Below are positions 1-64,000 of a stretch of 64,000 bases of DNA, in pieces. The stretch's first letter is position 1; every line of letters begins with the position of its first letter. Location of the stretch: positions 1 through 64,000 of the forward strand of contig CAMDHY010000006.1 in assembly GCA_945898215.1 (NCBI GenBank), given 5' to 3'. Source of the DNA: Pseudoxanthobacter soli DSM 19599. GTDB lineage: Bacteria; Pseudomonadota; Alphaproteobacteria; Rhizobiales; Segnochrobactraceae. The translations under genes were made by a program, and so were the position numbers. The notes under the pieces were generated by a model. The model saw only the letters and a list, made by a program, of their open reading frames with translations. It searched no databases and was not told the DNA's origin.

Positions 1-1
1 A

Positions 2-601
2 AAGGTCGCCGGGGTGCGGCCGTGGTCGCCGCTGGAGCTCGCCGGCCGCAACATCTACGTCCGGGAGGGCTGCTACAACTGCCACTCCCAGATGATCCGG
101 CCGCTGCGCGACGAGGTCGAGCGCTACGGCCCGTACTCGCTCGCCGCCGAGAGCATGTACGACCGGCCCTTCCAGTGGGGCTCGAAGCGCACCGGTCCCG
201 ACCTCGCCCGTGTCGGCGGCAAGTATTCGGACGCCTGGCACCAGGAGCACCTGCACCAGCCGACGTCGGTGGTGCCGGGCTCCATCATGCCGGCCTATCC
301 CTGGCTCGCCGAGCGCCGCCTCGACGATCGCTACATCGACGAGGACCTCGCGGTGCAGGCGGCGCTCGGCGTCCCCTACACGCCGGAAATGATCGCCGAC
401 GCCCAGAAGGACCTGCGCGCCCAGGCGACGCAGGACGGCGACGCCGACGCCCTCGCCGAGCGCTACCCGAAGATCCAGGTGCGGGACTTCGACGGCAACC
501 GCGGCCGCATCACCGAGGCCGACGCGCTGATCGCCTACCTGCAGGCCCTCGGCACCTTCGTCGACTTCAAGCTCTACGACGACAAAGCCAACCTCCGCTG
601 A
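2..601 (+). CDS. ccoO: cbb3-type cytochrome c oxidase subunit II (CcoO/FixO), 3' part
   Basis: This is the C-terminal ~199 residues of the mono-heme c subunit of the high-affinity cbb3 oxidase, which passes electrons toward the catalytic subunit CcoN. The open frame runs off the left edge, so the start and the N-terminal membrane anchor are outside the window. A single heme c motif CYNCH lies at residues 24-28 of the fragment, followed by typical CcoO text ([41 protein letters not shown] with the methionine expected as axial ligand). Twelve bases separate its stop from ccoQ. Family assignment is certain; only the 5' end is missing. Confidence 0.97.
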
Positions 602-613
602 GGCGACCAGGTC

Positions 614-769
614 ATGTCCGACACCTACCGCATGCTCGCCGAGTTCGCCCAGTCCTGGGGGCTCGTCTACTTCGTCGTCGTCTTTCTCGCCGTCCTTGCC
701 TACGCGCTGTGGCCTTCCCGCAAGGCCCAGTTCGACGAGGCGGCGCGCCTGCCCCTGAGCGAGGACTGA
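614..769 (+). CDS. ccoQ: cbb3-type oxidase subunit IV (CcoQ/FixQ)
   Basis: A 51-residue protein with one membrane helix (WGLVYFVVVFLAVLAYALWP) followed by a short charged cytoplasmic tail, as in CcoQ, the small subunit that stabilises the cbb3 complex. The ATG lies 12 bases after the ccoO stop, and the TGA is four bases before the ccoP ATG, so the three genes are in one operon. Position between ccoO and ccoP and the helix plus KAQFDEAARLPL tail make the call secure although the protein is very short. Confidence 0.93.
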   Translation: MSDTYRMLAEFAQSWGLVYFVVVFLAVLAYALWPSRKAQFDEAARLPLSED

Positions 770-773
770 TCCG

Positions 774-1652
774 ATGGTCGACCACACCGGTCCCGAAATC
801 GACGCCGCCACCGGCGTCTCCACCACCGGCCACGAGTGGGACGGCATCCGCGAGCTCAACAATCCGCTGCCGCGCTGGTGGCTGTGGATCTTCTACGCCT
901 GCATCGTCTGGTCGGTCGGCTACTGGGTCGTCTATCCGAGCTGGCCGCTGGTCTCGGGCTATGCCGGCGGCGTGCTCGGCTGGTCGTCTCGGGAGTCCGT
1001 CGACGTGGCGCTCGCCGCCCTCCAGGCCCAGCGCGGCGCCACCCTGCAGCGTCTCGCCGAGACCCCCGTCGAGCAGGCGAACGCCGACCCGGCCCTGCTC
1101 GCCTTCTCCCAGGCCCTCGGCCGCGCCGCCTTCGCCAACAACTGCGCGCCATGCCACGGCGCCGGTGGCGGCGGCGCCCGCGGCTACCCGAACCTCGTCG
1201 ACGACGAGTGGCTGTGGGGCGGCTCGCTGGCGCAGATCCAGCAGACGGTCACCCACGGCGTCCGCAACGCCGACCCCGACAGCCGCCAGGGCGAGATGCC
1301 GGCCTTCGTCCGCGACGGCCTGCTGCCGGCCGAGGAGGTCCCGATCGTCATCGAATACGTCCGCCAGATCGCCGGCCTCGACGTCCTGCCCGACGCCGAC
1401 CTCGCCAAGGGCAAGGAGATCTTCGAGGCCAACTGCGCCTCCTGTCACGGGGCCGAGGGCCATGGCAACCAGGAGCTCGGCTCCCCGAGCCTCGTCGATC
1501 CGATCTGGCTCTACGGCTATGACCGCAAGGACATGACCGAGACCATCCGCAACGGCCGCGGCGGCGTCATGCCGACGTGGGTGGAGCGGCTCGACCCGAC
1601 CACCATCAAGGCTCTGACGATCTACGTACACGCCCTCGGTGGCGGCGCCTGA
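774..1652 (+). CDS. ccoP: cbb3-type cytochrome c oxidase subunit III, diheme (CcoP/FixP)
   Basis: A 292-residue diheme cytochrome c subunit. An N-terminal cytoplasmic stretch with the WDGIRELNNPLPRWWLWIF motif leads into one membrane helix (about residues 34-54). Two periplasmic cytochrome domains follow, with heme motifs CAPCH at 124-128 and CASCH at 221-225. In the family it receives electrons from the bc1 complex or soluble cytochrome c. The length matches the usual 285-300 residues. It closes the ccoNOQP transcription unit and is followed by 75 noncoding bases containing a strong hairpin before ccoG. Confidence 0.97.
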   Translation: MVDHTGPEIDAATGVSTTGHEWDGIRELNNPLPRWWLWIFYACIVWSVGYWVVYPSWPLVSGYAGGVLGWSSRESVDVALAALQAQRGATLQRLAETPVEQANADPALLAFSQALGRAAFANNCAPCHGAGGGGARGYPNLVDDEWLWGGSLAQIQQTVTHGVRNADPDSRQGEMPAFVRDGLLPAEEVPIVIEYVRQIAGLDVLPDADLAKGKEIFEANCASCHGAEGHGNQELGSPSLVDPIWLYGYDRKDMTETIRNGRGGVMPTWVERLDPTTIKALTIYVHALGGGA

Positions 1653-1673
1653 CGGCGCTGCCGCTGGTGGGCG

Positions 1674-1705
1674 GTCCGGCCGGGTGCGGGGGTGCCCGGC
1701 CGGAC
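1674..1705 (+). terminator. GC-rich stem-loop between ccoP and ccoG
   Basis: A perfect 11-bp inverted repeat (GTCCGGCCGGG at 1674-1684, its complement at 1695-1705) encloses a 10-base loop. No T-run follows, so it is not a textbook intrinsic terminator; it could attenuate or mark an mRNA processing point between the structural genes (ccoNOQP) and the assembly genes (ccoGHIS). The ccoG start is 22 bases downstream. Confidence 0.55.
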
Positions 1706-1727
1706 ACTTCTCCTGGAGACTGGTTTC

Positions 1728-3215
1728 ATGACCGCCATTGTCGTCGACCACCGCAAGGGCAAGGCTGGCCCGGGTCCGGCCGAGCCGCCTCCGGGCGACG
1801 ACGCGCCGCTCTACGAGGCGCGGCGCAAGATTTATCCGCAGTCCGTCTCCGGCACCTATCGCCGGGTGCGCTGGATCGTCCTGCTCGTCACCCTCGGCAT
1901 CTACTACCTCTTGCCGTTCGTGCGCTGGAACCGCGGCCCGAATGCCCCCGACCAGGCGGTGCTGATCGACCTGCCGGCGCGGCGGTTCTACTTCTTCTTC
2001 ATCGAGATCTGGCCGCAGGAGATCTACTTCTTCACCGGCCTTCTGATCCTCGCGGCGATGGCGCTGTTCCTGATGAACGCGCTCGCCGGCCGGGTCTGGT
2101 GCGGCTACCTCTGCCCGCAGACGGTGTGGACCGACCTGTTCCTGGCGATCGAGCGCCTCTGCGAGGGTGACCGGCGCGAGCGGATGCTGCGCGATTCCCA
2201 CCCGCTCAACGCCGAGGGCGTCGCCCGCAAGTCCGCCAAGCACCTGCTCTGGCTCATCACCGCCTGGTGGACCGGCGGCGCCTGGGTGCTCTACTTCGCC
2301 GACGCGCCGACGCTGGTGGTGGAACTCGCCACCGGCGAGGCGCCGCTGATCGCCTATGGCGCGATCGCCACGCTCACCTTCACCACCTACAGCCTCGCCG
2401 GCCTGATGCGCGAGCAGGTCTGCCTCTACATGTGCCCGTGGCCGCGCATCCAGGCGGCGCTGACCGACGAGGACGCCCTCAACGTCACCTACCGTGTCGA
2501 CCGCGGCGAGCCGCGCGGCTCCCTGAAGAAGGCCGCCGCCCTGCGCGCCGCCGGCGAGCCGGCGGGCGACTGCATCGACTGCGGCCAGTGCGTCGCCGTC
2601 TGCCCCACCGGTGTCGACATCCGCGACGGTGCCTCGCTCGGCTGCATCCAGTGCGGCCTCTGCATCGACGCCTGCGACACCGTCATGCGCCGCGTCGGCC
2701 AGCCCGAGCGGCTGATCGCCTATGACACCGATCTCAACATCCAGCGCCGCCTGCGCGGCGAGCCCGAACAGGTCCGGCTCGTGCGGCCGCGCACCATCCT
2801 CTACAGCGCCATCATCCTCCTCGTCGGCGGCATCATGGTCTATGCGCTCGCCGTCCGCAGCCCGGTCGGCATCGCCGTCCAGCACGACCGCAACCCGGTG
2901 GCGGTGACGCTGTCCAACGGCGACATCCGCAACGGCTACGCGCTGCGCCTCGTCAACAAGGCGGCGGTCGAGACCACCTTCCTCGTCACCGTCGCCGGCC
3001 CCGCCGACGCCCGCCTCGACATCGTCGGCGGCACGGCGGAGGCGGGCGGCGCCGTCAGCGTCACCGTCGGCCCCGACCAGACGCGCGAACTGCGCGCCCT
3101 CGTCACCGCCACGCCGCTGCCTGGCAAGGAGACGTCGGTGCCCGTCGCCTTCCGGGCCATCGACGCCGTCACCGGCATCACCGCCACCGTCGACGACACC
3201 TTCCGGATGCCGTGA
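1728..3215 (+). CDS. ccoG: Cytochrome c oxidase accessory protein CcoG (RdxA/FixG family)
   Basis: A 495-residue membrane iron-sulfur protein of the CcoG/FixG family, implicated in copper reduction during cbb3 maturation. It has N-terminal membrane helices and a conserved GRVWCGYLCPQTVW motif. Two 4Fe-4S ferredoxin motifs follow: C282-x2-C285-x2-C288-x3-C292-P and C306-x2-C309-x2-C312-x3-C316. A further helix near residue 355 precedes a C-terminal Ig-like FixG domain. An upstream start at 1692 is in frame, but the ATG at 1728 follows a TGGAGA element and matches the family's N-terminus. The stop is just before ccoH. Confidence 0.96.
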   Translation: MTAIVVDHRKGKAGPGPAEPPPGDDAPLYEARRKIYPQSVSGTYRRVRWIVLLVTLGIYYLLPFVRWNRGPNAPDQAVLIDLPARRFYFFFIEIWPQEIYFFTGLLILAAMALFLMNALAGRVWCGYLCPQTVWTDLFLAIERLCEGDRRERMLRDSHPLNAEGVARKSAKHLLWLITAWWTGGAWVLYFADAPTLVVELATGEAPLIAYGAIATLTFTTYSLAGLMREQVCLYMCPWPRIQAALTDEDALNVTYRVDRGEPRGSLKKAAALRAAGEPAGDCIDCGQCVAVCPTGVDIRDGASLGCIQCGLCIDACDTVMRRVGQPERLIAYDTDLNIQRRLRGEPEQVRLVRPRTILYSAIILLVGGIMVYALAVRSPVGIAVQHDRNPVAVTLSNGDIRNGYALRLVNKAAVETTFLVTVAGPADARLDIVGGTAEAGGAVSVTVGPDQTRELRALVTATPLPGKETSVPVAFRAIDAVTGITATVDDTFRMP

Positions 3216-3223
3216 GGACCATC

Positions 3224-3763
3224 ATGCCCACCGCCCTTCCGCTCGACGCACCGCCCCCCGTTCCCCGCGAGCGCCGGCTCACCGGCCGCGTCGTGCTTGC
3301 GAGCCTCGTCGGCTTCTTCCTCGTCGTCGCAGGCGCCAATGCGGTGATGATCACGGTGGCGCTGACCACCTTCGGCGGGGCGCGCACCGATTCCTCCTAC
3401 CGCGCCGGCCAGCGCTACGCCGCCGAGCGGGCGGCGATGGAAGCCCAGGACGCCCTCGGCTGGACCGTCGATACGTCCCTGATGACGACCGTCTCGACTG
3501 CCGATGCCAGCGCGCCGGAGCGCGTGATCACGGTGACGGCAGTGGACGCCGACGGCCTGCCCCTCGCGGGACTGGTGGCGACGGTCCGGCTCGAGCACCC
3601 AGCCGATACTCGCCGCGACATCGTGCTCGACCTGGCCCCCGCGGGCGCCGGCGCCTTCAGTGGGACGGTCAATGCTGCCCACGGCCAGTGGGACCTCGTC
3701 GTCGAGCTCGCGCGCGACGGCGCCCCGACCTTCCGCTCGACCCGCCGGATCTACGCCCCATGA
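3224..3763 (+). CDS. ccoH: FixH/CcoH cbb3 oxidase assembly protein
   Basis: A 179-residue protein with a single N-terminal membrane helix (ASLVGFFLVVAGANAVMITVAL) followed by the FixH-type periplasmic domain, including the family-typical SSYRAGQRYAAERAAMEAQ stretch. CcoH helps assemble the cbb3 complex and interacts with the copper ATPase. The chosen ATG lies nine bases after the ccoG stop, with GAGG upstream; a GTG at 3212 overlapping that stop is an alternative. Its TGA overlaps the ATG of ccoI (ATGA), implying translational coupling. Confidence 0.94.
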   Translation: MPTALPLDAPPPVPRERRLTGRVVLASLVGFFLVVAGANAVMITVALTTFGGARTDSSYRAGQRYAAERAAMEAQDALGWTVDTSLMTTVSTADASAPERVITVTAVDADGLPLAGLVATVRLEHPADTRRDIVLDLAPAGAGAFSGTVNAAHGQWDLVVELARDGAPTFRSTRRIYAP

Positions 3764-6042
3764 CCACGGCCGTCGCCGCCGCCCCGCCGCCCCCGGGCGG
3801 CGCCGACCCGTCCGCCTTCGTGCGGCGGCGGGCGGACGGTGGCGCGCGGCTGGAACTCGTGCTCGAGCATGCCGACTGCGCCGCCTGCGTCGTCGACGTC
3901 GAGGCGGTGGCGGCCGCGGTTCCCGGTGTCGCCTCGGCGCGCCTCAACGTCACCGACCGCCGCCTCGCCGTCGACTGGCAGGGCGACGCCGTCGATCCCG
4001 GCGGTCTCGTGCGCGCCCTCGCCGATGCCGGCTACGAGGTCCACCCCTTCGAGCCGGGGCGGCCGGAGGCGGCGGAGGCGCGCGAGATGCGCCGCCTCGT
4101 GCGCGCGCTCGCCGTCGCCGGCTTCGCGGCGATGAACGTCATGCTGCTCTCGGTTTCGGTGTGGGCCGGCAACGCCTCCGACATCACGCCGGAGACGCGC
4201 GACCTCTTCCACTGGATCTCGGCCCTGATCGCGCTCCCGGCCGCAGCCGTCGCCGGCGAGCCGTTCTTCACAAGTGCTGTTGCCGCTCTGCGCCGCCGCA
4301 CCACCAACATGGACGTGCCGATCTCGATCGGCGTCTGCCTCGCCCTCGGCGTCTCGGTATACGAGACCGCCACCTCCGGCCATCACGCCTATTTCGACAG
4401 CGCCCTGATGCTGTTGTTCTTCCTGCTCGCCGGCCGGGTGCTCGACCAGGCGATGCGCCGGCGCACCCGGGCGGCGGCCGCCAACCTCGCGGCGCTGCAC
4501 GCCGAGACGGCGACCCGCCTCGACGCCGACGGCACGCTCACCGCCGTGCCGGCGCGCCTGCTCGTCCCCGGCGACGCCGTGCTGGTGCGGCCGGGTGAGC
4601 GCGTCCCGGCCGACGGCGTGGTCGAGGTCGGCCTCGGTGCCCTAGACGAGAGCGGGCTTTCCGGCGAGACGGCACCGCGCCGCGTCGGGCGTGGCGACCG
4701 CGTCCACGCCGGCGCGCTCACTCTCGATGCGGCTCTCACCGTGCGCGTGCGGGCGAGCGGGGCCGACACCTTGCTCGCCGAGATCGAGCGGCTGATGACG
4801 GCGGCGGGCGAGCGGCGCGGCGCCTATGTCCGCCTCGCCGACCGTGCCGCCCGCCTCTACGCACCAGTGGTGCACGTCACCGCCCTCATCGCCTGCCTCG
4901 GCTGGCTCGCCCTCGGCGCCTCGCTGCATGACGCGGTGCTGATCGCGGTCGCCGTCCTCATCATCACCTGCCCGTGCGCGCTCGCGCTCGCCGTGCCGGC
5001 CGTGCAGGTCGTCGCCGCCGGCGCCCTGTTCCGCCGCGGCGTGCTGCTCGCGAGCGGCGACGCGCTGGAGCGCCTCGCCGCCGTCGACACCGTCGTCTTC
5101 GACAAGACCGGGACGCTCACCCTGCCGGAGCCGCAGCGCCTCGCCGTCGTCGCGGACGGGCCGGACGACGCGCTCGTTGCGCTCGCCGCGCGGCTGGCGC
5201 TTTCGAGCCGCCACCCGCTCGCCGCCGCGGTGGCCGGCGCCGCCGCGGGACTCTCGCCCATGGACGGTGTCACCGAGGAGACCGGCCGCGGCGTCCGCGC
5301 CGTCGTCGACGGCGAAGACGTCCGCCTCGGCAGCCCCGCCTTCTGCGACGCCGAAGCCCTGGCGGCGACGGCGCGCGCGGCCCACCCGACTGCCTCGCTG
5401 ATCGCCGTGCGGGCGGGGGAGCGGACCGCGGTGTTCGCGGTGCCGCAGACACTGCGGGCCGATGCCCGCAAGACGGTCGCCGATCTCGTCGCCGCCGGTT
5501 TCGACGTTCGCATCCTCTCCGGCGACCGGCCGGAAGCGGTGGCGCCGGTCGCCGCCGCCCTCGGCCTCACCGATGGCGTCGCCCAAGGCGGCCTGACGCC
5601 GGCCGACAAGGTGGCGGCGATCGCCGCGCTGCGCGCCGCCGGCCGGCGCGTGCTGATGGTCGGCGACGGTCTCAACGACGCGCCGGCACTGGCCGCCGCC
5701 GACGTCTCGCTCGCGCCGGTGACGGCGGTCGACCTCACCCAGGGCATGGCCGACGCCGTCTATCTCGGCCGCGGCCTCGGCCCGGTGGCGGAGACGCTGG
5801 CGATCGCCCATCGCGCCCGCCGCCGCATGGTCGAGAACCTCGGCCTCGCCGTCGTCTACAACCTGATCGCCGTGCCGCTCGCCGTCGGCGGCTTCGTGAC
5901 GCCGCTCGTCGCCGCGCTGGCGATGTCCGGCTCGTCGCTGCTGGTGACGGTGAATGCGCTGCGCGACCGCGCCGCCGCGCCGCCGCGGGCGGCCGCGCCG
6001 GCCCGGCCGGTCGCCCGCATCGCCGGGGAGGCGCTGCCGTGA
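3760..6042 (+). CDS. ccoI: Copper-exporting P1B-type ATPase (CcoI/FixI)
   Basis: A 760-residue heavy-metal P-type ATPase that delivers copper across the inner membrane for cbb3 biogenesis. An N-terminal metal-binding domain carries a CAAC site in place of the usual GMxCxxC context. Membrane helices follow, then the TGES-like dephosphorylation loop (SGLSGETAP), the intramembrane CPC motif at 404-406, the phosphorylation site D448-KTGT, the ATP-binding SSRHP motif and the hinge GDGLNDAPAL. The start overlaps the ccoH stop. Operon position separates it from general copper-efflux ATPases. Confidence 0.96.
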   Translation: MTTAVAAAPPPPGGADPSAFVRRRADGGARLELVLEHADCAACVVDVEAVAAAVPGVASARLNVTDRRLAVDWQGDAVDPGGLVRALADAGYEVHPFEPGRPEAAEAREMRRLVRALAVAGFAAMNVMLLSVSVWAGNASDITPETRDLFHWISALIALPAAAVAGEPFFTSAVAALRRRTTNMDVPISIGVCLALGVSVYETATSGHHAYFDSALMLLFFLLAGRVLDQAMRRRTRAAAANLAALHAETATRLDADGTLTAVPARLLVPGDAVLVRPGERVPADGVVEVGLGALDESGLSGETAPRRVGRGDRVHAGALTLDAALTVRVRASGADTLLAEIERLMTAAGERRGAYVRLADRAARLYAPVVHVTALIACLGWLALGASLHDAVLIAVAVLIITCPCALALAVPAVQVVAAGALFRRGVLLASGDALERLAAVDTVVFDKTGTLTLPEPQRLAVVADGPDDALVALAARLALSSRHPLAAAVAGAAAGLSPMDGVTEETGRGVRAVVDGEDVRLGSPAFCDAEALAATARAAHPTASLIAVRAGERTAVFAVPQTLRADARKTVADLVAAGFDVRILSGDRPEAVAPVAAALGLTDGVAQGGLTPADKVAAIAALRAAGRRVLMVGDGLNDAPALAAADVSLAPVTAVDLTQGMADAVYLGRGLGPVAETLAIAHRARRRMVENLGLAVVYNLIAVPLAVGGFVTPLVAALAMSGSSLLVTVNALRDRAAAPPRAAAPARPVARIAGEALP

Positions 6043-6070
6043 TCCGCCAAGAAATGATCGAGGTGCTGCC

Positions 6071-6283
6071 GTGACCGTCCTCCTGGTGCTCGTGCCGCTT
6101 GCGCTGCTCCTCGGCCTTGCCGGGCTGTTCGCCTTCCTGTGGTCGCTGCGCTCCGACCAGTATTCCGACCTCGACGGCGCGGCGGTCAGGATGCTCGCCG
6201 ACGACGACCTCGCCGACACCGCCGTGCCCGCCGCCCGCCGTGCCGCACCGGTACGCGTGGCCTCGGGGGAGCAGAAGCGGTGA
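6071..6283 (+). CDS. ccoS: cbb3-type oxidase assembly protein CcoS (FixS)
   Basis: A 70-residue protein starting at a GTG, with GAGG eight bases upstream. One N-terminal helix (VLVPLALLLGLAGLFAFLWSL) is followed by the hallmark CcoS tail RSDQYSDLDGAAVRMLADDD. CcoS is needed for cofactor insertion into the cbb3 catalytic subunit. It lies 28 bases after ccoI, and its TGA overlaps the GTG of the next gene, an MFS transporter, so both probably share the ccoGHIS mRNA. Confidence 0.95.
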   Translation: MTVLLVLVPLALLLGLAGLFAFLWSLRSDQYSDLDGAAVRMLADDDLADTAVPAARRAAPVRVASGEQKR

Positions 6284-7470
6284 GCCTCGCCTCCGACCCC
6301 GGCCACAGCCGTCTCGGCGCGAGTCGGCCGGACGACGGCGGGCCGGATCAGGTACGCCCCGGGCGCCTCGCCTGCCTCTGTCCGCCGCTCGGTGCCTTCA
6401 CGCGCACGGGCGCCGCCGGGGCGGTCGCCCTCGTCACCGGCGCCGGCTTCGCCTGCCTCGCGCAGGTGCTCGTCTACGGCACGCTGCCGCTCGCCGGCGC
6501 GCTGCTGTCGCGCGACGTCGTCGAGGCGTCGCTGCCGATGGCGGCGTGCCTCGCCGGTGCCGTCCTCGCCAGCCTGCCGGGCGCCTTCCTGATGGACGCC
6601 TTCGGCCGCCGCGCCGCGCTTGCCACCGGCGCGAGCCTCGGCGCCGCCGGCGGCACCACGGTCGCCGTCGGCCTCCTCGCGCTGTCGCTGCCGGTGGTCC
6701 TCGTCGGGGCCTTCTGGCTCGGCGTCGCCCAGGGCTTCGCCATGCTCTACCGCCACGCCGCAGCGGCAGGCGACGGGGATCGCCGTCGCCAGGTCGCCGC
6801 GGTGCTTGGCGTCGGCGTCGCCGCGGGTCTCGCCGGCCCGGCCCTCGCCACCTTCGCCGAGGGCCTCGTCGCGCCGTTCACCCTCGTCGGCGCCGCGCTC
6901 GCGGCGGCGCTCGCGAGCGTCGGCGCGCTCGCCGCGGCACTGGCCGAGCCCACGGCGCCCCCCGCCGCTGCGCCTTTGGCCTCCGCCGGGGCACCGGCCC
7001 GGGGCGCGCCCGCCGTGCCGCTGTTCGACACCCGCTTTCTCGTCGCGACCGCGATCGGCGTCGTCGCCTGGGCGACGATGGCCTCGGCAATGACGCATGC
7101 GCCGATGGCGCTGGTCGATTGCGGCGTCAGCGCCGCCGCCACCTATGGCATCGTCGCCTGGCACGTGGTCGCCATGTACGCGCCGGCGGCGGCGATCGGC
7201 CTGTTCGGGCTGCGCATCGCCCCGGTCGTCGCCGCCGGAGCCGGTCTCGCCCTCCTCGCCGCCGCGTTCGCCGCGACGGCCCTCTTCGCGCCGATCGCCG
7301 GCGAGATTTCGCGGCTGATGCTGGTGGGCGCCGGCTGGTCGCTCGCCACGCTCGGCGCGACGCTGATCCTGCACGCCGGTCCGCCGCCGCGCCGGCTGGT
7401 GCTGGCGCTCCACGATGGCGCCCTGCTCACGGCGGCGCTGCTCGCGGCGCTGTTCGGCGGTCTCTTCTGA
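6280..7470 (+). CDS. MFS transporter with CcoA copper-importer signature
   Basis: A 396-residue MFS protein with about 12 hydrophobic segments and a motif-A-like loop (MDAFGRRAAL). It begins with a GTG overlapping the ccoS stop, so it is coupled to the cbb3 assembly genes. In the second half two motifs are visible: M267-x3-M271 and H295-x3-M299. The 24-residue distance between M271 and H295 equals the spacing I recall for M233xxxM237/H261xxxM265 of CcoA, the MFS copper importer required for cbb3 activity in Rhodobacter capsulatus. The copper role is therefore inferred from both motif and context. A general drug or sugar MFS role is the alternative. Confidence 0.8.
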   Translation: MSLASDPGHSRLGASRPDDGGPDQVRPGRLACLCPPLGAFTRTGAAGAVALVTGAGFACLAQVLVYGTLPLAGALLSRDVVEASLPMAACLAGAVLASLPGAFLMDAFGRRAALATGASLGAAGGTTVAVGLLALSLPVVLVGAFWLGVAQGFAMLYRHAAAAGDGDRRRQVAAVLGVGVAAGLAGPALATFAEGLVAPFTLVGAALAAALASVGALAAALAEPTAPPAAAPLASAGAPARGAPAVPLFDTRFLVATAIGVVAWATMASAMTHAPMALVDCGVSAAATYGIVAWHVVAMYAPAAAIGLFGLRIAPVVAAGAGLALLAAAFAATALFAPIAGEISRLMLVGAGWSLATLGATLILHAGPPPRRLVLALHDGALLTAALLAALFGGLF

Positions 7471-7593
7471 GGCACTCGCAGGGGAGGGGTCGGCATCGCC
7501 GGGCTGGCGCGCGTCGGGCCTGGATTGGCGGTGTCGCCGCAGCGGCCGGGATCGGCACGCGGCGCTTCGACCGGACTTCCGCTCCGCGACGGT

Positions 7594-7989
7594 TCAGCCG
7601 GCGACGGCGAGGGCGAGGCGGATGCCGTCCGACAGCGTCGAGCCGAGCAGCGGCTTCTCGACGATCGGCACGCCCGCCGCGGTCGCCCGGCGCAGAACGG
7701 CCGCGGTCGGTGCGCTGGTGATCAGGATCGCCGGAATCTCGACGCGGCGCGCCCGCAGCCGGTCGATGACCGACAGCCCGTCGCGTCCGGGGATGTGGAA
7801 ATCGACGACGAGGCAGCCGGCGACCGGCAGCGTCGGGTCGGACAGGATGGCGTCCCCGTCCGCATAGGTGCGCACCCGGTACCCCTCGACCTCGAGGGAG
7901 AACCGCAGGCTGCCGAGCACGTCAGGATCGTCGTCGACGACGAGGACGATCGGGGCTGCCTCGTCTGTCGGGCTCGCGTCGGTGATCAT
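7594..7989 (-). CDS. Single-domain response regulator, FixT-like candidate
   Basis: A 131-residue stand-alone CheY-type receiver. The acidic pocket (D20/D21), the phosphoacceptor D63 in VVDFHIPG, the conserved T/S (TSAP, residues 91-94) and K112 in EKP are all present; there is no output domain. It lies directly downstream of fixJ on the same strand but has its own perfect FixK box (8065-8078). In Caulobacter a FixK-controlled single receiver, FixT, dampens FixL; the layout suggests the same role here, which is inference. It ends convergently with the cbb3-linked MFS gene. Confidence 0.85.
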   Translation of the reverse strand: MITDASPTDEAAPIVLVVDDDPDVLGSLRFSLEVEGYRVRTYADGDAILSDPTLPVAGCLVVDFHIPGRDGLSVIDRLRARRVEIPAILITSAPTAAVLRRATAAGVPIVEKPLLGSTLSDGIRLALAVAG

Positions 7990-8064
7990 GGCCGGAACCC
8001 GTGGCAGCGCGCCGCGAAGGTCGACGGTCGCAGCATCACATTGCAGGACGAGGCGTGGCGCGCG

Positions 8065-8078
8065 TTGATGTCGATCAA
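8065..8078 (-). promoter_or_regulatory. FixK/FNR box upstream of the single-receiver gene
   Basis: TTGAT-N4-ATCAA, a perfect match to the FixK/FNR/Anr consensus. Its centre is 82 bases upstream of the receiver-gene ATG, in the 98-base gap after fixJ. If it works at the usual -41.5 position, the transcript would have a leader of about 40 bases. A FixK encoded 2.4 kb away is the obvious ligand. Confidence 0.8.
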
Positions 8079-8087
8079 TCCGGGCAG

Positions 8088-8735
8088 TCAGGCGGGCGGT
8101 TCGGCGGAGACGACGCCCGCCGCCAGCGCCAGCCGGACGAGGTGGGAGAGACTGGTCGCCTGGGTCTTCGTCATCAGGTTCGCCCGGTAGACCTCAACGG
8201 TGCGCGGGCTGATGCCGAGCTGTCGGGCGATCGTCTTGTTCGAGCTGCCCGCCACCAGCCCGTCGAGCACCTCGCGCTCGCGCGGCGACAAGCCGGTGAA
8301 GCGCAGGCAGGCCGATGCCTGCTCGGCGGTCGAGCGGCCGCCGCCGCCGTCCTGGCCGCGGCGCGTCTCGACGAGGGCGGTGCGCACGGCGTTGATCAGG
8401 GCGTCGTCGCGGTAGGGCTTCTCGAGGAAGTCGTGCGCCCCCGCCTTCATCGCCTCGACCGCGAGCGCGATGTCGCCGTGACCGGTGATGACGACCACCG
8501 GCACCGTCGCACCGCGCTCCCGCAGCGCCTGCAGAAGCTCGATGCCGGTCATGCCGGGCATGCGCACGTCGGTGACGATGCAGCCCCGCACCGCGGCCGA
8601 ATCCACGTGGGCGAGGAATTCGTCGGCCGACGGATGGCCGGTCGCCGTGATCCCCTCCGTCTCCAGCAGGAACAGCAGCGAATCGCGCGCGGCATCGTCG
8701 TCGTCGATGACGTGGACCGTGGCGTCAGGACCCAT
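8088..8735 (-). CDS. fixJ: Oxygen-response regulator FixJ
   Basis: A 215-residue two-component regulator: receiver domain (about residues 5-120, acidic D11-D14, phosphoacceptor D56, K in EKPY) and a LuxR-type DNA-binding domain (about 148-200, LSPREREVL and [15 protein letters not shown]). It matches FixJ over its full length. Its start overlaps the fixL stop by 11 bases, so the pair is translationally coupled. Phosphorylated FixJ typically activates fixK, which lies just beyond fixL in divergent orientation. Confidence 0.96.
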
Positions 8736-10296
8736 CGTCGCGCATCTCCTGTGCCGCTTTGAGGGTGAATCCGAACCGTGTGCCGCCGCTCGCGCCGGGC
8801 TCCGCCCAGATCGAGCCGCCGTGCGCCTCGACGATGGTACGCGAAATCGACAGGCCGATGCCCAGTCCCTGTGCCTTCGTCGTCGCGAAGGGCTGGAACA
8901 GCCGTTCGGCGATCTCCGGGGCGAGGCCGGACCCGGTGTCCGTCACCGTCACCGCCACCAGGCCGTCGTCGCCGGGTGCCGTGGCGATCGTCAGGTCGCG
9001 CCGTGGCGATCCCTCCATCGCCTCGACGGCGTTGCGCACCAGGTTGAGCAGCACCTGCTGCACCTGCACCTTGTCGGCGACCACCCACTCGTAGGCCGGA
9101 TCGAGGTCGAAGCGGACCCGCACGCCGTGTTCCTTGGCGCCGACGAGGGCGAGCGCGCTCGCCTCCTCGATCAGCTTCGGCAGGTGCTCGACACGCTGTT
9201 CCGTCTCGCCGCGCTCGACGAAGCCGCGCAGGCGGCGGATGATCTCGCCGGCGCGCAACGCCTGGGCGGCGGCCTTGTCGACGGCGCCGCGCAGGCGCTC
9301 CGCCTGCGGGCTGTCGTCGCCCTCCAGCAGCCGCCGCGAGCCCTTCAGGTAGTTGGCGATCGCCGACAAGGGCTGGTTGAGCTCGTGGGCGAGCGTCGAG
9401 GCCATTTCGCCGAGCGCCGTCAGCCGCGAGACGTGGACGAGCTCCGCCTGCAACTCCTGCAGCCTCGCCTCGGTGCGCTGGCGTTCCGTCAGGTCGCGCA
9501 CGAAGCCGGTGAAGAAGCGGCGGTCGCGCGAGCGCATCTCGCCGACGGCGAGTTCCATCGGGAACGTCGAGCCGTCGCGCCGTGCACCGACGACGACCCG
9601 GCCGATGCCGATGATTCGTCGCTCGCCGGTGTCGAGATAGTGGCCGACATAGCCGTCGTGGGCGGCGCGATGCGGCTCCGGCATCAGCACGGAGACGTTG
9701 CGGCCGATGGCGTCCCTGGCCTTCCAGTCGAACAGCCGCTCCGCCGCGACCGAGAACTCCTGCATGACGCCGTGCTCGTCGATGACGATCATCGCGTCCG
9801 GCACCGTCTCGAGGATCGACCGCAGATGCGCCTCGCGGTCCTGCAGTGCGGTCGTGCGCGCCTCCGCATCGGCGCGCGAGCGGTTCAGCCACTCGCCGCC
9901 GATGGCGAGGCCGCTGCCGATCGCCGCGAAGGCGATCGCCTCCAGCAGGTCCGGCGTCGAGGCCGGCATCGCCGACATCGCCAGCCCCGCGGCGAGGCTC
10001 AGCGCCGTCGCCAACGCCCCCGGCCAGAGCCCGCCGTAGCCGGCGGCGATCAGGACGGCCGGGACGAAGAACAGGAAAGGGGAGCGGCCTTCGAGGACCG
10101 GCTCGAGCACGAGGCGGAAGGCCGCCGTGGCGGCGACGATGGCGACCGCGCCGCCGAGCTTCGTCGCGGCCGAATCAAGGCCGGCGCGCAGCGGCCATGC
10201 CGCGCCGACGCCGGTGCGCTGGCGGGCGGGCGGCTCGCGTTGGGGTTGTAAGCCCCATCCGCCGGATGGAGCATCGCCGTGGGGGCCGTCCGCCAT
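8725..10296 (-). CDS. fixL: Heme-PAS oxygen sensor histidine kinase FixL
   Basis: A 523-residue sensor. It has hydrophobic segments near residues 47-135 (membrane anchor), a PAS domain (about 155-275), then HisKA and HATPase domains. The heme-pocket text is clear: H213 in the AAHDGY motif corresponds to the proximal heme histidine of FixL, and R233 ends the IIGIGR motif that contacts bound oxygen. The phosphorylation box is TLAHELNQP with H304; N and G boxes follow ([24 protein letters not shown]). The ATG at 10296 is preferred over far-upstream in-frame starts, which would run into fixK. Confidence 0.95.
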
Positions 10297-10381
10297 CTTC
10301 ACGGGAGCACCACTAGCCTGTTGGTCCGGCGGGCACCATGCGACGCGGCGGCCGGCCCGCCGCCGGACGCCTCCGGTAGAA

Positions 10382-10398
10382 CCCTTAAGGGATATCCC
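10382..10398. promoter_or_regulatory. Overlapping palindromes in the fixL-fixK intergenic region, possible FixJ site
   Basis: Two 10-bp perfect palindromes overlap by three bases, CCCTTAAGGG (10382-10391) and GGGATATCCC (10389-10398). They lie 79-95 bases upstream of the fixK start in an otherwise GC-rich divergent spacer. FixJ sites are poorly conserved, but the TTAAG...TCCC arrangement and position make this the best candidate operator here. Assignment is inference. Confidence 0.4.
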
Positions 10399-10476
10399 GT
10401 TCGGGGAGCCAACGGAATTTCGCCGGCCGCCGGCAACCCGTAGGTCGGATGCACGGACCTCTCGAGGAGACGAGCC

Positions 10477-11160
10477 ATGCACGGACTGAGCGTCTCGACC
10501 CCGCCGACCGACCTCCGCCCCCTCACGCGGAGCGCGGCGTCGCAACCGCTCGTCCACCTCGCCGACGGCCTCGACCTGCCGGGCGTCGCCATGCCGTTCC
10601 TGCGCAACGAGGAAATCTACGGCCAGGACGAGCCGGCCGAGTTCGTCTACCGCGTCCTTTCCGGCACCGTGCGCACCTGCCGCCAGCTCGCCGACGGCCG
10701 CCGCCAGGTCGAGGCCTTCCATCTGCCCGGCGACGTCTTCGGGCTCGAGTGCGGCGCCGTCCACTACGCCTCGGCCGAAGCCGTCGGCGACTGCGAGGTC
10801 GCGCTTGTGCGGCGCGCGGCGGTCGAGAGCGCGGCCCACCGCGACGGCACCGCCGCCCGTGCCCTCTGGCTGCTGGCGACCGGCGATCTCGAGCGCGTCC
10901 GCCGCCTGACCCTGACGCTCGCCCGCAAGGGTGCCACCGAGCGGGTCGCGAGCTTCCTCCTCGCCATGGCGGCCCGCAGCGAAGGCGACGTCGTCGATCT
11001 GTCGATGTCGCGCAACGACCTCGCCGACCACCGCGGCCTCACCATCGAGACGGTGTCGCGCACCTTCACCCAGCTCGAGCGGTGCCGGATGATCGCGCTG
11101 CCGTCGCCGCGGCGTGTCGTGCTGCGCGACCGCCGCGCGCTTGCGGCGCTGGACGGCTGA
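10477..11160 (+). CDS. fixK: CRP/FNR-family transcription regulator FixK
   Basis: A 227-residue CRP/FNR-superfamily regulator: N-terminal cyclic-nucleotide-binding-like barrel (about 30-140) and a C-terminal helix-turn-helix ([21 protein letters not shown], about 175-196) nearly identical to FixK/FnrL recognition helices. It lacks the N-terminal cysteine cluster that holds the FNR iron-sulfur center, so its activity is probably set by FixJ-driven expression. AGGAG lies upstream of the ATG. The likely targets are FixK boxes such as the one at 8065 and, presumably, ccoN outside the window. Confidence 0.92.
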
Positions 11161-11236
11161 GCGTCTTCGGACCGCCGCGCGGATCGGCTATCCTCGCCCC
11201 GCGTGCGCCGAGCCGGCGCGCGGCCGAGGCATCGCC

Positions 11237-13918
11237 CTGAGCATCCGCAACTTCGACGCCCTGTTCGCCCCGAAGGCGATCGCCCTCATCGGCGCCGGCA
11301 ACGAGCCGCGCAGCCCCGGCCGCGTGCTCGCCGACAACCTCTATGCGGGCGGCTTCGCCGGTCCGATCCTCACCGTCAGCGCCGGCGGTGGCGCCATCCG
11401 CTCGACGCTCTCCTACCGGTCGGTGGCCGAGCTGCCGGTGGCGCCGGATCTCGCCGTCATCGCCCTGCCGCCGGACGCCGTGCCGGGGGCCATCGCCGAA
11501 CTCGGCGCCCGCGGCTGCCGGGCGGCGATCGTCGTTTCCGACGGCGCCGGCCCCGGTGCCGGTGCGGGTTCCGGCGGCGAGGCAGCCGAGGCCGCCATGC
11601 TCGCTGCGGCGCGGCCCTTCCTGATGCGCCTCGTCGGGCCGAACAGCCTCGGCGTCGTCTCGCCCGCGATCGGCCTCGATGCCAGCCTCGCGCCGGCGAC
11701 GCCCGCGGCCGGCGACATCGCCTTCCTCACCCAGTCCGGCGCCGTGATGACCTCCGTCCTCGACCGGGCGGCGGCGCACGCCATCGGCTTCTCGCACGTC
11801 GTCTCGCTCGGCGGCATGGCCGACGTCGACTTCGGCGACATGCTCGATTTCCTCGCCGGCGACCGGCGCACCCGCGCCGTGCTGATCTATGTCGAGGCGA
11901 TCACCGACGCCCGCAAGTTCATGTCGGCAGCGCGCACCGCCGGGCGGCTGAAGCCGGTCGTCGTCGTCAAGGCCGGCCGCAGCGCCGGCGGGGCGCGCGC
12001 GGCGCGCTCCCACACCGGGACGCTCGCCGGCACCGACGCCGTCTACGAGGCCGCCTTCCGGCGCGCCGGCCTGCTGCGCGTCGGCGATCTGCGTGAGCTC
12101 TTCGAGGCGGCGGCGACGCTCGCCGGCGGCCTTTCGGTGGCGGGCGACCGGCTCCTCATCCTCACCAACGGCGGTGGCGTCGGCGTGCTCGCCTCCGACG
12201 CGCTGGAGGCCCAGGGCGGCCGTCTCGCCGAGCCCTCGCCGGACACCGCCGCCGCCCTCGCCGCCGCCGTGCCGGGGGCCGCCGGCAACCCGCTCAATCT
12301 CGGCGCCGCCGCCGGCGCGGCGCGCTACGAGGCGGCGGTGGCCGCGGCGCTCGCCTCGCCGGACGCCGACGCCGTGCTGGTGCTCAACGCGCCCACCGCG
12401 CTCGCCGACGGCGTCGCGGCGGCGGACGGCGTCGTCGCCGCCCGCGCCAGCTTCCCGCGCCGGCCGCTGCTCGCCTGCTGGCTTGGCGAGGCGACGGCGC
12501 GCGCCGGGCGCGCGCGTCTCGAGGCGGCGCGGGTGCCGACCTACGGCACGCCCGATGCCGCCGTCCGCGCCTTCCTCCACCTCGTCGCCCACCGCCGCAA
12601 CCGCGCCCTGCTGATGCAGGTCCCCGAGGCCGCCGCACGGGCGAGCGCCGAAGCCATCGAGGCCGCGCGCGCCACCGTCGAGGCCGCCGTCGCCGCCGGC
12701 CGCTCCGTCCTGACCGACGCCGAGGCGATGGCCCTGCTCGCCGGCTTCGGCATCCCGACGGTGGCGACCAGGCTCGTCGTGCCCGATCCGGCGGCCGCCG
12801 CCGCCGAGGCCGCACGCGTCGGATTTCCGGCCGTCCTGAAGATCCTGTCGGCCGACATCGCCCACAAGTCGGAGGTCGGCGGCGTCCGGCTCGCCCTGAT
12901 GGACGAGGCCGCCGTCGCCGCTGCCGCCGCGACGATGCTCGCGACCGTCGCCGTCCGCGCCCCCGCCGCCCGCGTCGACGGCTTCGTCGTGCAGGCGATG
13001 GCGAACCGCCCGCGCGCCCACGAACTCGTCTGCGGCCTCGCCGAGGACGCGACCTTCGGTCCGGTGATCCTGTTCGGCGCCGGCGGCACGGCGGTGGAGG
13101 TGCTGGACGACCACACCATCGGCTTGCCGCCGCTCGACCCGACGCTCGCCCGCGACATGATCTCCCGCACCCGCGTCGCCCGCCTGCTCGCCGGCTACCG
13201 CGACCGTCCGTCGGCCGACCTCGAGGCGGTCGCCGCCGTGCTGGTGGCGCTGTCGGAGATCGCGGTGGCACTGCCGAACGTCGTCGAGCTCGACATCAAC
13301 CCGCTCATCGCCGACGCCGACGGCGTGCTGGCGCTCGACGCCCGCATCGTCGTCGCGCCCGTCGCGGTCGGTCGGCGCCTCGCCATCCGCCCCTATCCGC
13401 GCGCGCTCGAACGGCGGGTCGTCATCGGCGGCGGTGAGAGCTTCGAGGTGCGGCCGATCCGGCCGGAGGACGCCCCGGCGCTCGCCGAGATGGTGAGGCT
13501 TTCGACGCCGGAAGACCTCCGGCTGCGCTTCTTCGCGCCGGTGATGGAGCTCTCGGCCGAGCGCACCGCCCGCCTCACCCAGATCGACTACGACCGCGAA
13601 ATGGCGCTGGTGGCGGTCGATGCGAGCGCCGCCATCGTCGGCGTCGTCCGCCTCATCGCCGACCCGGAGAACGACACCGCGGAGTTCGCGGTGATGGTGC
13701 GCTCCGACATGAAGGGGCGCGGCCTCGGCTCGCTCTTGATGGAGGCGATCCTCGACTATGCCCGCGCCCGCGGCACCGCCCGCGTCGTCGGCACGGTGCT
13801 GCGGGAGAACACCTCGATGCTGCGGCTCTGCACCGACCTCGGCTTCACCATGCGCGCCGATCCGGAGGATGCGGGCGTGATGATTGTCGAGCATGCGCTG
13901 CAGCGCGGCGGCGCCTAA
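11237..13918 (+). CDS. ADP-forming acyl-CoA ligase / GNAT acetyltransferase fusion (Pat-like)
   Basis: A ~893-residue protein of the bifunctional acetate-CoA ligase (ADP-forming)/N-acetyltransferase family. Order: CoA-binding Rossmann domain (SIRNFDALFAPKAIALIGAG), succinyl-CoA ligase-like domains, ATP-grasp domain (about 500-720; GFPAVLKILSADIAHKSEVGGV) and a C-terminal GNAT domain (about 735-890; MKGRGLGSLLMEAIL). Homologues of this kind acetylate lysines of metabolic enzymes. Homologues start MSIRN-, and the codon just before SIRN is CTG at 11237, with GAGG seven bases upstream; no ATG/GTG/TTG fits nearby. The first conventional in-frame start, a GTG at 11114, would overlap fixK by 47 bases. 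Confidence 0.85.
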   Translation: MSIRNFDALFAPKAIALIGAGNEPRSPGRVLADNLYAGGFAGPILTVSAGGGAIRSTLSYRSVAELPVAPDLAVIALPPDAVPGAIAELGARGCRAAIVVSDGAGPGAGAGSGGEAAEAAMLAAARPFLMRLVGPNSLGVVSPAIGLDASLAPATPAAGDIAFLTQSGAVMTSVLDRAAAHAIGFSHVVSLGGMADVDFGDMLDFLAGDRRTRAVLIYVEAITDARKFMSAARTAGRLKPVVVVKAGRSAGGARAARSHTGTLAGTDAVYEAAFRRAGLLRVGDLRELFEAAATLAGGLSVAGDRLLILTNGGGVGVLASDALEAQGGRLAEPSPDTAAALAAAVPGAAGNPLNLGAAAGAARYEAAVAAALASPDADAVLVLNAPTALADGVAAADGVVAARASFPRRPLLACWLGEATARAGRARLEAARVPTYGTPDAAVRAFLHLVAHRRNRALLMQVPEAAARASAEAIEAARATVEAAVAAGRSVLTDAEAMALLAGFGIPTVATRLVVPDPAAAAAEAARVGFPAVLKILSADIAHKSEVGGVRLALMDEAAVAAAAATMLATVAVRAPAARVDGFVVQAMANRPRAHELVCGLAEDATFGPVILFGAGGTAVEVLDDHTIGLPPLDPTLARDMISRTRVARLLAGYRDRPSADLEAVAAVLVALSEIAVALPNVVELDINPLIADADGVLALDARIVVAPVAVGRRLAIRPYPRALERRVVIGGGESFEVRPIRPEDAPALAEMVRLSTPEDLRLRFFAPVMELSAERTARLTQIDYDREMALVAVDASAAIVGVVRLIADPENDTAEFAVMVRSDMKGRGLGSLLMEAILDYARARGTARVVGTVLRENTSMLRLCTDLGFTMRADPEDAGVMIVEHALQRGGA

Positions 13919-13924
13919 CGGCGC

Positions 13925-14905
13925 TCAGACCGCCGGTGCGAAGGCGTACTCCGTCACCTGCCGCCAGGTCTCGCCGGGGCGCAGCACCGGGGAGGGGAAG
14001 TGCGGCTTGTTCGGGCCGTCCGGGAACGTCTGCGGTTCGAGGCAGAGGCCGGCGTGCGGGAAGAACGGCACGCCGAGGCCGCCGCCGTCGTAGACCTGCA
14101 GGCCCGGCGCCGTCGTCCGGCAGGTGAGCACGAGCCCGCCGGCGGTGACGGTAGCCGCCGGATGCAGACCGTCGTCCGCGGGCTCGACGTCGAGCACGTA
14201 GTTGTGATCGAGGCGCGGCCCCTCGGCGAGGCGGCGCGGCTGCCGGAAATCGAAGGGGGTGCCCGCGACCGGGGCGATCTCGCCGGTCGGAATGAGGTCG
14301 GCATCGACCGGCGTGAGGTGCCCCGCGTGCACGGCGAGCTGGTGCTCGAGCACGGCGCGGCCGGGCGCCAGCGTGAAGTAGGAGTGGTGGGCGAGACTGA
14401 CGATCGTCGGCGCGTCGGTTGTCGCCGTCATCGTCACCCGGAGCGTCGCGGGCACCACGAGCGCGTAGGTCACGCGCGCCGTCAGGGTGCCGGGATAGCC
14501 CTCCTCGCCGTCCGGGGAGACGATCTCGAAGGTCGCCGACGCGGCGTCGGACGACACCAGCCGCCACGGCCGGTGCGAGAAGCCGTGCAGCCCGCCGTGC
14601 AGGTGCGCCCGGCCGCGCTCGTTGAGGCCGAGCTGGTAGATCCGGCCGTCGAGGGTGAAGCGCCCGCCGCCGATGCGGTTGGCGTGGCGGCCGGCGGTGG
14701 TGCCGACATAGCCGGGATTGTGCAGGTAGGCGGCTAGCTCCGGGTAGCCCAGCACCACCGGCCGCGGCCCCTCCGGCGCCGGCACCGTCAGCGACCGCAC
14801 CGAGGCGCCGAAGCCGATCACCGCCGCCTGCGTGCCGTCCGGCGCCGCCAGCGCGACTTCGGCGATGTCGACGCCGTCGATGTGCCCGATGATGGAGACG
14901 GTCAT
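13925..14905 (-). CDS. Aldose 1-epimerase (GalM family)
   Basis: A 326-residue galactose-mutarotase-family protein that interconverts alpha and beta anomers of aldoses. Family motifs: GRHANRIGGGRFTLDG and HLHGG near residues 70-105, the catalytic-histidine region LAHHSYFTL, DHNYVLD, and the C-terminal LCLEPQTFPDGPNKPHFPSPVLRPGE carrying the glutamate base. The ATG at 14905 starts the conserved fold; an upstream in-frame start would add 39 arginine-rich residues and is rejected. It is convergent with the ligase/GNAT gene, seven bases apart. Confidence 0.9.
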   Translation of the reverse strand: MTVSIIGHIDGVDIAEVALAAPDGTQAAVIGFGASVRSLTVPAPEGPRPVVLGYPELAAYLHNPGYVGTTAGRHANRIGGGRFTLDGRIYQLGLNERGRAHLHGGLHGFSHRPWRLVSSDAASATFEIVSPDGEEGYPGTLTARVTYALVVPATLRVTMTATTDAPTIVSLAHHSYFTLAPGRAVLEHQLAVHAGHLTPVDADLIPTGEIAPVAGTPFDFRQPRRLAEGPRLDHNYVLDVEPADDGLHPAATVTAGGLVLTCRTTAPGLQVYDGGGLGVPFFPHAGLCLEPQTFPDGPNKPHFPSPVLRPGETWRQVTEYAFAPAV

Positions 14906-15062
14906 GCGGAGGGTCCCGTGGCGGCCGGACGATGGCCGCCGTCCCGCCGGATCGTCTCGGACGGCGCAGCCGGCGCGCAGCCTAGAGCGGCGCCGGCCGG
15001 CCCGCCAACGGGATTTTGCCAACCGGTGAAGCCGGTTCGGCTAACATTGCGGGAACGCCGCG

Positions 15063-15590
15063 ATGGACGGCCGGCGGGATGGGAGCCAGGCCATGATGCG
15101 GGCAGGCAGAGCGCCGGATGAGGCCAACCCTCGCATCCGCCGGGCGGAGCCGGGCGATCTTGCCGTCATCGAGGGCATCGTCTCGGCGGCGTTCACCCCC
15201 TACATCCCGCGGCTCGGCCGGCCGCCGGGGGTGATGAAGAACGACTACGCCGCCTTCATCGCCGCCGGCGCGGCGTTCGTCCGGACGGGCGAGCCGTTGG
15301 GGGAAGGCGAGGGGCCCATCGAGGGCGTCATCGTCCTCGTCGACGAGGAGGACGTCCTCTATGTCGACACCCTCGGCGTCGATCCGGCGGCCCACGGTCG
15401 CGGCCACGGCCGCGCGCTGCTCGACTTCGCAGCCCTGGAGGCCCGCCGCCGCGGCTTCCCGGCGCTCCGGCTCTGCACCAACCTGGTGATGCACGAGAAC
15501 CTGACGTTCTACGCCCACCTCGGCTGGCGGGAGACCCACCGCGGCGTCCAGGCCGGCTTCGAGCGGGTCTTTTACCGCAAGGAGGTGTGA
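15063..15590 (+). CDS. GNAT-family N-acetyltransferase
   Basis: A 175-residue acetyltransferase. The GNAT fold is evident: start IRRAEPGDLAVIEGIV, substrate region, then VLYVDTLGVDPAAHGRGHGRALLDFA containing the R/Q-x-x-G-x-G/A acetyl-CoA pyrophosphate loop, and a C-terminal MHENLTFYAHLGWRE segment. The substrate cannot be read from the sequence. An alternative ATG at 15093 has GGAG seven bases upstream and may be the true start. A strong hairpin follows the gene. Confidence 0.85.
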   Translation: MDGRRDGSQAMMRAGRAPDEANPRIRRAEPGDLAVIEGIVSAAFTPYIPRLGRPPGVMKNDYAAFIAAGAAFVRTGEPLGEGEGPIEGVIVLVDEEDVLYVDTLGVDPAAHGRGHGRALLDFAALEARRRGFPALRLCTNLVMHENLTFYAHLGWRETHRGVQAGFERVFYRKEV

Positions 15591-15612
15591 GCCTGCCCGG
15601 GGACGAAACGCA

Positions 15613-15646
15613 GAAGGGGCGTCCCGATGGCTCGGGACGCCCCTTC
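15613..15646. terminator. Bidirectional terminator hairpin
   Basis: A perfect 15-bp stem (GAAGGGGCGTCCCGA and its complement) with a TGGC loop, in the 88-base gap between the GNAT gene and the convergent M16 peptidase gene. It has no long T-tract, but its strength and placement between two converging genes make transcription termination for both the likely role. Confidence 0.85.
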
Positions 15647-15678
15647 GCTTCCCGGACTGGCCGCAGCGGAAAGCCCCG

Positions 15679-17022
15679 TCACGACGCCTTCGGGCCGACC
15701 GTCACCACCGTCAGGTCGCCGGCGTCGAGCAGGCGCTTCGCCACCCGGCGCAGGTCCTCGAGCGTCACCGCCTCGATCAGGGCGTTGCGCTCGTCGATGT
15801 AGCCGGCGTCGAGGCCGTCGAGCTGCAGCCCGACGAGCTGTGAGGCGATCTTGGCCGAACTATCGAAGCGCAGCGGGAACGAGCCGGTGAGGAAGCGCTT
15901 GGCGTCGGCGAGTTCCTGCTCGCTCGGGCCGGTGGTGGCCATCCGGCGCACTTCGGTCTCGATCAGCCCGACCACCTCGGCCGTCTTGTCGGCGCTGGTC
16001 GAGGTGCCGCCGGCGAACACGCCCGCCTGATCATAGGGCAAGAGGTAGGTGTAGATCGAATAGGCGAGCCCGCGCTTCTCGCGCACCTCCTCGAACAGCC
16101 AGGAGGTGAACGTGCCGCCGCCGAGGATGTGGTTCATCACGAAGGCGGGGATGAAGTCCGGATCGCTGCGCAGCAGCCCCGGGCCGCCGAAGCGGATCAC
16201 CGTCTGCGGGCTCTCGAAGGTGTCTTCCGCGCGCGCCCCCGACTTCGGTGCGGTCGGCGGCACCGGCGTCAGATGCGCGGTCGCCGGCAGGCCGCCGAAG
16301 GTCTGGTCGAGGAGGGGCGCCAGCGTCGCGGCGTCGATCGCACCCACGACGCCGATGACGAGGTTGTCCTTGGCGAAGGCGCGGTCATGGAAGGCGGCGA
16401 GATCGTCGCGGCCGAGGGCGGTCACCGTCGCCTCGGTGCCGTTCGCCGGGCGGCCGTAGGGATGGCCAGCGAACGCCGTCGCCGCCCACAGCCGGCCGGC
16501 GATCGAATCCGGGTCGCGCTCGCTGCGGCGCAGCTGCGAGATCGCCTGGGTCCGCATCCGCGCGATCGGCTCGGCGTCGAAGCGCGGGCTGGTCAGGGCC
16601 AGGCGGACAAGGTCGAAGGCGGCGTCGCGGTTCTCTGACAGCGTCGTCATCTCGCCGTGGAAGGCGTCCCGTCCGGCGTCGAACGACAGGCGGACGTTGA
16701 GATCGGCGAGGCGGGCCTGGAAGGCGGCCGAATCGAGGTCGCCGGCGCCCTCGTCGAGCATCGTCGACAACAGATCGGCGACGCCCTCCTTGCTTTCCGG
16801 GTCCTGCACGGAGCCGGCGCCGTCGAAGGCGAAGTCCATGGCGATCAGCGGCACGGTGTCGTCGGAGACGAGCCAGGCCTCGATGCCGCCGGGGCTCACC
16901 ACCTTTTCGATGGTCATGGCGGCGGCCGGGCCGGTCCACAGCAGGGCTGCGGCGACGACGGGCAGCGCCGCGCGCGTCGCCGGACGGGCGAGGCGGGAGA
17001 CGAGTTCCACGATGTTGGACAT
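15679..17022 (-). CDS. M16-family peptidase-like protein, non-catalytic partner
   Basis: A 447-residue exported M16 (pitrilysin/processing-protease fold) protein with a signal peptide (ALPVVAAALLWTGPAAA). The zinc motif HxxEH is absent: the corresponding helix reads LLSTMLDEGAGDLDS. It is therefore the catalytically dead half of a two-gene M16 pair, like the alpha subunit of processing peptidases. It retains the C-terminal substrate-binding repeats (RFGGPGL, ILGGGTFTSWLFEEVREKRGLAYS). The active partner lies 28 bases upstream on the same strand. Confidence 0.9.
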   Translation of the reverse strand: MSNIVELVSRLARPATRAALPVVAAALLWTGPAAAMTIEKVVSPGGIEAWLVSDDTVPLIAMDFAFDGAGSVQDPESKEGVADLLSTMLDEGAGDLDSAAFQARLADLNVRLSFDAGRDAFHGEMTTLSENRDAAFDLVRLALTSPRFDAEPIARMRTQAISQLRRSERDPDSIAGRLWAATAFAGHPYGRPANGTEATVTALGRDDLAAFHDRAFAKDNLVIGVVGAIDAATLAPLLDQTFGGLPATAHLTPVPPTAPKSGARAEDTFESPQTVIRFGGPGLLRSDPDFIPAFVMNHILGGGTFTSWLFEEVREKRGLAYSIYTYLLPYDQAGVFAGGTSTSADKTAEVVGLIETEVRRMATTGPSEQELADAKRFLTGSFPLRFDSSAKIASQLVGLQLDGLDAGYIDERNALIEAVTLEDLRRVAKRLLDAGDLTVVTVGPKAS

Positions 17023-17050
17023 GGGGTTCAATCCGATGCGCGCGGCGGGA

Positions 17051-18514
17051 TCAGGACTTCGAGGGGGTCGGGCCGGCGGGCGCGGCCGGCGCCTCACCGC
17101 CGCCCTCGGTCGCCGTCGCGGCCGCCTTCGGCAGCAGGCGGCCGATGACGGCGCGGTCCGGGTCGAGCCGCTGCGCCGCCGCCTTCACGGCGTCGGCCTG
17201 CACCGCTTCGATGCGGGAGGGCCAGGTCTTGGCATCCTTGACGGTGCCGCCGGTCGTCAGCGCGGTGCCGAAGATGCGGGCGAGCGTCGACTGGCTGTCC
17301 TGGGCGTAGACCGCGTCGGCGACGATGGTGCGCTTGGCGCGCGCCAGTTCCTCGGCGGTGACGCCGTTCTGCGCCACATCGGCGAGGACGGCGAGCAGGC
17401 GGGCCTCCAGCGCCTCGACGGTCTGGCCGTCGCGCGGCACCGCGTAGAGCGTCACCTCGCCGTTGTCGAGATTGGAGCCGTGATAGTAGGCGCCGGCCGA
17501 CACTGCCGGGCCGTCGTCGCGGACGAGTTCGCGGTAGAGCCGGCTGGTCGAGCCGCCGCCGAGCACCTCGGCCAGCACCTCGAGGGCCTCCGCCTCGCCG
17601 GGCTCGCCCGTGGCATAGCTCGGGGCGGTCCAGCCGAGGCGGGTGCTCGCCTGCGCGACGCGCTCGTCGGAGAGCGTCACGACCCGCTGCGCCGGCAGCG
17701 CCTGCACCGTCGGCCGGACGCGCGGGCCGGGCTCGGCGCGTCGGGCAACCTTGCCGTAGGTCTCCTCGGCGAGCGTGCGCACCTCGGCCGCCTCGACGTC
17801 GCCGGCGACGACGAGGACGGCGTTGTTCGGCGTGTAGTAGCGGTCGTAGAAGGCGATGGCGTCGTCGCGGTTGAGCTGCTCGATCTCCGAGCGCCAGCCG
17901 ATCACCGGCACGCCGTAGGGGTGGTTCACCCACAGCGCCGCGTCGAAGGCCTCGCCCAGCTGGGCGGAGGGCTCGGAATCGGTCCGGCTCGAGCGCTCCT
18001 CGAGCACCACCTGGCGCTCCGGCAGCACCTGCTCGTCGGTGAGCACGAGGTTCGCCATCCGGTCGGCCTCGAAGCCCATGACGAGGGGCAGCTGCTCCTT
18101 GGCGATGCGCTGGAAATAGGCCGTGTAGTCGTTGGAGGTGAAGGCGTTCTCCTCGCCGCCGACATCGGCCACCGCCTTCGAGAACGTGCCCTCGGGATGG
18201 GTCTTGGTGCCCTTGAACATCAGGTGCTCGAGGAAGTGGGCGATGCCCGACTTGCCCGGCAGTTCGTCGGCCGAGCCGACCTTGTACCAGACCATGTGGG
18301 TGACGACGGGGGCGCGGCGGTCGGGGATCACCACCACCTGCAGGCCGTTGTCGAGGGTGAAGCTCTCGGCAGCCGGCGCGATCTCGGCGGCGGCGAAGGC
18401 CGGGCCGGTGAAGGCGAGGGAGGGCAGGAAGCCGGGAACCGACAGGCCGGGCACGGCGAACGGCGTCGTCGCCAGGAGGGCAACCGCGGCGAGGCGGCGG
18501 ATCGGATGCGTCAC
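17051..18514 (-). CDS. M16-family zinc metallopeptidase, catalytic
   Basis: A 487-residue exported protease with a signal peptide (AAVALLATTPFAVPGLS...). It carries the inverted zinc motif HFLEH (GIAHFLEHLMFKGT, near residue 80) and the distal glutamate region with NDYTAYF. The GTG at 18514, preceded by GGAGAG, begins just before the signal sequence; longer in-frame starts would translate a repeat and lose it. It probably acts in the periplasm as a heterodimer with the non-catalytic M16 protein downstream. The two genes and the lipoprotein/lspA genes upstream form a string often seen in Rhizobiales. Confidence 0.92.
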   Translation of the reverse strand: MTHPIRRLAAVALLATTPFAVPGLSVPGFLPSLAFTGPAFAAAEIAPAAESFTLDNGLQVVVIPDRRAPVVTHMVWYKVGSADELPGKSGIAHFLEHLMFKGTKTHPEGTFSKAVADVGGEENAFTSNDYTAYFQRIAKEQLPLVMGFEADRMANLVLTDEQVLPERQVVLEERSSRTDSEPSAQLGEAFDAALWVNHPYGVPVIGWRSEIEQLNRDDAIAFYDRYYTPNNAVLVVAGDVEAAEVRTLAEETYGKVARRAEPGPRVRPTVQALPAQRVVTLSDERVAQASTRLGWTAPSYATGEPGEAEALEVLAEVLGGGSTSRLYRELVRDDGPAVSAGAYYHGSNLDNGEVTLYAVPRDGQTVEALEARLLAVLADVAQNGVTAEELARAKRTIVADAVYAQDSQSTLARIFGTALTTGGTVKDAKTWPSRIEAVQADAVKAAAQRLDPDRAVIGRLLPKAAATATEGGGEAPAAPAGPTPSKS

Positions 18515-18671
18515 GGGGCGATCTCTCCACGCGGAAGGGGGCGGGACCGGACGGGCTCGCCGACGCGGCGGCGCGTCACTGCCTCCTTGAGGAACGGTAT
18601 AGGCGCCGGATCGGCGGCGACCACTGAACATTCGGTAATGTTGCCGGAACGGCTCCTCGCGGCCGATCCAT

Positions 18672-18730
18672 TTCGGGCCAAGCGCCCGCGGCTTCGGGCC
18701 AAGCGCCCGCGGCTTCGGGCCAAGCGCCGG
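18672..18730. repeat. 21-bp tandem repeat, about 2.8 copies
   Basis: Unit TTCGGGCCAAGCGCCCGCGGC is repeated at 18672, 18693 and 18714, the third copy incomplete. It lies 158-216 bases upstream of the catalytic M16 gene start, between that gene and the lipoprotein gene. No role is apparent. Confidence 0.85.
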
Positions 18731-18871
18731 CAGCGGCTCACCGGGCAAGGCCGTGGCCCGGGGCAGTCTCGTGTGGCGTCCCTTGGAGCCAACTGGGCCG
18801 CGACCATCCGTCTCGGCGCCCGCGTCCGCCCGGTCCGTCCCGCCGATGATCGCCGTCGTCAGTCGCCGCCG

Positions 18872-19594
18872 TCAGTTGCCGGCGACGCCGGGCATCTGGC
18901 GGTTGGCCATGCGCGGATCGCCGATGCCGTCGGTGATCGGCTTGCCGTCGGTCGGATCGGCGGGCATCGCCGCCGTCGCCGCCGGGGTGCGATACTCCTC
19001 CGGCGGTTCGATGAGGTACTTGCGCGTCGGTGCTTCGCCGATGTCCGGTCCACCGGATTCCGGCGAGTTCACCTTCAGCGTCTGCAACTCGGTCTGCGTC
19101 AGGCGCCGGCCGAGGCGCTGGGTCGATTCCGGCTGCTCCGCCGTGCCGGTCCCGTTCAGCCCGCCGCCGGGGATGCGGCCGGCCTGCACCTCCGCCGTCG
19201 TCAGGCGGTCGCCGGAGTGCATCGCCTCGCGCAGCACCTCGCCGGGGTCCTTCTGACCGGCCGCGCGCGCCGCCGCCTCGATCTCTTCCGGGTCCGTCGG
19301 CCACTCCACGCCGGCCACCGCCGCCGGGCTCGCTTCCGGCGGCCGCAGGTCGGTCGAGGGCGGCACGACGATCGGCGAGCGCGGCGCGTACTGGATCGAA
19401 TTGGACGGCGGATCGACGATGCCGGCGCCGGTGAGCAACCGGTGCATGAGCGGCTGGCCCTCCTGGTTCTGCGCCGCCTGACCGTCGTCGTAATAGTCCT
19501 GCGGACCGCCCACGCAACCGGCCGCGAGGCCGCCGAGAGCGAGAATCGCGAGCGCACGGGTCGTCAGCGCGCGGGTCGTCTTCGTGATCGCCAT
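18872..19594 (-). CDS. DUF3035-like lipoprotein
   Basis: A 240-residue lipoprotein. A signal sequence ends in a lipobox (GGLAAGC), so the mature N-terminal cysteine would be lipidated after LspA cleavage; lspA is the next gene upstream. The mature part is proline-rich and low in hydrophobicity (VDPPSNSIQYAPRSPIVVPPSTDLRPPE), as in the DUF3035 lipoproteins found beside lspA in Rhizobiales. An in-frame GTG 12 bases upstream is an alternative start. Outer-membrane association is inferred; function unknown. Confidence 0.75.
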   Translation of the reverse strand: MAITKTTRALTTRALAILALGGLAAGCVGGPQDYYDDGQAAQNQEGQPLMHRLLTGAGIVDPPSNSIQYAPRSPIVVPPSTDLRPPEASPAAVAGVEWPTDPEEIEAAARAAGQKDPGEVLREAMHSGDRLTTAEVQAGRIPGGGLNGTGTAEQPESTQRLGRRLTQTELQTLKVNSPESGGPDIGEAPTRKYLIEPPEEYRTPAATAAMPADPTDGKPITDGIGDPRMANRQMPGVAGN

Positions 19595-19716
19595 GCCGGA
19601 CTTCACCGTTCCGCTTCGTCCACTGCGGCGCCATCGCGCCGATCGTACCAGCGTCCGAGACGCCGGGATTCGACGGGTTCATCAAGACACGGGTTTTGCG
19701 GCAGCTTTGGGACCGC

Positions 19717-20247
19717 TCAGCCCCGACCGTCCGCCCGCTCGCCCGTCCGTCCGCCGCGCAGCGCCTCGAGCACGATCAGCGCCGCGCCGGCGACGATCGC
19801 CGCATCGGCGACGTTGAACACGTACCACGAGAAGTCTGCCACATGAAAATGAACGAAATCGACCACGGCGCCGTAGGCGACGCGGTCGACGCCGTTGCCG
19901 ACGGCACCACCCACGACGAGCCCGAGGGCGACCGCCGACAGCCGGCTCGTCGTGCGCACCATCCAGGCGGCGAGCGCGATCGTGGCGACGACGGTGACGC
20001 CGACCAGCAGCCAGCGGCCGAGGTCGGAGTCCTGCTGGAACAGCCCGTAGGAGACGCCGCGGTTCCAGACGAGCACGAAGTCGAGCCACGGCGTGATGCG
20101 GATCGGCCCGGTCGCCTCGAGCGCCAGTCCGTCGAGCACCCAGAGCTTGGTCGCGAGATCGACAAAAAACACCAGCACCGCGACGCCGACGCCGACCTTC
20201 AGATGAGGACCGATGCCGCGCCGCAGGGCCCCGTCCGCCGCGCTCAA
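19717..20247 (-). CDS. lspA: Lipoprotein signal peptidase II (LspA)
   Basis: A 176-residue inner-membrane aspartyl peptidase that removes signal peptides from prolipoproteins. Four hydrophobic segments are visible, with the two catalytic aspartate motifs GGAVGNGVDR and VVDFVHFH...FNVADAAI. The start is a TTG that overlaps the TGA of the upstream aminopeptidase gene (TTGA), and it begins the usual short N-terminal tail (SAADGALRRGIGPHLK). The adjacent downstream lipoprotein is a natural substrate. Confidence 0.94.
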   Translation of the reverse strand: MSAADGALRRGIGPHLKVGVGVAVLVFFVDLATKLWVLDGLALEATGPIRITPWLDFVLVWNRGVSYGLFQQDSDLGRWLLVGVTVVATIALAAWMVRTTSRLSAVALGLVVGGAVGNGVDRVAYGAVVDFVHFHVADFSWYVFNVADAAIVAGAALIVLEALRGGRTGERADGRG

Positions 20248-21644
20248 GCCCCCGCCCCGTAGCGGGCCTTGAAGAGGGCGTAGAGCGCGCGCGCCGCATG
20301 GGCCTCGCCGCCCTCCGGCCGGCCGGGCTTCGCCGCCGGCACCCAGGCGAAGACGTCGAGATGGGCCCAGGTCTTCGCCTTCTCGACGAAGCGCGACAGG
20401 AACAGCGCCGCGGTGATCGATCCGGCGAAGGCGCCGCCGGAGATGTGGTTGATGTCGCTGACCTTGGAGTCGAGCATCTTCTCGTAGGGCCGCCACAGCG
20501 GCATCCGCCACAAGGGGTCGCCGACGGCTGTGCCGGCGGCGAGCAGCGCCGCGGCGAAGGAGTCGTCGTCGGTGTAGAGCGGCGGCAGGTCCGGGCCGAG
20601 CGCCACCCGCGCCGCCCCGGTCAGCGTCGCGAAGTCGACGATCACCTCGGGCGCCTCCTCGTCGGCCAGCGCCAGCGCGTCGGCGAGGATGAGGCGGCCC
20701 TCGGCGTCGGTGTTGCCGATCTCCACCGTGATGCCCTTGCGGCTCCGGTAGACGTCGCCCGGCCGGAAGGCGTTGCCGGAAATCGAGTTCTCCACCGCCG
20801 CCACGATGAGCCGCAGCCGCACCGGCAGTTCGGCGTCCATGATCATGTCGGCGAGCGCGATCGCCGCGGCCGCCCCGCCCATGTCCTTTTTCATCAGCAG
20901 CATCGAGGCGTCGGGCTTGATGTTGAGGCCGCCGGTGTCGAAGGCGACGCCCTTGCCGACGAGCGTCACCTTGGGGTGCGCCGGGTCGCCCCAGACAAGG
21001 TCGACGAGCCGCGGCGCCCGGTCGCTCGCCGCCCCGACGGCATGGATCAGCGGAAAGTTGCGGGCGATCAGGTCCTCGCCGACGATCTCGGTGAAGCTGG
21101 CGCCGTGGCGGTCGGCGAGCGAACGCACGGCGTTCGCGATCTCCTCCGGGCCGAGGTCGTTCGCCGGCGTGTTGACGAGGTCGCGGGCGCGGAAGACGGC
21201 ATCGGCGATGCGACCGATCTCGAGTCCGTCCGCGCCCTCCGGCAGCACAAGGCGCGGCGCCGGCTTGCGGCGGTTGCGATAGCGCTCGAAGCGGTAGGAG
21301 CCGAGGGCGAAGGCGAGGGCCGCGGCCGCCGGATCCTCGAAGCCGGAGGCGAGCGTGTAGGTGCCGGCGGGCAGGGCGGTGGCGAGCGTGCCGGCGGCGA
21401 GCGGGTCGACGGCGGGGATGCGCCCGGCGGCCGGGGCCTTGCCGAGGCCGAAGACCGCTGCGACGGGCCGGCCGCTCTCGCCCGGCAGCGCCGCGACGGC
21501 GCCGGTGGTCGCCTCGAAGCCGGTGGCGGCGAGCCAGGCGGCGGCCGCCGGCGGCAGCCGCGCCGCGAGCGCCTCGATCCCGTCCGGGCGCACGGCGTGG
21601 ACGGGAACCGCATCGGCGGTCGGCGGGGCGAAGCAGTCTGGCAT
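20244..21644 (-). CDS. M17 leucyl aminopeptidase family protein
   Basis: A 466-residue cytosolic M17 peptidase that removes N-terminal residues from peptides. The C-terminal catalytic domain has the two-metal motifs VGKGVAFDTGGLNIKP (active-site lysine and aspartate) and NTDAEGRLILADAL (signature with metal-binding D and E), plus the MKKDMGGAAAA segment. The N-terminal domain is weakly conserved, as usual. Its stop overlaps the lspA TTG start. Substrate preference (PepA versus PepB type) cannot be decided. Confidence 0.92.
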   Translation of the reverse strand: MPDCFAPPTADAVPVHAVRPDGIEALAARLPPAAAAWLAATGFEATTGAVAALPGESGRPVAAVFGLGKAPAAGRIPAVDPLAAGTLATALPAGTYTLASGFEDPAAAALAFALGSYRFERYRNRRKPAPRLVLPEGADGLEIGRIADAVFRARDLVNTPANDLGPEEIANAVRSLADRHGASFTEIVGEDLIARNFPLIHAVGAASDRAPRLVDLVWGDPAHPKVTLVGKGVAFDTGGLNIKPDASMLLMKKDMGGAAAAIALADMIMDAELPVRLRLIVAAVENSISGNAFRPGDVYRSRKGITVEIGNTDAEGRLILADALALADEEAPEVIVDFATLTGAARVALGPDLPPLYTDDDSFAAALLAAGTAVGDPLWRMPLWRPYEKMLDSKVSDINHISGGAFAGSITAALFLSRFVEKAKTWAHLDVFAWVPAAKPGRPEGGEAHAARALYALFKARYGAGA

Positions 21645-21775
21645 GGGGCGGGGTTCCGGCGCGGCGGGAAGGGCGTGTCGCGGCGGAAGGTAGAAAGCGG
21701 GCGGCCCGCCGGCAAGCGCCGTCGCGTGTCGTGCGGGGGGAGCGGCTCCCGCAGAGCGGTCGGCCGGGTCGGGCA

Positions 21776-21895
21776 GGGCCCGCGAGAGTGGGCAGTACGC
21801 GCGACCCCGGCCTGCGACAGGGGCCGGCCCGCGATGGCTGGACGTCCCGTCGGCGGAGGGTCGGCTGGGGAAGCAGAGGGCCCGCGAGGGTGGGC
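21776..21895. repeat. Imperfect direct repeat in a gene-free gap
   Basis: GGGCCCGCGAGAGTGGGC (21776-21793) recurs with one mismatch at 21878-21895. It lies in the 301-base stretch 21645-21945 between the M17 peptidase start and the pilin-like gene, where I see no gene; the rest is GC-rich spacer. Confidence 0.6.
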
Positions 21896-21945
21896 GTCGT
21901 CGGGACGGGGGCTCGGCTCAGGCCCGCGCGGGCGCCGGCGATGCC

Positions 21946-22119
21946 TCAGAAGAGATAGCCCAAGAGGTCGATGATCGGGCCGCCGACGGCGACGAGCGCC
22001 ACCACGATGGCGGTCGCGATCAGTCCCGCGACGAGGCCGAACTCGGCCGTCGCGCGCTGGGCGGTCACCGGCTTGACGCGGGCCTGCATGCCCCTGATCC
22101 CTGTCTTGCGCTCGTGCAT
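21946..22119 (-). CDS. Flp/Fap-type pilin-like small protein
   Basis: A 57-residue open frame. The segment TAEFGLVAGLIATAIVVALVAVG closely follows Flp pilin text (A-x-E-Y/F-G-L-x-A-x-L-I), including the glutamate and aromatic residue after the prepilin cleavage region. A basic leader (HERKTGIRGMQARVK) precedes it and GAGG lies upstream of the ATG; an internal ATG at 22089 is an alternative. No tad/cpa assembly genes are nearby, so it is an orphan copy; whether it is assembled into a pilus is unknown. Confidence 0.7.
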   Translation of the reverse strand: MHERKTGIRGMQARVKPVTAQRATAEFGLVAGLIATAIVVALVAVGGPIIDLLGYLF

Positions 22120-22275
22120 TCACGACCTCTGGCGCCGTCGCCGATGATTGCGGTCTGCCCCGGAGCCGTAGAGCATCCTCGCCGCCGCCCCTTGCCAGCG
22201 CGTTAAGGCCGCCGGCCCACCGATACGGCGCGACGACAGGGTTAACGGCGGGTTGCGGGGGCGGGGGCGCACGGC

Positions 22276-22548
22276 GTGGATCCGGACGGAGCAGCGACGA
22301 CCGCCGGAACGGCCTCGGGCCGGCCGGCGATGGCGCTGCTTCCCGGCCTGGATGGCTCGGCACGGCTGTTCGGTCCGTTCTCCGAGTGCGTTGCCGAGAC
22401 CTTCGATCCGCACCCGGTGGGCTACCCGAGCGACGAACTCTTGGGATACGATGAGCTTCTGCCCTTCGTCCGCGACCGCGTGCCAGCGGGCCCATGCCCG
22501 GCGCGTCCTCCGACGTTGCCGCCGCGTCACCTTCCACGCGGTCGATGA
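22276..22548 (+). pseudogene. Truncated alpha/beta-hydrolase remnant
   Basis: From a GTG the frame encodes MALLPGLDGSARLFGPF and YPSDELLGYDELLPFVRDRVP, the first ~65 residues of an alpha/beta-hydrolase family common in proteobacteria (oxyanion region LPGLDGT/S). After about 22490 the similarity ends in a proline/arginine-rich tail and a stop; the nucleophile elbow (GxSxG) and the rest of the fold are absent from all frames downstream. I read it as the 5' remnant of a deleted gene. Confidence 0.65.
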
Positions 22549-22642
22549 CCGCACAGGCTGCTGCAGACCGCTCCCGCTGCAGTTGCAGCGGCCGTCGCGG
22601 CCTGGATCGGTCAGCAGCGCCGGAGTGGCGACTGAGCGCGGC

Positions 22643-23407
22643 CTAGGTGTCGAGTGTGAGAAGGATGCGGCTGTCCGTGATCCAGCCGACCACCGCCTCC
22701 CTTCCGGTGCCGGTGGCCGTCACGAACACGTCCTTGCAGCCCGGCTGCGAGTTCAATGCCGCCTGGGCGTCCCGCAAGCTGCGATCACGGCCGACGTAGC
22801 TGAGCCGCGTGACCTTCTGGCCGAGGTCGGCGCGCAGCAACAGATCGCCGATCGTCGCCGGCCTGGCGGGCGCCGGAGCAGCGCCCGCTCCCGCGGTCGA
22901 CTGGAACTCTGCAAGGGTGGAGGCGTGGACGATGCCCGAGGCGCCGCCGTCGGCGTTCAGGATCGGTAGCCGCGTGACCTTGCCATTCTTGAGCCGTGCC
23001 GAGAGGTCGGAGAGGAGGACGCTCTTCATGTCCTGACCCGGTTTCAGGTCGAAGGTCGTCATCTCGCCGCGCGGGATCATCGCGTCCGTAACCTTCACAC
23101 CATGCAGCTTGTCGCCCGGTGTCAGCCGTTGGATGGTCTGCTGCAGCGACCGCGACGCCGACTCGAAGTTCTCTCGGGAGTAGAAGAAGGCGAGCAGCGT
23201 TCCGGCCCAGGTTCCAACTAGCGTCGTGATGTTAGTGAACACCAACTGCGTATCGATCTTGTCGCCCGAAAGAGCATTGAGCGCGACAATGAGGGGCAGG
23301 AAGAATGAGAAGACGAAGACCAGCAGGGCGAAATTGCGCTGCGCCTGCCCGTGCTCCAGAGCGATGTGAGTCTGTGGGTCGATCGGCTGACTTGACGTTC
23401 CAAGCAT
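22643..23407 (-). CDS. Membrane protein with C-terminal CBS-like region
   Basis: A 254-residue protein of unknown role. Two hydrophobic helices (FALLVFVFSFFLPLIVAL and FTNITTLVGTWAGTLLAFFYS, residues about 27-85) precede a soluble part. That part has two similar halves resembling a CBS pair: VTDAMIPRGEMTTFD...RLPILNADGGASGIVHAS, then ATIGDLLLRADLGQKVTRLSYVG...FVTATGTGREAVVGWITDSRILL. It could be a small-ligand-sensing membrane protein. A run of GGGGG lies before the ATG. The sequence is slightly less GC-rich than its neighbours. Confidence 0.6.
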   Translation of the reverse strand: MLGTSSQPIDPQTHIALEHGQAQRNFALLVFVFSFFLPLIVALNALSGDKIDTQLVFTNITTLVGTWAGTLLAFFYSRENFESASRSLQQTIQRLTPGDKLHGVKVTDAMIPRGEMTTFDLKPGQDMKSVLLSDLSARLKNGKVTRLPILNADGGASGIVHASTLAEFQSTAGAGAAPAPARPATIGDLLLRADLGQKVTRLSYVGRDRSLRDAQAALNSQPGCKDVFVTATGTGREAVVGWITDSRILLTLDT

Positions 23408-23536
23408 GAGAGCCCCCGTCCGGCATTGCACGCGCTTGGTGCAACCAGAGGGAGATTACTGCAATCTGAAAGAGTGATTCACCACTTCAACAACCCGCGA
23501 TGCAGGCAGTTTCGGGGCAGAGCGTCCATGCCCCCT

Positions 23537-25036
23537 TCAAATCGTCTGGTTGTACGCCCCCACCTCCGCATTCTCCCGCAGCAACCCGTCCACCGCCGCG
23601 AACATCGCCCGCATCCGCGCCTCCGACACCGGGCTCTCCACCACCACCACGAGTTCCGGCTTGTTCGACGACGCCCGCACCAGCCCCCAGGTGCCGTCCG
23701 CCGTCGTCACCCGCACGCCGTTGACGGTGACGAGGCTCGTGATCGGCTGGCCGCCGACCGGCGCGCCGGCCGCCTGCAGCGCCTGGAAGCGCGACAGCAC
23801 CCGCTCGACCACCGCGTATTTCACCTCGTCCGCGCAGTGTGGCGACATCGTCGGCGAGCCCCAGGTCTTCGGCAGCGCCCGCTCGAGGTCCGACAGCGAC
23901 TTCTCGGGATTGCGGTCGAGCATGTCGAGGATGGCGATCGCCGAGACGAGGCCGTCGTCGTAGCCGCGCCCGATCGGCGCGTTGAAGAAATAGTGGCCCG
24001 ACTTCTCGAAGCCGGCGAGCGCGCCGGTTTCGTTCACCCGCCGCTTCATGTGCGAGTGGCCGGTCTTCCAGTAGTCCGTCGCGGCGCCGGCCGCCTGCAG
24101 CACCGGGTCGGTGGCGAACAGCCCGGTCGACTTCACGTCGACGACGAAGCGGGCGCCGGGGTGCTCGTGGGCGAGGTCGCGGGCGAGCATGACACCGACC
24201 TTGTCGGCGAAGATCTCCCCACCGGTGTCGTCGACGACGCCGCAGCGGTCGCCGTCGCCGTCGAAGCCGAGGCCGAGGTCGGCGCCCGACGCCAGCACCG
24301 CGTCGCGCATGGCGTGCAGCATTTCGAGGTCTTCGGGGTTCGGGTTGTAGCGCGGGAAGGTGTAGTCGAGCGCGGTGTCGAGCGGCACGACGTCGACGCC
24401 CAGCCGCTCCAGCACCTCCGGTGCGAAGGCACCGGCCGTGCCGTTGCCGCAGGCGCAGACGGCGCGCACCCGCCGCTTGAGCCGCGCCCGGCTCGTCAGG
24501 TCGTCGATGTAGCGGGCGCGAAAACCCTCGACGAAGCGGTAGCCGCCGCCCGCCCGCGGCCGGAAGGCGCCGGTGAGCACGATCTCCTTCAGCCGCCCCA
24601 TCTCGTCGGGCCCGAAGGTGAGTGGCCGGTTCGCCCCCATCTTGACGCCCGTCCAGCCGTTCTCGTTGTGCGAGGCGGTGACCATGGCGACGCACGGCAC
24701 GTCCAGCGCAAACTGCGCGAAATAGGCCATCGGCGTCATCGCGAGGCCGATGTCGTGCACCGTCACGCCGGCCGCCATCAGGCCGTTGACGAGGGCCTGC
24801 TTGATCGAGGCCGAATAGGACCGGTAGTCGTGGGCGGTGACGAGCGCCGGCCGCACGCCGAGCTCGTGGATCAGCGTGCCGAGCCCGAGCCCCAGCGCCT
24901 GCGCCCCCATCAGGTTGAGCTCGGAGCCGAACAGCCAGCGCGCGTCATACTCGCGAAACCCCGTCGGCTTCACCATCGGCTCCGCCTCGAAGGCGTAGGT
25001 GTTCGGCGCAAGGAAGGGCTTCGGCGTCGGAAACAT
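23537..25036 (-). CDS. Phosphomannomutase/phosphoglucomutase (AlgC-like)
   Basis: A 499-residue alpha-D-phosphohexomutase. Motifs: catalytic phosphoserine loop TASHNENGWTGVKMG, metal-binding DGDGDRCGVVD, sugar-binding GEKSG-equivalent FEKSGHYFF, and a C-terminal phosphate-binding RASSNKPELVV. It interconverts hexose 1- and 6-phosphates for polysaccharide or LPS precursors. The ATG at 25036 has GGAG about ten bases upstream; an ATG at 25051 would add five residues. Single-copy context without exopolysaccharide genes gives no clue on specificity. Confidence 0.93.
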   Translation of the reverse strand: MFPTPKPFLAPNTYAFEAEPMVKPTGFREYDARWLFGSELNLMGAQALGLGLGTLIHELGVRPALVTAHDYRSYSASIKQALVNGLMAAGVTVHDIGLAMTPMAYFAQFALDVPCVAMVTASHNENGWTGVKMGANRPLTFGPDEMGRLKEIVLTGAFRPRAGGGYRFVEGFRARYIDDLTSRARLKRRVRAVCACGNGTAGAFAPEVLERLGVDVVPLDTALDYTFPRYNPNPEDLEMLHAMRDAVLASGADLGLGFDGDGDRCGVVDDTGGEIFADKVGVMLARDLAHEHPGARFVVDVKSTGLFATDPVLQAAGAATDYWKTGHSHMKRRVNETGALAGFEKSGHYFFNAPIGRGYDDGLVSAIAILDMLDRNPEKSLSDLERALPKTWGSPTMSPHCADEVKYAVVERVLSRFQALQAAGAPVGGQPITSLVTVNGVRVTTADGTWGLVRASSNKPELVVVVESPVSEARMRAMFAAVDGLLRENAEVGAYNQTI

Positions 25037-25086
25037 GCGGCGGGGCTCCATCAGGCGGAGATCGGTGAGGGCGGGCGGGGCTTCCT

Positions 25087-25303
25087 CCTTCTCCCAGCCT
25101 CGCTGGGAGAAGGTGCCCGAAGGGCGGATGAGGGCGGCGCGCGCAGCGCGCTGAGGGTCCCGGGTGCGAACCAAGGCGGCTCGAGAGGCTCGGATCAAGG
25201 GTCTGCGCGCCCGTCGAGCGGATCGAAGCCACCGCCGCTTCGCTGCCGCGAAGCGCCCTCATCCGCCCTGCGGGCACCTTCTCCCGCGAGGCGCGGGAGA
25301 AGG
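25087..25303. repeat. Inverted pair of REP-like palindromic elements
   Basis: Two ~50-base elements face each other: 25087-25136 (contains the CTCCCAGCCTCGCTGGGAG hairpin, then GGTGCCCGAAGGGCGGATGAGGGCG) and 25254-25303 (CGCCCTCATCCGCCCT..., then a CTCCCGCGAGGCGCGGGAG hairpin). They fill the 280-base gap between the mutase start and the pyk stop. The layout is that of a dispersed intergenic mosaic element; no other gene is visible in the gap. Confidence 0.8.
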
Positions 25304-25316
25304 AGAACCCGCCGCC

Positions 25317-26753
25317 CTAGCCCCCCACCGGCCCGTCGGCGCTGACGTAGGCGAGCCGCAGCAGATTGGTCGCGCCGGGGGTGCCGAAGGGCACGCCGGC
25401 CATGATCAGGATGCGCTGGCCGGGCTTGGCGAAGCCTTCGGCGACGACGACGCGGTTCGCCTTCTCGACCATGTCCTCCTGGTCGCGGGCATCGTCGCCG
25501 ATGACGGCGTGGACGCCCCAGACGAGCGACAGCCGCCGCGCCGTCTGCGGCACCGGCGACAGTCCGATCAGGGCCGAGGCGGGGCGCTCGCGGGCGGCCC
25601 TCATCGCCGTCGTGCCCTTGGCCGTGTAGCAGACGATGGCGGCGACGTTCAGCGTCTCGGCGATCTGGCGGGCGGCGGCGCAGATCGCGTCGTTGCCGGT
25701 CGCCTCCGGCTCCGGCCGCTGCGCCTGCAGGATGCCGCGGTAAAAGCTCTCCCGCTCCACCGCCTCGGCGATGCGGTTCATCGTCGCCACCGCCTCCACC
25801 GGGAAGGCGCCGGCGGCCGATTCGGCCGACAGCATCACCGCGTCGGCGCCCTCGAAGACGGCGGTCGCCACATCCGAGACCTCGGCGCGCGTCGGCACCG
25901 GGGCGGAGATCATCGATTCCAGCATCTGGGTGGCGACGACGACGGGGCGGCCGGCCTTGCGGGCGGCGCGCGAGATGCGCTTCTGCAGGCCCGGCACCGC
26001 CTCGAGCGGCATCTCGACGCCGAGGTCGCCGCGCGCCACCATCAGCGCATCGGCGAGCTCGATGATCTCGTCGAGGCGCTCGATCGCCTGCGGCTTCTCG
26101 ATCTTCGCCATGACGAGGGCGCGGCCGCGGGCGATCTTGCGCACCTCGGCGAGGTCGTCGGGGCGCTGCACGAAGGAGAGGGCGATCCAGTCGGCGCCGG
26201 CATCGAGCGCCGCGTCGAGGTCGCTGCGGTCCTTGGGCGTGAGAGCGCTCACCGGCAGCGTCGTGTCGGGACAGCTGACGCCCTTGCGGTCGGACAGCTT
26301 GCCGCCGACCTCGACGCGGGTGACGGCGCGCTCCGGGCCCGCCTTGGTGACGACGAGCCGCACCTTGCCGTCGTCGAGCAGCAGGCGGTGGCCGGGGGCG
26401 AGTGAGCGCAGGATCTCGGGGTGCGGCAGGTAGGTCCGGCCGACGTCGCCGGGCTTCTCGTCACTGTCGAGCACGAAGGTGGCGCCGTCCTCGAGCGTCA
26501 CCGGCCCCTCGGCGAAGCGGCCGATGCGCAGCTTCGGCCCCTGCAGATCGGCGAGGATGCCGATCGGCCGGGCGACGGACTTCTCGACGTCGCGGATCAG
26601 CCCGACGAGGCGGCGCAGCGCCTCGTGGCTGGTGTGGCTCATGTTGATGCGGAAGCAGTCCGCACCGGCGCGCCAGAGCCGCTCGATGACGTCCCGTTCC
26701 GAGGAGGCTGGCCCGAGCGTGGCGAGGATCTTCGCCCGCCGCTCGCGCTTCAT
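25317..26753 (-). CDS. pyk: Pyruvate kinase
   Basis: A 478-residue pyruvate kinase (phosphoenolpyruvate + ADP to pyruvate + ATP). Motifs: KILATLGPAS at the N-terminus, FRINMSHTSH, DLQGPKLRIG, the active-site MAKIEKPQAIERLDEI with the catalytic lysine, MVARGDLGVEMP and VATQMLESM. The C-terminal domain is present. Its ATG overlaps the stop of the upstream DUF1036 gene (ATGA), a pairing conserved in Rhizobiales. Confidence 0.97.
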   Translation of the reverse strand: MKRERRAKILATLGPASSERDVIERLWRAGADCFRINMSHTSHEALRRLVGLIRDVEKSVARPIGILADLQGPKLRIGRFAEGPVTLEDGATFVLDSDEKPGDVGRTYLPHPEILRSLAPGHRLLLDDGKVRLVVTKAGPERAVTRVEVGGKLSDRKGVSCPDTTLPVSALTPKDRSDLDAALDAGADWIALSFVQRPDDLAEVRKIARGRALVMAKIEKPQAIERLDEIIELADALMVARGDLGVEMPLEAVPGLQKRISRAARKAGRPVVVATQMLESMISAPVPTRAEVSDVATAVFEGADAVMLSAESAAGAFPVEAVATMNRIAEAVERESFYRGILQAQRPEPEATGNDAICAAARQIAETLNVAAIVCYTAKGTTAMRAARERPASALIGLSPVPQTARRLSLVWGVHAVIGDDARDQEDMVEKANRVVVAEGFAKPGQRILIMAGVPFGTPGATNLLRLAYVSADGPVGG

Positions 26754-27232
26754 TGGCCGCCGGTCCCGCTCGTTGGCTTCTCGGTGAGCTGAACGGTCCA
26801 GTTGCGCTGGTCGCCTGTGTCGACCTCGAAGAAGCCGGTGCGCTCGAACCCGCGGGCGAGGCAGTCTTCCGTCCCCTCGATGGTGAATTCCTTGCCGCGC
26901 GTGCACATGAACGTCTGGCCGCCCCACTCGCCACCGTTGTCGTAGTCGACGGCATAAATGTAGAAGTAGCGGGAGTTGAGCGGGCCGCTGACCACCACTT
27001 CGCAGCTGTTGCTGGGGATGTTCCACCACCCCTCGGTCACCCAGCTCGCTTCGTTTTTGTAGCCGATGGATACGCCGACGTTGCCGGGCGTCTTGTTGCA
27101 GAGGCGGAAGTCCGCGCGGGCCTGCACCGTTCCCGCGAGAACGGCGCCGAATCCGACCAGCGAAAAGGTGATGAAGCCTCCGATGTGGCCTCGGCGACGG
27201 GTTCCCCTTCCCGTAAAGCCGCCCATTTTCAT
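26750..27232 (-). CDS. Secreted DUF1036 protein
   Basis: A 160-residue exported protein. A basic N-terminus and hydrophobic segment (GGFITFSLVGFGAVLAGTVQARA) form a signal peptide. The mature DUF1036 domain (ADFRLCNKT...VSIGYKNEASWVTEGWWNIP...) has four cysteines suited to two disulfides. Function is unknown. Its stop overlaps the pyk start. An in-frame ATG at 27271 would add 13 residues and cannot be excluded. Confidence 0.85.
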   Translation of the reverse strand: MKMGGFTGRGTRRRGHIGGFITFSLVGFGAVLAGTVQARADFRLCNKTPGNVGVSIGYKNEASWVTEGWWNIPSNSCEVVVSGPLNSRYFYIYAVDYDNGGEWGGQTFMCTRGKEFTIEGTEDCLARGFERTGFFEVDTGDQRNWTVQLTEKPTSGTGGQ

Positions 27233-27441
27233 CGTGTCATCCGACCTGCGGAAATGGCTTTTTTGGTACATGCGCGCTTCGTCTGTCTTTGTCAACGAAT
27301 GGCCGCCGTCAGGCCGGCCGACGCCGTCCGACCGGTGGAAAACCGGCGGCGACGCTGGACGGGAACGGGGCCGCCGGGGAACGGCGGAGCGAACGTGTTG
27401 CGGAGGATTGCGGCATCGGTGCGTCCGCGCAAGAGGCGAGT

Positions 27442-28344
27442 TCACTGATTCGCGAGCGGCCGCGGGCGCGGCCGGGCGATCCAGATCCCCGCCAGGATGG
27501 TGGCGCCGCCAACGGCCTGCAGCACCGAAAGCGCCTCGGAAAACACCAGCCAGCCCAGCACCGCCGCCGCCACCGCCTCGAGGAAGATGACGAGCGAGGA
27601 GAACGCCGCCGACAGGTGGCCGAGGGCATAGGCGAGCAGGCCCTGGCCGCCGACGTGGCTGACGAAGGCGAGCATGAACAGGGCCCCGGCGCCGGCGAGC
27701 GTCGCCGGCCAGAGGTCGCTCTCGAGCGTCAGCGCGGAGACGAGCAGGATCGCCGCCGTGACGAGCGAGGAGCGGAACAAGAGCAGCCCCGACGGCGTCG
27801 TGCGGCGCGCCACCCTGACCGCCAGGAAATAGCCGCCGAAGAACACCGAGGTGGCGATGCCGTAGAGATCGCCGAGGAGCCGCTCCGGCGCGAAGCTCCA
27901 GCTCGCGCCGACGAGGGCGAGGGCACCGGCGACGCAGAGCACGATGCCGAAGATGGTCGTCCGCTCGACGCGCTCGCCGATCAGGAGGCTCGAGCCGAGC
28001 GCCACCCACACCGGGGCGAGGGTGGCGAGCAGCGTGGCGTTCGCCATCGTCGTGTTGAAGATGGCGAGGTGCCAGAAGAACAGGTCGCCGGCGAACATCA
28101 GCCCGGCCACCACGGTCGCGGGCCGCCACGGCGCCGAGCCGCCGTCGAGGCGCGCCCAGATCCACAGGAGCGGCAGCGCCAGTCCCACGCGCCAGAACGC
28201 GCTTGTATAGGGCCCGACCTCGGCGAAGCGCACGAACACCGGCGAGATGCCCATCGCCAGCGCGCCGCCGACGAGGGCCGCGAAGGCCGCGATGACGCGG
28301 GCGGCCGGAGCGGCGGGAGGGCGGGCGGGGTCGGCGCTCGTCAC
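27442..28344 (-). CDS. EamA/DMT-family transporter
   Basis: A 300-residue inner-membrane protein with about ten hydrophobic helices in two EamA repeats (first ALVGGALAMGISPVFVRFAEVGPYTSAFWRV, second DLYGIATSVFFGGYFLAVRV...). Members of this drug/metabolite superfamily usually export amino acids or metabolites; no substrate can be read here. The start is a GTG at 28344; a longer in-frame version starting at 28461 would add 39 arginine-rich residues. The next gene is divergent. Confidence 0.88.
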   Translation of the reverse strand: MTSADPARPPAAPAARVIAAFAALVGGALAMGISPVFVRFAEVGPYTSAFWRVGLALPLLWIWARLDGGSAPWRPATVVAGLMFAGDLFFWHLAIFNTTMANATLLATLAPVWVALGSSLLIGERVERTTIFGIVLCVAGALALVGASWSFAPERLLGDLYGIATSVFFGGYFLAVRVARRTTPSGLLLFRSSLVTAAILLVSALTLESDLWPATLAGAGALFMLAFVSHVGGQGLLAYALGHLSAAFSSLVIFLEAVAAAVLGWLVFSEALSVLQAVGGATILAGIWIARPRPRPLANQ

Positions 28345-28506
28345 GGGCAAGGTCGTCTTGTTCCGGGAGGGCAAGGGGCGCCATGACCAGGCGCCATGAC
28401 GCGGCGCCGCGGCAGGCCGTCGAAGGCGGCGATAGCTATGGCACGCGGCCGTCGCTGTCACTATGGTTCACCCTTCCCGCCGTGCGACCCGTTGCCGAGA
28501 GCCGCC

Positions 28507-29319
28507 GTGACAGCGCAATCCCCGGACGCCTTCCCGCCCGTCGAGCGCCTCGACGGCGACACCGCCTGTGGCATCCTCGTCCTCTGCGACCACGCCTCGA
28601 ACGCCCTGCCGCCGGAGTACGGCACGCTCGGGCTCGACCCGAGCCAGCTCGAGCGCCACATCGGCTACGACATCGGCGCCGCCGCCGTGACGCGCGGCCT
28701 CGCCCGCCGGCTCGGCGCCCCGGCGCTGCTCACCACCTATTCCCGCCTCCTGATCGATCCCAATCGCGGCGACGACGACCCGACGCTGATCATGCGGCTG
28801 TCGGACGGCGCCGTCGTGCCGGCGAACGCCCGCCACACGGCCGAGGAGCGCGAGGCGCGGATCGCCCGATTCCACCGCCCCTACCACGCCGCCATCAAGG
28901 CCGAGCTCGACCGAATGGAGGCCCTCGGCCTCGTGCCGCTGATCGTCTCGATCCACTCGTTCACGCCGGTCTGGCGCGGCACGCCGCGGCCGTGGCACGT
29001 CGGCATGCTGTGGGATACCGACCCGCGGGCCGCCATCATGATGATCCGCGCCTTCGAGCGCGATCCCGCCCTCGTCGTCGGTGACAACGAGCCTTATGAC
29101 GGGGCGCTGCGCAACGACACGCTCTACGTCCACGGCAGCGCCCGCGGCTTCCCGCACGTCCTCGTCGAGGTCCGCCAGGACCTCATCGCCGACGACGCCG
29201 GCGCCGAGGCCTGGGCGGCCCGCCTCGAGCCGATCACGCGGGAGCTGCGCGCCGACCCCGAAATGGGCACAGTGCGCCGCTACGGATCGCGAGCGGGCGC
29301 CCTGCCGGTCGACGCCTGA
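28507..29319 (+). CDS. N-formylglutamate amidohydrolase family protein
   Basis: A 270-residue FGase-fold hydrolase. Conserved features: LVLCDHASNALPPEYG near residue 25 (metal-binding), TTYSRLLIDPNRG, HRPYHAAIKAELD and IVSIHSFTPVWRG. In histidine breakdown such enzymes cleave N-formylglutamate, but no hut genes are nearby and related proteins serve other roles. The GTG at 28507 begins the typical short leader. The next gene is a DUF1244 protein, a frequent neighbour. Confidence 0.88.
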   Translation: MTAQSPDAFPPVERLDGDTACGILVLCDHASNALPPEYGTLGLDPSQLERHIGYDIGAAAVTRGLARRLGAPALLTTYSRLLIDPNRGDDDPTLIMRLSDGAVVPANARHTAEEREARIARFHRPYHAAIKAELDRMEALGLVPLIVSIHSFTPVWRGTPRPWHVGMLWDTDPRAAIMMIRAFERDPALVVGDNEPYDGALRNDTLYVHGSARGFPHVLVEVRQDLIADDAGAEAWAARLEPITRELRADPEMGTVRRYGSRAGALPVDA

Positions 29320-29379
29320 GCGGCCATCGCCGCCACGACGACACGGGCGGCGACACCCGCGCCGTGAGGAGAAGAAGCG

Positions 29380-29685
29380 ATGACCGAGCTCGACGAGACC
29401 ACCCGCACGGCGCTCGAGGCGGCGGCCTTCCGCCGGCTGCTCGAGCACCTCAACACCCGCACCGACGTGCAGAACATCGACCTGATGAACCTCGCCGGCT
29501 TCTGCCGCAACTGCCTGTCGAACTGGTACCGCGAGGCCGCCGAGGCGAAGGGCCTCGCGGTGACCAAGGACCAGTCCCGCGAGGTCGTCTACGGCATGCC
29601 CTACGAGGAGTGGCGCGCCAAGCACCAGACCGAAGCGACGCCGGAGCAGAAGGCCGCTTTCGCGAAAGGCGGCGGTGGGCATTGA
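29380..29685 (+). CDS. DUF1244 family protein
   Basis: A 101-residue cytosolic protein with the DUF1244 core LLEHLNTRTDVQNIDLMNLAGFCRNCLSNWYREAA; the cysteines of the FCRNCL motif could bind metal. The tail includes VVYGMPYEEWRAKHQ. Function is unknown. It lies 60 bases after the N-formylglutamate amidohydrolase gene, on the same strand, consistent with a two-gene unit. Confidence 0.93.
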   Translation: MTELDETTRTALEAAAFRRLLEHLNTRTDVQNIDLMNLAGFCRNCLSNWYREAAEAKGLAVTKDQSREVVYGMPYEEWRAKHQTEATPEQKAAFAKGGGGH

Positions 29686-29739
29686 GGGCGCTCATGCTCC
29701 CTCTTCCTTTCCCTATACCTCTCCCTCTCCCTCTCCGTA

Positions 29740-29841
29740 GTCATTCCCGGCCTTGTGCCGGGAACCCATCCCTCTCCCCGGTCTCGGCGTCGGCGACTTC
29801 TTCGGCGTTGCATGGGTTCCCGGCACAAGGCCGGGAATGAC
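29740..29841. repeat. 30-bp perfect inverted repeat, REP-like element
   Basis: Arms 29740-29769 and 29812-29841 are exact reverse complements (left arm begins GTCATTCCCGGCCTTGTGCC), separated by 42 bases. Each arm holds its own short palindrome (CCCGGC...GCCGGG). The type is common as a dispersed intergenic element in Rhizobiales. It fills the gap between DUF1244 and truA, where a CT-rich hexamer run (CTCCCT units, about 29718-29736) also occurs. Confidence 0.9.
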
Positions 29842-29972
29842 CTCGAATGGGGGCTGGCTCCGCAGCCACCTCGCCCTCTGCCCCGGCCTCCGGCCCGTCG
29901 CGCCGCCCACCTCGCCCTTTGCCCGACCTCCGAGCTACCCCGCCGGCCGCCTGACCCGCCGCCCCGCAAGCC

Positions 29973-30764
29973 TCACTCGTCTCCGTCGGCCCCGGCCTCC
30001 GGCACCAACTCACCCGCCTCCGGATACACCACCCCCGTCAGACAGAGCCCGTCCGGCGGGGCGACCGGGCCGCAGCGGGCGCGGTCGCGGGCGTCGAGGG
30101 CGGCACGCAGGTCGGCACCACTCCAGCGGCCCTCGCCGACCTGCACGAGCGATCCCACCAGCGAGCGCACCTGGTTGTGCAGGAACGAGCGCGCCGCCGC
30201 CTCAACGACGATCCGATCGCCGTCGCCCTCGCGCGCCACCGACAGCACGTCGAGGGTCCGAACCGGGCTCTTCGCCTGGCAGGCGGCGGCGCGGAAGGTG
30301 GTGAAGTCGTGCCGGCCGAGGAGCCCCTGCGCCGCCGCGTGCATCGCCTCGGCGTCGAGCCGGCGCGGCACGTGCCAGACCCGGTGGCGGTCGAGCGCCG
30401 GCGGCGCCCGCCGGTCGAGAACCAGGTAGCGGTAGCGCCGGCCGATCGCCGAGAAGCGCGCGTCGAAATCGTCCGCCACCCGCTCGACCTGAAGTACCGC
30501 CACCGGGTGGGGCCGCAGGTGCGCGTTCAGCGCGTCGCGGATCCGGTCGGCCGGCCAGTCGCGGGAAAGGTCGAGATGGGCGACCTGTCCCGACGCGTGC
30601 ACGCCGGCGTCCGTCCGCCCGGCCCCGCGCACCCCCGGCCGCTCGCCGGTGAAGGCGAAGACGGCGTCCTCCAGCACCCCCTGCACCGACAGCCCGTCGG
30701 CCTGCCGCTGCCAGCCGACGAAGGGCGTGCCGTCATATTCGAGCGTGAGCTTGGTGCGGGGCAT
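29973..30764 (-). CDS. truA: tRNA pseudouridine(38-40) synthase TruA
   Basis: A 263-residue pseudouridine synthase. N-terminal [16 protein letters not shown], catalytic motif [14 protein letters not shown] with the nucleophilic aspartate, and C-terminal [25 protein letters not shown] are all typical. It modifies uridines 38-40 of the tRNA anticodon arm. In many alphaproteobacteria it follows def and fmt directly; here a gene on the opposite strand separates it from fmt. Confidence 0.96.
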
Positions 30765-30867
30765 GGTGATCTTCGGACGGGAACAGGGAGACGGCAGTGG
30801 CGGCGCGATCGGTTGGGTGTATAGCCGAAACGACGTCCGTTCTCTCCCCGCGGCGACCCCCCGAGCC

Positions 30868-31191
30868 GTGCGCAACATCCTCTTCGTCTGTGGCCGCAAC
30901 CGCCTGAGGAGCCCGACGGCGGAACAGGTGTTCGCCGCGCTGTCCGACGTCGAGACCGATTCCGGCGGCGTTGCCGACGATGCCGAGACGCCGGTGTCGG
31001 CCGAGCAGATCGCCTGGGCCGACGTCGTCGTGGTGATGGAGCGCGCCCACCAGCGCCGCCTGAAGCGACGCTTTCCGGCAGCGCTCGCGGGCAAACGCGT
31101 CGTCTGCCTCGACATCCCCGACCGCTACACGTTCCTGCAGCCGGAGCTCGTCGCCCTCCTCGAGGCCCGCGCCCACCGCTTTTTGCGGTGA
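30868..31191 (+). CDS. Low-molecular-weight protein tyrosine phosphatase-like protein
   Basis: A 107-residue short LMW-PTP-fold protein. The phosphate loop CGRNRLRS (residues 8-15) keeps the C-x5-R-S catalytic signature, and a D-x-P-D-x-Y segment (DIPDRY) supplies the general acid. The standard second cysteine (CxGNxCRSP) is absent. The GTG at 30868 sits right at the first strand (RNILFVC); longer in-frame starts would overlap truA antisense. It lies on the opposite strand between fmt and truA. Confidence 0.78.
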
Positions 31192-31197
31192 GAGCCC

Positions 31198-32130
31198 TTA
31201 CCCGAGCCGCGTCCCCGTCGGCACCGGCGTGCCGCGCAGGAAATCCGTGGCCGCCATCGGCCCCTTGCCGGCGCGCTGGACGGTGACGAGGCGGACCGCA
31301 CCCGTGCCGCAGGCGATGGTGAGCCCGTCGTCGAGGGCCGTGCCCGGCGCGCCGGCGCCGTCCACAACGGCCGTGCGGAGAACCTTCAGCCGCTCGACCT
31401 TGCCGCCGCGCTCGATCTCGCAGAAGGCGCCGGGGAAGGGCGACAGCCCGCGCACGTGGTCGTGCACGGCCTTGGCCGGCCAGGACCAGTCGATTCGCGT
31501 CTCGGCGTTGGTCAGCTTCGCCGCATAGGTGACGCCGTCCGCCGGCTGCGGCGTGCACTCCAACCGGCCCGCCTCCAGTGCCGCCAGCGCCCTGACCATC
31601 AGGGCGGCGCCGAGCAGGGCGAGGCGGTCGTGCAACTCGCCCGCCGTCTCGTCCGGCCCGATCGGCGTACGTTCCGAAAGGCAGACCGGGCCGGTGTCGA
31701 GGCTCGCGTCCATGCGCATCACCATCGCGCCGCTCTCGCCGTCGCCCGCCATCACTGCCCGGTTGATCGGAGCAGCACCGCGCCACCGCGGCAACAGCGA
31801 GGCGTGCAGGTTGAGGCACCCGTGGCGGGGCGCGTCGAGCACCGGCTTCGGCAGGATCAGCCCGTAGGCGACCACCACCGCGACGTCCGCCCCGTGCGCC
31901 GCGAACGCCGCCTGGTCGGTGGGATCACGCAGCCGCGCCGGCGTCAGCACCGGCACGCCGAGCCGCTCCGCCGCCTCGTGGACGGCCGAGCGCCGCTCGG
32001 CCATGCCGCGGCCGGCGGGGCGGGGTGCGCGCGTGTAGGCGGCGGCGAGGTGGTGGCCGGCGCCGGCGATCGCCTCGAGTGTCGGCACGGCGAAGTCCGG
32101 CGTGCCCATGAAGACGATTTTCAGCGGCAT
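31198..32130 (-). CDS. fmt: Methionyl-tRNA formyltransferase
   Basis: A 310-residue enzyme that formylates initiator Met-tRNA. N-terminal [14 protein letters not shown], the catalytic asparagine/histidine region [21 protein letters not shown], the MDASLDTGP motif and a C-terminal OB-like domain are present. It is 11 bases downstream of def on the same strand, the classical def-fmt pair. Confidence 0.97.
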
Positions 32131-32140
32131 CGCGCGCCGC

Positions 32141-32695
32141 TCACGCGGCGCCCATCTTGGCGCGCTCGGGGCGCTTCGGCGCCGGGGCACCCATCTTCGC
32201 CTGCTTCTTCGCCCGCTTGACGATCAGCCCGCGCTTCAGCCGCGACAGGTGGTCGATGAACAGCACGCCGTTCAGGTGGTCGATCTCGTGCTGCAGGCAG
32301 GTGGCGAGCAGGCCGTCGGCCGTCATCTCGCCCTCGGCGCCGTCGCGGTCGAGAAAGCGCACGCGGATCTGCGCCGGCCGCTCCACCTCGGCATATTCCT
32401 CCGGGATCGACAGGCAGCCTTCCTCGTGGGTCGACAGCGCCTCGGACGACCAGACGATCTGCGGGTTGATGAAGGCCATCGGGTTTGGCGGCGTATCGCC
32501 CCGTGTTGCGTCGAGAACGATCAGACGCCGCGGCACGGCGATCTGCACCGCCGCAAGCCCGATTCCGGGCGCGTCATACATGGTCTCGAACATGTCCTCG
32601 ATCAGTGCCCTGAGCTCCGCGTCCACGGTGTGGATCGGCTCGCTCGCCTGCCGGAGCATCGGATCGGGCAGCTTGATGATTTCGCGTATCGCCAT
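32141..32695 (-). CDS. def: Peptide deformylase
   Basis: A 184-residue metalloenzyme that removes the formyl group from nascent proteins. The three active-site motifs are GIGLAAVQ (V replaces the usual P), EEGCLS and [11 protein letters not shown]-terminal lysine/alanine-rich tail repeats an AKMGA unit ([22 protein letters not shown]), longer than in many homologues. It heads the def-fmt unit and is divergent from rmuC. Confidence 0.96.
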
Positions 32696-32785
32696 TTTCG
32701 CTAGATATGAAACCGCGCATTCCCGGTCAATCGGGATGCTGTCGCGGCGAATCGCTTGGGTCGCGAATCGGCGTAAAGCAGGGGC

Positions 32786-33985
32786 ATGTTCGAAGGGCCC
32801 CTTGCCGAACCGCTGTTCATGCTGGGCACGCGCGCCGTGCTCGTCGGCGAGGTCGCGATCGCTGCAGGGGCGGTGCTCGTGGTGCTCCTCCTCGTCACGC
32901 TGATGGCGCTGCGCAGGGCGGCCCGCGCCGGCCTCGAGGCCGAATTCCTCGCCGCCGAGCGCACCGAGGTGCTGGAGGAGCGCATCGGCGAGCTCCTGCG
33001 CGTGCAGTCGGAGACGTCCGGCCGGCTGCAGACGATGGCGGAGGTGCTGGGCTCCCGCCAGAGCGACCTCGCCCGGCTGGTGAGCGAGCGCCTCGACGGC
33101 CTCGGCCACCGCCTCGGCCAGTCGATGGCGGAGACGACGAAGTCGACCCATCAGAACCTCACCCAGCTGAACGAGCGCCTCGCCGTCATCGACCGCGCCC
33201 AGGACACCATCGCCAAGCTCTCGGGCCATGTCGTCGCGCTGGAGAAGATCTTCGCCGACAAGCAGACGCGCGGTGCCTTCGGGCAGGGGCGGATGGAGGC
33301 GATCGTCCGCGACGCGCTGCCCACCGGCGCCTACGAGTTCCAGGCGACGCTGTCGAACGGCACCCGGCCCGACTGCCTGGTGCGGCTGTCGAACGGCCAG
33401 CCGCCGCTCGCCATCGACGCCAAGTTTCCGCTCGAGGCCTACAACCGCATCCGCGCCGCCGACCGGCCGGAGCTCGCCAAGGCGGCCGAGACGCAGTTCC
33501 GCCGCGACCTCGGCAAGCACGTCGACGACATCAGCGCCCGCTACCTCATCCCCGGCGAGACCCAGGATACCGCCTTCCTGTTCGTGCCGTCGGAATCGGT
33601 GTTCGCCGAGATCCACGAGCGCTTCGAGGACATCGTCGCCCGCGCAGGCGCCGCCCGCGTCGTCATCGTCTCGCCGTCGCTGCTCGTGCTGTCGGTGCAG
33701 GTGGTGCAGGCGATCCTGCGCGACGAGCGCATGCGCGAGCAGGCTCACATCGTCCAGGCCGAGGTGCGCCGCCTCGTCGAGGACGTCGTGCGCCTGCACG
33801 AGCGCACGCTCGCGCTGCAGAAGCACATCGCCCAGTCGGCCGGCGATCTCGACCAGATCGTCGTTTCCGCCGACAAGATCCGCCGCCGCGGCGGCCGCAT
33901 CGAGGCGCTCGACCTCGACGAACCGGCGGTCGCGCCGCTAGGGTCTGCTGACCCTTCTAACGACGGCCGTCGCGCCGCATCCTGA
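32786..33985 (+). CDS. rmuC: DNA recombination protein RmuC
   Basis: A 399-residue RmuC protein: an N-terminal membrane helix ([21 protein letters not shown]), a coiled-coil region (about 50-150) and a restriction-endonuclease-like domain with the PDCLVRL...[10 protein letters not shown] motif that forms the PD-(D/E)xK site. RmuC limits inversions at short repeats. The C-terminus ends in a short low-complexity tail. It is divergent from def by 90 bases. Confidence 0.94.
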
Positions 33986-34012
33986 CCCTTCAAAATCACG
34001 ATCGAGGCGGCG

Positions 34013-34957
34013 ATGACGATCCTCCTGTCGACAGGCATCTGGCCGGTGGAAGACTGGCAGCGGCCGCTGGCGAAGCTCGCTCCCGGCCGCCGCGTCGTCG
34101 TCGCCGGTCGTGACGACTACGACCCCGCCGAGGTGCGCTACGCGCTGGCCTGGAAGCCGCCGGAGGGCCTTCTCGCCGGCCTGCCGAACCTCGCCGCGAT
34201 CTTCTCGCTCGGCGCCGGCGTCGACCACATCCTCGGCGATCCGACGCTGCCCGACGTGCCGCTCGCCCGCATCGTCGACCCGGACCTCACCATGCGGATG
34301 ACCGAGTGGGTGGTGCTGCAGGTGCTGTTCCACCACCGCCAGACCTTCGGCTACATGCGCCAGCAGCGCGAGCGCCACTGGGACGAGATCCGCCAGCCGG
34401 CGGCGAAGGACGTGCGCGTCGGTGTCATGGGCCTCGGCGTGCTCGGCCGCGACGCAGTGGAGGTGATCGCCCGCCTCGGCTTCGACACCGCCGGCTGGAG
34501 CCGCTCGGCCCAGGAGATCCCCGGCGTCGCCTGCTTCCACGGTGAGGCCGGCTTCGACGCCTTCCTTGCCCGCACCGACATTCTCGTCTCGCTGTTGCCG
34601 CTGACGCCGGAGACGCAAGGGTTGATCGACCGTCGGCTGCTGTCGAAGCTGCCGCGCGATGGCGCGCTCGGCGGTGCGGTGCTGATCAACGCCGGCCGCG
34701 GCGGGCAGCAGGTGGAGGCCGACGTGCTCGCTGCACTGGAGGACGGCACGCTGATTGGCGCCAGCCTCGACGTCTTCGAGACCGAGCCGCTGCCGGCTGA
34801 CAGCCCGTTCTGGTCGCACCCGAAGGTGCTCGTCTATCCGCACGTCGCCGCCGTCAGCGACGCCAACGCGCTGACCCGCCTCATCCTGCGCCAGATCGAG
34901 CGCGTCGAAGCCGGCCTGCCGCCGGAGCACCTTGTCGACCGCGCGCGGGGCTACTGA
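34013..34957 (+). CDS. D-2-hydroxyacid dehydrogenase, glyoxylate/hydroxypyruvate reductase-like
   Basis: A 314-residue NAD(P)H-dependent 2-hydroxyacid dehydrogenase of the GhrA type. The Rossmann motif GVMGLGVLGRDA lies near residue 140, NAGRGGQQVEADVL near 228, and the catalytic E/H pair in DVFETEPLP and YPHVAAV. GhrA-type enzymes reduce glyoxylate and hydroxypyruvate. It starts 27 bases after rmuC; exact substrate is uncertain. Confidence 0.9.
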   Translation: MTILLSTGIWPVEDWQRPLAKLAPGRRVVVAGRDDYDPAEVRYALAWKPPEGLLAGLPNLAAIFSLGAGVDHILGDPTLPDVPLARIVDPDLTMRMTEWVVLQVLFHHRQTFGYMRQQRERHWDEIRQPAAKDVRVGVMGLGVLGRDAVEVIARLGFDTAGWSRSAQEIPGVACFHGEAGFDAFLARTDILVSLLPLTPETQGLIDRRLLSKLPRDGALGGAVLINAGRGGQQVEADVLAALEDGTLIGASLDVFETEPLPADSPFWSHPKVLVYPHVAAVSDANALTRLILRQIERVEAGLPPEHLVDRARGY

Positions 34958-35135
34958 GCGGCCGACCCCCGCCGTCTGCCAGTGAAGCAGCCCTGTGGCT
35001 TCCGTGTGCAGGTGCGGTATAGTGGAAGGCGAGGCTGTGAGGCGTCACATGATCCGCAGGGCGGATCGAAGCCGGCCCATGCATCTTCGAAATCGTCCGA
35101 CAATCGGCACGGATGCAGCAGGTGGCCGCTCTCCA

Positions 35136-36191
35136 ATGGCAAAGAAGCCGCGGAAATCCAGGAAGCAGAAGGGCGGCGAGGCTGAGGTCGCGCGCTTTCG
35201 CGACGAGCTCGGACCGTTCGTCGTCTCTGCCGAGACGACGCGGATGGCGATGGTCTTTACCAACGCCAAAGAGGCGGGCAACCCGATCGTCTTCGCCAAC
35301 GACAGCTTTCTCGAGCTGACTGGCTACGAGCGCGACGAGGTCCTGGGGCAGAATTTCGATTTTCTGACGGTGCGCAACACCAGCACGGAGGCGCTGGCGA
35401 AAGTCCAGGCGGCGCTGGATGGCAAGCCGAACGGCGATATCGAGATCCTCTATCACCGCAAGGACAACAGCGAATTCCTGGCGGCCGTCGTCATCTGCCC
35501 CGTGCGCGACGAGCGCGACAGGATCGTCCAGTATTTCGCGTCGTTCGTCGACCTGACGCGGCACCGGGATGCGGAACAGCACCTGCAGGCGCTGATCAAC
35601 GAACTCAACCACCGCGTCAAGAACACGCTCGCGACGGTCCAGGCCATCGTCCGCCAGGTCCTGCGGACTGAGCCGGACGCCGCCGTCGCGCGCGAGGCGA
35701 TCGAGTCCCGTCTGTTCGCGCTGTCGAGATCGCACGACCTCTTGACGCGCGAGAACTGGCGGGGAGCGGGGCTGCGGGACGTCCTGGAAACGGCGCTGGC
35801 ACCGTTCGGCGTCATGGCGAGCCAGGCCTCGCGGCTGACGGTCGCCGGGGACAACCTGCGCTTCCCGCCCAGAACCGCCCTGGCGCTCGGCATCGCATTC
35901 AACGAACTCGCGACCAATGCGGTGAAGTACGGGGCGTTCGCGAATGCGAAGGGCACGGTCGCCGTCAGCTGGTCGGTGGAGGCGACGCAGGGTGGGGATC
36001 GGGCGCTGTTGCGCTGGCAGGAGACGGACGGACCGACCGTCGTGCCGCCCGTCCGCAAGGGCTTCGGGTAGCAGATGATCGAGCGTGGCTTGGCGCAGGA
36101 ACTGAACGGTACCGTTCAACTCGACTATCGGCCTGAAGGATTGGTCTGCACCATGGAATTTCTCGCGCCCCACGACACATCCTATGGATAG
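35136..36191 (+). pseudogene. LOV-like PAS / HWE-family histidine kinase interrupted by in-frame TAG
   Basis: A sensor kinase with a basic N-terminus, a LOV-type PAS domain (about 40-145) and an HWE kinase core: ELNHRVKNTLATVQAI with phospho-acceptor H159, ALGIAFNELATNAVKYGAF and RWQETDGP. In the PAS domain the LOV motif GRNCRFLQ reads GQNFDFLT, so the photoactive cysteine is replaced by F74. After 311 codons a TAG at 36069-36071 interrupts the last ATP-binding element (KGFG-stop-QMIERG). The same frame then continues with typical kinase text for 39 codons to a TAG at 36189, overlapping the next gene's start. One base change (TCG to TAG) explains it; sequencing error is possible. Confidence 0.85.
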
Positions 36192-36549
36192 GTTTCTGGT
36201 TGGTCGGCGCGTTCTCGTCGTCGAAGATGAAGTGCTGATCCTGATGATGATCGAAGAGATGCTCGCCGACCTCGGGTGCGAGTCCGTCGCCTCTGCCTCA
36301 ATGGCCGGCAAGGCCGTCGCCCTGGTCGAAAACGACACCTTCGACGTCGCGATGCTCGACATGAACCTGAACGGCAGGAGCAGCCTCGCCGTCGCCCAGG
36401 CACTCGCGGCGCACAGCGTGCCCTTCGTCTTTTCGACCGGCAACAGCATCGACGAAGTGTGGGACGGCTTCGCGGACCGGCCCGTGCTGAGGAAGCCGTT
36501 CCGGTTCGAGGAACTGGCTGGGTCGTTGAGCCGGGTTCTCGCCCGCTGA
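36184..36549 (+). CDS. Single-domain response regulator
   Basis: A 121-residue receiver without output domain: VLVVEDEVLILMMIEEML with the acidic pocket, phosphoacceptor D in MLDMNLNG (about residue 59), STGN and RKPF with the conserved lysine. Such receivers are the usual partners of HWE kinases. Its ATG overlaps the final stop of the kinase frame by eight bases, so the two were translationally coupled; the premature amber in the kinase may weaken this. Confidence 0.9.
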   Translation: MDRFLVGRRVLVVEDEVLILMMIEEMLADLGCESVASASMAGKAVALVENDTFDVAMLDMNLNGRSSLAVAQALAAHSVPFVFSTGNSIDEVWDGFADRPVLRKPFRFEELAGSLSRVLAR

Positions 36550-36749
36550 GAGCCTGCCGGAAGCGGCCGGCCGTCCTTTCGGACTCTGGGGCGGGGCAGG
36601 GCGGCTCGGACGAGGCCGCACATCGCCCTCCGCCGCGGACGCGCGACCCCCTGATCCTCGTCACCGTGCCGCCCACCGCCCTTTACAGCCGCCCGCCCGC
36701 CGCCGCACGCTGCCGCCTCCCGGCCCCCTGCCTCGGCGAGTGCGATCCC

Positions 36750-37670
36750 ATGCGTGATCCCGATCCCAGCGCCTATCCCCGCGACCTCGTCGGCTACGGG
36801 CGCAGCCCGCCGAACCCCGCGTGGCCGGGTGGCGCCCGCGTCGCCGTGCAGGTGGTGCTCAACTACGAGGAGGGCGGCGAGAACGCCGTCATCCACGGCG
36901 ACGCCGCCTCGGAGGCCTTCCTGTCGGACATCGTCGGGGCCGCGCCGTGGCCCGGCCAGCGCCACATGAACATGGAGTCGATCTACGAATACGGCTCGCG
37001 GGCCGGCTTCTGGCGGATCTGGCGGCTGTTCACGCGGCTCGGCCTGCCGCTCACCGTCTACGGCGTCGCCACCGCGCTCGCCCGCAATCCGGAGGCGGTG
37101 GCGGCGATGAAGGAGGCCGGCTGGGAGATCGCCTCGCACGGCCTCAAGTGGATAGAATACAAGGATTTTTCGCGCGAGGACGAGGCCGCCCACATGGCCG
37201 AGGCGATCCGCATCCACACGGAAGCGACGGGCGAGCGCCCGCTCGGCTGGTACACCGGCCGCTGCTCCGAGCGCACGACGGAACTCGTGATGGAGGAGGG
37301 TGGCTTCCTCTATTCCTCCGACTCCTACGCCGACGACCTGCCCTACTGGCTCGCCGGGCCGAAGGGGACGCACCTCGTCATCCCCTACACCCTCGAGGCG
37401 AACGACATGCGCTACGCCTCGAACGGCTACGTGACGGGCGACGACTTCTTCCACTACCTGCGCGACAGCTTCGACGTGCTCTACGCCGAAGGGGCGGAGG
37501 TGCCGAAGATGATGTCGATCGGCCTCCACTGCCGCCTGATCGGCCGCCCCGGCAAGATCTCCGGCCTGATGAAGTTCCTCGACCACATCGCCCGCCACGA
37601 CCGCGTCTGGGTGCCGCGGCGGGTGGATATCGCCCGCCACTGGATGAAGGTGCATCCGGCGCGGGGGTAG
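36750..37670 (+). CDS. Polysaccharide deacetylase-fold protein, allantoinase PuuE-like
   Basis: A 306-residue NodB-fold hydrolase. The text YPRDLVGYGRSPPNPAWPGGARVAVQVVLNYEEGGENAVIHGD and GEIASHG-type WEIASHGLKWIEY matches cofactor-independent PuuE allantoinases, which hydrolyse allantoin in purine catabolism. The conserved RCSERT and SDSYADDLPYW segments are present. No other purine-degradation gene is in the window, so the assignment rests on sequence alone. Confidence 0.85.
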   Translation: MRDPDPSAYPRDLVGYGRSPPNPAWPGGARVAVQVVLNYEEGGENAVIHGDAASEAFLSDIVGAAPWPGQRHMNMESIYEYGSRAGFWRIWRLFTRLGLPLTVYGVATALARNPEAVAAMKEAGWEIASHGLKWIEYKDFSREDEAAHMAEAIRIHTEATGERPLGWYTGRCSERTTELVMEEGGFLYSSDSYADDLPYWLAGPKGTHLVIPYTLEANDMRYASNGYVTGDDFFHYLRDSFDVLYAEGAEVPKMMSIGLHCRLIGRPGKISGLMKFLDHIARHDRVWVPRRVDIARHWMKVHPARG

Positions 37671-37711
37671 GGGATCTGCCGGGGCCGCATGATTTGCGCT
37701 ATGAGTGCTCG

Positions 37712-38020
37712 ATGATCACCGTCGACGAAACAAGACCTCTTTCGCCTGCACTTGCAGCGGCTGTTGAAGGCGTCCTGCGCCCGAGGCTGACTCCCTACGG
37801 CCTGACGTCGTTACAAATCACGCCTAGCTTCGACCACGATGGTGATTCGGTCCTGTTCATTGATGGGGAGTACACGTTGACGAGCACTCCTGTCGATGCC
37901 CGCGTTTTGCTGTCTCTCATTTCGGACGTACGAGATGTTTTGTCGGCAGCTGGCGAATTCCGTTATCCGCATATTCGGCATCACTTCGCCGACGATCAGC
38001 CGGTCCGCCGCTCCTCATGA
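37712..38020 (+). CDS. Hypothetical protein, first gene of a HEPN module
   Basis: A 102-residue acidic protein that I do not recognise as a named family. The central part (LEITPSFDHDGDSVLFIDGEYTL-like strands, then VDARVLLSLISDVRDVL helix) suggests a small alpha/beta fold, and the end PHIRHHFADDQ is notable. It lacks the GSxxxD motif of MNT nucleotidyltransferase antitoxins. Its stop overlaps the ATG of the HEPN-like gene (ATGA), so the pair is translated together. Codon use is less GC-biased than in the flanking genes. A partner or antitoxin role is inference. Confidence 0.65.
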   Translation: MITVDETRPLSPALAAAVEGVLRPRLTPYGLTSLQITPSFDHDGDSVLFIDGEYTLTSTPVDARVLLSLISDVRDVLSAAGEFRYPHIRHHFADDQPVRRSS

Positions 38021-38367
38021 AGCGGCCGCAGCTCCTGGATGCTGCGGATCTACTGGCGCACGCGAACGTCGGCAGGCCGGTCCAGGCCTTCCTCAAGCGA
38101 GCCATCAGCACGGCCTACTATGCAGCCTTCGACGCTCTCGCCTCCGAGTGCGCGAACACCCTCATTTCGAGCGACGCCAGAAGAACGACGCGGGCGTGGT
38201 CGCAGGTGTACCGCGCCCTCGATCACGGAACGGCGAAGGTGGCTTGTCTGCAGGCCGGGCTGCGCGGATTCCCAATCGAGATCGTCAACTTCGCAGATGC
38301 CTTTGTGCGCCTGCAGGAAGCGCGGCACGACGCGGACTACGATCCACTGAGCAAGTTCAGCCGCTAG
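38017..38367 (+). CDS. HEPN-like domain protein, probably truncated by TAG
   Basis: A 116-residue helical protein with the HEPN signature LKRAISTAYYAAFDALASECA, then WSQVYRALDHGTAK and EARHDADYDP. HEPN proteins are often RNases in toxin or phage-defence modules, but the canonical R-x4-6-H pair is not clearly present (RALDH is R-x3-H). After the TAG at 38365 the same frame stays open for 36 codons and encodes EAVALIELSEAGI...HRRAFVAWVLLKRR, which looks like the normal C-terminus of this family, so the gene is probably nonsense-truncated. Confidence 0.72.
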   Translation: MKRPQLLDAADLLAHANVGRPVQAFLKRAISTAYYAAFDALASECANTLISSDARRTTRAWSQVYRALDHGTAKVACLQAGLRGFPIEIVNFADAFVRLQEARHDADYDPLSKFSR

Positions 38368-38478
38368 GAGGCGGTCGCTCTGATCGAGCTGTCAGAAGCC
38401 GGCATCAGCAGCCTCCGGCAGGCCGACGCCCCACACCGCCGCGCTTTCGTCGCCTGGGTGCTGCTGAAGCGGCGGTGA
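38368..38478 (+). pseudogene. Detached 3' end of the HEPN-like gene
   Basis: In-frame continuation after the TAG at 38365-38367: 36 sense codons to a TGA. The peptide (ALIELSEAGISSLRQADAPHRRAFVAWVLL) resembles the C-terminal helix of HEPN-like proteins rather than random spacer. It would only be made by readthrough. Confidence 0.6.
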
Positions 38479-38496
38479 GGCTGCGGGGGCTACCCC

Positions 38497-38736
38497 TCAC
38501 AAGTTGCCCGAGAGATCGTCGAAGAAGGCCTTATCGGCGATCTCGCCGCTGTCCGGGAGCGCACGATATCGCTCGGTGATCGGCTGCAGGCGAGCGGCGA
38601 GGGGGCGCGCGTCGCCCTCGTGGCGGGGGTCGTCGTGGCAGAGGACGCGGATGGTACCGGTCGGGTCCTCGCACCCGGTGGAGGCGACCTTTCCGACTGC
38701 GGCCTCGGTCTTCTCGCCGGGGATGGGGATGGCCAT
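38497..38736 (-). CDS. Small hypothetical protein
   Basis: A 79-residue open frame starting MAIPIPGEKTEAAVGKVASTGCEDPTG and ending DSGEIADKAFFDDLSGNL. It is not recognised. It lies between the HEPN module and the M23 peptidase gene on the opposite strand, in a stretch (38479-38900) otherwise without genes. Reasonable amino-acid composition and an ATG support it, but no homology is evident, so it may be spurious. Confidence 0.35.
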   Translation of the reverse strand: MAIPIPGEKTEAAVGKVASTGCEDPTGTIRVLCHDDPRHEGDARPLAARLQPITERYRALPDSGEIADKAFFDDLSGNL

Positions 38737-38900
38737 CTCGCACGGCTCCCTGCTTTGTTCCCCAAAGGTACCGACTGGCGCTGCCTGGGACAATCGACGC
38801 AGGACTGGCTCGGTGACATCTTGCTGCCGGACGATGCGGCGATGGTGGACACGATACACCCGGCGCGGCCATTTGCGCCTTCGAAGGGGAGAGCCGAAGC

Positions 38901-39932
38901 GTGATCCACCGCCCGTTCGTCGCCCATGGCCTGCTCCTCGTCGGTCTCCTGGCCTGCCTCGGCTCCACCGCCTCCGCCCAGGACGCCGCCCCACCCCCCG
39001 CCTTCCATCTCCCGCTCGCCTGCCCCGCCGGCCTCTCCTGCCCCGTCCAGAACTATGTCGACCGTGCCGACGGCCCCGAGGTGCTCGATTATGCCTGCGG
39101 CGGCATGAGCTATGACGGCCACGACGGCACCGATTTCCGCCTGCCGACGGTCGCCGTGATGGAAGCCGGCGTCCCGGTCGTGGCGGCCGCCGCCGGCAAA
39201 GTGCTGCGCGCCCGCGACGGCATCGACAACCACGACGGCTCGGACGCCGCCGTCGCCGCGTCGGTCGCCGAGGGCCTCGAGTGCGGCAACGGCCTGGTCG
39301 TCGACCTCGGCAATGGCTGGGAGACGCAGTACTGCCACCTGTCGCCCGGCCTCGCGGTGAAGGAGGGCGACACCGTCGCCGTCGGCACCCCGCTCGGCAC
39401 TGTCGGCCAGACGGGCGCCGCCGCCTTCCCGCACGTCCACTTCGAGGTCCGCCACGACGGCCTCTCGCTCGATCCCTTCCGCCCCGATCCCCAGGCTGCC
39501 TGCGGCCTCGAGCCGACGGCGACGCTGTGGGCGCCGGACGCCGCCGCCGGCCATGCCGATGATCTGGCCTATGTCAGCCCGCGCCTCCTCAACGCCGGCT
39601 TCGCCGCCGGTGCGGTGACGATGGCGGCGATCGACGCCGACATCGCCGCCACGCCGCCCGGCGCCGACGCCCCGGCGCTCGTCTTCTTCACCCGCGCCAT
39701 CGGCCTGAAGGGTGGCGACGTGCAGACGCTGGCGCTCGTCGCCCCGGACGGCACCGTCATCGCCGAGCAGGCCGCCGAGCCGCTCGACCGCGACAAGGCG
39801 GAGTGGATGATCTTCACCGGCCGCAAGCGCCGCGGCGACGCCTGGCCGTCCGGCGAGTACCGCGGCCGCTACACCGTCGAGCGCGCCGGCGCGACCGTGC
39901 TCACGGCGGAGCGGACCTTCGTCATCCCCTGA
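38901..39932 (+). CDS. Secreted M23-family (LytM-like) metallopeptidase
   Basis: A 343-residue exported protein starting at GTG with a signal peptide (GLLLVGLLACLGSTASAQ). The M23 zinc-site motifs are clear: GHDGTDFRLP (H-x3-D) near residue 74, QYCHLS, and HVHFEVRHDG (HxH) near residue 180. Such enzymes cut peptidoglycan cross-bridges. A C-terminal region of about 130 residues lacks M23 motifs and may be an Ig-like domain. Six cysteines suggest disulfides. No divisome or flagellar neighbour specifies its role. Confidence 0.9.
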   Translation: MIHRPFVAHGLLLVGLLACLGSTASAQDAAPPPAFHLPLACPAGLSCPVQNYVDRADGPEVLDYACGGMSYDGHDGTDFRLPTVAVMEAGVPVVAAAAGKVLRARDGIDNHDGSDAAVAASVAEGLECGNGLVVDLGNGWETQYCHLSPGLAVKEGDTVAVGTPLGTVGQTGAAAFPHVHFEVRHDGLSLDPFRPDPQAACGLEPTATLWAPDAAAGHADDLAYVSPRLLNAGFAAGAVTMAAIDADIAATPPGADAPALVFFTRAIGLKGGDVQTLALVAPDGTVIAEQAAEPLDRDKAEWMIFTGRKRRGDAWPSGEYRGRYTVERAGATVLTAERTFVIP

Positions 39933-40204
39933 GGCGATGGCCGGTCGCCCGGCGGCCACTCCCGCGCGCCCCTGCTGCCGATCCCGCAGCGGCCAGTTTG
40001 AAACGGTTGGATTCGCATTCTCCCGATCCGCCCTGCCGGGGCGCAACCTTTCGCGCCGGCCCGTGGCAGGGGCATCGGCGTTCTTTTCCCGCTGGCGCCC
40101 TCCCCCGAGAATGACATTCGCCGCGGAGTGCCGGCCGGACCCCTCCCTCTGAGACCCGGTCGGTGGCTCCCGCAGCAGCCGCTGTCGCTCCCGAAGGACG
40201 CCCC

Positions 40205-41659
40205 ATGTCGTCGCCCGCCGCCCCCGAGACCCACCGCCTCGCCGTCTTCCCGGCCTTCTACAAGGTCGCGGGCCGGCGCGTGCTTTTGGTCGGCGGCGGC
40301 CACGAGGCGCCGGCGAAGCTGAGGCTGCTCGCCGAGACCGAGGCCGTCCTCCTCGTCGTCGCGCCGGAGCCGTCCGACGAACTCGTCGAGACCGCCGCCA
40401 CCGTCGGCGCCACGCTGGAAGCCCGCGCCTTCGCCCCCGCCGACCTCGACGGCGCCGCGCTCGCCTTCGTCGCCAGCGGCGACGAGGCCGAGGATGCGGC
40501 CATCGCCGCCGCGGCCCGCGTCGCCGGCGTGCCGGTCAATGTGGTGGACCGCCCCGAGCTCTGCGACTTCTACGTTCCCGCCATCGTCAACCGCGCCCCC
40601 GTCGCGGTCGCGATTGGCTCGACGGGCACCGGCCCGGTGCTCGCCCGGCACATCCGCGCCCGCATCGAGGCGATGCTGCCGCCGGAGACCGGCGCGCTCG
40701 CCCGCCTGGCGCAGTCCTTCCGTGGCACCGTCGCCCGCGTCATCCCGGACGCCGACGGCAAGCGCCGCTTCTGGGCCCGTTTCTTCTCCGGCGCCGTCGC
40801 CGACCGCGTCTATGCCGGGCAGGAGCGCGAGGCCCGCGCCGAGGCCGCCCGCCTCCTGAACGGCATCCAGGACGACGCCGGCTTCGTCTGGCTCGTCGGT
40901 GCCGGCCCCGGCGCCGAGGACCTGTTGACGCTGCGCGCCCAGCGCCTGCTGCAGGAGGCCGACGTCATCGTCCACGACCGCCTAGTGCCGGCCGCCGTCG
41001 TCGCCATGGGTCGTCGCGACGCCGAGCGCATCTCCGTCGGCAAGGCGAAGGGCGCCCACTCCGTGCCGCAGGACAGGATCAACGACCTGCTGGTCGAGTT
41101 CGGCCGCCAGGGCAAGCGCGTCGTCCGCCTGAAGTGCGGCGATCCGCTGGTCTTCGGTCGCGCCGGCGAGGAGATGGCGGCGCTGAAGGCCGCCGGCATC
41201 GCCCACGCCGTCGTGCCGGGGGTGACCGCGGCGGTGGCCGCCGCAGCCTCCATCCGCCTGCCGCTGACGCTGCGCGGCGTCGCCTCCAGCCTCGTCTTCG
41301 CCACCGGCCACGACCGCGACGGCGACACCCTGCCCGGCTGGGCCGGCCTCGCGCTCTCGGGTGCCACCGTCGCCGTCTACATGGGCAAGACGGTGGCCGC
41401 CGCCGTCGCCGCCCGCCTCGTCGAGGCGGGCCTGTCGCCCGCAACCCCGGTGGCCGCCATCGAGAACGCCAGCCAGCCGGGCGAGCGCGTGCTCGCCGGC
41501 ACCGTCGCCGACCTCGCCGCGCTCGCCGACCGCGACGACGTCGCCGGCCCCGTCCTCATCGTCGTCGGCGACGTCGTCGCCCACGCCGACCTCTCCACCG
41601 CCGAGCGTCTCGCCGCCGCTCCGGCTTCCGCCCGCTTCGCCGCCTTCGCGGCCGCCTGA
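40205..41659 (+). CDS. cysG: Siroheme synthase CysG (multifunctional)
   Basis: A 484-residue fusion. The N-terminal half (about 1-210) is the precorrin-2 dehydrogenase/sirohydrochlorin ferrochelatase domain (FYKVAGRRVLLVGGG, NVVDRPELCDFYVPAIVNR, AIGSTGTGPVLAR). The C-terminal half is the uroporphyrinogen-III methyltransferase (VWLVGAGPGAEDLLTLRA, LKCGDPLVFGRAGEE, VVPGVTAAVAAAA, VAAIENASQPGER). It makes siroheme, the cofactor of the sulfite reductase encoded two genes downstream. The 272 bases before it show no recognisable riboswitch or gene. Confidence 0.96.
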   Translation: MSSPAAPETHRLAVFPAFYKVAGRRVLLVGGGHEAPAKLRLLAETEAVLLVVAPEPSDELVETAATVGATLEARAFAPADLDGAALAFVASGDEAEDAAIAAAARVAGVPVNVVDRPELCDFYVPAIVNRAPVAVAIGSTGTGPVLARHIRARIEAMLPPETGALARLAQSFRGTVARVIPDADGKRRFWARFFSGAVADRVYAGQEREARAEAARLLNGIQDDAGFVWLVGAGPGAEDLLTLRAQRLLQEADVIVHDRLVPAAVVAMGRRDAERISVGKAKGAHSVPQDRINDLLVEFGRQGKRVVRLKCGDPLVFGRAGEEMAALKAAGIAHAVVPGVTAAVAAAASIRLPLTLRGVASSLVFATGHDRDGDTLPGWAGLALSGATVAVYMGKTVAAAVAARLVEAGLSPATPVAAIENASQPGERVLAGTVADLAALADRDDVAGPVLIVVGDVVAHADLSTAERLAAAPASARFAAFAAA

Positions 41660-41677
41660 ACTCTTACGAGGAACGCC

Positions 41678-42007
41678 ATGCAGAAGGCCGCTGCTTCGAC
41701 GCTGCAGACGATCACCGCCAACCGCCTGTCAGACGGCATCGTCGTCTTCCTCGGTGCCCACGACCGCTGGGTCGAGCGCATCACGGAAGCCCGCGTCTTC
41801 GAGGGCGCCGAGGCGATCGCCGCGGCCACCGCCGTCGGCGAGGCGGCCAACCGCGCCCGCCTCATCCTCGGCCCCTATGCGATCGACGTCACCACCGGCC
41901 CGCGCGGTCCGGTGCCGGTGCGCTTCCGCGAGAAGATCCGCGCCTTCGGCCCGACCGCCCGCACCGACGTCGTCGCCCCCGCCTTCGGCGAATCCGTCGC
42001 GGCGTGA
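41678..42007 (+). CDS. DUF2849 protein of the cys operon
   Basis: A 109-residue protein with the DUF2849 pattern ITANRLSDGIVVFLGAHDRWVERITEARV and YAIDVTTGPRGPVPVRFREKIRAFGPT. GAGGA precedes the ATG. It lies between cysG and cysI with gaps of 18 and 33 bases; this gene is a regular member of alphaproteobacterial sulfite-reduction operons. Molecular role unknown; perhaps an accessory to sulfite reductase. Confidence 0.92.
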   Translation: MQKAAASTLQTITANRLSDGIVVFLGAHDRWVERITEARVFEGAEAIAAATAVGEAANRARLILGPYAIDVTTGPRGPVPVRFREKIRAFGPTARTDVVAPAFGESVAA

Positions 42008-42040
42008 GAGTCGGCCCGAGACCCTGACAGGACGACACTG

Positions 42041-43699
42041 ATGTACCGGTACGACGAGTTCGACGCCGCCTTCGTGCGCCAGCGCACCGAGCAGTTCACC
42101 GACCAGGTGGCCCGCCGCCTGTCGGGCGAACTGTCGGAGGAGGAGTTCCGTCCGCTCCGGCTGATGAACGGCGTCTACCTGCAGCTGCACGCCTACATGC
42201 TGCGCGTCGCCATCCCCTACGGCACGCTGTCGTCCCGGCAGATGCGCATGCTCGCCCGCATCGCCCGCGAGTTCGACAAGGGCTACGGCCATTTCACCAC
42301 GCGCCAGAACATCCAGTACAACTGGCCGGCGCTGCGCGACATTCCCGAGGTGCTGCGGCTTCTGGCCGACGTCGAGATGCACGCCATCCAGACCTCGGGC
42401 AACTGCATCCGCAACACCACCGCCGACCACTTCGCCGGGGCCGCCGCCGACGAGATCGCCGACCCGCGTCCGATTGCCGAGGTGATCCGCCAGTGGTCGT
42501 CGATCCACCCGGAATTCTCGTTCCTGCCGCGCAAGTTCAAGATCGCCGTGTCGGGGGCTGCCACCGACCGGGCGGCGATCCGCTTCCACGACATCGGCCT
42601 GCAGCTCGTCCGCGGTCCGGACGGCGGCAAGGGCTACGAGGTCTGGGTCGGCGGCGGCCAGGGCCGCACGCCGATGATCGCCAAGCTCATCCGTCCCTTC
42701 ATCGAGGAGACGGAGCTGCTCGCCTATCTCGAAGCCGTGCTGCGCGTCTACAACCGCTACGGCCGCCGGGACAACAAGTACAAGGCGCGCATCAAGATCC
42801 TCGTCCACGAGACCGGCGAGGCCGACATCCGTGCCGACATCGAGGAGGAGTATGCGCGGCTGAAGGGCGGCTCGCTGACGGTGCCGGCCGAGGAGATCCG
42901 CCGCATCGAGGCCTACTTCACGCTGCCGGCGATGCCGCCGCGCCCGGAGGCGAGCGAGACGCTCGACACCGCCAGGGCGTCCGACCCGGCGCTCGCTTTG
43001 TTCTGCGCGCAGAACCTCCACCCGCACCGGGTGCCCGGCTACACCTCGATGACGATCTCGCTGAAGCCGATCGGCGGCATTCCGGGCGACGCGACCGCGG
43101 AGCAGATGGACGCCGTCGCCGACCTCGCCGAGGCCTTCGGCTTCGACGAACTGCGCGTCAGCCACGAGCAGAACCTGATCCTGCCGCATGTGGCGCTGGA
43201 CGACGTGCCGGACGTCTTCGCCCGGCTCGTCTCGATGGGCCTCGCCACCGCCAATGCCGGCCTCGTCACCGACATCATCGCCTGCCCGGGCCTCGACTAC
43301 TGCGCGCTCGCCAATGCCCGCTCGATCCCGATCGCCCAGTCGATCTCCGAGCGCTTCGGTGATGCCCAGCGCCAGCGCGACATTGGCCCGCTGTCGGTGA
43401 AGATCTCCGGCTGCATCAACGCCTGCGGCCACCACCACGTCGGCCACATCGGCATTCTCGGCGTCGATCGGAAGGGCGAGGAGTTCTACCAGATCACGCT
43501 GGGCGGTGCCCCCGGCGCCGACGCGGCGATCGGCTCCATCATCGGGCACGGCTTCCTGGCCGATCAGGTGCCGGACGCCATCGAGACCATCGTCGACACC
43601 TATCTCGCGGTCCGCCGCGATCCGGCCGAGCCCTTCCTCCTCGCGCTGAGGCGGGTGGGCGAGGCCCCGTTCAAGGAAGCGCTCTATGGCACGCGTTGA
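42041..43699 (+). CDS. cysI: Sulfite reductase hemoprotein (CysI-type siroheme/4Fe-4S)
   Basis: A 552-residue nitrite/sulfite reductase. Half-domain motifs include YGHFTTRQNIQYNW (siroheme-contacting arginines) and MHAIQTSGNCIRN. The cluster/siroheme-binding cysteines are in the C-terminal half: ACPGLDYC (C-x5-C) and SGCINACGHH (C-x3-C). Siroheme supply by the adjacent cysG and the following APS reductase argue for sulfite rather than nitrite reduction. Its end overlaps cysH by 14 bases. Confidence 0.95.
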   Translation: MYRYDEFDAAFVRQRTEQFTDQVARRLSGELSEEEFRPLRLMNGVYLQLHAYMLRVAIPYGTLSSRQMRMLARIAREFDKGYGHFTTRQNIQYNWPALRDIPEVLRLLADVEMHAIQTSGNCIRNTTADHFAGAAADEIADPRPIAEVIRQWSSIHPEFSFLPRKFKIAVSGAATDRAAIRFHDIGLQLVRGPDGGKGYEVWVGGGQGRTPMIAKLIRPFIEETELLAYLEAVLRVYNRYGRRDNKYKARIKILVHETGEADIRADIEEEYARLKGGSLTVPAEEIRRIEAYFTLPAMPPRPEASETLDTARASDPALALFCAQNLHPHRVPGYTSMTISLKPIGGIPGDATAEQMDAVADLAEAFGFDELRVSHEQNLILPHVALDDVPDVFARLVSMGLATANAGLVTDIIACPGLDYCALANARSIPIAQSISERFGDAQRQRDIGPLSVKISGCINACGHHHVGHIGILGVDRKGEEFYQITLGGAPGADAAIGSIIGHGFLADQVPDAIETIVDTYLAVRRDPAEPFLLALRRVGEAPFKEALYGTR

Positions 43700-44492
43700 T
43701 TACGCGATCGCCGAGCCGGTGCCGCAGGGGTCGTCCCACGGGATCTCCCTGCTGGCGCCGACCGACGTCGAGGCTCTCGCCCGCATCCGGGCCGAGCAGT
43801 TGGATGCGGCGCACGGCGGGCTCTCCGCCGAGGCGACGCTCGACCTCGCCATCCACACCCTGTTTCCGAGCCGCATAGCCCTCGTCTCGAGCTTCGGCGC
43901 CGATGCGGCGGTTATGCTAAAGCTCATCGCCGACGTCGATCCGTCGACGCCGGTGATCTTCCTCGAGACCGGCAAGCACTTCCCGGAGACGCTGCGCCAC
44001 CGCGACCGGCTGATCTCCCGGCTCGGCCTCACCGACGTGCGCTCGGTGAAGCCCGATCCGGCGCGGCTCGCCGAGTTCGACGCCGAGGGTGGTTTGTGGC
44101 TGAAGGACCCGACGCTCTGCTGCCGGATCCGCAAGGTCGAGCCGCTCGCCCGCGCGCTCGACGGCTTCGACGCCTGGATCACCGGCCGCAAGCGCTTCCA
44201 GTCGGCCGGCCGCGACGGGCTCGCCCGCTTCGAGGTCGAGGCGTCGCGCATCAAGGTGAACCCGGTCGCCGCGTGGTCGCGCGCCGATCTCGAGGCCTAT
44301 GCGGCGCTGCACGACCTGCCGGCCCACCCGCTGGTCGCCCAGGGCTTCCCGTCGATCGGCTGCATGCCCTGCACCGATCGCGTGGTGGCCGGCGAGGACG
44401 AGCGCTCGGGCCGCTGGCGCGGCAGCGAGAAGACGGAATGCGGCATCCACCTCGGCCTCGTCGGCCGCGAGGCGGATGGCAGCGGCATCTGA
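43686..44492 (+). CDS. cysH: Adenylyl-sulfate (APS) reductase, thioredoxin-dependent
   Basis: A 268-residue CysH-family enzyme that reduces activated sulfate to sulfite. The nucleotide-binding SSFGADAAVMLKLI motif is near residue 70, with FLETGKHFPET and ITGRKRFQSAGR. A 4Fe-4S set is present: C145-C146 and C226-x2-C229. This cluster marks APS-specific reductases as opposed to PAPS reductases lacking it. The catalytic ECGIH(L) cysteine is C252. No sulfate-adenylylation genes are visible here. Confidence 0.95.
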   Translation: MARVDYAIAEPVPQGSSHGISLLAPTDVEALARIRAEQLDAAHGGLSAEATLDLAIHTLFPSRIALVSSFGADAAVMLKLIADVDPSTPVIFLETGKHFPETLRHRDRLISRLGLTDVRSVKPDPARLAEFDAEGGLWLKDPTLCCRIRKVEPLARALDGFDAWITGRKRFQSAGRDGLARFEVEASRIKVNPVAAWSRADLEAYAALHDLPAHPLVAQGFPSIGCMPCTDRVVAGEDERSGRWRGSEKTECGIHLGLVGREADGSGI

Positions 44493-44505
44493 CAGGCGAC
44501 GCACC

Positions 44506-45018
44506 ATGACCGCAGACGTGTTCCGCGACGGCCGCTTCGTGCCGGACGACTGGGTGATCCTCGACGCGGCGGCGCCGGTCCCGGCGGAGGGCAGGGCGTT
44601 CCTGCCGTTCGCGCGCTGGTTCGCCGAGCGCGAGGCGTTGGCCGGCGACAGCCGTCCCCTCGGCGTCCTGGTGAAGCCTGGCGACGACCCGGAGAAGCTC
44701 GCCCCTGATCTCGACCGGCTGGCGGCGATCGCCATCGACTTCCCGGCCTTCACCGACGGCCGCGGCTTCTCCTACGCCCGCGTGCTGCGCGAGCACCTCG
44801 GCTACCGGGGGGAACTCCGGGCGGTCGGCAACGTGCTGCTCGACCAGATCCCGCTGATGATCCGCTGCGGCGTCGACGCCTTCGTCGTCACCCACGAGCC
44901 GACCCGCGCCCGGCTGTCGAAGGGCGATACGGCGGAGGTCGAACTCTACACCCAGCCCGTCGGCCGCCCCGAGCCCGCCGCCGGCACCCGCCCCTGGACC
45001 CGCCGCAAGGCGGTGTAG
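44506..45018 (+). CDS. DUF934 protein of the cys operon
   Basis: A 170-residue DUF934 protein with the family pattern LGVLVKPGDDPEKLAPDLDRLAAIAIDFPAFTDGRGFSYARVLREHLGYRGELRAVG and DQIPLMIRCGVDAFVV. It is a constant last gene of siroheme/sulfite-reduction operons in alphaproteobacteria and has been proposed as an accessory factor; its activity is unknown. It starts 14 bases after cysH. Confidence 0.93.
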   Translation: MTADVFRDGRFVPDDWVILDAAAPVPAEGRAFLPFARWFAEREALAGDSRPLGVLVKPGDDPEKLAPDLDRLAAIAIDFPAFTDGRGFSYARVLREHLGYRGELRAVGNVLLDQIPLMIRCGVDAFVVTHEPTRARLSKGDTAEVELYTQPVGRPEPAAGTRPWTRRKAV

Positions 45019-45071
45019 GGGGGCGGCAAAGAGTTGGAGCGCTGCAGAAACTTGGAGCGCTGAAGTTTGAG

Positions 45072-45244
45072 CTCCCACCCTCCCCCTGTGGGAGGGTCGG
45101 GCCGCGAAGCGGACCGGGGTGTGCGCCGTCGGCAACGCCGACGGCGTGCGGCGTTGGATTGATCGCTGATGTCTTACGCGGCGCTTTGCGCCGCGCCCCC
45201 TCCGGCCGGCTGCGCCGGCCACCTCCCCCACGAGGGGGGAGGGG
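45072..45244. repeat. Cluster of REP-like palindromes after the cys operon
   Basis: The 245-base gap to the next gene holds several palindromes: a CCCACCCTCCCCCTGTGGG-type element (45072-45122), GCCGTCGGC-AAC-GCCGACGGC (about 45125-45145), CGCGGCGC-TTT-GCGCCGCG (45177-45195) and a CCGGCC-GGC-rich element ending CGAGGGGGGAGGGG (to 45244). TTGGAGCGCT is also repeated twice near 45034-45060. They may end transcription from both sides; no gene is seen. Confidence 0.65.
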
Positions 45245-45263
45245 AAAGAAGCGCCCGCCAGCC

Positions 45264-45524
45264 TCAGCTGGCGGCGAACTTGATGCCCTGCTTCACTTCG
45301 GAAATCGCTTGGTCGATCAGACTGATCGCGGCGGCGCGGTGGCCACCCTTGCCAGTGTTGGCCTGCTCCAGCCAGCGCTTGGCGTCCTGAAGGGAGGCGA
45401 GCGCATTGCGCATGTTCGGCTGGTCGGCGAGGGCCGCGGTCGGGACCGTGGCGACGGCGGCGACGCCGACGGCGAGGGCAGCGGCCGATGCGAACGCGTC
45501 GCGGCGAGTGACTGAATCGGTCAT
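45264..45524 (-). CDS. Small exported protein of unknown function
   Basis: An 86-residue protein with a signal peptide (VTRRDAFASAAALAVGVAAVATVPTAALA). The RR near the start is Tat-like but lacks the full SRRxFLK motif. The mature ~50 residues (QPNMRNALASLQDAKRWLEQANTGKGGHRAAAISLIDQAISEVKQGI) form two predicted amphipathic helices. The family is common in Rhizobiales as a small periplasmic helical protein; no function is known. Confidence 0.75.
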   Translation of the reverse strand: MTDSVTRRDAFASAAALAVGVAAVATVPTAALADQPNMRNALASLQDAKRWLEQANTGKGGHRAAAISLIDQAISEVKQGIKFAAS

Positions 45525-45714
45525 TGTGAGGTTTCCCGTACTGTTGGACCCGTCATCCCCGGGCCGAGCCAGCGTCTATCGCACGATTCCGAGGCGGTCG
45601 ATGCCGGGGAAGCGTGAGCGATGGCGGCCGCGTCGGTGCGCCGTGCCACCGTCGGCAGTCTGGGCGAGTTCGCGGGCAGGGTAAAGCGCTGCGCCGGATT
45701 GGAACGCCCGCGCC

Positions 45715-47205
45715 TCAAAGATAGGTCGAGCGTTCCAGCGGCGTGATCTCCGCCTGGAACGCCGCCATCTCTGCCTTCTTCACGGCCGAAAACAGCGAGC
45801 GGTACTCGACGCCGAAGCTGCGCCGGACGAAATCCGACCGCTCGAACAGCCGGATCGCCTCGCCCATCGTCGAGGGCAGCGGCGGGGCGGGCTCCTCGTA
45901 GCCGTTGCGGTCGGTCGGCGGCGGCGGCGTCAGCCCGCGCTCGATGCCTTCCAGCATCCCGCCCAGCACGGCGGCGAGCACCAGATAGGGGTTGGCGTCG
46001 GTGCCGGCGATGCGGTGCTCGAGGCGGCGCGCCTCCGGCGGCGACGCCGGCACGCGCACGGCGACCGAGCGGTTGTTGTGGCCCCAGGCGGCGCGCGTCG
46101 GCGCGTAGGAGCCGGGCTGAAGTCGGCGGAAGCCGTTCCAGGTCGGCACGAACAGCAGGGTGGACGCCGCCATCGTCTCGATCAGACCGGCGATCGCCGC
46201 CTCGAGCAGCGGCTCGCCGGTGGCGGGCACGGCGAAGACGTTCTGCCCGCTCGCATCGACGAGGCTCGCGTGGACGTGCATGCCGTTGCCGGCCCAGCCC
46301 ATGAAGGGCTTCGCCATGAAGCTCGCCTTCAGGCCGTGGACCGCCGCCGTCTCGGCGACCAGGCGCTTCAGCAGCACGACGTCGTCGGCCGCCGCCAGCG
46401 CGTCGCTGCGGTGTTTGAGATTGACCTCGAACTGCCCCGGCGCCGCCTCCTTGACGATGGTGTCGATCGGCAGGCCCTGCGCCTTGGCGTGGGCGCGGAT
46501 GTCGCCGAACAGCCGGCCGTGGGCGGAGAGGTCCGATAGCGCCAGGACGTTGGTGCGCTCCGGCCCGTTCGGCTCGGCGCGCACCGGCGCCGGCGAGCCG
46601 GTGACGTGGGCGGGTGCCGCCGGGTCGAGCAGGTAGAACTCGAGCTCGAAGGCACACACTGCCGCGAGCCCCGCGCCGGCGAGCCGCTCGACGACAGCCT
46701 CGAGCCGGGTGCGCGGGTCGCCGTGGAAGGGCACGCCGCGCTCGGTGTGCATGGTGAGCACCGCCTGGGCGGTCGGGTGCGCCGCCCACGGCACCGGCTT
46801 CAGCGTGCCGGGAACGGCGCGGCAGAAGCCGTCGCGGTCGCCGGTGTCGACGTGGAGCCCGGTCTCCATCACCTCGCGGCCCCAGACGTCGATGCCGAAC
46901 ACCGACAAGGGGAAGTTCACCCCCGCCCCGAACGCCTTCGACAGCGTGCCGACCGGCGCCCACTTGCCGCGCAGCACGCCGCAGGTGTCGGTGATCAGGA
47001 GCTCGACCGTCTCGGTGTCGGGATGGGCTGCGAGGAAGCGCTCGACCTCGCCGGCGGCGGGGGAGGCGACGCCTGCCGGCATCTTGTCGGGCGATGCGGC
47101 CGCGGCCGGCGGCCTCTCGGCGGACAGCACGCCTGTCGATGGCTTGTCGGCCGGGGCGGCCTTGCCGGCGCGCGTCGCGGCGGTCTCGGTTTCACCGGGT
47201 CGCAT
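45715..47205 (-). CDS. Glutamine synthetase-family ligase (gamma-glutamylpolyamine synthetase-like)
   Basis: A 455-496-residue GS-fold enzyme. Motifs: DTCGVLRGKW (beta-grasp), FELEFYLLD (metal-binding E-x-E), FEVNLKH, FMAKPFMGWAGNGMHVHASL (ATP/glutamate site) and NNRSVAVRVP with the HRIAGTDANPYLVLAAVLGGMLEG end. The sequence resembles PuuA-type gamma-glutamyl ligases more than GlnA; the tyrosine adenylylation site of GlnA is not obvious. The ATG at 47205 gives an Ala/Pro-rich extension of ~40 residues; an ATG at 47082 would match the usual length. Confidence 0.85.
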   Translation of the reverse strand: MRPGETETAATRAGKAAPADKPSTGVLSAERPPAAAASPDKMPAGVASPAAGEVERFLAAHPDTETVELLITDTCGVLRGKWAPVGTLSKAFGAGVNFPLSVFGIDVWGREVMETGLHVDTGDRDGFCRAVPGTLKPVPWAAHPTAQAVLTMHTERGVPFHGDPRTRLEAVVERLAGAGLAAVCAFELEFYLLDPAAPAHVTGSPAPVRAEPNGPERTNVLALSDLSAHGRLFGDIRAHAKAQGLPIDTIVKEAAPGQFEVNLKHRSDALAAADDVVLLKRLVAETAAVHGLKASFMAKPFMGWAGNGMHVHASLVDASGQNVFAVPATGEPLLEAAIAGLIETMAASTLLFVPTWNGFRRLQPGSYAPTRAAWGHNNRSVAVRVPASPPEARRLEHRIAGTDANPYLVLAAVLGGMLEGIERGLTPPPPTDRNGYEEPAPPLPSTMGEAIRLFERSDFVRRSFGVEYRSLFSAVKKAEMAAFQAEITPLERSTYL

Positions 47206-47321
47206 GATGGTCGGGGCGGCCTCCGCAGCCACGCGGCCGGGCGGCGGCGCTTCCGACAGTCTAGCCGCAGCCGCACCGGTTGCGCCAGCCGGAGACGCGC
47301 CCGTCGGCCGCCGCGAAGCCG

Positions 47322-48962
47322 TCAGTTCGCCGACTTCTGCTGGCCGCGCAGCGGCAACTCGGCGATCGAGGCCATCAGCAGGCCGGCGACGAGGGCGCCG
47401 GCGGCGGCGGCGAGGAAGACGCCGCGGAAGATCGGCGCGGCCTCGCCGCCACCGCGCAGGCCCTCGAGGATGATCGCCTGGATCGACTGATCGCCACTCC
47501 CCGCCGCGCCGGCGAGGAAGATCGCCCCGAAGCCGGCGACGAGCACAGCGCCGCCGAGCGAGCGGGAGAAGTTGAGGACGCCGGTGGCGGTGCCCATCTG
47601 GTGCGCCGGCACGGCGTTCTGCACCGATACGGTGGAGATCGGGTACATGACGCCGAGCCCGCAGCCGAGCAGCGCCGTCAGCCCCTGCATCTGCCACACC
47701 GTCGGCACCGGGCCGAAGGCGAGGTAGAGCGCCGTGGCGGTGGCCACCGCGAGGCCCGCGACCGCCGTGATCTTGTAGCGGCCGGTGCGGCCCATGATGC
47801 GGCCGGCGATTTGCGCCCCGGCGACGGTGCCGGCCATGTTGGCGATCATCGCGAGGCCCGATTGCGCGGCGGTGAAGCCGAACACGAACTCGAAATAGAG
47901 CGGCAGGTAGACCGTCATCGCCACCATCGTGCCGACGGCGAAGAACACCGAGAGCGTGCCGGTGCGCACCATCGGGATGGCGAGCAGGTTGAGCGGCACG
48001 AACGGCTCCGGCGCGCGTGCCAGCCAGGCGCCGAAGCCGACCCACAGAGCCAGCGAGGCCGCGAGCAGGCCGAGGATCACCGGCGAGGCCCAGCCATAGG
48101 CGGTGCCGCCCCAGCTCAGCGCCAAAAGCAGCGCGAGCGTCGCGGCCAGCATCAGCAGCGCCCCGACATAGTCGATGCGGTGCGGCCGGTCGTGGCGGGG
48201 GATCTGCTTCAGCACCCGGTTGGTGAGCAGCAGCGCCGCGAGGCCGAGCGGCACGTTGATCCAGAAGATCGCCGACCAGTGCAGGTGCTCGGCGAGGATG
48301 CCGCCGGCGGCCGGGCCGGCGATCGAGGCGGTCATGAACACGGCGGCGAAATAGGCCATGTAGCGGCCGCGCTCGCGCGGCGAGATGATGTCGGCGACGA
48401 TCGTCTGGCCGAGCGAGATCAGGCCGCCGCCGCCGATGCCCTGCAGGGCGCGCGCCAGGATCAGCACGCGGATGTCGGTCGCGAGCGCGCACGCCACCGA
48501 GCCGACGAGGAAGATCGCGATGGCGACCAGCATGATGGCGCGGCGTCCGTGGATGTCGCTGAGCTTGCCGTAGATCGGCGTCACCACCGTCGAGGTGAGG
48601 AGATAGGCGGTGACCACCCAGGTGAGGTTCTCGACCGCGCCGAGCTCGCGCCCGATCGTCGGCAGGGCGGTGACGACGATCGTCTGGTCGAGGGCGCCGA
48701 GAAACATCGCCAGGATGACGCCGACGAGGATGACGCGGATCTGCGCGTGGCTGAGCGGCGCCGCCTCCGGCGCCGGCGTCGCCCCGGACGGCCCGTGCGT
48801 CGCCGGCACACCGCCAGCCGCCGTCGGTGCCCCCGCCGTCGCGAGCGGCGGCTGAGCCGCGCCCGGCGCGGAGGTCGTCGCGACCGGCGTCCGTCCTGCG
48901 CCCGGTCCACCCTCGGCGGGGCCGGACGGCGGGGCGGCGGTCGGGGGCAGCGGCTCGGTCAT
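47322..48962 (-). CDS. DHA2-family (EmrB/QacA-like) multidrug MFS transporter
   Basis: A 546-residue proton-driven exporter with about 14 helices. An Ala/Pro-rich cytoplasmic N-terminus of ~75 residues precedes the first helix. Motif A (GKLSDIHGRRAIML), motif D1-like LDQTIVVTALPTIGRELG, and motif C region (GPAAGGILAEHLHWSAIFWINVPLG) identify DHA2. The divergent TetR gene and the operator in the 158-base spacer suggest drug- or ligand-inducible expression. No membrane-fusion partner (EmrA) is adjacent. Confidence 0.92.
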   Translation of the reverse strand: MTEPLPPTAAPPSGPAEGGPGAGRTPVATTSAPGAAQPPLATAGAPTAAGGVPATHGPSGATPAPEAAPLSHAQIRVILVGVILAMFLGALDQTIVVTALPTIGRELGAVENLTWVVTAYLLTSTVVTPIYGKLSDIHGRRAIMLVAIAIFLVGSVACALATDIRVLILARALQGIGGGGLISLGQTIVADIISPRERGRYMAYFAAVFMTASIAGPAAGGILAEHLHWSAIFWINVPLGLAALLLTNRVLKQIPRHDRPHRIDYVGALLMLAATLALLLALSWGGTAYGWASPVILGLLAASLALWVGFGAWLARAPEPFVPLNLLAIPMVRTGTLSVFFAVGTMVAMTVYLPLYFEFVFGFTAAQSGLAMIANMAGTVAGAQIAGRIMGRTGRYKITAVAGLAVATATALYLAFGPVPTVWQMQGLTALLGCGLGVMYPISTVSVQNAVPAHQMGTATGVLNFSRSLGGAVLVAGFGAIFLAGAAGSGDQSIQAIILEGLRGGGEAAPIFRGVFLAAAAGALVAGLLMASIAELPLRGQQKSAN

Positions 48963-48998
48963 GGCAAGGCTCGCTTGGCGAACGGTTCGTCTCGATGC

Positions 48999-49021
48999 GT
49001 TGACCGAACGGTTCGGTCAAC
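48999..49021. promoter_or_regulatory. TetR-type operator palindrome
   Basis: A perfect 23-bp palindrome: GTTGACCGAAC, one central G, then the complement (GTTCGGTCAAC). It lies between the divergent MFS exporter (start 48962) and TetR gene (start 49121). A shorter related palindrome, CGAACGGTTCG, occurs at 48979-48989 close to the exporter start. Both sites together fit autorepression plus repression of the exporter. Confidence 0.88.
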
Positions 49022-49120
49022 GTAGGTTCGTAGTCCGCGGCAAGTCGGTGGTCAAGACCGCGGTCAAGGCCGCGGGGGCGGTCAGCGGGGCAGGGGCTGC
49101 CATTGCAGACGGGGAACGGC

Positions 49121-49837
49121 ATGGCGAAGGCGGCTGGCAAAGGGCGAGGAACGGCGGCGCCGGACGCCGGCGCGGCAACTTGCTCGCCCGCGCCGTCTGC
49201 CCCGGACGCCGCCACAGACGCGAACCCCACCCCCATCCCCCCCGGCACCGACCCCGCCAAGCGCCGGCAGATCCTCGAGGGCGCCCACGGCGTGTTCATG
49301 CAGCTCGGCTTCGACGCCGCCTCGATGGGAGCGATCGCGCGCGCCGCCGGCGTCTCTAAGGGCACGCTCTACGTCTATTTCGACAGCAAGGAGGCGCTGT
49401 TTGCGGCGATGATCGCCGACGAGCGCGCCCGCTTCAAAAGCCGCTTCGACCTCGACCCCGACGATCCCGACATCGCCGCTGGCCTCAAGCGCATGGGCCG
49501 CACGCTCGTCGCCTTCATCGTTCGGCCGGCCAACATCCGCGCGGTCCGGACGGTGATGGGCATATCCGAGCGCATCCCGGCGGTCGGCCGCGCCTTCTAC
49601 GAGGACGGCCCCGGCCGCGGCGTCGACAAGTTCACCCGCTTCATCGAGGTGCACGCCCGCGCCGGCCGGCTCACCGCGCCGGACCCGCGCCTCGCCGCGG
49701 CGCAGCTGCAGATGCTGCTGCAGGCCGGCCTCGTCAACGAGCTCCTCTACGACGTCCGCGAGCCGCCGGACGAGGCCGAGATCGCCGCCCACGTCGACGA
49801 GGCGGTGGCGACCTTCCTCGCCCGCTACGGACGGTGA
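49121..49837 (+). CDS. TetR/AcrR-family regulator of the adjacent exporter
   Basis: A 238-residue repressor. After an Ala/Pro-rich leader the TetR DNA-binding domain starts near residue 45 (RRQILEGAHGVFMQLGFDAASMGAIARAAGVSKGTLYVYFDSKEALF), followed by a ligand-binding domain of the TetR_C type (AAQLQMLLQAGLVNELLYD). An ATG at 49103 would add six residues. Divergent arrangement with the DHA2 exporter and a perfect operator between them make it the likely local repressor. Confidence 0.92.
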   Translation: MAKAAGKGRGTAAPDAGAATCSPAPSAPDAATDANPTPIPPGTDPAKRRQILEGAHGVFMQLGFDAASMGAIARAAGVSKGTLYVYFDSKEALFAAMIADERARFKSRFDLDPDDPDIAAGLKRMGRTLVAFIVRPANIRAVRTVMGISERIPAVGRAFYEDGPGRGVDKFTRFIEVHARAGRLTAPDPRLAAAQLQMLLQAGLVNELLYDVREPPDEAEIAAHVDEAVATFLARYGR

Positions 49838-50127
49838 CAGCGGTGCGAGCCACCGCCCCGCGACCGCGCTCGTCCCTCGCTGCCATCCCTCCCGCAACCG
49901 TCTCGCGGTCCGCGGCGTTGATCGCTTGAGCTTTCGAGATGCAATGACGGTGTGCGCCGCGAATTGTGTTGCGCGCAAGTGTCCAGCGCCCGCATCATGC
50001 TTCCTGCGGGTCGTCTATAAGCATGAGCGGCTTTCGCCCCGGCAGGGGGACGTGCTGGCGAGAGCGTTCGGGTACCGGTCGTCGAGACCGTGCTTGTTGC
50101 CGCGGTGGGGTGCCAGGGGGGAATCCG

Positions 50128-51333
50128 ATGCGCGTGTTGTTCGCGACACTCATGGTGTTGCTGATTTCTATTGCCGCGGTGCAGGCCGCGCCGGTCAACG
50201 ACAACTTCAGTCAGGCGATCGAGCTGCCGGCGTCGAACATGAAGTTCGGACGGCAGTCGATCACGATCATGTCGGGGTCGAATTTCGAGGCGACGGTGGA
50301 ACGCGGCGAGCCGCAGGTGGGCTCGTTCGAGGCCGCGTCCCATTCCGTCTGGTACAAGTTCAAGGCGACGCAGACCGGCATCGCGCTGGTGACCACCCAC
50401 ATCTCGCAGATCGTCACGCAGCTTGAAGTGTTCACCGGCAAGTCACTGACGAGCCTCGTCAGGGTCGGTGGCGATCAGGCCAAAGCCCGCATCGATTCGT
50501 CGATGGTGACGTTCGAGACCAAGAAAAACGCCATCTACTACATCCGCGTCGATGGTGTCGGCAGCGCCAATGAGACCTTCCGCCTCACCTTGAACAGTTT
50601 CGGCCGCGACGGCGGCGTCGCCCTTGTTCCGGGCGATTTGCCCTTCGTGAACCAGCTGCCGTTTGCCATCGTCGACGGCGACGGACTGTTCGGGTTCTTC
50701 CCGACCTACCTGATCGTCAACGTCACCGATGCCGACGTGACGGTGGACGCCACGATCACCGGGGGCGCCATCAGGACCTCATTGGAGACCACGAGCCTGG
50801 CAAAGGCGTCGTTCCAGCCCTGGACGCGCCCCGGCTTCAAGCCCTGGAATCCGGGAACGTTGACCATTCCCGAGACGAAGGCCGGCACCTACACGAAGAC
50901 CATCCTGGTCAACGTCAACGCCGGGGAGCGCACCGTCGAGCACCCGATCTCCTTCGTGCTGGCCGGAGCGGACGAGGCGCAGGTCGAGGTCTCGTCGAGA
51001 GGCAAGTCTGAATTCAAGGCGTCTTTGTCGAAGACGGCCAGGATCGAGTTCCTCGTCTCCAACAAGTCGAGCAAGGCGGCGAAGGGCTGCGTGCTGTCGG
51101 ATGTCTATCACGTCAGCAGCGTCGGCGTCGGCGCCATCAACGCGCGCTGGGGCTTCGGCGCGAACGGCAAGTCGGCGCCTTTCGACGTCCCCGTGAAATC
51201 GACGAAGAAGCTGACCTTGACGGTCTCCGGCGCCGCTCTCGGCCGGTTGGGGCCGTTTGGCGCGAGGCTCGCCTGCGCGAACGCCGACGTCATCGACGGG
51301 ACGTCGTCCTTCTTCGTGACGGTGACGCGCTAG
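50128..51333 (+). CDS. Secreted protein with PPC-like N-terminal domain
   Basis: A 401-residue exported protein. A signal peptide (MRVLFATLMVLLISIAAVQAAP) precedes APVNDNFSQAIELP...SVWYKFKATQTGIALVTT, which resembles bacterial pre-peptidase C-terminal (PPC)-type beta domains. The rest is beta-rich, threonine/serine-rich, with no enzyme motif, and includes a curious FQPWTRPGFKPWNPG segment. AGGGGGG precedes the ATG. GC content is a little below that of neighbours. The 290 bases upstream (49838-50127) hold no gene I can support. Function unknown; likely surface-exposed or periplasmic. Confidence 0.7.
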   Translation: MRVLFATLMVLLISIAAVQAAPVNDNFSQAIELPASNMKFGRQSITIMSGSNFEATVERGEPQVGSFEAASHSVWYKFKATQTGIALVTTHISQIVTQLEVFTGKSLTSLVRVGGDQAKARIDSSMVTFETKKNAIYYIRVDGVGSANETFRLTLNSFGRDGGVALVPGDLPFVNQLPFAIVDGDGLFGFFPTYLIVNVTDADVTVDATITGGAIRTSLETTSLAKASFQPWTRPGFKPWNPGTLTIPETKAGTYTKTILVNVNAGERTVEHPISFVLAGADEAQVEVSSRGKSEFKASLSKTARIEFLVSNKSSKAAKGCVLSDVYHVSSVGVGAINARWGFGANGKSAPFDVPVKSTKKLTLTVSGAALGRLGPFGARLACANADVIDGTSSFFVTVTR

Positions 51334-51342
51334 CCCCCCGCC

Positions 51343-51903
51343 TCACAGCTTCTCCCCCGGCAGCAGGCTCGCCTGGCACACCCAGTCGGCGAAGCGGGCC
51401 TCGTCGAAGCCGTCCTCGCGGATGTCGAGATAGCGCACATCCGCCTGCTTCGACGGCCCCGGCGGCGGCGGGTCGAGCCGCGCGCCGCGGAAGAACGACA
51501 CCTTCACGTAAAGCTTGAAGCAGTGCAGCCCGAGGAACCAGCCATTGCCGTCGACGCCATAGAGCGGCGAGTTCCACTTCACCGCCTTCGCCACCCCCGG
51601 CACGGTGGCGGTGACGATGTCGTCGATCTGCCGGCCGATGGCGCTCTTCCAGCCCGGCATGGCGGCGATGTAGGCCTGCACCGGCCCGTCGCCATATCCC
51701 TTGGCGATCTGCGGATTGCCGCCCGACAGCAGCACCGGCCCGCCCGCAGCCAGAGCCTCGCCCGCGGGGGCCACCCCCGCAGGCGCCTCCCCCGAGCGCG
51801 CCTCCCCCGCAGGCGCCTCCCCCGAGCGCGCCTTGCCCGCGCGAGCCTTCCCCGCCGGCGCCCCGCCCGAAGCCGCCGCCTTGCCCCCGCGCTCGCGCGT
51901 CAC
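51343..51903 (-). CDS. DUF1801 family protein with repetitive N-terminus
   Basis: A 186-residue cytosolic protein. The C-terminal ~115 residues are a DUF1801 (YdhG-like) domain: GWKSAIGRQIDDIVTATVPGVAKAVKWNSPLYG and WFLGLHCFKLYVKVSFFRGA. The N-terminal ~55 residues are a low-complexity Ala/Gly/Glu/Lys repeat (GKARAGKARSGEAPAGEARSG) encoded by a 30-bp tandem DNA repeat. The start is a GTG at 51903, overlapping the end of the SRPBCC remnant. ArsR-SRPBCC-DUF1801 units are common, which fits the neighbour. Confidence 0.82.
   Translation of the reverse strand: MTRERGGKAAASGGAPAGKARAGKARSGEAPAGEARSGEAPAGVAPAGEALAAGGPVLLSGGNPQIAKGYGDGPVQAYIAAMPGWKSAIGRQIDDIVTATVPGVAKAVKWNSPLYGVDGNGWFLGLHCFKLYVKVSFFRGARLDPPPPGPSKQADVRYLDIREDGFDEARFADWVCQASLLPGEKL
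51781..51840. repeat. 30-bp tandem repeat inside the DUF1801 gene
   Basis: The unit AGGCGCCTCCCCCGAGCGCG plus CCTCCCCCGC occurs at 51781-51810 and again at 51811-51840 with one change; each unit itself is made of two related 15-bp halves, and divergent 15-bp copies flank it. It encodes the EAPAG/EARSG-type pentapeptide run. Confidence 0.8.
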
Positions 51904-52320
51904 GGCGTGCGCGCCAGCAGGGCGTCGAGGTTGTCGAGGAAGCGCGGCCAGCCGGCGCGGGCGCCCTCGAGGAAGGGCGTCTGGTTCGGCCGGAAGCCCG
52001 TCTGCACCATCGAAAGCCTGGTGCCGGCGGCCGTCGGCGTCAGCGTGAAGGTGACGACGCTCCTGCGCAAATTGTGCGTCCCAGCTGTAGGAGAGCGACC
52101 GTCCCGGCTCCGCGGCCCGCGCCGCGCACGCCACCGTCCCCCAGTCCGCCTTAATCTCAAAGGTCCGCCTTCATCTCGAACCGGTGGCCGACGACCGGCG
52201 CCCCCGCCATCAGCCACTCGTCCAGAAGCTGCGGCGGCGTCAGCGCCCGCCAGAGCTTTTCCGGCGAATGGGCGAACTCCCGCTGGAAACGACGCTGGCC
52301 GTCTCGCCCGCGGCTGCGGT
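51900..52320 (-). pseudogene. Decayed SRPBCC/AHSA1-family gene
   Basis: Pieces of one SRPBCC protein occur in successive frames on this strand: EFAHSPEKLWRALTPPQLLDEWLMAGAPVVGHRFEMKAD, then EIKADWGTV...GRSLSYSWDA, then VVTFTLTPTAAGTRLSMVQTGFRPNQTPFLEGARAGWPRFLDNLDALL. The first break is a near-exact 19-base duplication around 52150-52190 (GAGATGAAGGCGGAC... repeated as GAGATTAAGGCGGAC), which shifts the frame; a second shift lies near 52070 and another seems to affect the N-terminus. The gene is not functional as read. The upstream limit is approximate. Confidence 0.8.
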
Positions 52321-52428
52321 CGCGGCGCGCCCCGTGGAAACGACCAACGATACCGTTCCCGCGGCTTGCCCGGGATCGAGCCCGATGGCGACGCGGAAGC
52401 GGCCAATGCCACGGGCCCACCCGGCGCC

Positions 52429-54048
52429 TCAATACCCGACTGCAATCCCGTCGAGACGCGGGTCGGATGCGCCACACAATGCCGCCCTGGACAGTTCGAT
52501 GGCCTGCGCGCTGCCTTCGAACGAACGCATGAAATCATGCGGAGCTTCCCAGTCCTTCGGGATTTCCTCTCCGTGCGACACGTCGTGTCCCATGGCCTGG
52601 AGTTTCTCCGCAAGCGACTTGTCTGCATGAGGTTCGACGGAAATCCGCTTGCCATCCAGAACCCGTACGCGAGGCGCGTCGATCGCCTCCTGCAAGTTCA
52701 TTCGCCGGTCGAGAAGATTGACGAGGATCTGCACCTGACCCTGTGGTTGCATATTGGCGCCCATGCAGCCGAAGGTCATGCGGAAGTCGCCGGCCTCGTT
52801 GAGCAGCATGGAAGGCAGGATCGTGTGGCGCACCCGCTTGCCGGGGGCGGCAACGTTGGGGCGCCCGTCCTGCAATTCGAAGTCCGCGCCGCGATTGTGG
52901 AGGATCACGCCGGTGCCTGGAGCAATGAGGCCGGAGCCGAACACGTCGGAAATGCTGGTGATCAGCGAGACCGCGTTGCGATCCTTGTCCATGACCGTGA
53001 GATAGGTGGTGTCGCCGTAGATCCGCCCGGCCACGGGGTTGTCCAGTGCGACGTTGTTGCAGATCAGGCTGCGGCGCTGATCGACATAGAGATCGGACAG
53101 CAGGGTTTCGACCGGCGTCTCGAAGAACATCGGATCGGCCACATAACGCTCGGCGTCGGCGAATGCGAGTTTCAGTGCCTCCAGGATGAGGTGCGAGGCG
53201 CCGGCGCTGTCCGTCTCGAACATGGCCTTGAGGTCGTAGGCCTCCAGGATGCGCAGCGCTTCCAGCACAACGATGCCCTGTCCGTTCGGCGGGAGCTCGA
53301 GAACGGTATGGCCGCGATACTTGGCGCGGATGGGTTCCACCCATTCCGCATGGGGGGCGTCGAAGTCGCTCGCCTCGAGGAAGCCGCCACGGCTGTTCAC
53401 CACCTCGAGGATCGCATCGCGCACGCTGCCCGCATAGAGGGCGGAGCGGCCCTCCTTCCCGATCCGGCGCCAGGTCGCGGCAAGCTCCTTCTGCTTGAAG
53501 ATCTGGCCGGCCCGGGGCGGAACGCCACCAGGCAAGTAGGCGTCCGGCGTCGTGTCGAAATGCTGAAGCTTCGAGGCGCCCCACTGCCAGACGTGGGAGA
53601 TCTTGAGGCCGACCGGATAGCCTTCTTCCGCGTAGGAAAGGACCGGTGCCACGATATCCGCGAGGTCCAGGGTGCCGAACCGCTCGTGCAGGGCCAGGTA
53701 GCCGTCCAGCGCGCCCGGCACGCTCACGGTGAGCGCACCGTCCTTGGGCATCGTGGTGTGGCCCTGGTTGCGGATCGCCTCGGCCGTGCAGCGTGAGCCG
53801 GAGCGTCCGCTGCCGTTGAGGGCGAAGATCTCGCCATTGTGGCGGACAAGCGCGAAGCAGTCGCCACCGAGCCCGTTCATCATGGGCTCGGTGAGGTTCA
53901 CCATGGCGGCCATGGCGACCGCCGCATCGATTGCGTTGCCGCCCGCGCGCAGGATGTCACGGCCCACCGCCGCCGCAAGCGGCTGGCTCGAGCATGCGAG
54001 ACCGTGCCTCGCATAGACCGGCGCACGGAAGATGTTGAAGGGCTTCAT
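52429..54048 (-). CDS. Gamma-glutamyltransferase family protein
   Basis: A 539-residue N-terminal-nucleophile hydrolase family member (gamma-glutamyltransferase/glutathione hydrolase or cephalosporin acylase-like). Conserved parts: GGNAIDAAVAMAAMVNLTEPMMNGLGGDCFALV, SVPGALDGYLALHERFGTL and the autoprocessing site YGDTTYLTVMDKDRNAVSLI with the catalytic threonine, then PGKRVRHTILPSM. No signal peptide is visible, so it may be cytoplasmic, unlike periplasmic Ggt. The amide substrate is not predictable. Confidence 0.88.
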   Translation of the reverse strand: MKPFNIFRAPVYARHGLACSSQPLAAAVGRDILRAGGNAIDAAVAMAAMVNLTEPMMNGLGGDCFALVRHNGEIFALNGSGRSGSRCTAEAIRNQGHTTMPKDGALTVSVPGALDGYLALHERFGTLDLADIVAPVLSYAEEGYPVGLKISHVWQWGASKLQHFDTTPDAYLPGGVPPRAGQIFKQKELAATWRRIGKEGRSALYAGSVRDAILEVVNSRGGFLEASDFDAPHAEWVEPIRAKYRGHTVLELPPNGQGIVVLEALRILEAYDLKAMFETDSAGASHLILEALKLAFADAERYVADPMFFETPVETLLSDLYVDQRRSLICNNVALDNPVAGRIYGDTTYLTVMDKDRNAVSLITSISDVFGSGLIAPGTGVILHNRGADFELQDGRPNVAAPGKRVRHTILPSMLLNEAGDFRMTFGCMGANMQPQGQVQILVNLLDRRMNLQEAIDAPRVRVLDGKRISVEPHADKSLAEKLQAMGHDVSHGEEIPKDWEAPHDFMRSFEGSAQAIELSRAALCGASDPRLDGIAVGY

Positions 54049-54154
54049 GGATTCCTCGCACGAGAGAATTTCGTCGGGATGCGGGCGATGTCGCCCGGAC
54101 TGCGGCGGGCCTTGTTTTCAAGGAGAGCATATCGCTTGATGTCACGGGGAACGG

Positions 54155-54679
54155 TCAACGCCGAGCTCCCCTGTCTTCATGCTTATGCTTGGTCTCCAAG
54201 TCATGAGCGGTCTTCTGTTTGTTCTCCAGATCATGCGCGGTTTGGCTGTACGTAGCCATCCCGAATAGAACCGAGGTCGTCCAGGCGATGGTTATCAAGC
54301 CGGACAAGGCCATTGTCACGGTAATCAGATCCCAGTCGACCGGTAGCGGGTCTGTCCCGAAGCCGACAGTAGTGTATGTACTTCCTGCAAAAACAATCGC
54401 TTGATGCGTATTTTCGATCAATCCTATCCATTTCAATGCATATCCGAGAAGTAGGATCTCAAAGATATGTGCCAAAGACAGGAAGAACGCACCAACCATG
54501 AAGAAGGCTTGTGCAGATTTGTATCTCTCTCTGTTGATCAGGCGCTGAGCGTGTGTCCGGTAGATCCTGCTAGAAAAAAACATGTAGAATCCATGGAATA
54601 CCAAAATTCCAAAAAGAAACAAGCCGCTCCAGAGGAGCGCGTAAGAGTTGAATACGAAATCCGAAGTGGTACTAGACAT
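54155..54679 (-). CDS. Potassium-channel-like membrane protein
   Basis: A 174-residue protein with three hydrophobic segments (about 13-35, 58-85 and 117-142) and a re-entrant pore loop AIVFAGSTYTTVGFGTDP. The selectivity-filter text T104-V-G-F-G108 matches potassium channels of the ion-trans-2 type. The cytoplasmic tail ends in two 10-residue repeats (TAHDLENKQK, TAHDLETKHK; 147-166). It has one pore motif, so four subunits would be needed. Base composition is clearly less GC-rich than the flanks, suggesting acquisition. Confidence 0.75.
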   Translation of the reverse strand: MSSTTSDFVFNSYALLWSGLFLFGILVFHGFYMFFSSRIYRTHAQRLINRERYKSAQAFFMVGAFFLSLAHIFEILLLGYALKWIGLIENTHQAIVFAGSTYTTVGFGTDPLPVDWDLITVTMALSGLITIAWTTSVLFGMATYSQTAHDLENKQKTAHDLETKHKHEDRGARR

Positions 54680-54784
54680 CAGGCCCTACTGCCCGCCTGC
54701 TCTGCCTGATCAAGGTCGAACTCATACGGAAGCGGCATCCCGCCAACGCCGGCGCTACGTGGTGCGTCGTTTTGATCGGACGTG

Positions 54785-54811
54785 TTTCCGGCGGGCATTG
54801 TCCGCCGGAAA
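54785..54811. terminator. Hairpin downstream of the bicupin gene
   Basis: A perfect 10-bp stem, TTTCCGGCGG (54785-54794) and CCGCCGGAAA (54802-54811), with a seven-base loop, lies 43 bases after the bicupin stop and before the channel gene on the same strand. It probably ends the bicupin transcript. Confidence 0.6.
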
Positions 54812-54853
54812 ACATCTGGCATGGGCCCGGACATGGCTCGTAAGGCCGTCGAT

Positions 54854-55894
54854 TTACTTGTCGACAGGATTGACGCGCGGTACGATCAGTGGATCCGCCG
54901 CCGTGAACGGGAAGTCTGGAAGGTTTGCCACATTCACGCCGAACGTGGCCGCCACGACTTCCGGCGCATAGCAGCTCACCATCGACTTGGCGCCGATGTC
55001 GGCCGGTATCGCCTGATCGAAGAAGATCAGGAAGTGGATGTCGCCGCTGCCGATATCCTCGATGTGGTGAGGATAAGCCCGCGGTATGAAATAGACATCG
55101 CCCGGCTTCAACTCGTAGGTGTCCACATTGCCGCCGGGGCTCAGCACGGTCATCCGCGCCTGACCTTGCACGACAAAACCCATCTCGGCCGTCTGCGGGT
55201 GCCAGTGGACTTCCCGCATGCCGGCGTCCGACACGTGCACCGAAAACATGGCGATGTCCTTCAGCACCGGCCAGACATCGCCCTTGGCGGTGTGTGCGGA
55301 TCCGGCGGGCGATGAGATCGGCGCCTGTGCGGCCTCGAGGCTCAGTTTGTAGGGGTTGATGTGGCGGGCCGCGATTTCCGGCGGCGATCCCTGTGGCAGG
55401 GCGGCGAAATGAACGTCTTGGGCCGAGCGCGGCAGCGCTGCAAACTGGGCCGCCGGCAGGCCGAAAGTATTGCCGAGCACGGCGTCCGTCATGCATCCGA
55501 AGGTGCCGGACAGGCCAAAATCTTCAGGGCGTTCGTTGCTGAAGGCGAGGATGAACTCGGCCTCCTCGGTGCCGATGTTTTCGATGTGGTGCATCTCGCC
55601 GGACGGGATGAAGAACATCTCGCCGGGCGAAATGGTGAAGGTGTCGCGGCGGGAGTGGTTGCCGGCAATGGTCACCAGCACCTGGCCCCGCAAGCAATAG
55701 CCGAGCTCGTTGCCGTTGGCGTGCCAATGCGGCTCGCGGACCGCGCTTGGGGCGAGCAGCAGCCGGCGGATGGACAGCCTCTCCAGAATGGGGAAACTGC
55801 CGGCGTCGAGGCTCGTGATGGAGCCGAATGCGCTCTTGGTTCCCGGTGTTTGCCCGGTGAGCGATTTAACGTGAACGGATTTCGACGGCCCCAT
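54854..55894 (-). CDS. Bicupin, oxalate decarboxylase-like
   Basis: A 346-residue two-domain cupin. Each half has a metal-binding cupin motif: REPHWHANGNELGYCLRG with PSGEMHHIEN, and REVHWHPQTAEMGFVVQG with PRAYPHHIED, i.e. HxHx4-6E...H twice. This architecture is that of manganese-dependent oxalate decarboxylases and related storage-type bicupins. No signal peptide is seen. The 435 bases upstream of its start (55895-56329) have no gene I can support; a 76-codon frame on the minus strand there looks accidental, and AACTTGGTG is repeated at 56052 and 56067. Confidence 0.82.
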   Translation of the reverse strand: MGPSKSVHVKSLTGQTPGTKSAFGSITSLDAGSFPILERLSIRRLLLAPSAVREPHWHANGNELGYCLRGQVLVTIAGNHSRRDTFTISPGEMFFIPSGEMHHIENIGTEEAEFILAFSNERPEDFGLSGTFGCMTDAVLGNTFGLPAAQFAALPRSAQDVHFAALPQGSPPEIAARHINPYKLSLEAAQAPISSPAGSAHTAKGDVWPVLKDIAMFSVHVSDAGMREVHWHPQTAEMGFVVQGQARMTVLSPGGNVDTYELKPGDVYFIPRAYPHHIEDIGSGDIHFLIFFDQAIPADIGAKSMVSCYAPEVVAATFGVNVANLPDFPFTAADPLIVPRVNPVDK

Positions 55895-56329
55895 CTGTTT
55901 CCCCTGCCTCTATGCCCTCGCAACGACGTATGCGGGGTCTGCGAAGTGCGCGCAATTCACGTTGTCACAGAGGCCACCATATCCGTAGGCAAGGGAGAGT
56001 TTCCACGTCTGCGTTGCGCCCGCGTCAACTGTTCGCTGCATTGCACTCTGCAACTTGGTGTGACGAAACTTGGTGGGTGTCCGGCGGCCGGCCGTCTTGA
56101 ACCGCAGGCCGAAGCGGCTCTCAACCCATCGAGGATGCAACCGATGACGCTGCGGGCGACCGGCCGCCGACGGGCCCTGGAATGGGGTTCGACCTTCCAG
56201 AATGCCCCTGAAACGCGGGCGCGGCTCTGGTCGAGGTGCACACTCGCCGTCCCCTCCGGGCCGGAGGCGGTCGTGCCTGTCGTCACCGCTGGACGCAAAC
56301 CCAGGTTGAAGACGGACGGCGTCTCGGCG

Positions 56330-57010
56330 CTATCCCGCGAGCCGGCGGAACGCCGCCTCCACCGTCGCCGTGATCGTGGCTTCGCGGTCTCCCTGCCCGG
56401 AAGGGAAGGGGAAGTGGCCGGCGAGCACGAGGGTGGCGAGGCCGTGGATGGTGGCCCAGGTCATCGCCACGTCGAGGCGCGTGTCGGGGTGGGCGAGCGG
56501 GGCCGGCGTGGCGCGGAGCTCGGCGACGAGGCCGACGAGCTGCTCGAACGCCGCAGACGCCGCCGTGCAGAGGGCCTCGTCGGTGTGGTCGAGCACGGCG
56601 TGGCGGAACATCAGGGCGAAGTGCTGCGGGTTGTCGCGGGCAAAGCGCATGTAGCCCTTCGCCGCCGCGGCGTAGCGGGCGGTGCGCTCGTGCGGAGCGG
56701 CTGCGATCTCGGCGGCGATGGTGTCGTGCAGGCGCGCGAAGCCGGTCGCCGCCATCGCGGTGAGGAGCCCGGTGACGTCGCCGAAGTGGTGGGCGGGGGC
56801 GGCGTGCGAGACGCCGGCACGCCGGGCGCATTCCCTGAGCGTAAAACCCTCGAGGCCGCGCTCGGCCAGCACCACTTCGGCGGCGGCGAGAAGCTGCGTG
56901 CGCAGGTCGCCGTGGTGATAGTGATAGGGCCGACGCGGCTTCGGCCCGGCCGGGGGCTCGGACGGGGGCGCGCTGGTCTCGGGGGCGGACCTGTCGTCGG
57001 GATCGGGCAC
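56330..57010 (-). CDS. TetR/AcrR-family regulator
   Basis: A 226-residue regulator. A proline-rich leader (~25 residues) precedes YHHGDLRTQLLAAAEVVLAERGLEGFTLRECARRAGVSHAAPAHHFGDVTGLLTAMA, a TetR helix-turn-helix domain of the subgroup with WHG-type C-terminal domain (MTWATIHGLATLVLAGHF). The annotated start is a GTG; a start nearer the domain is possible. It is divergent from the ABA4-like and membrane-protein genes across a 583-base spacer with two related dyad sites. Confidence 0.88.
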   Translation of the reverse strand: MPDPDDRSAPETSAPPSEPPAGPKPRRPYHYHHGDLRTQLLAAAEVVLAERGLEGFTLRECARRAGVSHAAPAHHFGDVTGLLTAMAATGFARLHDTIAAEIAAAPHERTARYAAAAKGYMRFARDNPQHFALMFRHAVLDHTDEALCTAASAAFEQLVGLVAELRATPAPLAHPDTRLDVAMTWATIHGLATLVLAGHFPFPSGQGDREATITATVEAAFRRLAG

Positions 57011-57256
57011 GGTCGCGGGCCTCGTCGGGGCAAAGGGCGAAGGGACAATCGGGCGAAGGGAGATCCGGCGAAGGGGTATGGGTCGAGGACCCCGTCGCCC
57101 GCGGGGGCGGCATCGTCGAGCGCTATCCTGACGGCGTCAACATCGACGGCGACGGCGGCCGGTCACGGGGCGGAATCCTCAGCGTTCGCAAGGGGATGGC
57201 GCGCAGGAGGCAGGCACCGTGGCGCCACCGTCGGCCGCCGCACCGTGCACGACGAT

Positions 57257-57410
57257 CATCTTGACACTGCAAACATGGCCGGCGCCGACGCCCCGTGCCG
57301 GGGCGGAAAGGCGTGGCACGTCAAGGGTATGGTGCGATCGACACCGGCGCCATGACGGCACCGTCCCCGTCGCGACCGCGCGCAGCGCCCATCTTGACAG
57401 CGGCAAGATG
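57257..57410. promoter_or_regulatory. Two related dyad sites between TetR and ABA4-like genes
   Basis: CATCTTGACA occurs at 57257-57266 and again at 57390-57399. The second copy is part of an exact inverted repeat, CATCTTG (57390-57396), seven-base spacer, CAAGATG (57404-57410); the first is followed by a diverged arm (GCAAACATG). Each copy contains a TTGACA -35-like hexamer. They are candidate operators for the adjacent TetR protein. The rest of 57011-57593 shows no gene. Confidence 0.5.
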
Positions 57411-57593
57411 CATGCGCCATCCTGTATCTAGACACCGTCAAGACCGGCCCGTCTGTTTCTCGGGACGGTCCGCAAGATCGGACCGCCCGCCTCCCCGGAC
57501 GATCCGCCAGGCCGGGCCCTCCGTATCCCCGAGCGCCCCGCAAGACCGAGATGCCCGCATCCCCGGGCGCTCGACGAGACCGAGGCTTTTCCA

Positions 57594-58133
57594 ATGCCGT
57601 CGCCGTCGCCCGACCCCTCCCTCGCCGCCCTCGCGGGCCCGCCGCTCGACGCCCCGGCCTTGCCGAACGCCCCGGTTTTGCTGGATGCGCTCGTGCCGCT
57701 CGACACCTGGTTCTCGCTCGCGGGAGCGCTGGCGATGGCCGGCTGGGTGCTGCTGGTGGTGTTCCCGAGGAGCCCGCTCGTCACCGACCGCCTGGTCGGG
57801 CTCGGCATTCCCGCTTCGATCGGCGTGCTCTATGCCGGGCTGATCCTCGCCTTCTGGGCCGGCAGTCCCGGCGGCTACGGCTCGCTCGACGAGGTTGCGG
57901 CGCTGTTTACCGTGCGCGGGCTCCTGCTCGCCGGCTGGGTGCACTATCTCGCCTTCGACCTCTTCGTCGGCGCCTGGCAGGTGCGCACGGCAAGGGCGGA
58001 AGGGATCCCCCACCTCCTCGTCGTGCCCTGCCTGGCGATGACCTTCCTGTTCGGCCCCGTCGGCCTGTTGATGTTCCTCGTCCTCCGCTTCTTCCGCGGC
58101 CTGTCGCGGCGCACCGTGGGAGTCCCCGCATGA
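57594..58133 (+). CDS. ABA4-like (DUF4281) membrane protein
   Basis: A 179-residue membrane protein. After ~35 residues of leader, four helices appear (TWFSLAGALAMAGWVLLVVFP, IPASIGVLYAGLILAFW, LLLAGWVHYLAFDLFVGAWQ, LVVPCLAMTFLFGPVGLLMFLVL). The WxHYLxFDLxxGxW core is the hallmark of DUF4281, the family of plant ABA4. Bacterial function is unknown. Its TGA overlaps the ATG of the next membrane-protein gene, so they are coupled. Confidence 0.85.
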   Translation: MPSPSPDPSLAALAGPPLDAPALPNAPVLLDALVPLDTWFSLAGALAMAGWVLLVVFPRSPLVTDRLVGLGIPASIGVLYAGLILAFWAGSPGGYGSLDEVAALFTVRGLLLAGWVHYLAFDLFVGAWQVRTARAEGIPHLLVVPCLAMTFLFGPVGLLMFLVLRFFRGLSRRTVGVPA

Positions 58134-59020
58134 CCGCCGCGTCCTCCGCCACGATGTCTGCCGCAGCGGCGAATCCCGCTGCGGCCTCAACGGATTACGG
58201 CCCGCTCGCCGTCGTCGCGGCGGCGCTGCGGCGGGAGAGGGCGCTCGTCATCACGACGCTCGCGATCCTGGCGCTGGCGCTGCCGACGATCGTCGCGCTG
58301 CTCACCGAGACGCGGACGCTCGCCGGGCTCAACGTCTGGATCAAGCCGCTGAAGTTCGACGCTTCCGTCATCGTGCTGCTCGCCACCTACGCCATCGGCT
58401 TCGGCCTCGCGCGCGCCGACGATCGCCGCCGCCTCGGGGTGCGGGTGGCGGTCGGGCTGGTGGTGGTCTCCGCCGTGCTGGAGATCGCCTACATCACCTT
58501 GCAGGCGGCGCGCGGGGAGGCCTCGCACTTCAACCAGACGAGCGCCTGGGAAGCCGCCGCGTTCGGGCTGATGGGGCTGTTCGCGGTGATCCTGACGGCG
58601 GGCGCCGGGGTGGCGGCGGTCCTGGTCTGGCGCGCCGGGGCGAAGGGGCTCGGCGACGGGCTGTGGCTGGGCCTCGTCATCGGCTTTGCGCTGACGTTCG
58701 TTCTCGGCATCGTCACGGGCTTTGCGATCGGCGGCAACGGCGGCCACTTCGTCGCGGCCCTCGGGGCGATGCCGGGAAGCGACCTCGGCGGCATCCCCGT
58801 GTTCGGCTGGTCGCGCGACGTCGGCGACCTGCGCGCCGCCCACTTCGTCGGCCTGCACCTGATGCAGGTGGTGCCGCTCGTCGGCCTCGCGGCCGACCGG
58901 CTGGCGCCGCGGGCGTCGCGTCCGGCGGTGCTGGTCGCAGCGCTCGCGCTGACAGGGCTGACGGTGTGGGCCCTCGCCGTGGCGCTGTCGGGCCAGTCGG
59001 TGGTGCCGGCGGGGTGGTGA
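58130..59020 (+). CDS. Multi-pass membrane protein of unknown function
   Basis: A 296-residue integral membrane protein with about seven helices. Recognisable segments are LTETRTLAGLNVWIKPLKFDASVIVLLATYAIG, ARGEASHFNQTSAWEAAAFGLMGLFAV and GDLRAAHFVGLHLMQVVPLVG; the last has conserved-looking histidines within a helix, which could bind heme or metal (inference). I do not know a named function. Translational overlap with the ABA4-like gene indicates a shared task. Confidence 0.75.
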   Translation: MTAASSATMSAAAANPAAASTDYGPLAVVAAALRRERALVITTLAILALALPTIVALLTETRTLAGLNVWIKPLKFDASVIVLLATYAIGFGLARADDRRRLGVRVAVGLVVVSAVLEIAYITLQAARGEASHFNQTSAWEAAAFGLMGLFAVILTAGAGVAAVLVWRAGAKGLGDGLWLGLVIGFALTFVLGIVTGFAIGGNGGHFVAALGAMPGSDLGGIPVFGWSRDVGDLRAAHFVGLHLMQVVPLVGLAADRLAPRASRPAVLVAALALTGLTVWALAVALSGQSVVPAGW

Positions 59021-59027
59021 GGTCGGC

Positions 59028-59927
59028 TCAGGCCGAGGGGGTGCCGAGGTCCGCGAGGCGGCCTGCGAGAAAGTCGGCGAAGGCGCGGGCGGCGGGCTTG
59101 GTGGCCGCATGTGCCGGGAAGACGGCGGACAGCTCGACGCTGCCCATGTCCCAGCCGGAGAGCACCGGCACGAGGGCGCCGGTGGCGAGCTCCGCCGCGA
59201 GGCCGAGGCGCGAGGCGGAGACGATGCCGAGGCCGGCGACGGCGACCGCGACCGCGACCTCGTTGCTGTTGGTGACGATCCGCCCCTCCACCCGCACCGA
59301 CACCGCCTTGCCGTCGTGGCGGAACGACCACGCCTGGCCGGCGAGGGAGGGGCCGACGATGACGTCGTGGGCGGCGAGGTCGGCCGGGCAGGTGAGGGGC
59401 GGCGCGGTCGCGAGATAGAGCGGAGACGCCGCCGCCAGCCGCGGGAGGCTCGCGAGGCGGCGGGCGACGGCGGTCGAGTCCGGCAGGGCGCCGAAGCGCA
59501 AGGCCACGTCGACGCCCTCGCCGACGAGATCCTGGCGGACGTCGCTGGTGGCGAGCTCGATGCGCAGGCCCAGATGGCGGGCGGCGAAGGCCGGCAAGGC
59601 GGGGGCGACGACGCGGGTCGCGAGGCTCGAGGAGACGCCGACGCGCAGCAGGCCGCGCAGCTCGCCGGTGCCGCGGACGGCATGCTCCGCCTCCTCGAGG
59701 GCGGCGAGGATCGGTTCGAGGCGCTGCAGGAATTCGAGGCCGGCCTCCGTCGGCGCGACGGCGCGGGTGGTGCGGACGAACAGCGCCGTGCCGATCTCGC
59801 GCTCGAGGGTGGCGATGATGCGCGACACCGTCGGCTGCGGGACGCCGAGCTCGCGACCGGCTGCGGTGAAGCTGCCGCGGCGGGCGACGCGGGAAAACAG
59901 GCGGAGCGCCGAGAGCCGGTCATTCAT
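59028..59927 (-). CDS. LysR-family transcriptional regulator
   Basis: A 299-residue LysR regulator: N-terminal winged helix (ALRLFSRVARRGSFTAAGRELGVPQPTVSRIIATLEREIGTALFVRTTR) and a substrate-binding domain (about 90-295). The ATG at 59927 begins the canonical MNDRLSAL start. It is divergent from the peroxiredoxin-like gene and probably regulates it, through a site in the 111-base spacer. Confidence 0.93.
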   Translation of the reverse strand: MNDRLSALRLFSRVARRGSFTAAGRELGVPQPTVSRIIATLEREIGTALFVRTTRAVAPTEAGLEFLQRLEPILAALEEAEHAVRGTGELRGLLRVGVSSSLATRVVAPALPAFAARHLGLRIELATSDVRQDLVGEGVDVALRFGALPDSTAVARRLASLPRLAAASPLYLATAPPLTCPADLAAHDVIVGPSLAGQAWSFRHDGKAVSVRVEGRIVTNSNEVAVAVAVAGLGIVSASRLGLAAELATGALVPVLSGWDMGSVELSAVFPAHAATKPAARAFADFLAGRLADLGTPSA

Positions 59928-59947
59928 GGCAACGATGAATAACTCAA

Positions 59948-59964
59948 AGCCGGTTCTGCCGGCT
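59948..59964. promoter_or_regulatory. Inverted repeat in LysR/peroxiredoxin spacer
   Basis: AGCCGG-TTCTG-CCGGCT, an exact dyad 21 bases from the LysR start and 75 from the peroxiredoxin start. Size and position suit a LysR-type binding site. Confidence 0.5.
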
Positions 59965-60038
59965 ACAGCCAGGGAGCCGAATGAGCGATCAACGTCCTCA
60001 TCAACGCCGCTGCGGCGGCCGACGACAGGGGACCGACG

Positions 60039-60704
60039 ATGAGCCTGCAAGCCACCCTCGACGCCTACAGGGCGAATTTCGAAGCCAACGTGGCCCCGCC
60101 CGACGTGGTGGCGGTGATGCGCCGGGTGACGGCCGATCTCGTCGCCACCGGCCAGGCGGAGCGGGCCTTGAAGGCGGGCGACCGGGCGCCGGCATTCAGC
60201 CTCGCCGACCCCGATGGTGCGACGGTCTCGTCCGCGGATCTCCTGGCGCAGGGGCCGCTGGTGCTGACCTTCTATCGCGGCGTCTGGTGCCCCTACTGCA
60301 ACTTCGACCTCGCGGCTCTGGAGGCGGCGCGCGGCGAGATCGAGGCGCGCGGCGCCCGGCTGGTGGCGGTATCGCCGCAGACGCCGGCGAACAGCCGCAA
60401 GGCGCAGCGCACCGGCAAGCTCGGCTTCCCGATCCTCTCCGACACCGGCGGCGCCGTGGCGGCGGCCTTCGGTTTGCGCTGGTCGTTTCCCGAAGACCTG
60501 AAGCGCATCTACACGGGCTTCGGCGTCGACCTCGCCGTCTTCAACGACGATACGTCCTGGACGCTGCCGATGCCCGCCCGCTACGCCATCGGCCGCGACG
60601 GCGTCATCGCCTACGCCGAGGTCAATCCCGACTACACCCGCCGGCCAGAGCCGTCGGACCTCTTCCCGACGCTCGACCGCTTGCGGCGAGCCACCGCGGC
60701 TTGA
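60039..60704 (+). CDS. AhpC/TSA-family peroxiredoxin-like protein
   Basis: A 221-residue thioredoxin-fold protein. The active-site stretch is LVLTFYRGVWCPYCNFDLAAL (CxxC, near residue 87-90), in the position of the peroxidatic cysteine of peroxiredoxin-like family proteins. The downstream VAVSPQTPANSRKA and FPILSDTGGAVAAAFGLRWSFPEDLKRIY are typical. It probably reduces organic peroxides in the cytosol. It is divergent from the LysR gene. Confidence 0.9.
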   Translation: MSLQATLDAYRANFEANVAPPDVVAVMRRVTADLVATGQAERALKAGDRAPAFSLADPDGATVSSADLLAQGPLVLTFYRGVWCPYCNFDLAALEAARGEIEARGARLVAVSPQTPANSRKAQRTGKLGFPILSDTGGAVAAAFGLRWSFPEDLKRIYTGFGVDLAVFNDDTSWTLPMPARYAIGRDGVIAYAEVNPDYTRRPEPSDLFPTLDRLRRATAA

Positions 60705-60737
60705 CGGGAGGGCGGACCCCGACCACCGGAACGAAGA

Positions 60738-60762
60738 CCGCCCGGCGGGGTGCGCCGGGCGG
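60738..60762. terminator. Hairpin between convergent genes
   Basis: CCGCCCGGCG (60738-60747), loop GGGTG, CGCCGGGCGG (60753-60762): a perfect 10-bp stem between the peroxiredoxin-like gene and the convergent secreted-protein gene. No T-run. Likely terminator for one or both. Confidence 0.7.
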
Positions 60763-60816
60763 GATCTCGTTCAGGTCTTGATCGAGGACCGCGCCACCGC
60801 GCGGTCGCTCGCGACC

Positions 60817-63036
60817 TCAGTCCACCGCGGCAGCCTGCTTCTTCCGGGTCGGCTGGATCGGGCCGGGGAAGATCACCTTGTTGACGAGCTGGTCGCCAGT
60901 GCCTTCCGAGTAGCCGACGGCGAAGGTCTGGCAGAGCTTCTTGGCATCGGCGTCGGTGTTCATGCTGCAGTCGATCACGTCGGTGGAGGCCTGCTTCGGG
61001 AACGGCACCTTGTCCATGTTCACCTGGAACATGTAGACCCGCCCGCTCTCGTCCTGGAGCGAGATGGTGCAGCCCTTCGCCTTGCTGAAGTCGAGCTTGA
61101 AGGCGCCGGGGCTCTGGAACGGGATGTTCGGCTTGTCCGTGCACTGGCCACGCTCGACGATCCGGTTCTTGTCCTTCGGGTCGCCACCAACGGCGATGTC
61201 GAAGGACTTCGCGGCCGGCTGCACCGGACCCGGGAAGGAGATCGTGTGGATCTCCTCACGGGGCAGGATGCGGGTGTAGCCGAAGGCGTTCTGCTCGCAG
61301 GTCAGCTTCGCCGCGGCATCCTTCGTCGGGCTGCAGTCGACCATCTTCTTCGTCTGCGGGTCGTAGCCCGGCCCCGGCGGGAACGGCGGCTGCTGGGTGA
61401 TATTGAACTGATAGACGCGCTTGTTGTCGTCCCAGAGGGTGAGGACGCAGCCCTTGATGTTGTTGATGGAGATGTCGAAGCTCGCGAAGTCGGGGTTGAC
61501 GTCGCGCTGCTTGCCCGACTTGCAGATCCGGTAGTTGGTGTACTTCACCTTGGCGGCCTTGTCGTAGCCGAAGGAGACGTGCACCGGCGGCGTCGCCGCG
61601 TCCGGATTGGGGAGACGGTCCGCTCCGCCGACCGCGAGGATCAGACCGCTGCCGTCGACCTGCATGTTGCCGAGCGCGTCATCCACGGAATAGGCGTAGA
61701 CGTTCGGCGCGTTCAGATACTTCTTGTCGTGGATGAGCAGCACGTAAGGGTCGAACTTGCCTTCCGGGGCGAGCTGCAGGTCGTCGAACAGCCCCTTGAC
61801 GCGGCGGAATTCCTTGTAATTGTCGTCGCGGAAGCCCGCCGTTTCCTCGAGCAGGTTGAGCTTCGCGTTGCCGCAGCCGTCGTTGAAGGGCGTGAAGCCA
61901 TAGATGTGGCCGACCATGCTCATCGTGTCGCCGGAGGCGCGGCTCGCCTCCTTGCACTTCCACTTGGCGAAGTTCTGCTTGTAGTTGTTGAAGTTCTTGG
62001 TGAACAGCACCTGAACTTCGCGCACCTTGTCACAGAAGGCGCCAGTCTTCTTCTTGTCGACGCAGTCGGTGTAGTTGTCGACGAGGGTGTCGAGCGGCGC
62101 CCACGGCGGGTTGGACAGGTCGGGCTGCTTCTCGGTGAGGTTGCGCCCAAAGACGTTCAGCGGCGACGGGATCTTGACGAAATCCGGCACCGTCTTGTTC
62201 ACGAACAGCGGCCAGCCCGGATAGTCGCCGAGGAAGCGGTCCATCGCGTCGTTGAAGTCGTCGATCGACGAGATCATGCCAACATAGCCGACCTGCTCGT
62301 TGTCGTACGGCTCCATCGCCACCGGCAGGAAAGTGGAGTCGACATAGGAGACGTCGTAGTCGACGTTGAAGGGGTTGATCGTCATCGGGTCTTTTTTGTC
62401 ATTGACGGCGCCGAGGGTGTACTCGGTCAGCTGCAGCGGCAGATTGTGCCCGAGCCCGGCGGGGTCGTGATAGATCTGCAGGGCGCCGGAGCCACAGCCC
62501 TTCACGCAGTCGGGCAGCTCAGCGCCCTTGAGCGGCGTCACCTTGGTCTGGTCCGGGCGGTTGTTGATGGCGTCGAGGAGGGCGGCCGGCGGCTTGCCGT
62601 CCGCGGCCGGCGCCGAGAAGATCTCGATGCGGCCGCCGCCCCACCAGTCGGCGAGCTGGTTCGGCTTGGTGCCGTCGGCGTCCTTAACGAGCTGGGTGGC
62701 GACCGGCAGCGTCAGCCGAAGCTCGCCCTTCGGCGGGATGCCCGCGCCCTTGGCCGCGAGATAGAGCCGGAACTGGCCGACCTTCTGGTAGGGCCGCTTG
62801 GCGAGGTCCTTCTTCGGGACCTGCATGTAGGCCTGCAGCCACTGGCCGGAATCCGCCGCTCCCGTGGAGAGCACCGGGTAGATGTTGTAGTCCGGCGAGT
62901 TGTTGTAGATGACGATCGTCATCGGCGGATACTCCGCCTGAGCGGACGCCGGCGTGGCGGCACCCAGCGCGGTGGACGCCAGCAGCGCCGCTGCCGGCAG
63001 CACCCTCGATAACGCGGACAGCCTCATCGGTTTCAC
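60817..63036 (-). CDS. Large secreted protein with duplicated C-terminal module
   Basis: A 739-residue exported protein with a signal peptide (RVLPAAALLASTALGAATPASAQA). The N-terminal part starts MTIVIYNNSPDYNIYPVLSTG and contains WWGGGRIEIFSAP and VSYVDSTFLPVAMEPYD, reminiscent of glucanase/thaumatin-like beta folds, though I cannot name the family. Two ~100-residue C-terminal repeats follow: each goes C...GC(V/T)(L/I)(T/S)L-D---RVY-F---, then FP, a DCS segment, and ends with (S/I)FPGP(V/I)QP. Cysteines are regular, so disulfides are likely. No enzyme motif is certain. Confidence 0.7.
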   Translation of the reverse strand: MKPMRLSALSRVLPAAALLASTALGAATPASAQAEYPPMTIVIYNNSPDYNIYPVLSTGAADSGQWLQAYMQVPKKDLAKRPYQKVGQFRLYLAAKGAGIPPKGELRLTLPVATQLVKDADGTKPNQLADWWGGGRIEIFSAPAADGKPPAALLDAINNRPDQTKVTPLKGAELPDCVKGCGSGALQIYHDPAGLGHNLPLQLTEYTLGAVNDKKDPMTINPFNVDYDVSYVDSTFLPVAMEPYDNEQVGYVGMISSIDDFNDAMDRFLGDYPGWPLFVNKTVPDFVKIPSPLNVFGRNLTEKQPDLSNPPWAPLDTLVDNYTDCVDKKKTGAFCDKVREVQVLFTKNFNNYKQNFAKWKCKEASRASGDTMSMVGHIYGFTPFNDGCGNAKLNLLEETAGFRDDNYKEFRRVKGLFDDLQLAPEGKFDPYVLLIHDKKYLNAPNVYAYSVDDALGNMQVDGSGLILAVGGADRLPNPDAATPPVHVSFGYDKAAKVKYTNYRICKSGKQRDVNPDFASFDISINNIKGCVLTLWDDNKRVYQFNITQQPPFPPGPGYDPQTKKMVDCSPTKDAAAKLTCEQNAFGYTRILPREEIHTISFPGPVQPAAKSFDIAVGGDPKDKNRIVERGQCTDKPNIPFQSPGAFKLDFSKAKGCTISLQDESGRVYMFQVNMDKVPFPKQASTDVIDCSMNTDADAKKLCQTFAVGYSEGTGDQLVNKVIFPGPIQPTRKKQAAAVD

Positions 63037-63687
63037 TCCCCAGCCAGATCCCCGGCGGCCCGACTGAATGGCCGCCGAATGAGAGGGCGCGTGTGGACGA
63101 AGTCATCTGGCGCAGCCCCCGCAGGCCTTGTGGTTTAGGCAGAAACGCGCCCTCCGGCAATCGAGCGGATCGGATTCACAATTATCTCAGCGCCATCCGG
63201 GGTCGCTCCGGAAGATGTTGGAAGATCCGGCGTCTTCCGCCGGCCGGCGCCTCTGCTCCGTTTGTGCGCCGGTCGGAGCGCTCGCGCCGCGCCATCGGCC
63301 ATCGATGTCGATGACTGACGCGATCGTCATTCCGGCGATCGCGAGGGGGCCGATCCCGCGGAGGAGGCGGCTTCGAGCACCGCGGCATGGACGGCGACCT
63401 CGGTTTCCGGCCGAGCGTCACGCGCGGTCGGTCGCGACCGCGGCGAGCACCCGCCCGTCGATCATCACCGACGTCTGCCGCGCGCCTGCCACCCGTCCCG
63501 GTCCGGGATCGGAACAAGACGAGATCGATCAGAAGAGCGCCGCGGATAGCCCGGGCTGCTGCTGCACCGAACGCCACGACGCCGGTCTTCCATTCACAGA
63601 ATTTTGAATGGACACCAATCTTTTGGCCGGGTTCTCGTCGTCTGGAGGGCACTGTGTGGGAAATTTATCAATATAGTGGGGGATTGT
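63037..63687. other. 651-base stretch without a supported gene
   Basis: Short frames on both strands here have arginine/proline-rich compositions typical of shadow translation at high GC and show no family motif. The last ~100 bases are markedly less GC-rich (AAATTTATCAATATAGT at 63661-63677) and carry GTGGGGGA just before the ureohydrolase start, so the promoter and leader of that gene probably lie here. Confidence 0.6.
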
Positions 63688-64000
63688 ATGCCGGATGCGG
63701 ATTCTGAGTTCAACGCGACAGCTTTGCCAACTACCTATCAGTACTGGTGGGGCGTGCCGACATTCCTGCGCTGTCCCTACCGTCCGGATTTTTCCGAAAC
63801 TGACATCGGTCTGATCGGGGTGCCGCACGCTGGCGGCAACCCGGTCGGGCGCATGCAGTATCTGGGCCCCCGCAGCATCCGCAATCGATCGGCTGGCTAT
63901 CATCGCTTTCACCGCGAATTCCGCGTCGATCCCTTCTCGCTCGCGCGTGTCAGCGACCTCGGCGACACGCCGATCACCAACACCCTCCATCCGGACATGG
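63688..64000 (+). CDS. Agmatinase/ureohydrolase family protein, 5' part
   Basis: The first 104 codons of a ureohydrolase-fold enzyme; the gene continues beyond the window. Recognisable are TDIGLIGVPHAGGNPVGRMQYLGPRSIRNRSAGYHRF, the start of the arginase/agmatinase fold, and VSDLGDTPITNTLHPDM. The metal-binding motifs (GGDHS, DxDxxDP) lie outside. Substrate (agmatine, guanidino acids or others) is therefore open. The ATG follows GTGGGGGA. GC content is lower than in the left neighbour. Confidence 0.85.
   Translation, partial: MPDADSEFNATALPTTYQYWWGVPTFLRCPYRPDFSETDIGLIGVPHAGGNPVGRMQYLGPRSIRNRSAGYHRFHREFRVDPFSLARVSDLGDTPITNTLHPDM

Follow-up and report, generated by a model that had tools for sequence, protein, structure and literature searches.

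Background

CcoA-like transporters (CalTs) are MFS proteins, and both copper transport and the role of the Met and His residues are known from published work on CalTs other than the one described here. In CcoA of Rhodobacter capsulatus (cluster 1), which has 12 helices and whose gene lies outside the cco operon, the residues in question are M233, M237, H261 and M265, together with C247 (PMC8406296). For the onward path of imported copper from CcoA-type proteins to CcoI and the CuB site of the cbb3 oxidase, a CcoA-CcoI complex has been proposed, partly from the linkage of their genes described next (PMC5829832).

In 2018 a group of Rhizobiales CcoA-like proteins was described that keep both the MxxxM and the HxxxM motif, lack a predicted helix 12 and have their genes immediately after ccoNOQP and ccoGHIS; the discussion of that study suggested that they work with the assembly genes and possibly interact (PMC5829832). 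The group was named cluster 11B in 2019 and described as the only example of a calT adjoining cbb3 biogenesis genes (PMC6362234). The same paper dealt with the RfnT-like CalTs, which were first named for riboflavin from their gene neighbours and which import copper, with riboflavin not efficiently transported. Three other CalTs imported copper in Escherichia coli but gave no cbb3 rescue in an R. capsulatus strain without ccoA (PMC6362234); import by itself is thus no proof of a role in cbb3 assembly.

The calT gene and its neighbours

The window is the whole stretch of 64,000 nt that was analysed (Pseudoxanthobacter soli DSM 19599, contig CAMDHY010000006.1, positions 1 to 64,000). A ccoO-like frame (1-601) is cut by the first base of the contig and is followed by ccoP, ccoG, ccoH, ccoI, ccoS and calT (Table 1). 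A sequence-only reading of this DNA had noticed an MFS gene whose start codon overlaps the ccoS stop and whose product carries M267xxxM271 and H295xxxM299, with 24 positions from M271 to H295. We find the GTG at 6280 lying over the TGA at 6281-6283 and all four residues in these places in the product of 6280-7470. The cbb3 assembly operon probably ends with calT, whose translation would be coupled to that of ccoS. The same reading had proposed that copper import and the CcoI exporter are co-expressed; this is likely, because the coupling of calT to ccoS is conserved in other Hyphomicrobiales. There are two COX1 genes in the genome, one of which, on a short contig (C209, 297-1592), may be the missing ccoN.

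Table 1. Features of the cbb3 assembly genes and of calT (window coordinates)
Feature	Position	Strand	Evidence or remark
ccoP	774..1652	+	FixP_N and Cytochrome_CBB3 (Pfam)
ccoG (start inferred)	1728..3215	+	Fer4_18 and FixG_C (Pfam)
ccoH	3212..3763	+	FixH (Pfam, 1.8e-29)
ccoI, P1B-type ATPase, N-terminal HMA (CxxC at residues 40-43)	3760..6042	+	Pfam; motif search
ccoS	6071..6283	+	FixS (Pfam, 3.9e-18)
calT (ccoA-like) MFS gene	6280..7470	+	396 aa, GTG start, 11 predicted transmembrane helices
GTGA, 4 nt overlap of calT start and ccoS stop	6280..6283	+	ccoS stop TGA at 6281-6283
Codons of C32-x-C34, N-terminal tail before TM1	6373..6381	+	Clade-invariant, none in ordinary CalTs
H159 codon, predicted cytoplasmic end of TM4	6754..6756	+	Clade marker; helix limits from AlphaFold model
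M267xxxM271 in TM7	7078..7092	+	Aligned with CcoA-type M233/M237; model helix 251-280
C281 codon, TM7-TM8 loop	7120..7122	+	Aligned with CcoA-type C247
H295xxxM299 in TM8	7162..7176	+	Aligned with CcoA-type H261/M265; model helix 285-309
H378 codon, near predicted cytoplasmic end of TM11	7411..7413	+	Clade marker

Family assignment and structure model

Pfam gave only a weak general MFS_1 match for the window protein, below the cut-off. The genome has about 30 MFS genes, and a search of it with the window protein at E<=10 returned a single match, a CalT paralogue on contig C125 (L002; 36% identity, E 3.7e-30) that covers nearly the whole length of the window protein; identity to ordinary CalTs as a group is about 30-36%. 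This paralogue is of the ordinary (RfnT-like) type. It has the same four ligands and the loop Cys but, unlike the window protein, is full length, has a hydrophobic stretch at the C-terminus that accounts for TM12, lacks CxC and lies on another branch of the tree; its gene adjoins thiL-like and nusB-like frames, whereas the window calT adjoins cco genes.

As a stand-in for R. capsulatus CcoA we used a Rhodobacteraceae CcoA-type protein (L216) with 14 of the 16 published CcoA residue positions, Rhodobacteraceae proteins of this type being recognised by up to 14 of these positions. M267, M271, H295 and M299 of the window protein align one-to-one with M233, M237, H261 and M265, and C281 aligns with C247; the R. 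capsulatus numbers given in the sequence-only reading are correct (PMC8406296). In contrast with the window protein, R. capsulatus CcoA has no N-terminal CxC tail, and the CcoA-type protein compared has F and N at the positions of H159 and H378.

In the tree the ccoS-linked proteins form one clade (support 100) that falls with the ordinary CalTs and is separate from most of the genome's other MFS genes, although two outgroup sequences on very long branches were misplaced among the ordinary CalTs and the position of the root is uncertain. The linked clade sits on a long branch. The six Rhodobacteraceae proteins group together as a separate clade within the ordinary CalTs and not with the window protein, which belongs to the linked clade. 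On these comparisons the window protein is a CalT. Grouping with CcoA and not with other MFS families, which the sequence-only reading had named as support for its view, is seen at the level of CalT/CcoA in the CalT-only match in the protein's own genome and in the tree; its nearest relatives are not R. capsulatus-type CcoA but a separate, shortened clade. The sequence-only view of a copper importer built into the cbb3 assembly operon is well supported. A sequence search of the PDB gave no close relative, and a plasmid collection yielded one partial match, in Methylovirgula.

The AlphaFold model of the window protein (pLDDT 85.6, pTM 0.84) has 11 long helices; the Met pair falls in helix seven and the His/Met pair in helix eight, and this is where the sequence-only reading had expected a copper importer to carry them. 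Structure comparison matched many MFS chains (best Z 27.5), which identifies the MFS fold but leaves the substrate undecided. The tail bearing the CxC is modelled with low confidence. TM12 is absent: 97 residues follow the HxxxM motif, compared with 132-147 in ordinary CalTs.

The ccoS-linked clade

A FixS/CcoS gene is present in 302 of 397 genomes of the order. The linked type of calT is found in the window genome and in six others, so with only seven of the 302 ccoS genomes carrying it, most cbb3 makers of the order do without a linked calT. The six best relatives in the 397-genome survey are 38-48% identical to the window protein, and all six are encoded directly downstream of ccoI-ccoS. 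A scan of named genomes added at least 80 linked loci; the hosts among the matches listed are Ancylobacter, Microvirga, Bosea, Chelatococcus, Methylocystis, Methylocella, Methylocapsa, Rhodoblastus and Beijerinckiaceae. Also among the matches listed, cbb3 assembly genes adjoin calT in every linked locus, and the calT start overlaps the ccoS stop by exactly 4 nt in 74 of the 84 linked loci with ccoS in view. In all but one of the remaining ten a possible calT start lies no more than 12 nt away; the exception has a broken frame.

The linked loci were found by short peptide patterns, one of them spanning the HxxxM region, and the set also required both motifs, so the conservation of all four membrane ligands throughout the clade is partly by construction. 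The patterns lie outside the N-terminus, H159 and H378. The 35 weakest relatives in the scan fall outside the set, and exceptions to the clade features may exist among them. In Microvirga members (L059, L063, L064 and others) the stretch between MxxxM and HxxxM is shorter by one residue; the exact motif spacing is therefore not strict within the clade. In Microvirga aerophila (L099, about 3970-4100) there is a break in the calT frame close to the N-terminus, and the upstream frame has Arg in place of the second Cys, which points to either a pseudogene or a sequencing error. Separately, in a different order of the class, the gene of an ordinary CalT (L164) is preceded at a distance of about 700 nt by a same-strand match to a CcoI-like ATPase, perhaps an independent linkage.

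The window gene lies directly after ccoGHIS, as in cluster 11B (PMC5829832 Fig. 1B; PMC6362234), and its product shares with that cluster the MxxxM and HxxxM motifs, the shortened C-terminus without helix 12 and the placement in Rhizobiales/Hyphomicrobiales. The likeness to the 12 published members is to their published description, not to their sequences, and no difference is established. Because it fits each published feature of cluster 11B, the window gene is a further member of a known group, whose operon-linked arrangement is already published (PMC5829832, PMC6362234).

Clade-specific residues

About 80 ccoS-linked members were compared with 76 ordinary CalTs, 82 linked sequences being aligned. 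The number of residues after HxxxM is 87-102 in the linked proteins and 132-147 in the ordinary ones, with no overlap between the ranges, and the extra C-terminal part of ordinary CalTs has the high average hydrophobicity to be expected of TM12. An N-terminal RxGxxxCxC is present in all intact linked members among the matches listed, including one (L121) that at first appeared to be without CxC. C32 and C34 are invariant in the 82 aligned linked sequences, and this CxC occurs in none of the 76 ordinary CalTs. H159 is found in 82 of 82 linked proteins but only two ordinary ones; H378 is in 80 of 82 against two of 76, the ordinary CalTs otherwise having N.

From the standard MFS topology and the predicted helix ends, the N-terminal tail would face the cytoplasm, as would the end of TM4 and the beginning of TM11. 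The CxC motif has a recognised role in Cu(I) trafficking (PMC7558416). The term CxC does not appear in the main text (figures and supplements aside) of PMC5829832, PMC8406296 or PMC6362234, and for cluster 11B the main text searched makes no mention of the signature of CxC, H159 and H378, though others may have seen it before.

The N-terminal CxxC of CcoI is kept in at least 64 of 72 linked operons. The CalT CxC would thus be an addition and not a replacement for a lost CcoI CxxC, and the proposed donor and acceptor sites are both present.

Proposed function

We consider it probable that calT encodes a CalT-type MFS copper importer of the Rhizobiales ccoGHIS-linked group (cluster 11B), with copper import suggested by homology to CalTs whose transport has been tested. 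Periplasmic copper would bind M267, M271, H295 and M299 in TM7 and TM8, exit into the cytoplasm by way of H159 and H378, reach C32xC34 of the N-terminal tail, and be handed to the HMA domain of CcoI, which would pump it back out for the CuB site of CcoN. The hand-over from CxC to CcoI is suggested by residue conservation alone. More tentatively, the linked clade as a whole may be an importer-to-pump relay, in which a Cu(I) exit site made up of the cytoplasmic CxC and the two His residues docks with the CcoI HMA domain, no free cytoplasmic copper arises and the loss of TM12 is part of the specialisation; we regard this fuller scheme as possible but doubtful. The conserved CxC, H159 and H378 are named residues with which importer-to-pump transfer could be tested in culturable genera such as Ancylobacter and Microvirga.

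The ordinary CalT in the same genome could itself be the importer. The linked protein would then be a non-transporting copper-binding partner or scaffold of CcoI, with the Met/His site kept, TM12 lost and a CxC tail acquired. The absence of TM12 from the whole linked clade, its long branch and the presence of a full-length ordinary CalT in the window genome all fit such a role. However, the four membrane ligands are kept and a transporter fold is predicted with confidence. In addition, three of the six survey relatives (G078, G237 and G311) have no second CalT match at the threshold, with few candidates scored per genome. We therefore think a scaffold unlikely.

Less likely still is transport of another substrate, for example riboflavin, with the motif kept by descent. 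Metal specificity cannot be read from sequence alone, and the original naming of the RfnT-like CalTs for riboflavin from their neighbours (PMC6362234) would favour it, but those proteins turned out to import copper and not riboflavin efficiently (PMC6362234), and the neighbours here, in every linked locus among the matches listed, are copper-handling cbb3 assembly genes.

A chance likeness of the Met/His spacing in an ordinary drug or sugar MFS protein, to which the weak MFS_1 match and the modest identity to ordinary CalTs might point, is refuted by the CalT-only match over nearly the whole length, by the tree with linked orthologues that keep the ligands, and by shuffling of the window protein: of 200,000 trials, 11 reproduced the double motif at its exact spacing and 88 had both motifs with a spacing of 20-28. 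The CalT paralogue is the only other MFS locus of the genome with the spaced double motif.

Regulatory genes downstream of calT

Downstream of calT (7594-11160) lie a single-domain receiver gene (7594-7989), a LuxR-type response regulator and a PAS histidine kinase, all on the minus strand, and a Crp/Fnr regulator on the plus strand (Pfam). The arrangement resembles fixT/fixJ/fixL/fixK, and the Fix names would follow from this resemblance. The receiver gene is preceded, 76 nt upstream, by a perfect FNR/FixK-type palindrome, TTGATGTCGATCAA (8065-8078; expected number 0.19 when up to one mismatch is allowed).
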